Positions 1 to 20,222 of a stretch of DNA of 20,222 bases are shown in pieces. The translations under genes and the position numbers were made by a program. Origin of the DNA: an uncultured Porphyromonadaceae bacterium. Lineage in GTDB: Bacteria > Bacteroidota > Bacteroidia > Bacteroidales > Muribaculaceae. The notes under the pieces are model-generated. The model worked only from the letters and a program-made list of their open reading frames with translations, did no database searches and had not been told where the DNA came from. The DNA is taken from NCBI GenBank assembly GCA_900550025.1, contig URQP01000038.1, positions 1 through 20,222 of the forward strand. Direction: 5' to 3'. Position 1 is the stretch's first letter, and the number at the start of each line of letters is the position of its first letter.

Positions 1-36
1 CAAATAGGGGAGGTGGGTCGAAGACCCGGAGGGGTT
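1..36. repeat. Repeat family B, truncated by window edge
   Basis: The stretch starting CAAATAGGGGAGGTG, then a small GGGTC/GACCC hairpin, then CGGAGGGGT, matches the right part of the copies at 18911-18964 and 6041-6091. The family reads as nested hairpins: an outer CCTCCCC...GGGGAGG stem with TTTGCG...GCAAA inside, then a short variable hairpin, then CGGAGGGGT. Only the distal half is in the window. Confidence 0.7.
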
Positions 37-39
37 TGT

Positions 40-112
40 TGCCTCCCCGGCGGCAGTTATTGCAGCTTCGCTGCAGGTTATGGGTTGGCGGGTTGACGGT
101 TTTTGGGATAGT
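40..112 (+). repeat. Repeat family D: paired hairpins plus GGTTAT/GGTTG heptads
   Basis: A TGCC...GGCA hairpin (about 40-55), the spacer GTTAT, a perfect TGCAGC-TTC-GCTGCA hairpin (61-75), then GGTTATG/GGTTGGC/GGTTGAC steps. The same design follows the stop codons of the esterase (1309), the barrel protein (14958) and the portal gene (15410, minus strand). By analogy it probably lies just after an upstream plus-strand gene outside the window. Nothing gene-like is seen between here and 237 apart from the promoter. Confidence 0.6.
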
Positions 113-141
113 TAAACGTTTTTTTAGATTGTTTTCTCCGT

Positions 142-168
142 TTTGGTTGCGGTAATGCCGTAAATTTG
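142..168 (+). promoter_or_regulatory. Probable promoter of the esterase gene
   Basis: TAAATTTG at 161-168 fits the Bacteroides -7 consensus TAnnTTTG. TTTG at 142-145 could serve as the -33 element, though the 15-base gap is shorter than the usual 19 or so. Transcription would start near 175, giving a leader of about 60 bases. Confidence 0.5.
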
Positions 169-237
169 TGATGCGGAATGCAGCGGACTGGCGGCATTGA
201 GCGGAATTGAGAAAAAACAACAAACCTGACGTAGAAT

Positions 238-1308
238 ATGAGAAAAAAATTATTGGTTGCGGCGGCTTTCGCCGTATTGACAGCCGGAGGGGCACAGGCG
301 GCCGACATTCCGGCTAACGACAAGGACATTGCCTATTGCGGGCGTATCAGTTGGAAGAACCCGCAGTCGCCGGCGTTCACCTATCCGGGAGTGAGCGCGG
401 AACTGAATTTCGAGGGCACGGAAATCAGCATGAAGGCGAAGCCGGGAAGCGGCTATTTCATGGTGGAAATCGACGACGAGCTGCCTTACAAAATACATTT
501 TGCCGACAATGACTCGGTGATGAAGCTCGCCGAGGGTCTGCCTCAGGGCAAGCACCGTGTGAAGGTGGTGTATGCCGTCGAGGGCTACAACCTGAAACCG
601 GAGTTCCGCGGATTCGTCACCGACGGCCGCCTGTTGCCGCCGCCGGCGCAGTCCAGCCGCACCATAGAGTTCATAGGCAACTCCATCACCTGCGGCTACG
701 GCATAGAGGCGGAGAGCAAGGACGAGGATTTCTCGTATGCCACGGAAAACCATTACTACTCATACGCGGCGCAGACGGCACGCGCTCTCGGGGCGCGCTA
801 CTACACGGTGGCGCGGTCGGGCTACGGGATGTACCGCAATTACGGCGGTCCCGTCGAGGGCTCGAAGGACTGCATACCGGCTCTCTACGACCGCACGCTG
901 TTCTACGATGCCGATGAGAAATGGGATTTCAGCCTGTTCCAGCCCGAGGTGGTGTGCGTGAACCTCGGCACTAACGACACGAGCCTCAACAATTATGACG
1001 CGGAACTCCTCGAAGAGGCGAGCCGCGATTTCCTGAAACGTCTCCGCGGATATTACCCCGACGCCAAAATCGTGATGCTCACGGGCTGCCTGCTGACCGG
1101 CAAGCGGCTTGAGGCGGTGACTACGGTATTAGACAAGGTTGTGGCCGAGGCCAAAGCGGCGGGCGACAATGAAGTGTACCGTTTCGACATGTCGCCTCAT
1201 ACCGGCTCTTTGGGCTACGGAGCCGACTGGCATCCTTCGTGGAGGCAGTCGAACAAGATGGCCGCGGAGCTGACCGGCTTCCTCCGCCAGATAACGGGAT
1301 GGGAGTAG
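238..1308 (+). CDS. Secreted SGNH/GDSL hydrolase, CE2-like (acetyl) esterase
   Basis: A 356-residue protein. Residues 1-22 form a signal peptide ending AQA|AD, so it is exported to the periplasm or beyond. Residues 30-135 resemble the N-terminal beta-sandwich of carbohydrate esterase family 2, and the SGNH hydrolase domain follows. Visible blocks: GNSITCGYG at 147-155 (nucleophile Ser149), SGYG at 194-197 (block II Gly), GTND at 244-247 (block III Asn246) and DWHPS at 330-334 (His332). CE2 members use a Ser-His pair to remove acetyl groups from plant glycans such as xylan or glucomannan; that substrate is inferred from the family. GNS replaces the commoner GDS. Length is normal for the two-domain family. 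The ATG at 238 is chosen because the signal peptide starts there. It appears monocistronic: repeat D begins on the base after the stop. No polysaccharide-utilisation partners are seen nearby. Confidence 0.9.
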   Translation: MRKKLLVAAAFAVLTAGGAQAADIPANDKDIAYCGRISWKNPQSPAFTYPGVSAELNFEGTEISMKAKPGSGYFMVEIDDELPYKIHFADNDSVMKLAEGLPQGKHRVKVVYAVEGYNLKPEFRGFVTDGRLLPPPAQSSRTIEFIGNSITCGYGIEAESKDEDFSYATENHYYSYAAQTARALGARYYTVARSGYGMYRNYGGPVEGSKDCIPALYDRTLFYDADEKWDFSLFQPEVVCVNLGTNDTSLNNYDAELLEEASRDFLKRLRGYYPDAKIVMLTGCLLTGKRLEAVTTVLDKVVAEAKAAGDNEVYRFDMSPHTGSLGYGADWHPSWRQSNKMAAELTGFLRQITGWE

Positions 1309-1382
1309 TGCGGCTTTCGCCGCAGGTTATTGCCGCCGGGGCGGCAGGTTAAGGGTTATAAGGTTATAGGTTAAGGGTTAGG
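1309..1382 (+). repeat. Repeat family D directly after the esterase stop codon
   Basis: A 16-base hairpin with arms TGCGGC/GCCGCA (1309-1324), the spacer GGTTAT (1325-1330), a second 16-base hairpin with arms TGCCGC/GCGGCA (1331-1346), then GGTTAAG/GGTTATA heptads to about 1382. It starts on the base after the TAG and runs with the gene. The hairpins could slow or end transcription or stabilise the mRNA 3' end; the heptads supply TAA/TAG codons. Confidence 0.8.
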
Positions 1383-1406
1383 GGGTGTACCTTTTGCCGG
1401 AGATGG

Positions 1407-1523
1407 CAGCCCCGTAGGGGTTGTTGCCGTGTAACCCACGGCCTTGGCCGTGGGACATGAGCGGAAGAGAACCATCGGCTTCGTAGATGCCGCGCTTGAA
1501 GCAACTGTGCTATGGGTGCGACC
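1407..1523 (+). repeat. Repeat family A, copy 1
   Basis: CAGCCCCGTAGGGGTTG, then GTAACCC, a strong hairpin CCCACGGCC-TT-GGCCGTGGG, then CGGCTTCGTAGATGCCGCGCTTG and GAAGCAACTGTGCTATGGGTGCG. The same order of blocks is found at 9993-10105 and 19945-20060, and in diverged or partial form at 15058-15130 and 19767-19815. Confidence 0.8.
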
Positions 1524-1555
1524 TCCACGATCCCATGTTGAGGCAGGACTGTCTC

Positions 1556-1579
1556 ACCCCAAGCCGCGCTCCGCTTGCA
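1556..1579 (-). repeat. Repeat family C fragment, reversed
   Basis: The reverse complement reads GCAAGCGGAGCGCGGCTTGGGGT, the core of the family C copies at 9817, 15279, 19042 and 19685. Only the core is present. Bases 1580-1685 show no recognisable gene. Confidence 0.65.
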
Positions 1580-1685
1580 TAGGGCAATTCTGGAGTCTCG
1601 AGGCTCTCTTGTTCCAAAGACAAGCCCTCTTTTACTGGGGTATGTTAAGTGCTTATGTCTAAATGTCATACAATTAAATCCTGAG

Positions 1686-1704
1686 TTTTTAGCGGACACC
1701 AATA
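1686..1704. repeat. Left inverted repeat bounding the ATPase remnant
   Basis: TTTTTAGCGGACACCAATA. Its reverse complement matches 2035-2053 at 17 of 19 positions and 9935-9953 at 18 of 19. It abuts the truncated AAA_14/DUF4143 fragment exactly, which suggests an insertion-sequence or MITE end. I cannot assign it to a named IS family from sequence alone. Confidence 0.65.
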
Positions 1705-1705
1705 G

Positions 1706-1897
1706 GTGGAAATAAAGCTCGGAGGTGAGACTCTTATAGAGGAGGGGGCTAAGAGCTTGTTGCGGCTGAGTGAAAAAATCGACACTTCGAGGATGAAGGC
1801 TCCGGCCTTTAAGATGGTTCTTGTCGGAATTGGAAAATATGCTTACCGGCGGGCGGATGGGGTGCTTGTCGTCCCTGTCGCTTGCCTGAAAGATTAG
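1706..1897 (+). pseudogene. C-terminal remnant of an AAA_14/DUF4143 ATPase
   Basis: The 63 codons read like the extreme C-terminus of the AAA ATPase plus DUF4143 proteins that are common in Bacteroidales: EIKLGG, then LIEEGAKSLL, KIDTSRM, P.FKMVLVGIGKYAYRR, DGVLVVPVACLKD and a stop. In the intact family this tail follows an N-terminal P-loop ATPase and a nuclease-like middle domain, about 400 residues in all. Here the Walker motifs and all upstream sequence are missing, and an in-frame TAG (1703-1705) lies next to the inverted repeat at 1686-1704. It is therefore a 5'-truncated, non-functional relic. The apparent GTG start at 1706 is fortuitous. The truncation point coincides with the repeat end, so an insertion or a recombination at that end probably removed the rest. 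Confidence 0.7.
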
Positions 1898-1916
1898 CGT
1901 GATGTCCGGGTGTTTC

Positions 1917-1976
1917 GCCAAATTACCGAACAAATCCGTGCCAAATTACCGAACAAATCCGTGCCAAATTACCGAA
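1917..1976. repeat. 23-bp tandem repeat, 2.6 copies
   Basis: The unit GCCAAATTACCGAA plus CAAATCCGT occurs perfectly at 1917-1939 and 1940-1962, followed by a 14-base partial unit at 1963-1976. It lies 19 bases past the stop of the ATPase remnant. There are no spacers, so it is not a CRISPR array. Confidence 0.9.
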
Positions 1977-2034
1977 TTTAAACAAAACTTATTATCTTTC
2001 AGCAAGTTGGCTTGGTAAGCGCTTGGTATAAAAT

Positions 2035-2053
2035 TATTGGTGTCCATTAAAAA
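2035..2053. repeat. Right inverted repeat matching 1686-1704
   Basis: TATTGGTGTCCATTAAAAA is the inverted partner of the left copy, with two mismatches. Together they bracket about 370 bases containing the ATPase remnant and the 23-bp tandem repeats. Confidence 0.6.
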
Positions 2054-2074
2054 TGTGGGATGTGATTTATAGTT

Positions 2075-2103
2075 CACTAAACTCTCAACACTCTACTTTC
2101 AAC
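2075..2103 (-). repeat. Heptad repeat directly after the trpB stop codon
   Basis: On the minus strand the TAA of trpB is followed at once by GTTGAAA, GTAGAGT, GTTGAGA and GTTTAGT. The GTTGAGN heptad is the same motif that follows the gntR stop at 12417. It runs with the gene and places TGA or TAG codons in the frames beyond the stop. Confidence 0.6.
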
Positions 2104-3432
2104 TTATTGCGGGTCGTATTTGCAGTCGATGAGGTCGCCGGCGAAATAGCGGTCGTACGACGCCATGTCTATCAGGCCGTGTCCCGACAGGTTGAACAGG
2201 ATGACAGTCTGCCGTCCCTCCTCCTTGGCACGGTTGGCTTCACGGATGGCAGCCGCTATGGCGTGCGACGATTCCGGCGCCGGGATTATCCCTTCTGTCC
2301 GGGCAAACAGCGTGGCCGCCGCGAATGTCTCAAGCTGTGGAATGTCGACAGCGTCAATCAGTCCGTCATTTTTCAATCGGCTCACTATCGAGCCCGCCCC
2401 ATGGTAGCGCAATCCTCCGGCGTGGATGTTGGCCGGCATGAAGTCGTGTCCAAGCGTCAGCATCGGTATCAATGGTGTATATCCTGCCTCGTCGCCGAAG
2501 TCGTAGCGGAACTCTCCCCTTGTCAGCTTGGGGCATGATTCCGGCTCGGCCGCCACGAAGCGGGTGCTGCGTCCGCCCGACAGGTTATGGCGCAGGAATG
2601 GGAAAGAGATGCCGGAAAAATTGCTCCCGCCGCCGAAACAGCCTATCACCACATCGGGATATTCGCCGGCCATCTCCATCTGCTTCTCTGCTTCGAGGCC
2701 TATCACGGTCTGGTGCAGTGCCACGTGGTTGAGCACGGAGCCGAGGGTGTATTTGCAGTTCGGGGTCGACATCGCCAGTTCCACGGCTTCTGAGATTGCC
2801 GTGCCGAGCGAGCCTTGGCAATTGGGATTGTCGGTTATTATCTTGCGTCCGGCTTTGGTCGACATGCTCGGCGAGGCTATCACTTCCGCGCCGTAGGTCT
2901 GCATGATTGAGCGCCGGTAAGGCTTTTGGTTGTACGACACCTTCACCATATACACGGCCAGTTCCAGTCCGAAATGCCGTGCGGCGAGCGACAACGCCGC
3001 TCCCCACTGCCCGGCTCCGGTCTCTGTGGTTATGTTGGTCACTCCCTGCTTTTTGCAATAGTATGCCTGCGGGATGGCGGAATTGAGCTTGTGTGAGCCT
3101 ACCGGGCTGACACTCTCGTTCTTGAAATAGATGTGTGCCGGTGTGTCGAGCGCTTTTTCCAGTCCGGCGGCGCGGACGAGCGGCGTTGGACGCCATATCT
3201 TGTACATGTCGCGCACTTCTTCCGGAATTTCAATCCAGCGGTCGGCGGTGTTCATCTCCTGCTTTGCGAGTTCCTCGGCAAACAGCGGGTACAGGTCCTC
3301 AGCCTTGAGTTCACGTTTTGTCGCCGGGTCGAGCAGCGGCTGCGGTTTCACCGGCATGTCGGGCAGTATGTTGTACCAAGCTTCCGGTATTTCTTTCTCC
3401 TGCAGCAAGAACTTTTTAGTGTCAGTCTTCAT
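2104..3432 (-). CDS. trpB: TrpB2-type tryptophan synthase beta chain, PLP-dependent
   Basis: A 442-residue fold-type II PLP enzyme of the TrpB2 branch. It condenses indole with L-serine to give L-tryptophan in the cytoplasm. Visible features: PVGSHKLNSA at 110-119 with PLP lysine Lys115; ETGAGQWG at 137-144 with the catalytic Glu137; the phosphate-binding GGGSN at 267-271; and NLSGHG at 414-419. The long N-terminal extension before residue 80 is typical of TrpB2 and absent from TrpB1. The frame stays open to an ATG at 3516, but a promoter at 3463-3495 lies inside that extension, so the ATG at 3432 is preferred; MKTDTKKF also looks like a genuine start. No trpA or other trp gene is adjacent. 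TrpB2 enzymes often work without TrpA, salvaging free indole or as a backup enzyme; that role is inferred. Confidence 0.95.
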   Translation of the reverse strand: MKTDTKKFLLQEKEIPEAWYNILPDMPVKPQPLLDPATKRELKAEDLYPLFAEELAKQEMNTADRWIEIPEEVRDMYKIWRPTPLVRAAGLEKALDTPAHIYFKNESVSPVGSHKLNSAIPQAYYCKKQGVTNITTETGAGQWGAALSLAARHFGLELAVYMVKVSYNQKPYRRSIMQTYGAEVIASPSMSTKAGRKIITDNPNCQGSLGTAISEAVELAMSTPNCKYTLGSVLNHVALHQTVIGLEAEKQMEMAGEYPDVVIGCFGGGSNFSGISFPFLRHNLSGGRSTRFVAAEPESCPKLTRGEFRYDFGDEAGYTPLIPMLTLGHDFMPANIHAGGLRYHGAGSIVSRLKNDGLIDAVDIPQLETFAAATLFARTEGIIPAPESSHAIAAAIREANRAKEEGRQTVILFNLSGHGLIDMASYDRYFAGDLIDCKYDPQ

Positions 3433-3462
3433 AATTGGATGTATAAATATTAATGTTTGTTG

Positions 3463-3495
3463 CAAATATAAGCATAAATATTCCGACATTCCAAA
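3463..3495 (-). promoter_or_regulatory. Promoter of trpB
   Basis: On the minus strand, TTTG (3495-3492) is followed after 21 bases by TATATTTG (3470-3463), close to the Bacteroides TTTG/TAnnTTTG pattern. Transcription would start near 3457, about 25 bases before the ATG at 3432, which rules out the upstream ATG. Confidence 0.7.
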
Positions 3496-3581
3496 TAAAT
3501 CTGGAAAAATATTCATTTATATCGATGTCTTGGCTTTTTAGATTATTGTAAAAGCAGCATTCCGATTGTCCCATAATTGGT

Positions 3582-3632
3582 GGGATTGCTGTTATGAAAT
3601 TTTATGCCGCCATATTTTAAGTGGCAAAAGTG
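3582..3632 (+). repeat. 51-bp direct repeat, left copy
   Basis: Begins GGGATTGCTGTTATGAAATT and ends TTTTAAGTGGCAAAAGTG. It differs from 4470-4520 at only two of 51 positions (C/T and A/G). It lies between the divergent promoters of trpB and the zeta module. Confidence 0.95.
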
Positions 3633-3678
3633 TTGCGATTTTCTTTGTGTCGGAAACGGCTTATAGAATAAAATAAAG

Positions 3679-3686
3679 TATATTTG
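3679..3686 (+). promoter_or_regulatory. -7 box of the zeta-module promoter
   Basis: TATATTTG matches TAnnTTTG. Transcription would start near 3693, giving a leader of about 14 bases before the ATG at 3707. No -33 TTTG is seen at the usual spacing. Confidence 0.55.
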
Positions 3687-3706
3687 CATATCGTAATTAT
3701 TGCAAG

Positions 3707-3898
3707 ATGAAATTGAATGAATATCGGCTTGATTCGCAAGAAGAACCTTCAGATGAGTTGTTGGATGAATTGATGGCTCATGTGGCAGAGGATGCGCGAA
3801 AAAGTTTCCATAATGCGGAATTGGAAAAAGATAAACGATTAAAGGATGTTGAGCGGAAAATTAAATCGTTTGAATCTAATAAACGTTCATACTTATGA
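3707..3898 (+). CDS. Small acidic/charged partner protein of zeta-like kinase (putative antitoxin)
   Basis: A 63-residue cytoplasmic protein with no signal peptide, highly charged and predicted almost entirely helical. Residues 16-31 (DELLDELMAHVAEDAR) resemble the conserved helix of small genes that often precede zeta-toxin-like kinases. Residues 40-58 form a Lys/Glu-rich, coiled-coil-like helix. Its stop overlaps the start of the kinase gene by four bases (ATGA), which points to translational coupling and a two-gene operon. It is inferred to be the antitoxin or partner from position, size and charge. It is not recognisably epsilon or PezA, and no DNA-binding motif is visible. Base composition is much more AT-rich than trpB or gdhA on either side, as in the kinase gene, which suggests joint horizontal acquisition. 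Confidence 0.7.
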   Translation: MKLNEYRLDSQEEPSDELLDELMAHVAEDARKSFHNAELEKDKRLKDVERKIKSFESNKRSYL

Positions 3899-4485
3899 TT
3901 GTTAAAAGGCCTGTCTTGTGTGTCGTTGCCGGACCAAATGGCTCTGGCAAAACATCCACGACTATACAATTGTTGCATTACGAATGGGGAAAGGACTGTG
4001 TTTATATCAATCCTGATGATATTGCTCAAGAAAGATTTGGTGGATGGAATTCTGCCGAAGCGGTGCTGAAGGCGGCGCAATATGCAACAGAATTAAGGTA
4101 TAAATGTTTGGCTGATAAATGTAATTTTGTGTTTGAAACGGTATTCTCTTCTGTTGAAAAACTTGACTTTATAAAACGAGCTAAGAACTCAGGATTTTTT
4201 ATACGTTTTTTTTATATCTGCACGTCAGATCCGATAATCAATGTTAACCGCATAGCGCAACGCTATCTTAATGGAGGTCATGAAGTTCCTATATCAAAAA
4301 TAATATCCCGCTATTATAAATCATTGGAAAATGCGCACGAGGCAGTGCGGATTGTCGACCGTGCTTATATTTATGACAATTCAGTGGACAATCAAGTGCC
4401 TAAATTGTTGTTTAGAACTGTTGATGGAGCTTTGCAAAAACGTTATACGGACAGAATTCCCGAGTGGGCGGGATTGCTGTTATGA
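3895..4485 (+). CDS. Zeta-toxin-like P-loop kinase
   Basis: A 196-residue P-loop NTPase of the zeta toxin family. Seen: Walker A GPNGSGKT at 13-20; INPDDIA at 39-45, the Asp-rich segment expected to bind or activate the substrate; FETVFS at 80-85; and the family signature around 118-141 (NRIAQRYLNGGHEVP, then ISRYYKSLENA) with the Arg residues expected to contact ATP. Known zeta toxins phosphorylate UDP-N-acetylglucosamine and block peptidoglycan precursor synthesis. Chromosomal homologues may act on other substrates, so the target here is unknown. Length is near that of minimal zeta proteins. It overlaps the partner gene by four bases. The last five codons and stop lie inside the right 51-bp direct repeat, so the gene end and the repeat are fused. 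The AT-rich composition contrasts with its neighbours. Confidence 0.85.
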   Translation: MIVKRPVLCVVAGPNGSGKTSTTIQLLHYEWGKDCVYINPDDIAQERFGGWNSAEAVLKAAQYATELRYKCLADKCNFVFETVFSSVEKLDFIKRAKNSGFFIRFFYICTSDPIINVNRIAQRYLNGGHEVPISKIISRYYKSLENAHEAVRIVDRAYIYDNSVDNQVPKLLFRTVDGALQKRYTDRIPEWAGLLL

Positions 4486-4520
4486 AATTTTATGCCGCTA
4501 TGTTTTAAGTGGCAAAAGTG
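4470..4520 (+). repeat. 51-bp direct repeat, right copy
   Basis: Matches 3582-3632 at 49 of 51 positions in the same orientation. It contains the last five codons and the stop of the zeta-like gene and ends before the gdhA promoter. The two copies are 888 bases apart and bracket the module precisely. Confidence 0.95.
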
Positions 4521-4574
4521 CGGCGGAATGTGGTGTTTTTGTGCGATTGTGTAGCTTAAAACGGAAATTTTCTT

Positions 4575-4582
4575 TACTTTTG
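4575..4582 (+). promoter_or_regulatory. -7 box of the gdhA promoter
   Basis: TACTTTTG fits TAnnTTTG. A TTG at 4547-4549 is a possible -33 element, but the 25-base gap is long. Transcription would start near 4589, giving a leader of about 26 bases. It lies outside the direct repeat, so gdhA keeps its promoter with or without the zeta module. Confidence 0.6.
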
Positions 4583-4614
4583 CACGGAAAACGACAACTA
4601 AACATTACATTTGA

Positions 4615-5949
4615 ATGAAAGCTACTGAAGTTATCGACGATTTGCGCCGCAGGTTTCCGCACGAGCCGGAATACTTGCAGGCTGTGGAAGAAGTGGTTAC
4701 CTCGATTGAGGAAGTCTACAATCAGCATCCCGAGTTTGAACGCTACAATCTGATAGAGCGTCTGTGCATCCCCGACCGCATATTCTCGTTCCGTGTGTCG
4801 TGGGTCGACGATAAGGGGCGCGTGCAGAACAATATGGGCTACCGTGTGCAGCACAACAATGCCATCGGCCCTTATAAAGGCGGTATCCGTTTCCATTCCT
4901 CGGTCAACCAGTCGATTCTGAAATTCCTCGCTTTCGAGCAGACTTTCAAGAATTCGCTTACCACGCTGCCGATGGGCGGCGGCAAAGGAGGGTCGGATTT
5001 CAATCCTAAGGGAAAGTCGGATATGGAGATTATGCACTTCTGTCAGGCTTTTGTCTCGGAATTGTGGAGGCACATAGGCCCGGACACCGACGTGCCGGCT
5101 GGCGACATCGGCGTAGGCGGTCGCGAAGTGGGCTATATGTATGGCGCCTATAAAAAGATGGCGCGCGAGAACACCGGTACATTCACCGGAAAGGGTATGG
5201 AGTTCGGCGGCTCGTTGATACGCCCGGAGGCCACCGGTTACGGTAATGTGTATTTCCTGCTCAATATGCTTGCCACACGCGGCATCGGCATCGAAGGCAA
5301 GACCGTAGCTATTTCCGGTTCGGGCAATGTGGCGACATACACGGCCGACAAGTTGTTGCAGCTCGGCGCTAAAGTGGTAACGATGAGCGATTCCGACGGC
5401 ACTATCTATGTGCCTGAAGGACTTACGCGGGAGCAGCTGGATTTCATATTCGAGTTGAAGAACCTTTACAGGGGCAGGATACGTGAGTTCGCCGAAAAAT
5501 ACGGTTGCCAATACTTCGAAGGCGGCCGTCCGTGGGGCGTGAAATGCGACATTGCGATGCCGTCGGCCACTCAGAACGAGCTCGACGGCGACGATGCCCG
5601 CGCGCTGCTGGCCAACGGTTGCTTTGCCGTGTCGGAAGGGGCGAACATGCCGTCAACTCCGGAGGCCGTCCACGAATTTGTCAAGGCTAAGATTCTCTAT
5701 GCTCCGGGAAAGGCCGCAAATGCCGGAGGGGTGTCTGTTTCCGGGTTGGAAATGGCGCAGAATTCGCAGAAACTCACGTGGACAGCCGAAGAAGTGGATG
5801 CGAAACTGAAAGATATTATGGCCGGAATCCACAGCCAGTGTTGCCGTTACGGCACTGAACCCGACGGCTACGTGAACTACGTGAAAGGCGCCAATATCGC
5901 CGGCTTTATGAAAGTGGCGAAAGCGATGATGGCGCAAGGCGTATTATAG
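4615..5949 (+). CDS. gdhA: Glutamate dehydrogenase (hexameric, probably NADP-dependent)
   Basis: A 444-residue cytoplasmic enzyme that interconverts 2-oxoglutarate plus ammonia and glutamate, a main route of ammonia assimilation in gut Bacteroidales. The N-terminal domain carries the substrate site: GPYKGGIRFH at 85-94 (Lys88), Lys112, LPMGGGKGGSDF at 118-129 (catalytic Lys124) and PAGDIGVGGRE at 161-171 (Asp164). RPEATGYG is at 203-210. The dinucleotide domain begins near 229 with ISGSGNVA at 233-240, and SDSDGTIY at 258-265 follows the second strand. Length is typical of the roughly 445-residue bacterial family. NADP preference is inferred from similarity to the small hexameric biosynthetic class. 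The ATG at 4615 has the expected MKATEVID-type helical start. It is transcribed alone. Confidence 0.97.
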   Translation: MKATEVIDDLRRRFPHEPEYLQAVEEVVTSIEEVYNQHPEFERYNLIERLCIPDRIFSFRVSWVDDKGRVQNNMGYRVQHNNAIGPYKGGIRFHSSVNQSILKFLAFEQTFKNSLTTLPMGGGKGGSDFNPKGKSDMEIMHFCQAFVSELWRHIGPDTDVPAGDIGVGGREVGYMYGAYKKMARENTGTFTGKGMEFGGSLIRPEATGYGNVYFLLNMLATRGIGIEGKTVAISGSGNVATYTADKLLQLGAKVVTMSDSDGTIYVPEGLTREQLDFIFELKNLYRGRIREFAEKYGCQYFEGGRPWGVKCDIAMPSATQNELDGDDARALLANGCFAVSEGANMPSTPEAVHEFVKAKILYAPGKAANAGGVSVSGLEMAQNSQKLTWTAEEVDAKLKDIMAGIHSQCCRYGTEPDGYVNYVKGANIAGFMKVAKAMMAQGVL

Positions 5950-5968
5950 CGGCCTGATCTCGAGTGTC

Positions 5969-6136
5969 TAACCCAAAATCGGTCAATTAGGCCTCGCAAA
6001 GGCATTTGAAAGTTGTGAAGTTGACACTCCCGTCCAGTGTCTCCCTCTGTTTGCGTAGCAAATAGGAGTGTGGCATAGCGTGCCGAGGGGTATTTCGGGT
6101 GGAGTGTTTAGCGTTTCTAATGACCTATTTGGGTTA
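5969..6136. repeat. 168-bp element bounded by imperfect 20-22-bp inverted repeats
   Basis: Left end 5969-5990 starts TAACCCAAAATCGGTC. The reverse complement of right end 6117-6136 starts TAACCCAAATAGGTC, so the ends pair with a few mismatches and small gaps. The interior has no reading frame of note but contains a family B repeat (6041-6091). This resembles a miniature inverted-repeat element or a long stem-loop after gdhA. Confidence 0.55.
6041..6091. repeat. Repeat family B, diverged copy
   Basis: CTCCCTCTGTTTGCGTAGC, then AAATAGGAG, a TGGCATAGCGTGCC hairpin and GAGGGGT. It aligns block by block with 18911-18964 and with the window edge at 1-36. Confidence 0.7.
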
Positions 6137-6140
6137 AAGT

Positions 6141-6182
6141 TGGGATAAAAGAGCGGGCGTGCCGCATTTCCGGTACGCCCGC
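6141..6182 (-). terminator. Hairpin terminator of the amidase gene
   Basis: Stem GCGGGCGTGCCG (6153-6164) pairs with CGGTACGCCCGC (6171-6182), with one G-T wobble and a six-base loop. On the minus strand it is followed by TCTTTTATCC, a T-rich tract, 21 bases after the amidase stop. It may also slow plus-strand transcripts from gdhA. Confidence 0.75.
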
Positions 6183-6203
6183 ATCTTATTATAGGAAGCC
6201 GTC

Positions 6204-8774
6204 TTATTTGACGAATTTCACGGTCTTTGCGGCATTGTCTGCCGTTACTTTTGCGATGTACACGCCGTTGCCCAGACCGCCGAGCTGAATTTCCGCATTG
6301 CCTGAGTTGGGCGACGTGGAAATCACTTTCGAGCCTGAAGCGTTGTATATTTCTACATTGGCAATGTTGCCGTCGGCCGATATTTTCAGCGTTTGTCCTG
6401 CCCTTATGACGTTTATGCTTTCGCAGCCGTTCTGCTGTATGCCGCCCAGCGGCAGTTCAATGTCGCTGATGGAGGCGGTGCGTACGGCCGACGCGTCGAA
6501 TTTGTTGAACTCAAGCTCGTCGAACAGTATCACGCCCTCCCAAGACTGCTGCGGCACGTCGGGGGTGTTGTCAGTGTTCTGGTGGGTGAGGAAGAAGCTG
6601 TCCAAACGCCAGTCCCCTGTCAATTCATCCTCGCCGGTGAACGCAAGGTATGGGTCGTTGGCCAAGTCCCATGCCACGTGTTTCCATCCGCGGAAATCGA
6701 GTACGGTCTCCGGGTCGCGGTACTTGATTCCTCCTGATGCTCCGTTGGCGCGTATGCGTACCGACACTTTGTTGTTCGAGCCGTCGCCGTACACCCAGAA
6801 CGAGAGTATTCCGTCTATGTTGTCGTGGACGGTAGATGCGCCCGAGCTATAATATTCGCGTATCATCCATGCGCCGCCCGTGTCCATCGGGTCGAACGAG
6901 TAGTTTAGCTGTAGGCTTCCGCTGCTCTCCTTGCTTGCTGTTATGCCGCTTGTCTCGATGGAGTTGGCTTCCTGCGTGAGCCCTGCGCTCGAGCCGGAGC
7001 CGTCGGGAGCCCAGAACCCTGATACATCGTCGAGCGCGAGCACTGTCTCCTGCTCCTCTATTCCACGGTATTCCGACAGGAAGCGGAAATTGTACTCGTC
7101 AGAAAGGTTACCCGACAGGTCGGCCAGTCCCTCCTTCACTGTCACCAAGAAGCATTTGTCCAACGGAAGATCTTCGTTGAAATAGTAGTGCAGTACTGAC
7201 CTTTCGCCTATTACCGTGTGGGTGAGCGTTCCGGCGTATGTGTTGCCTTCCTTGTCCTTTACCGTCACAAAGTCGGCGTATGTATCTTCGTTCCAGTTCA
7301 GGGGTTCGCTGTACTCGATGCGTACCACCGGGCGCAGGTTATACTCAACTTCGCTGTCGGCTGCCGGGTCGGTGGAGACTACGGTTGCCGGGGTCAGGTC
7401 GGGTTCTGCCATGGTGATTTCCAGCACATAGTCGTCGCCCCCGGTCCCGTCGCCGTTACCGTCGAGCAATTGCCCGGTCTGCGAGTTCTTTGCCGTCGAG
7501 CCGTCGATGCGGATGGTGTATTTCGTGTTGGGCACAAGCTCCGAGATGTCGATGTTCAAAGTGTAGTCGTTGTCCCACGACAGTCCCACTTTCCCGTCAT
7601 TGTCGATGGAGAATCCCTCCTCTACCGAAGCGCGGTCCATATTGCGCGAGAAAGTCAGCACGATGGGGTAGACCGGGCTTACGGATGTGAAATCGTCGAT
7701 GGAGATGCTTTCCACTTTCGCCGGGGCGTTGGAGGTCATCGCAACGTCGAGCCACGTCACATTGTCGTTGGCCGTACCGTCGGGGGCTGACTTTATTGTC
7801 ACGGTCTTCGTCACTGGGTCATAGCCATCGGCTGCGAACGTCACCTCCACTTCCTTGCCTGCACCGATTCCCTCGAAGAGGTAGAAACCGTTATGGATGA
7901 GGTCGGGGTTGTTGGTGTATTTGTTGAACACCGATTCCCAAGTGTCGGTGGTGTAGGTCTTGCCGTCGGCGGTGACAGTCACTCCGTTGATGGGCACGTT
8001 GTTCTCCGAATTGGTGATTATGCCGGCGAGGAATGTCTGCACCGGGCATTCAAGCCCGCGGTACCCTAATATCGAGCGGAAAGCCGCGAACCCCTCGAGG
8101 CGCTTGTAGTCGTCGTTGATGTTGAGCTGCTGTTGCGAGGCTATGGTGTGGTAGCCTCCCTCGCTCAGCAGCGACGCCATGTTGGAGCGGCGGTTCACCG
8201 AAAGATACGGGTACTGGTTGGCGTGCGTGGCCGGACTCGGGTCGTAGTAGCATCGGTCGGCATAGTTGCCGCGTGTGGTGATGCGCATCACGCCCGTGAG
8301 GTTCGGGTTGAGAATTTCGCCGAAAGCCTTGCCGCCGTTAGGCGTTTTCTCTATGATTTCGCCGTCTTTTTTCCAGCCGCCGTACATTGTAAGCGTCGTG
8401 TTGGTCGAGGCCGCCGCGTCGGAATGGATTGAATAGAAGAAATCCGCGCCCCATGCGTTGGCCATGTCGCTCCGTTCTTCGAGGTCGACTACGGTGTTGT
8501 CGTCCTCACGGCACAGCATGATGCATTCCTCCGGCATGTCGGTGTATGTAGTGAGGTATTCTTTGATGGAGAGTGCCACCCTTACTGTCTTTTCTGCTTC
8601 CGAGTAGCCCCAAAGCCCTTGGTTCTCGCGCGCGGAGTGTCCCGGGTCGAGGAACAGTTTGAAATCGCCCCAGCCTTCAATCTCGGCTGCGGTTGCTGTC
8701 GCGCAAGGCAGTGCCGTTGCGCATAAGGCAGCGGCTATCAAGCCTTTGCCTATGGTATGATATGCTTTCTTCAT
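6204..8774 (-). CDS. Secreted N-acetylmuramoyl-L-alanine amidase with Ig-like domains and type IX sorting tail
   Basis: 856 residues. The signal peptide (1-30) ends ATA|AE. The Amidase_3 zinc domain spans about 38-235: DPGHS at 43-47 (His46), the SEAEK segment at 59-62 (probable ligand Glu61), SIHSD at 115-119 (His117) and LLSEGGYH at 202-209 (probable catalytic Glu205). It would cut the bond between MurNAc and the stem peptide. A CarboxypepD-like sandwich follows at about 243-345 (PINGVTVTADG). Two Big_5/SbsA-type Ig domains cover about 353-455 and 462-567. A galactose-binding-like region covers about 575-760, and a Por_Secre_tail-like domain covers 785-856 (VEIYNASGSKV near 807-817, NGVYIAKV near 836-843, final KFVK). 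The tail predicts export by the type IX system and surface attachment or release. The start lies eight bases after the preceding gene, so the two are an operon. Confidence 0.85.
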   Translation of the reverse strand: MKKAYHTIGKGLIAAALCATALPCATATAAEIEGWGDFKLFLDPGHSARENQGLWGYSEAEKTVRVALSIKEYLTTYTDMPEECIMLCREDDNTVVDLEERSDMANAWGADFFYSIHSDAAASTNTTLTMYGGWKKDGEIIEKTPNGGKAFGEILNPNLTGVMRITTRGNYADRCYYDPSPATHANQYPYLSVNRRSNMASLLSEGGYHTIASQQQLNINDDYKRLEGFAAFRSILGYRGLECPVQTFLAGIITNSENNVPINGVTVTADGKTYTTDTWESVFNKYTNNPDLIHNGFYLFEGIGAGKEVEVTFAADGYDPVTKTVTIKSAPDGTANDNVTWLDVAMTSNAPAKVESISIDDFTSVSPVYPIVLTFSRNMDRASVEEGFSIDNDGKVGLSWDNDYTLNIDISELVPNTKYTIRIDGSTAKNSQTGQLLDGNGDGTGGDDYVLEITMAEPDLTPATVVSTDPAADSEVEYNLRPVVRIEYSEPLNWNEDTYADFVTVKDKEGNTYAGTLTHTVIGERSVLHYYFNEDLPLDKCFLVTVKEGLADLSGNLSDEYNFRFLSEYRGIEEQETVLALDDVSGFWAPDGSGSSAGLTQEANSIETSGITASKESSGSLQLNYSFDPMDTGGAWMIREYYSSGASTVHDNIDGILSFWVYGDGSNNKVSVRIRANGASGGIKYRDPETVLDFRGWKHVAWDLANDPYLAFTGEDELTGDWRLDSFFLTHQNTDNTPDVPQQSWEGVILFDELEFNKFDASAVRTASISDIELPLGGIQQNGCESINVIRAGQTLKISADGNIANVEIYNASGSKVISTSPNSGNAEIQLGGLGNGVYIAKVTADNAAKTVKFVK

Positions 8775-8782
8775 AGTCGTAA

Positions 8783-9694
8783 TCAGTATTTTAGGTCAAT
8801 GACATAGATGGATGCGTCCTGTGCGTTCTCGAACGCCACTCTTTTGCCGTCGGGCGATACTGCCGGGGTCAGCGGGATGCAGTCGGTGTTGCCGGTCAGT
8901 AGCACTTCGTTGCCGTTCTCCGTGTCGATGGCATAAAGGTCGGAAGCCGTGAAGCGGCTGGCGCGCGACACCACTACGGTGCGGTTGTCGGGAAGCCATG
9001 CCGGGTGAGAGCCGTCGCATAGGCTTTGCACGTCAGAGCCGTCGGCATTGCAGGTGAACACTCCTTTGCCGGGCAGTTGGAATGCCACTTTCTTGCCGTC
9101 GGGCGACAGTGCCGGATTTAGCACCATTTTTGCGCCATAAGGACGCAGCGAGGCGATTTGCTTTGCCGCGCCGACAGGGTCGTTCATCATTGTGGAATAG
9201 GCGTCGGGCGTGGCGTTAGTCTTGGCGGATGTCCTCACGTTTGCCGCCTTGAACCCTTCATGATCTGTGAAGATTACACGCTCCGCGTCTTTCCATGTGG
9301 GCGTGCCTTTCATACCGCGGGTCTTGGCCACCACTGTGCGGCTGCTGCCGTTTTCAATGTCCCACACTTTCAGCTCGTGCAGCACGCGGCGGTTTTCCGT
9401 CACGTTGGTCCTGCCGAGAATCGACTTGCTGTCGCCGCTCCACGCCATCTTGTAGCCCGCGCCAGCCTCGCCGGTCACCTTTTTCAGGCCGGAACCGTCG
9501 GCATTGGCCACAAAGATGCCTGTGTAATTGTCTGCGGTGACGGCTATCTTGCTGCCATCAGGCGACCATACCGGGGACATCAGTCCCGCGCTCGACTTGA
9601 TGAGCAACTGAGGCTCGCCGGCTCCTTTTGGCTGGGCGAACGCGACGCCTCCCGCTATGCATAGCGAAAAGGCGACGAGTAGACATTTTTTCAT
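8783..9694 (-). CDS. Exported TolB-like (PD40) beta-propeller protein
   Basis: 303 residues with a signal peptide at 1-20 (MKKCLLVAFSLCIAGGVAFA|Q), so periplasmic or surface. PD40/TolB-type propeller blades are visible as repeated SPDG turns: PVWSPDGSKIAV at 41-52, NPALSPDGKKVAF at 193-205 and PAVSPDGKRVAF at 277-288, with ANADGSGL (63-70) and CNADGSDV (215-222) in matching places. Five or six blades are likely. No catalytic domain is seen, so a binding or scaffold role is inferred rather than a peptidase. The frame extends to a TTG at 9733, but that overlaps the -7 box and the signal peptide starts at the ATG at 9694. It is first in a two-gene operon with the amidase (eight-base gap), so both may act at the envelope. 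It is not canonical TolB, because no TolB N-terminal domain or tol-pal neighbours are present. Confidence 0.8.
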   Translation of the reverse strand: MKKCLLVAFSLCIAGGVAFAQPKGAGEPQLLIKSSAGLMSPVWSPDGSKIAVTADNYTGIFVANADGSGLKKVTGEAGAGYKMAWSGDSKSILGRTNVTENRRVLHELKVWDIENGSSRTVVAKTRGMKGTPTWKDAERVIFTDHEGFKAANVRTSAKTNATPDAYSTMMNDPVGAAKQIASLRPYGAKMVLNPALSPDGKKVAFQLPGKGVFTCNADGSDVQSLCDGSHPAWLPDNRTVVVSRASRFTASDLYAIDTENGNEVLLTGNTDCIPLTPAVSPDGKRVAFENAQDASIYVIDLKY

Positions 9695-9730
9695 AGAGTA
9701 GGTTTTTATTAGGTTTGTAAATCTGTTTTT

Positions 9731-9738
9731 CAAAATTA
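9731..9738 (-). promoter_or_regulatory. -7 box of the TolB-like/amidase operon
   Basis: On the minus strand this reads TAATTTTG, matching TAnnTTTG, about 36 bases before the ATG at 9694. The flanking region 9739-9780 is very AT-rich. No clear -33 element is seen. Confidence 0.5.
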
Positions 9739-9816
9739 GCCAACCAAATTAAAAAATATTGTATAAAAAAAACAATTTATTTTAATCGGCGTCCGGCATC
9801 TGATAGTTGACCGCAT

Positions 9817-9880
9817 GCAAGCGGAGCGCAGCTTGGGGTCACGCCGCACCCTCCACCCTACGGCCGCATAGCGGTCGCAC
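9817..9880 (+). repeat. Repeat family C copy
   Basis: GCAAGCGGAGCGCAGCTTGGG, then a variable C-rich stretch, then ACGGCCGCATAGCGGTCGCAC. Same start and end blocks as 15270-15343, 19002-19107 and 19647-19752. Confidence 0.8.
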
Positions 9881-9934
9881 ACCATAACACTCACTCAACC
9901 CTATACCTCAGTTTGTCCTGTCCATGATTTTGTG

Positions 9935-9953
9935 CATTGGTGTCCGCTAAAAA
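9935..9953. repeat. Third copy of the TTGGTGTCC inverted-repeat end
   Basis: CATTGGTGTCCGCTAAAAA matches the reverse complement of 1686-1704 at 18 of 19 positions. A family A copy begins 40 bases later. At 1686 a family A copy lies on the other side, so the two loci may be opposite halves of one element type. Confidence 0.6.
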
Positions 9954-9992
9954 TATTGGTTTATGTGGTGCAATGCGCTGCCGCCGATGAAG

Positions 9993-10105
9993 CAGCCCCG
10001 TGGGGGCTGTTGCTGCGTAACCCGCGGCCTTGGCCGTGGGTAGGTGGCAGACAAAGGCATCGGCCTCGTGGAGGTCGCGCTTGAAGCAACTATGCTATGG
10101 GTGCG
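9993..10105 (+). repeat. Repeat family A, copy 2
   Basis: CAGCCCCGTGGGGGCTG hairpin, GCGTAACCC, hairpin CCCGCGGCC-TT-GGCCGTGGG, then CATCGGCCTCGTGGAGGTCGCGCTTG and AAGCAACTATGCTATGGGTGCGG. Bases 10106-10250 contain two small GC-rich hairpins (for example ATGCGGCTAAAGCCGC) and no gene. Confidence 0.85.
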
Positions 10106-10251
10106 GCTATGTGGCTGAATCAGGCAGTGCGCTGGATATGCGGCTAAAGCCGCTGGCACTGGCAGCACTGCGGTGTGGTTGGTTTCCCCTATACCATTAT
10201 CACGTTACGTTGCATATCCGCGTTAAGCAAAGTTAAAATAGGCGTTTCCTG

Positions 10252-10281
10252 TTGCTGATTCAGATTTTGTATATACTTTTG
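10252..10281 (+). promoter_or_regulatory. Promoter of the ABC/GntR operon
   Basis: TTG (10252-10254), exactly 19 bases, then TACTTTTG (10274-10281). This is the best match in the window to the Bacteroides -33/-7 promoter. Transcription should start near 10288, inside the palindrome at 10283-10306. Confidence 0.85.
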
Positions 10282-10282
10282 C

Positions 10283-10306
10283 AGTGTACTAATCAACTAA
10301 TACACT
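10283..10306. promoter_or_regulatory. Probable GntR operator overlapping the transcription start
   Basis: A 24-base imperfect palindrome: the left half AGTGTACTAATC mirrors the right half AACTAATACACT (outer arms AGTGTA/TACACT perfect, inner bases partly matched). It follows the -7 box directly. GntR-family operators are typically palindromes with GT and AC in the half-sites, and the regulator is encoded third in this operon, so autorepression is the natural reading. Confidence 0.65.
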
Positions 10307-10337
10307 AAAACGAAAATAATAACAGAAACAATATAAT

Positions 10338-10345
10338 TAAGGAGG
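10338..10345 (+). promoter_or_regulatory. Strong Shine-Dalgarno sequence
   Basis: TAAGGAGG lies ten bases before the ATG at 10356. Bacteroidota genes generally lack such sites and use A/T-rich leaders; every other leader in this window follows that rule. It decides the start: a nearer ATG at 10348 is out of frame and only two bases from the site. Confidence 0.75.
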
Positions 10346-10355
10346 AAATGCTTTT

Positions 10356-11225
10356 ATGGAAAAAATCGTTGAAATCGACGGAATCACTTTCAGTTACGGC
10401 CGCAAGCGTGCTGAGGTGTTCAAGGATTTTTCGCTCGCTTTCGGCAAAGGCACGATTTGCGGGCTGCTCGGGCGCAACGGCTCGGGAAAGTCGACTTTGC
10501 TCTATCTGATGTGCGGACTTCTCCGCGCACGCTCGGGCAGCATCCGCTACAAGGGCGTTGACGTGGCTTTACGTCGTCCGGATACGCTTTCCGACACGTA
10601 TATAGTGCCTGAAGAATTCACTTTGCCCGACGTAAAGCTGTCGCAATTCGTGAAACTTAACGCTCCGTTCTATCCAAATTTCAGCAACGAGACGCTGCGC
10701 CGTTGCCTCGACGATTTCGGGATGCCGGCCGACATCCATCTCGGCGAACTGTCGATGGGACAGAAAAAGAAGGCGTATATGTGCTTCGCCTTGGCCACCA
10801 ACACTTCGCTGCTTCTTATGGACGAGCCTACAAACGGTTTCGACATTCCATCGAAAAGCCAGATGCGCAAGGTGATAGCTTCGGGAATGACCGACGAGCG
10901 CATAATCGTGATTTCCACCCATCAGGTGCGCGACGTGGAGAATCTGCTCGACCATATCGTGATGATTGACGATAGCCGCTTGCTTTTGGACGCTTCCTAC
11001 GCCGGGATAACCGCCGGACTGCTGTTCGAGGAACGCCCGCTGAGCGACACTACCGGCGATGCTCTCTATGTGCAGCCGTCGCTCCACGGCAACAGCGTGA
11101 TTGTCCCGAACCGCACCGGTGAAGAGAGCGCGGTCAACTTGGAAGTGCTTTTCAACGCCGTGCTTGCCGACGGCGATAAAATCCGCGCGGCGATAGATGC
11201 GTCAACTGAACACAATAATGACTAA
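10356..11225 (+). CDS. ABC transporter ATP-binding protein, YtrB-like
   Basis: 289 residues, the cytoplasmic ATPase of an ABC-2-type exporter. Walker A GRNGSGKST is at 39-47, the signature LSMGQ at 132-136, Walker B LLLMDEP at 152-158 with the catalytic Glu157, and the H-loop His in STHQ at 187-190. The Q-loop position reads YIVPEEF (82-88) with Glu in place of Gln, a variation I would expect to alter coupling to the permease. The 220-289 extension has no recognised domain. It is first gene of an operon; its stop overlaps the permease start by eight bases. Similar GntR-ABC-permease sets in Gram-positives respond to cell-wall antibiotics; the substrate here is unknown. It is presumably repressed by the GntR protein at 10283-10306. 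Confidence 0.92.
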   Translation: MEKIVEIDGITFSYGRKRAEVFKDFSLAFGKGTICGLLGRNGSGKSTLLYLMCGLLRARSGSIRYKGVDVALRRPDTLSDTYIVPEEFTLPDVKLSQFVKLNAPFYPNFSNETLRRCLDDFGMPADIHLGELSMGQKKKAYMCFALATNTSLLLMDEPTNGFDIPSKSQMRKVIASGMTDERIIVISTHQVRDVENLLDHIVMIDDSRLLLDASYAGITAGLLFEERPLSDTTGDALYVQPSLHGNSVIVPNRTGEESAVNLEVLFNAVLADGDKIRAAIDASTEHNND

Positions 11226-12063
11226 AAAAGATACGGAGATGACAAGATATGGTTTCAGCCTGTCGCGGCTGTGCTTGGTGGCTAAACGCGACATTATGGA
11301 GAATTGGAAAAAGAACCTTTACAACTGTCTGACGCTTTACGCCATACTCGCGTCGGCATTGGTGTTCACCATGCTCCGTCTGCACGGCGTGCATGAAAAG
11401 GTGCCAAACGGCTTTTGGCTGTGCATGGCGCTTGTGGCGTTCGGCGGATGGGCGGTGGTGCTTTCCAACGTGATGGAGTCGATGTCCACAAAGGCTAAGC
11501 GCATAGCTTTCCTGATGGTTCCGGCCACGAGCCTTGAGAAATACCTTTGGAGGCTGATTTATGTCACCGTCGGGTTCGCGGTTTCTTTTGCGGTGGCTCT
11601 TTTGGCCACCGACGTGACCTACCTGCTGCTAAATTCCATATTCGGCGAGGAAGAATACCGCTCGCTGGCGGGATTCGCAATTGGAGTTTATTTGAATTGG
11701 AATAGTCTTGCGCTCGACGATAATTGGCTGCTTACGGTGTGGTCGTTCGTGATTACCCTATGGGGATATTCCTTCTTCGTGCTGGGAGGGGCATTTTGGC
11801 GCAGACGTGCTTTCGTGAAGACGGTCGGTTGCATATTGCTCGCGTTCTTGCTGCTGCTCACGGCGATGCAATGGGTGCCGCTCAGCGCGGAGCACTCGTT
11901 CTACGAATGGGTGCATACCGTTATGGCCGACGAGGGCAAGGCTACCGTAGCCGTCTCGCTGCTCACCATCGTATTCTTCCTTTTCACGGTGCTGAACCTT
12001 TGGTTGGGCTACCGGCTGTTCCGTCGCTCGCAGATTGTAGGATTCAAACGCTCGAAATTATGA
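11218..12063 (+). CDS. ABC-2-type permease, six transmembrane segments
   Basis: 281 residues from the ATG at 11218. The first 30 residues are cytoplasmic and basic. Hydrophobic segments are at about 35-55, 66-85, 112-140, 170-191, 200-222 and 243-266, giving six membrane spans, followed by a basic C-terminus (RLFRRSQIVGFKRSKL). The FLMVPATSLEKYLWRL stretch (98-113) is typical of small Bacteroidales ABC permeases paired with YtrB-like ATPases. The gene overlaps the ATPase gene by eight bases (ATGACTAA) and the gntR gene by four (ATGA), so all three are translationally coupled. A further in-frame start at 11197 would lie deeper in the ATPase gene and is less likely. The transported substrate cannot be told from sequence. 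Confidence 0.85.
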   Translation: MTKKDTEMTRYGFSLSRLCLVAKRDIMENWKKNLYNCLTLYAILASALVFTMLRLHGVHEKVPNGFWLCMALVAFGGWAVVLSNVMESMSTKAKRIAFLMVPATSLEKYLWRLIYVTVGFAVSFAVALLATDVTYLLLNSIFGEEEYRSLAGFAIGVYLNWNSLALDDNWLLTVWSFVITLWGYSFFVLGGAFWRRRAFVKTVGCILLAFLLLLTAMQWVPLSAEHSFYEWVHTVMADEGKATVAVSLLTIVFFLFTVLNLWLGYRLFRRSQIVGFKRSKL

Positions 12064-12416
12064 ATTTCAAGGAAAGCCGTCCGATATATCTTCAGATAGC
12101 CGACCGCATAATGGACGAGATACAGCGCGGAGTGTATCCCGAAGGAGGGCGCATCCCTTCGGTGCGCGAATATGCCGCCATTGTCGAGGTGAACGCCAAC
12201 ACCGCAATGCGTTCCTACGACTATCTGCAAAACAAGGGAATCATCTATAACAAGCGGGGCATAGGCTATTTCGTGGCCGAAGGCGCGGCGCGGGAGGTGC
12301 TTGAGCTGCGCCGTGCGGAATTTCTCAACGAGGAGCTTCCCGAAATGCTCGGTAAAATCCGCGCGCTCGGCATCCCTTTCGCCGAAATAGAGAAAAAGTG
12401 GAGGGATGAGTGTTAA
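12060..12416 (+). CDS. GntR-family regulator, YtrA subfamily
   Basis: 118 residues, the short YtrA class: a winged helix-turn-helix plus a small C-terminal helical dimerisation segment, with no ligand domain. Residues 7-75 hold the DNA-binding domain: RPIYLQIADRIMDEIQRGVY, then the GGRIPSVREYA turn (29-39), the recognition-helix region VNANTAMRSYDYLQNKG (44-60) and the wing IIYNKRGIGYFVAE (61-74). Residues 80-118 form the helical tail. Translation starts at the ATG overlapping the permease stop (ATGA); a longer frame beginning at 11724 runs inside the permease and lacks family similarity. It is third in its operon, where many relatives are first. It probably represses its own operon at the 10283-10306 palindrome. 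Confidence 0.92.
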   Translation: MNFKESRPIYLQIADRIMDEIQRGVYPEGGRIPSVREYAAIVEVNANTAMRSYDYLQNKGIIYNKRGIGYFVAEGAAREVLELRRAEFLNEELPEMLGKIRALGIPFAEIEKKWRDEC

Positions 12417-12527
12417 GTGTTGAGGGTTGAGTGTTGAGTGTTGAGTGATTTCAGAGAAGCCTAACCTTCAATTTCTTTCTCTCAACCCTCAACTCTCAAC
12501 CCTCAACATTAACCTTTAACCTTTTTT
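12417..12527 (+). terminator. Long heptad-repeat hairpin ending the ABC/GntR operon
   Basis: Directly after the gntR TAA, the left arm at 12418-12445 is built from TTGAGGG/TTGAGTG heptads. It pairs with 12481-12508 (CTCAACCCTCAACTC and onward) over 28 bases with two mismatches and a 35-base loop. CTTTTTT at 12521-12527 could act as the release tract, although it lies 12 bases past the stem. Termination is inferred. Confidence 0.6.
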
Positions 12528-12529
12528 CA

Positions 12530-12569
12530 CCCCCCCCCATTTTGATTTGGAATAATTGGCATACATTTG
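12530..12569 (+). promoter_or_regulatory. Promoter of the barrel-protein gene with an adjacent C9 tract
   Basis: TACATTTG (12562-12569) matches TAnnTTTG, and TTTG at 12541-12544 lies 17 bases upstream. Nine consecutive C (12530-12538) end two bases before that -33 element. The leader to the ATG at 12589 is under 20 bases. Confidence 0.65.
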
Positions 12570-12588
12570 TGCCGGAATTTAAAAGAAG

Positions 12589-14952
12589 ATGAAAACGAAA
12601 TTTCTTATAGCCGCTGCCGTTGCGGTGGCTGCATATATGTCGGCTGCGGCCGACACTCTCAAAGGCAAAGTCTCCGATGGCAATGGCAATCCGGTGGAAT
12701 ACGCCACCGTGGTGGCTATCGCCGACAGCATACAGCGTGGCGGTACCGTTACCGACAGCCTCGGAGTTTACACTATGGAACTTCCGAAAGGAACGTATGA
12801 AATCAAGCTTACTTCCGTGGGCTACGAGCCGGCCGACACCGTCGTTACCGTCAACGGCACTACGGTCGTCAATCCGGTAATGCGGATGTCGGGCGTGGTG
12901 ATGCAGGAAGTGGAGGTGACGGCTTCAGCCATTCGCCGCGAGCCCGACCGCTTCGTGATGATGGTGGAGGATATGCCCGCTGCCATTGGTAAGGACGGCA
13001 CGGAGATATTGCGCGACGCGCCGGGCGTGTGGATTGACGACGACAAGATTTCCATCAACGGACGGAGTAATCCGAAAATCTACGTCAACGACCGCGAGCT
13101 GAAGATGGACAACGACCAGCTTCAGGCATTCCTTAAGTCGCTCAAGGCTGAGGACGTGAGCAAAATCGAGGTCATACCGCTGAGCGGAGCGGAATATTCC
13201 GCCGACTCGGCATCGGGAATTATAAAAATCACGATGAAGCGTAACCGTGCCGACGGCGTGATGGGCAATGTGGCTGTGAGAGCCGGAGCCGGAAAGAATA
13301 TGGTGAATGTGGCGCCTTCGGCGGCGTTGAATGTGAAGAAAGGCAAATGGTCGTTCAATCTCAACGGGCAATGGGACTATCATCCGAAAATGATACGCGA
13401 TATGGAAGAGGACAACGATTATGCCAACGGCACGCATTATGGCACCGACACGGAAATCAACGCCGACAAGTTCCATTTCGGCAACGTGATGGCCGGCCTG
13501 TTCTTCGACCCCGACAAGCGCAACTCGTTCGGATTGGAATTCAGCTTCTCGAATTTCAAGAACCCGAGCCGCACATCTACCGATGCCGTTTTCGACCGTA
13601 TAGGCTTCTCGGAAAGCATAGTCGGACGCTACATCACCCATGCCACCAACCGCAACTACGATGTGACGTTCAACTATGTGAACCGCCTTGACACTCTCGG
13701 CTCCACGATGAAGGTGATTGCCAACTATTCGCGCGCCGACAACCGGCAGCGGATGGACAATTCGCAGGTTACGGCGGTCAACGCCGTCTCCACTGATTCC
13801 ATATCGCGCAGCCGCGAGCATTCGATTTTCGATGTCGTGAATTTGAGTTATGATTTCGACAAGAAATTCAACCAGAAATGGAATCTGTCGGCCGGAGCGA
13901 AATACACGATGAACCGTATGGACAACGACGCTTTCTTCGAATACGAGAAAAATGCCGCGTGGCGGCCGGAGACGTCGCGCAACTACGATTACCGTTATAC
14001 GGAGAACATCTACGCCCTCTACGCCAAGGCTACCGGCAAATTCGGCAAGCTGTCGGCAGTACTCGGGCTGCGCGGAGAGTACACCGACGCGAGTAGCCGC
14101 GGCGACATTGTCAATCAGAATTACTTCGACCTGTTTCCCAACGGCTACCTTACATATTCAATCGACGATGCCGGAGCCAACACCTTGACATTGGGCTATT
14201 CGCGCTACATCAGCCGCCCCTCGTTCTGGGCGTTGAACCCTATGCGCTCGCAGACGAGCGACTATTTCTACCAGTCCGGTAATCCGGAGTTGCAGCCGGC
14301 ATACCAGAACAATTTCTCGCTCACGGCGGTCTATAAATACCGCTACTCGATGTCGCTGTGGGTGGACATGAACGTCGACCCGATGATGCAGAGCTCTGTC
14401 CCCGACCCGCAGAATCCCGACAACATAATCGTGTCGATGGTCAACGCCGACAAGGTCTATAACTATGGGGCGGCCATAAATCTGCCGTTCCAGTTCACCA
14501 AATGGTGGACTTTGAGCGTCAACCCGATTTACATCCGCACAGGGCAGCGCATGCAGGCCGGAGGCGATTTGGAATACTCCAACATGTTCTTCATGCCGGT
14601 CAACAGCGGCTTCCAGCTCCCGAAGAATTTTTACTTCAACGTTTCCTACTTCTATCAGGGCAAGGTACGGCAGGGCAATATGCGTATAGGGTCGATGGGA
14701 TTCCTTAACGCGAGCCTGAAAAAGACATTCGCCGACAACCGCTGGACAGCGTCGGTCAGCGCAAACAACATCCTTTCGTCGGGCATCGACCTGACACTTG
14801 TTTCCGACCAGTACATTTCTGTCACGAAAGTCGATAACCCCGTGTCGTTCAACGTGTCGCTGACCTACAACTTCAACGTCGGCGAGATGTTCCGCGCAAA
14901 GAGCATCGAGAAGAACGCCGATGCCTCCCGCATGCAGAAAGAATCGAAATGA
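12589..14952 (+). CDS. TonB-dependent-receptor-like outer-membrane beta-barrel protein
   Basis: 787 residues with a signal peptide at 1-20 (MSAAA|DT). Residues 24-100 form a CarboxypepD_reg-like domain (LKGKVSDGNGNPVEYATVVA, then GTYEIKLTSVGYEP). Residues 105-220 form a plug-like domain: VEVTAS at 108-113, EILRDAPGVWIDDD at 139-152, ISINGRSNPKIYVNDRE at 154-170 and IEVIPLSGAEYSADSASGIIKI at 193-214. The rest is an alternating, aromatic-rich barrel of the OMP_b-brl type. It would sit in the outer membrane. No clear TonB box is seen and no susD-like lipoprotein gene follows, so it is not a SusC/SusD glycan system. The cargo is unknown; metal, peptide or surface-protein roles are all possible. 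It is transcribed alone. Repeat D starts five bases after the stop. Confidence 0.9.
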   Translation: MKTKFLIAAAVAVAAYMSAAADTLKGKVSDGNGNPVEYATVVAIADSIQRGGTVTDSLGVYTMELPKGTYEIKLTSVGYEPADTVVTVNGTTVVNPVMRMSGVVMQEVEVTASAIRREPDRFVMMVEDMPAAIGKDGTEILRDAPGVWIDDDKISINGRSNPKIYVNDRELKMDNDQLQAFLKSLKAEDVSKIEVIPLSGAEYSADSASGIIKITMKRNRADGVMGNVAVRAGAGKNMVNVAPSAALNVKKGKWSFNLNGQWDYHPKMIRDMEEDNDYANGTHYGTDTEINADKFHFGNVMAGLFFDPDKRNSFGLEFSFSNFKNPSRTSTDAVFDRIGFSESIVGRYITHATNRNYDVTFNYVNRLDTLGSTMKVIANYSRADNRQRMDNSQVTAVNAVSTDSISRSREHSIFDVVNLSYDFDKKFNQKWNLSAGAKYTMNRMDNDAFFEYEKNAAWRPETSRNYDYRYTENIYALYAKATGKFGKLSAVLGLRGEYTDASSRGDIVNQNYFDLFPNGYLTYSIDDAGANTLTLGYSRYISRPSFWALNPMRSQTSDYFYQSGNPELQPAYQNNFSLTAVYKYRYSMSLWVDMNVDPMMQSSVPDPQNPDNIIVSMVNADKVYNYGAAINLPFQFTKWWTLSVNPIYIRTGQRMQAGGDLEYSNMFFMPVNSGFQLPKNFYFNVSYFYQGKVRQGNMRIGSMGFLNASLKKTFADNRWTASVSANNILSSGIDLTLVSDQYISVTKVDNPVSFNVSLTYNFNVGEMFRAKSIEKNADASRMQKESK

Positions 14953-14957
14953 TGCGG

Positions 14958-15057
14958 TGCGGCTGTTGCCGCAGGTTATTGCCGCATTGCGGCAGGGTAC
15001 AGTCTAGGGGTTATGAGGTTATAACCAATAACCCTTAACCTGTCAGCGCAGCTGACA
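14958..15057 (+). repeat. Repeat family D after the barrel-protein stop codon
   Basis: Hairpin TGCGGC-TGTT-GCCGCA (14958-14973), GGTTAT, hairpin TGCCGC-ATT-GCGGCA (14980-14994), then GGGGTTATGAGGTTATAACC and a facing AATAACCCTTAACC run, then a TGTCAGC-GCA-GCTGACA hairpin (15041-15057). It is co-directional with the preceding gene. The rest of the 428-base gap to the portal stop is repeats A, D and C; I see no gene. Confidence 0.8.
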
Positions 15058-15130
15058 TAGCCCGATAAGGGCTGCGTTCAGCTAACACGGCTTCATCCGT
15101 GGGTTGGGAAGATGGAGAGCATCGACCCTA
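15058..15130 (+). repeat. Repeat family A, diverged copy 3
   Basis: TAGCCCGATAAGGGCTGCG, then GCTAACACGGCTTCATCCGTGGG: the two-hairpin plan of family A with compensating changes in the stems. Closest to the partial copy at 19767-19815. Confidence 0.6.
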
Positions 15131-15224
15131 TAGGGGGCGCGCACGGCATCAGGGCATCGGCGCGCATCCTCCACGAGGCTCACCTATTCGGCGGAGGTCG
15201 CAGATTAGGAGGTTGTCAGGTCAG

Positions 15225-15240
15225 TGCGGCTTCAGCCGCA
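15225..15240. repeat. Isolated family D hairpin
   Basis: TGCGGCTTCAGCCGCA, a 16-base palindrome identical to 15374-15389 at the portal stop codon. A second GC-rich hairpin (GCCGCGGAGCGGC) follows at 15244-15256. Confidence 0.7.
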
Positions 15241-15269
15241 AAAAGCCGCGGAGCGGCGCCACTCCAAAG

Positions 15270-15343
15270 AACCCCAAGTAAGCGTAGCGCAGCTTGGGGC
15301 AACGTCACCCCTGCCCCCCAACGGCCGCATAGCGGTCGCACTC
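15270..15343 (+). repeat. Repeat family C copy
   Basis: ACCCCAAG, AAGCGTAGCGCAGCTTGGGG, a C-rich spacer, then ACGGCCGCATAGCGGTCGCAC and TC. Same blocks as at 9817, 19002 and 19647. Confidence 0.8.
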
Positions 15344-15410
15344 CCATAACCCATAACCCCATAACCTCTAGCCTGCGGCTTCAGCCGCAACGACCTGCCG
15401 CCACGGCGGC
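15344..15410 (-). repeat. Repeat family D overlapping the portal stop codon
   Basis: Read on the minus strand: hairpin GCCGCCGTGGCGGC (15410-15397), spacer, hairpin TGCGGCTGAAGCCGCA (15389-15374), then AGGTTATGGGGTTATGGGTT-type heptads (to 15344). The order matches the copies at 1309 and 14958, oriented with the portal gene, whose last codons and stop lie inside the hairpins. Confidence 0.75.
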
Positions 15411-16718
15411 TTTTATCTTCTCGTCGCGCTGGAAGCGGAAAGAATTGAACGATTCGAGTATGTCGCTGATGGCGATGGTGGCGTTGCGCACTTGGCTCTC
15501 GTAGAGTTGCAGTCCGGTCGACGCGCTTACCCCTTGCCCCTGCAGCACGCCCGACACTCCGGAAATCTGCTCGAACAGCTTCATTTGTAGGTTGAGCATC
15601 TCGTATGCCCCGATATTGGTGGCGTTTGCCGATACCTGTTGCGGACGGTCGGACGAGTTGGCGCGCGGATGGTAGGGGATTACAGCGTCGGGTTGTGCCC
15701 ACGCTTGGCGCAATTCGTCCCACGTGAAGCCTTCCGGCAGCAGATTGTCGGGGAAAAGCAGCACCCCTTTCGCGCTCGTGTCCATTATGTGGTCGACGAG
15801 CGTAATCAGCCGGTTTACGTATTTCTGCTGGTCAATCACGTCCTCCACGAGAGAGTGAACCTCGCCGTCGATGAGAGGGTAGAGCTTGAAGGCGAACGGA
15901 TGTGTGCCGCCGGGATACGGCGAGTCGTACTGGCTGACTATGTTGCCCTGTGGCGAGATCCAGCGGCATCGCCATGTCCGTAGCAGTGTCCAGCGTTTCT
16001 CCACATCGCCGCCTATACCGTTCTCCCGGCCGCGGCGCACTATGAACCAGCGTCCTGCCGTGCGGTCGTGGCATTCGTAGTATTCCCGGCTTTCGAGCGA
16101 CCAGATTTCCGCTATCCGCAATTTCTCGGTGTCGTCGCAGCCATAGAACCCCGAATGCCCGAAACTTTCCGCCGTGCCGTATTCCCGGCATATCTCTACG
16201 GCCTTCTGCCTGTCGTTGCGGGCGAACCGGCCGATTAATTCTTCCGGTGTCATGTCGTGGAGCTGGCCTATCATATGGCAGTCGCGGCCGAGCGGGTCCG
16301 ACATTTCGCTGTAGAACATCTTCGCCGGATTGACATTGCTCAGGCTTCCGTCGCTGCCTATCCTTTGGAAGCAGCAGCCGGAGATGAGGAATTCCTCCAA
16401 AGCCCGGCAGTCGAGCTCGTTGCGCGCATAGTCGCCGTCTTCTCCGGCGATGCTCTCGCGGAAACGTCCTATCACGCTTTTCACCAACTGGCGTATCAGG
16501 TTGTTGGTGAGCGGCTCCTTTCCCTTGTTCTTCAGCGCGCTGTATTCGGATAAGGCTTTGCCGGAACTTTCGGTCACGATGTCGCACCATTGGTTGCCGT
16601 AGGTATAGTTCTTGTTGCGCTCGCGTTTCTCCCTTAGCGGTGCCGTGCGCCGCCATGCGCGTTCCGCCGCGGCGAGGTATGCCGAGCCGTCGCGGCTTTT
16701 TTCGTTGTGTGTTTCCAT
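15381..16718 (-). CDS. Orphan P22-type phage portal-like protein
   Basis: 445 residues, no signal peptide or membrane segment. Several segments resemble P22-type portal proteins: YTYGNQWCD at 38-46; PLTNNLIRQLVKSVIGRFR at 69-87 (the helical stretch after the conserved Asn); HPFAFKLYPLIDGEVHSLVED at 273-293; VIDQQKYVNRLITLVDHIMDT at 294-314; and ISGVSGVLQGQGVSASTG, then LQLYESQVRNATIAISD (385-419). Portal proteins form the dodecameric DNA channel of a tailed-phage head and bind the terminase. No terminase, capsid, tail or integrase gene is near: the flanking genes are an outer-membrane protein and a highly expressed lipoprotein. It is shorter than P22 portal (about 725 residues), lacking the C-terminal barrel region, and its last residues come from a repeat D hairpin. 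Base composition is like the host genes. It may be a domesticated or relic gene; the portal call is by motif reading only. Confidence 0.7.
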   Translation of the reverse strand: METHNEKSRDGSAYLAAAERAWRRTAPLREKRERNKNYTYGNQWCDIVTESSGKALSEYSALKNKGKEPLTNNLIRQLVKSVIGRFRESIAGEDGDYARNELDCRALEEFLISGCCFQRIGSDGSLSNVNPAKMFYSEMSDPLGRDCHMIGQLHDMTPEELIGRFARNDRQKAVEICREYGTAESFGHSGFYGCDDTEKLRIAEIWSLESREYYECHDRTAGRWFIVRRGRENGIGGDVEKRWTLLRTWRCRWISPQGNIVSQYDSPYPGGTHPFAFKLYPLIDGEVHSLVEDVIDQQKYVNRLITLVDHIMDTSAKGVLLFPDNLLPEGFTWDELRQAWAQPDAVIPYHPRANSSDRPQQVSANATNIGAYEMLNLQMKLFEQISGVSGVLQGQGVSASTGLQLYESQVRNATIAISDILESFNSFRFQRDEKIKAAVAAGRCG

Positions 16719-16733
16719 GCTGTGTTTTTACGG

Positions 16734-16741
16734 CAAAGTTA
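16734..16741 (-). promoter_or_regulatory. -7 box of the portal-like gene
   Basis: TAACTTTG on the minus strand fits TAnnTTTG, 15 bases before the ATG, so the leader would be under ten bases. No -33 TTTG is found at the right spacing. An own promoter suggests the gene is or was expressed alone. Confidence 0.5.
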
Positions 16742-16868
16742 TCAGGCGGCGTATGTGTTTCGGGAGAAAAAAGGTATGCCGTTTGAAATTTATCAATGAT
16801 TAACATAAAAATGCGTGGTTTTTTACATAAAAAACAGATGTAAAATTTTTATTTTTGATTGTTTGGCT

Positions 16869-16876
16869 TATCTTTG
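16869..16876 (+). promoter_or_regulatory. -7 box of the major lipoprotein gene
   Basis: TATCTTTG fits TAnnTTTG, preceded by a very AT-rich stretch (16796-16860) that may act as an upstream activating element. Start near 16883 gives a leader of about 120 bases, much longer than the others here. Confidence 0.65.
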
Positions 16877-17004
16877 CACTTGATAAACCGTATCATATTG
16901 CCAATGTTGCGCCTTTTCGGATGCCTGTGGCCGTGTGTGAGGTTGGCACTTTTTTTGCATAGAAGATTGTAGAAATTTTTACATACTATCAAATACTAAT
17001 TATT

Positions 17005-18702
17005 ATGAACAAGAAATTAGGTATCTATTTGTTGGCTGGTGCGGCCGTTACGGTTGCATTGACCGGTTGTAACAAGAAGATGGGCCCGTTCGCTTCAGAG
17101 TATTTTACAACCAATCCTACTCCGCTTGTAGTAGTCGGTGACCAAGTTCCTGCTACTATCACGGCTAATGTCCCGCAGAAGTTCTTCAAGAAGAACGCTG
17201 AGGTTACAGTTACTCCGTACCTCGTTTATGGTACTGACTCTACGGCTGTCGCTTCTCAGGCTTACACTTTCCAAGGCGAGAAGGTCGAGGGCAACAATCC
17301 GGTTATCAACTACAAGGAAGGCGGTACAGTTTCAATCCCGGCTTCTTTCGCTTACACTCCGGAAATGATGAAGAGCGACCTTTATCTTGGCTTCGACGTG
17401 GTTCAAGGCAAGAAATCTTATGTCCTTCCGCGCGTTAAGGTAGGCGAGGGCGTGCTTGCTACCGCTACTTTGGCCGATGCCTCTACCGTTGACCCTGCAA
17501 CTGCTGCCGACAAGTATCAGCGCATCATCAACGACAAGGTTGACGCCGACATCATGTTCCTTATCAACAAGGCTAACATCCGTTCTTCTGAATTGAAGCG
17601 CGACGGTGGCGTTAAGGACTTGAACGAGACAGTGAAGAATGCGAGCGCAGACTCCACCAAGCAAATCGAGAGCCTCCACATTTCTTCTTTCGCTTCTCCT
17701 GACGGTGGTGTGAAACTCAACACCAAGCTTTCCGAGAACCGTGAGAAATCCACATTGGAATATGTGGAGAAGAACTTGAAGGACGAGGAAATCTCCAACT
17801 ACGGCGACCTTACTTCAGAGTTCACCCCGCAAGACTGGGAAGGCTTCCAGAAACTCGTTTCCCAAAGCAACATCCAAGACAAGGACCTTATCTTGAGCGT
17901 GCTTTCTATGTACAAGGATCCGGAACAGCGTGAAAAGGAAATCCGCAACCTGTCTTCCGTATTCGACCAGCTTGCTGAAGAAATCCTCCCGCAATTGCGT
18001 TATTCTCGCATCACTGCTTCCATCAACACTATCGGACGCAGCGACGAGCAAATCAAGGCTCAGTACAAGGAAGACCCGTCGAAACTTTCTGTTGACGAGC
18101 TCCTTTATTGCGCTACTTTGACTGACAACAACAGCGAGAAGCTCGATATTTATCAGACTGCAGCTAAGCAGTATCCTAACGACTACCGTTGCTTCAACAA
18201 CCTCGGTAAGGCTCAATTCGTGGCCGGCGACTACGACGCTGCAAAGGCTAATTTCGAAAAGGCCGCTCAGCTTGCTCCGTCAAGCAACGAGGCTAAGATG
18301 AACCTTGGTCTGGTTAAGATGCTCAACAAGGACTATGCTGGCGCACGCGAAAGCTTCGGCAGCGCAGCTGGTGTTGAAGGCTTGAACGACGCTATGGGCG
18401 TTTACTACATCAAGCAAGGCGACTATCAGACTGCTGTTAAGGCATTCGGTGACTCTAAGACCAATAACGCAGCTCTTGCACAGATTCTCGTCAACGACTA
18501 CAGCGCGGCTAACGCTACTCTTGACGCTGTCAAGAATCCTAACGGCATGACTTACTACATGAAGGCCATCGTGGCTGCACGCACAAGCAACGAGCAGGGC
18601 GTTTACGCTAACCTCCGCAAGGCTGTTCAGCTCGATTCTTCATTGAAGGCTAAGGCTGCTGTCGACAAAGAATTCGCTAATTACAACGTAGCAAACTTGT
18701 AA
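17005..18702 (+). CDS. Abundant lipoprotein with OmpA-like and TPR domains
   Basis: 565 residues. The lipoprotein signal peptide has lipobox LTGC, with Cys22 as the lipidated residue, followed by NKK rather than an acidic surface-export signal, so a periplasm-facing membrane anchor is likelier. Residues 30-160 form a beta-rich N-terminal domain. Residues 178-260 resemble the OmpA C-terminal peptidoglycan-binding fold (ISSFASPDGGVKLNTKLSENR near 226-246), interrupted by an insertion up to about 345. Residues 365-550 carry TPR repeats (CFNNLGKAQFVAGDYDAAKA near 396-415, MNLGLVKMLNKDYAGARESF near 432-451). Codon choice is strikingly uniform (GCT, AAC, AAG, CGC, CTT) and unlike every neighbour, as in highly expressed genes, and a textbook terminator follows. 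It probably links the outer membrane to peptidoglycan or scaffolds envelope complexes. The exact role is not recognised. Confidence 0.85.
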   Translation: MNKKLGIYLLAGAAVTVALTGCNKKMGPFASEYFTTNPTPLVVVGDQVPATITANVPQKFFKKNAEVTVTPYLVYGTDSTAVASQAYTFQGEKVEGNNPVINYKEGGTVSIPASFAYTPEMMKSDLYLGFDVVQGKKSYVLPRVKVGEGVLATATLADASTVDPATAADKYQRIINDKVDADIMFLINKANIRSSELKRDGGVKDLNETVKNASADSTKQIESLHISSFASPDGGVKLNTKLSENREKSTLEYVEKNLKDEEISNYGDLTSEFTPQDWEGFQKLVSQSNIQDKDLILSVLSMYKDPEQREKEIRNLSSVFDQLAEEILPQLRYSRITASINTIGRSDEQIKAQYKEDPSKLSVDELLYCATLTDNNSEKLDIYQTAAKQYPNDYRCFNNLGKAQFVAGDYDAAKANFEKAAQLAPSSNEAKMNLGLVKMLNKDYAGARESFGSAAGVEGLNDAMGVYYIKQGDYQTAVKAFGDSKTNNAALAQILVNDYSAANATLDAVKNPNGMTYYMKAIVAARTSNEQGVYANLRKAVQLDSSLKAKAAVDKEFANYNVANL

Positions 18703-18744
18703 AATCAGGTTATTAATTTCAAACTTAATAGTGGGAGCTATCTT

Positions 18745-18779
18745 AGGCGGAGTCGCTAATTTGCGACTCCGCCTTTTTT
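18745..18779 (+). terminator. Intrinsic terminator of the lipoprotein gene
   Basis: A perfect 12-bp stem AGGCGGAGTCGC/GCGACTCCGCCT with a six-base loop TAATTT, followed by six T. It is the strongest terminator in the window, 42 bases after the stop. Confidence 0.95.
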
Positions 18780-18910
18780 GTGTAAAAAATCCACACCCCA
18801 GTGTAATTTCTCCACGCCGCGCGGCTTATGTCGCGACCGCCCCTGGCTTCAAGTGCAGCCCCTGACCTTTAATCCATAACTTGGCCCGTAAGGCTAACTA
18901 TCAGTGGTGT

Positions 18911-18964
18911 CCTCCCCTGTTTGCGCAGCAAATAGGGTGAGGTGCCACGAAGTGGCGGAGGGGT
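18911..18964 (+). repeat. Repeat family B, most complete copy
   Basis: CCTCCCCTGTTTGCGCAGC, AAATAGGGTGAGG, a TGCCACGAAGTGGC hairpin, then GGAGGGGT. A CACTGC-GGA-GCAGTG hairpin follows at 18975-18989. The remainder of 18780-18910 shows nothing recognisable. Confidence 0.8.
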
Positions 18965-19001
18965 AAACCCAATCACTGCGGAGCAGTGAAGCCGGCATGG
19001 A

Positions 19002-19107
19002 GTTGAAGCCACGGAGTGGCGATACTTCATAGAACCCCACGCAAGCGTAGCGCGGCTTGGGGTATAGGTCGCCGCCCCTCTCCATCGGCCGCATCGCGGT
19101 CGCACTC
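19002..19107 (+). repeat. Repeat family C, long copy left of the PH gene
   Basis: 106 bases starting GTTGAAGCCACGGAGTGGCG, with the GCAAGCGTAGCGCGGCTTGG core and ending CGGCCGCATCGCGGTCGCAC plus TC. It matches 19647-19752 at 101 of 106 positions without gaps, in the same orientation. Confidence 0.95.
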
Positions 19108-19112
19108 TTTCA

Positions 19113-19144
19113 TTTGTTTCTTTATCTGGCTTCCGCTATATTTG
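19113..19144 (+). promoter_or_regulatory. Promoter of the PH-domain gene
   Basis: TTTG (19113-19116), 20 bases, then TATATTTG (19137-19144): a good Bacteroides-type promoter. It begins six bases after repeat C, with a leader of about 12 bases to the ATG at 19163. Confidence 0.8.
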
Positions 19145-19162
19145 TAAAAATATAAGGTACTT

Positions 19163-19594
19163 ATGGAGAAGGTAGTGTATAAATCGAAAGTCGACGCTTG
19201 GCTGGTGATAGTGGTCGTGGCCGCTGTCGCGGTTGTCTTGTTGCCATTGTTCTCTGGTTTCTCGTGGGACTATCTGCTGGCGGCGTCGGGAGTGCTTGTG
19301 TGCCTTGTGCCTGTCTTTGCCCTGTTGTTCAGTATCCGTTATATCGTTGAAGGCGACAAGCTGACAGTCAGTTGCGGCATTCTTGGCAGCACTGCATACG
19401 ACATTATGTCGGTGCGTTCCATACGTCCCACCCGCACTTGGCTTTCATCGCCGGCCGCGTCGCTCGACCGCATTGAGCTGCGCTTCTCCGTCCGCCGTGT
19501 GCAGCCGCTCATAATCTCCCCGGAGGACAAGACCGGGTTCATTGCCCGCCTCAAATCAATTAATCCCGCCATCGAAATCCTCCCAGCCCGCTGA
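19163..19594 (+). CDS. Small membrane protein with a bacterial PH domain
   Basis: 143 residues. Two membrane segments at about 13-33 and 38-59 are separated by a very short turn, so both termini are probably cytoplasmic. Residues 62-140 match the small bacterial PH domain (bPH_4 type) found after two-helix anchors: YIVEGDKLTVSCGILGS, then YDIMSVRSIRPTRTWLSSP, RIELRFS, PLIISPEDKTGFIARLKSINP. The function of this family is not established; a membrane-associated scaffold is the usual guess. It has its own promoter. It lies between two 106-bp family C repeats in direct orientation (19002-19107 and 19647-19752). No partner gene is seen. Confidence 0.85.
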   Translation: MEKVVYKSKVDAWLVIVVVAAVAVVLLPLFSGFSWDYLLAASGVLVCLVPVFALLFSIRYIVEGDKLTVSCGILGSTAYDIMSVRSIRPTRTWLSSPAASLDRIELRFSVRRVQPLIISPEDKTGFIARLKSINPAIEILPAR

Positions 19595-19646
19595 CCCCGC
19601 AATACATGCCTGTTGAAATGATTTTGTTCCGTGAAAGCTGTATGAG

Positions 19647-19752
19647 GTTGAAGCCACGGAGTGGCGATACTTCATATAACCCCATGCAAGCGTAGCGCGG
19701 CTTGGGGTATAGGCTGCCGCCCCTCTCCATCGGCCGCATAGCGGTCGCACTC
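19647..19752 (+). repeat. Repeat family C, long copy right of the PH gene
   Basis: Direct repeat of 19002-19107, with five substitutions and no gaps over 106 bases. The two copies flank the PH-domain gene at a distance of 645 bases start to start. Confidence 0.95.
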
Positions 19753-19766
19753 GAAGCAGTTGGCAT

Positions 19767-19815
19767 CAGCCATGGAAGGGCTGCGTGTAGATTGCCCGCG
19801 GCTTCAGCCGTGGGA
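19767..19815 (+). repeat. Repeat family A, partial copy
   Basis: AGCCATGGAAGGGCTGCG, then CCCGCGGCTTCAGCCGTGGG: the two hairpins of family A in the variant form also seen at 15058. It ends directly at the YhcG remnant. Confidence 0.55.
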
Positions 19816-19817
19816 TG

Positions 19818-19941
19818 GGGATTACCGTTACGCTTCCCGCTCCTCAAAGCGACCTTGCCAACTACTTGTTGGAAGACCCATGCATCTTTGACTTGGCAGA
19901 AGCCAAAGAGCGTGCGGACGAAAAGGACATTAGAAGAACAA
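19818..19941 (+). pseudogene. Fragment of a YhcG/DUF1016 (PDDEXK) nuclease gene
   Basis: About 41 codons read GITVTLPAPQSDLANYLLED, then PCIFDLAEAKERADEKDIRR. The LP.PQSDLA..LL.DPY.FDF pattern followed by an ERD segment is the junction in DUF1016/YhcG proteins that leads into the C-terminal PDDEXK nuclease domain. Everything before (the N-terminal DUF1016 domain) and after (the nuclease core) is missing. The left edge touches a partial family A repeat and the right edge a full family A copy at 19945, so repeats bound the relic on both sides. YhcG genes are mobile accessory genes often near restriction systems. Identification is from motif memory over a short stretch. Confidence 0.55.
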
Positions 19942-19944
19942 CGT

Positions 19945-20060
19945 CAGCCCCGTGGGGGCTGTTGATGCGTAACCCGCCACCTTGGCGGTGGGTAGTGGAC
20001 ATACAGCGGTATCGGCTTCGTAGATGCCGCGCTTGGAATGTCGGTGTTACTATTACGGTT
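19945..20060 (+). repeat. Repeat family A, copy 4
   Basis: CAGCCCCGTGGGGGCTG hairpin, GCGTAACCC, hairpin CCGCCACCTTGGCGGTGGG, then CGGCTTCGTAGATGCCGCGC and TTGGAATG. The second stem differs from copies 1 and 2 but keeps pairing (CCGCCA/TGGCGG). Bases 20061-20146 show nothing recognisable. Confidence 0.85.
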
Positions 20061-20146
20061 CTACGAGGTTGTGACGGTTGGCGGGTATCTGCCTGAAATG
20101 CTTAGAAATGCAGTTTATTATAGGCAAAAATGAATGGCATTTTTTG

Positions 20147-20154
20147 TAACTTTG
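20147..20154 (+). promoter_or_regulatory. -7 box of the gene entering the right edge
   Basis: TAACTTTG fits TAnnTTTG. Start near 20161 gives a leader of about 21 bases to the ATG at 20182. No -33 element at the right spacing. Confidence 0.5.
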
Positions 20155-20181
20155 TAAAGTTTATAATGAATATCTTCGCAT

Positions 20182-20222
20182 ATGAAGAAGTGGCAGAAAA
20201 CAGTCGGTATTATTGCATGTGC
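20182..20222 (+). CDS. Start of a probable exported protein, cut by the window edge
   Basis: Only 13 codons are visible, reading MKKWQKTVGIIAC: a basic N-terminus then a hydrophobic stretch, as at the start of a signal peptide. The Cys at 13 is too early to be called a lipobox. A competing ATG at 20166 opens a different frame (MNIFAYEEVAENS) that also stays open to the edge, but it would leave a leader of only about five bases and looks less like an N-terminus. The product cannot be named. Confidence 0.45.
   Translation, partial: MKKWQKTVGIIAC

Follow-up and report, generated by a model that had tools for sequence, protein, structure and literature searches.

How small toxin-antitoxin (TA) gene pairs spread without a visible transposon, integrase or plasmid carrier is an open question, and the stretch of DNA analyzed here (20,222 nucleotides, hereafter the window) poses it in compact form. 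Between a TrpB-like gene and gdhA of a Bacteroidales bacterium lies an A+T-rich gene pair bracketed by a long direct repeat that takes in the end of the second gene. By what kind of event did this cassette come to lie there, and why does the repeat copy on its far side also begin like the end of the toxin gene? Nobusato et al. reportedly described, in 2000, insertion with long target duplication (ILTD) of restriction-modification genes in Helicobacter pylori. Our analyses suggest that the cassette belongs to a family occupying many unrelated sites, that at some of these it arrived by ILTD, and that the window site works in a similar manner, a reading to which we assign a probability of roughly 0.55.

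The cassette and its neighborhood

An AT-rich two-gene module between trpB and gdhA had been predicted from the sequence, and both ORFs are indeed in place (Table 1), with a G+C content of 37–38% across 3501–4500 (measured in 500-bp windows) and mostly 48–61% in the rest of the window. The two ORFs overlap as ATGA. In the region upstream of them, TATATTTG (at about 3679–3686) resembles the consensus of the Bacteroidetes -7 promoter element.

Table 1 Features of the cassette and its flanks in the window.
Feature	Position	Strand	Basis or remark
TrpB-like PLP-dependent enzyme, left neighbor	2104–3432	-	Pfam PALP E 6e-44; 81% nucleotide identity to G446
Left repeat copy	3579–3637	+	Opening ~19 nt identical to the toxin 3' end save one base; rest gdhA-leader-like
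Cassette upstream region	3638–3706	+	Sequence
Antitoxin-like ORF, 63 aa (P0001)	3707–3898	+	Five relatives have like-placed small ORFs
Zeta/PezT-type kinase (putative toxin), 196 aa	3895–4485	+	Pfam PF06414 E 1.7e-13; AlphaFold model
Right repeat copy	4467–4525	+	Contains the toxin's final five codons and stop
gdhA proximal leader	4526–4614	+	G446 intergenic local score 72.5, 0/1000 shuffles
gdhA, glutamate dehydrogenase, right neighbor	4615–5949	+	Pfam E 7.5e-88; 83% nucleotide identity to G446

The second gene encodes a kinase that scores 50.9 bits against the Pfam Zeta_toxin profile (gathering cut-off 22.3) and has the Walker A motif GPNGSGKT. PDB sequences gave no match to it at E 0.01. 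Its AlphaFold model (pLDDT 89.1) had 89 PDB structure matches at E ≤ 0.001, led by PezT (2p5t_B; E 3.1e-8, TM 0.62 by query length) and also including other P-loop kinases (AvrRxo1, adenylate and polynucleotide kinases). The predicted fold is thus that of zeta/PezT proteins. Zeta toxins are UDP-GlcNAc kinases, according to one study (PMC3062530). A protein search with the toxin scored 7999 candidates, of which 7794 reached E ≤ 0.001.

Residues Y6, R7, P14, D16, E17 and M23 of the 63-aa product of the first gene are common to the like-placed small ORFs of five relatives. This protein had no Pfam match above cut-off (one below, HBM, E 0.049) and none in NCBIfam, PADLOC or PHROGs, and no epsilon- or PezA-type antitoxin was recognized in it with these four libraries. 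As in epsilon/zeta and PezAT, a P-loop kinase toxin with a Zeta_toxin domain and a predicted PezT-like fold is accompanied by a small upstream gene; unlike in those systems, the kinase is only 196 aa long (versus 240–272 residues in the matched PDB zeta/PezT chains) and the antitoxin-like protein could not be assigned to any antitoxin family described in those libraries. The two proteins would form a putative TA pair.

Outside the cassette, the window contains a P22-like phage portal protein gene (15384–16718, minus strand; Pfam E 4.6e-17, PHROG portal E 4.3e-34); the other nine window ORFs tested are not phage genes. A perfect 23-bp tandem repeat (2.6 copies) occupies 1917–1976, and a 122-nt direct repeat (91%; 18986–19107 and 19631–19752) surrounds a 143-aa ORF at 19163–19594, with similar pieces recurring elsewhere in the window.

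A composite repeat

A repeat search of the window returned the pair in a longest form of 59 nt (92% identity, spacing 888). By direct count, the copies differ at 2 of 51 positions (3582–3632 versus 4470–4520), which agrees with the 49 of 51 matches originally predicted, at 3 of 54 (3579–3632 versus 4467–4520) and at 5 of 59 in the longest form. The repeat has a local score of 93; the best of 100 dinucleotide shuffles reached 33. Divergence is not even along the copies: 3 mismatches in 54 positions are followed by 5 in the next 9 (p 8e-4), a jump that suggests exchange between the two copies. The suggestion, made alongside the original prediction, that the repeat is the scar of a recombination has some merit, since it looks like a recombination footprint. 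The right copy was also said to hold the last five toxin codons and stop, which is correct for the 54-nt form (A-G-L-L-L plus stop); the 51-bp core contains the stop and the last four whole codons.

What the repeat is made of bears directly on its origin. In the family alignment, A-G-L-L-L is typical of the toxin end (e.g., WAGLLLKQTH in P0010 and WAGLLLGIQM in P0066), and no five-codon stretch in the rest of the window fits the family tail profile equally well (0/32,270). The cassette is therefore the most likely source of the block's first 19 nt, in both copies. The remainder resembles the gdhA leader of some relatives, so that the block is composite and the repeat at this site does not consist of target DNA alone. 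Our initial main reading, in which a clean target duplication supplied the toxin tail, was dropped when the family alignment showed the tail to be native. A further candidate, a longer decayed second zeta gene of which the left copy would be part, was likewise rejected, as toxin similarity stops at the block edge and no significant similarity was found left of the repeat.

Both copies carry an identical sigma-70-like match (10/12) on the minus strand, at 3599–3627 and 4487–4515; such sites number 8 in the region, against 5.2 expected.

The trpB–gdhA site in relatives

The original prediction had proposed aligning the trpB–gdhA gap across related genomes. The genus of G026 gave no instance of the two genes side by side in the 14 genomes examined, and at locus L104 they lie close together in a different order. 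A same-genus relative (L118, in G465) keeps trpB and the downstream amidase with about 110 bp between the matches, and has no gdhA match at E ≤ 1e-100. The window order is found in a diverged genome, G446 (81–83% identity in the genes), where 115 bp, versus 1058 in the window, separate the trpB-side and gdhA-side matches. This gap contains no cassette, and G446, apparently one of the 297 genomes searched (see below), does not belong to the 79 whose toxin match reaches E ≤ 1e-40.

The G446 gap holds a single, diverged match to the repeat block. A model of the empty site aligned to it with a score of 174.5 when built with the left copy, 170.5 with the right copy and 164.5 with neither. Shuffled blocks reached the observed score in 1 of 2000 trials for the left copy and 11 of 2000 for the right, and the left-copy score was reached by none of 100 module pieces and none of 544 window pieces. 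The toxin-tail part alone (the first 22 nt of the repeat) was matched by 25 of 2000 shuffles against this diverged sequence, and no significant zeta relic lies further left in G446. We also compared the left copy with eleven further gdhA leaders. Two matched (L102, 0/1000; L119, 8/1000), with the similarity at L102 continuing beyond the repeat to about 3645, and the other nine did not (87–654/1000); a piece of the toxin, used as a negative control against the L119 leader, gave 27/1000. Mainly on the strength of the G446 and L102 matches, we regard host gdhA leader as the probable source of the block's 3' part.

A cassette family at many sites

Among 297 genomes taken from the family of G026, 79 contain a relative of the toxin at E ≤ 1e-40. 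The 88 loci reduced to 79 distinct ones once duplicates were removed, and 4 of these were too short, leaving 75 testable loci including the window. Loci with fewer than 150 aligned residues were excluded, as were six partial toxin matches (in G489, G593, G559, G623, G526 and G662). Clustered by DNA, the flanks form 40 upstream clusters (74 loci) and 59 downstream clusters (75 loci), indicating that the cassette sits in many places, though divergence alone also splits clusters. Together with the cassette-free G446 gap, this variety of neighborhoods fits the earlier view that the cassette is movable.

Strong flanking repeats were found at 9 of the 75 testable loci (the window counted), with scores of 64–198 against shuffle maxima of 24–33. 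The best score below these nine was 36; six loci (L126, L130, L001, L134, L175 and L151) scored 28–36, slightly above their own shuffle maximum, and were not counted as positive. Among control ORFs, 4 of 225 reached a score of 60, or 2 of 223 after L180 and L182 were dropped as second fetches of zeta loci; one of these two is the 143-aa ORF noted above. The difference between zeta loci and control ORFs is significant (Fisher p 9.6e-5, or 0.003 if the four dnaK-side loci described below count once), and the only random intervals to reach 60 (2 of 403) both fell within L182. No strong flanking repeat was found at the other 66 testable loci, where the repeats may have decayed or the cassette may have arrived by another route. 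Seven positive loci, the window among them (L167 and L135 excluded), showed no homology upstream of their repeats: the best value was 25/1000, at L166, and that of the window 50/1000.

Some of the positive loci fit poorly with target duplication. L131, L140, L164 and L135 each lie downstream of a dnaK-like gene and belong to a 21-locus upstream-flank cluster (dnaK was checked in these four); their right neighbors differ. At L140 the right side comprises an AAA-ATPase-like gene and a second gene, which may be a defense pair. At L131 the antitoxin-like start codons lie inside the right repeat copy, and at L135 a 149-aa gene and a zeta fragment are both repeated; these two loci look like tandem duplications. 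L078 follows a tRNA-like stretch, and a relative, G579, has a cassette at the same tRNA with no repeat detected. In G407 (L166) the repeat is a terminator-like hairpin between secDF-like and Sir2-like genes (named from translations). The genus of G407 is represented by one genome; among 79 relatives some (G422, G443 and G441) carry both the secDF and the Sir2-like gene on a single contig, no more than a few kb apart, and no empty counterpart of this site was established.

Possible carriers were sought among mobile elements. Plasmids contained no DNA match to the cassette, and the 516 records found by tblastn were all below 60% identity. Four phage records have a toxin relative, one of them at 65.8% identity that looks chromosomal; viral_contigs contained none. 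That 65.8% relative (L177, MT836462.1, labelled Bacteriophage sp.) is a zeta gene amid what translations suggest are bacterial housekeeping genes.

Cassette-free relatives at two further sites

At two other sites the repeat can be compared with relatives that have no cassette. The G419 repeat measures about 74 bp (by eye) and is present in G686 as a single copy without a cassette; the left flanks of the two genomes are 94.5% identical, and the G686 stretch examined contains no toxin. The left copy in G419 is split by a 70-bp dispersed element (about 3930–4000 of L165), which occurs in both orientations in genomes of the same genus. In G783, G741 and G743 the block likewise occurs a single time, next to the right-hand genes, and the stretches examined contain no toxin, while G664 matches only the left flank of G419 within its examined stretch.

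In G512 the block spans at least 74 bp; a ROK glucokinase gene has its 3' end in it, and it also includes a terminator-like palindrome. G314 (86–87% identity to G512) has one copy of the block and no cassette there; a partial toxin-region match lies on another of its contigs. The left copy in G512 begins at a contig edge, and we take it to be a real second copy because 4 of its 74 positions do not match the right copy. The host copy starts about 2 bases past the toxin stop in G512 and 8–20 bases past it in G419. The repeats of G407, G419, G454 and G512 were not seen elsewhere in their own genomes (candidates scored 40/60, 4/60, 11/24 and 25/43). At the G419/G686 and G512/G314 sites the repeat is host target DNA, and target duplication is well supported.

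Origin of the window repeat

For the window, we propose a history in which a self-contained cassette, consisting of an antitoxin and a zeta kinase, would insert without site specificity and duplicate tens of target bases, the gdhA leader being the duplicated host part. Because the left copy contains the last codons of the toxin, the right junction would also have been copied or exchanged to the left. Most probably this would have come about through entry at a site that held a 3' relic of an earlier cassette, or through an exchange between the copies after insertion. Addiction, that is, harm to cells that lose the cassette, would then hold it in place. Since the repeat is not target DNA alone, we do not class the window as a clean case of ILTD; a clean ILTD would not place toxin codons in the left copy.

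The opposite position, that the event here was a clean ILTD, would make the whole block old gdhA-leader DNA and let the toxin end in codons borrowed from the target. Under it, the window would be laid out like the G419 and G512 sites, and it draws on the match of G446 to the left copy, tail included. We consider it improbable, given that the toxins of relatives have A-G-L-L-L at the corresponding position as well, with no chance fit in the rest of the window, and that at G419 and G512 the host copy begins after the stop codon. Less strained, but still in our view unlikely, is a tandem duplication followed by loss, in which the cassette and part of the gdhA leader were duplicated head to tail and the first copy was deleted down to its last codons. 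Such a history accounts for a left copy that opens with family-typical toxin codons and is followed by the cassette upstream region, and events of this type seem to occur in the family (L135 and L131). It needs two events, however, one of them a deletion whose end falls no more than six codons from the toxin stop, and it must contend with the lack of significant toxin similarity left of the repeat and with the G446 gap, which aligns in order with both the left copy and the left flank.

The original prediction named an attL/attR pair with the gene end inside the core as one possibility. In such a site-specific integration the recombinase would act in trans. The geometry fits, as a near-identical block stands at each end and one block contains a gene end. 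The block itself had no match beyond 14–17 nt in L001–L092, which include 33 other zeta loci (L001–L003 and L063–L092), so that the proposed search for the 51-bp motif beside other zeta-like genes came up empty at these 33; viral_contigs contained no exact copy of its 28-base core. The repeats at the other positive loci resemble neither the window block nor one another (in pairwise comparison of the repeats of 11 loci, no pair scored above 22). Pfam found no recombinase among the ten window ORFs, nine of which have families and one no match. The block folds no better than its shuffles (z -0.5 to -1.3), unlike an integron attC, and the idea that the repeat forms a structured RNA or folds like attC was dropped; Rfam had no match in the window. 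A shared att core is thus not supported, and we regard site-specific integration as very improbable. Integron and pdif cassettes are also small TA cassettes between repeated sites; the present family departs from them in having no core shared between sites, no fold better than chance and no recombinase in the tested ORFs.

Chance similarity or an assembly error is scarcely credible. The window may come from a metagenome assembly, but the score of the repeat far exceeds the shuffle maximum, the five differences between its copies are unlike a copied assembly repeat, and a toxin 99% identical to this one (P0002, 20 member sequences) is known from other sources. Insertion with target duplication, complicated by a copied or exchanged junction, remains our preferred account of the window.

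Implications for the spread of toxin-antitoxin pairs

ILTD is described for restriction-modification genes of H. pylori (PMC1643837 and PMC3874152), with duplications that are long and variable, on the order of 100 bp (PMC3874152). It has several traits in common with the zeta family: an addiction-type gene pair, no known transposase, long and locus-specific direct repeats of the target and, at two sites of the zeta family, one repeat copy in a relative that has no cassette. The differences are that the cargo here is a zeta-kinase TA-like pair of Bacteroidales, and that the window repeat is partly the toxin gene's own end. No title in the literature listed by our search concerned TA insertion with long target duplication.

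At the two sites above, the presence or absence of the cassette in related genomes goes together with a single long duplication of the target, which is a direct footprint of the event, and such pairs of genomes make the question of TA spread testable. A broader view, which we offer tentatively, is that zeta-type TA pairs of gut Bacteroidales may themselves be mobile units, each extending from the promoter through the antitoxin to about the stop codon of the toxin and encoding no enzyme for its own movement. They would insert into gene ends, terminators and leaders and duplicate tens of target bases, and the repeats would decay with time. Addiction would hold the pairs in place, while the flanking copies would allow clean loss by homologous recombination. 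Our data suggest that a mode of insertion used by the restriction-modification genes of H. pylori may serve TA genes in a different phylum. If this is true, one process would explain the scattered spread of both restriction-modification and TA pairs.
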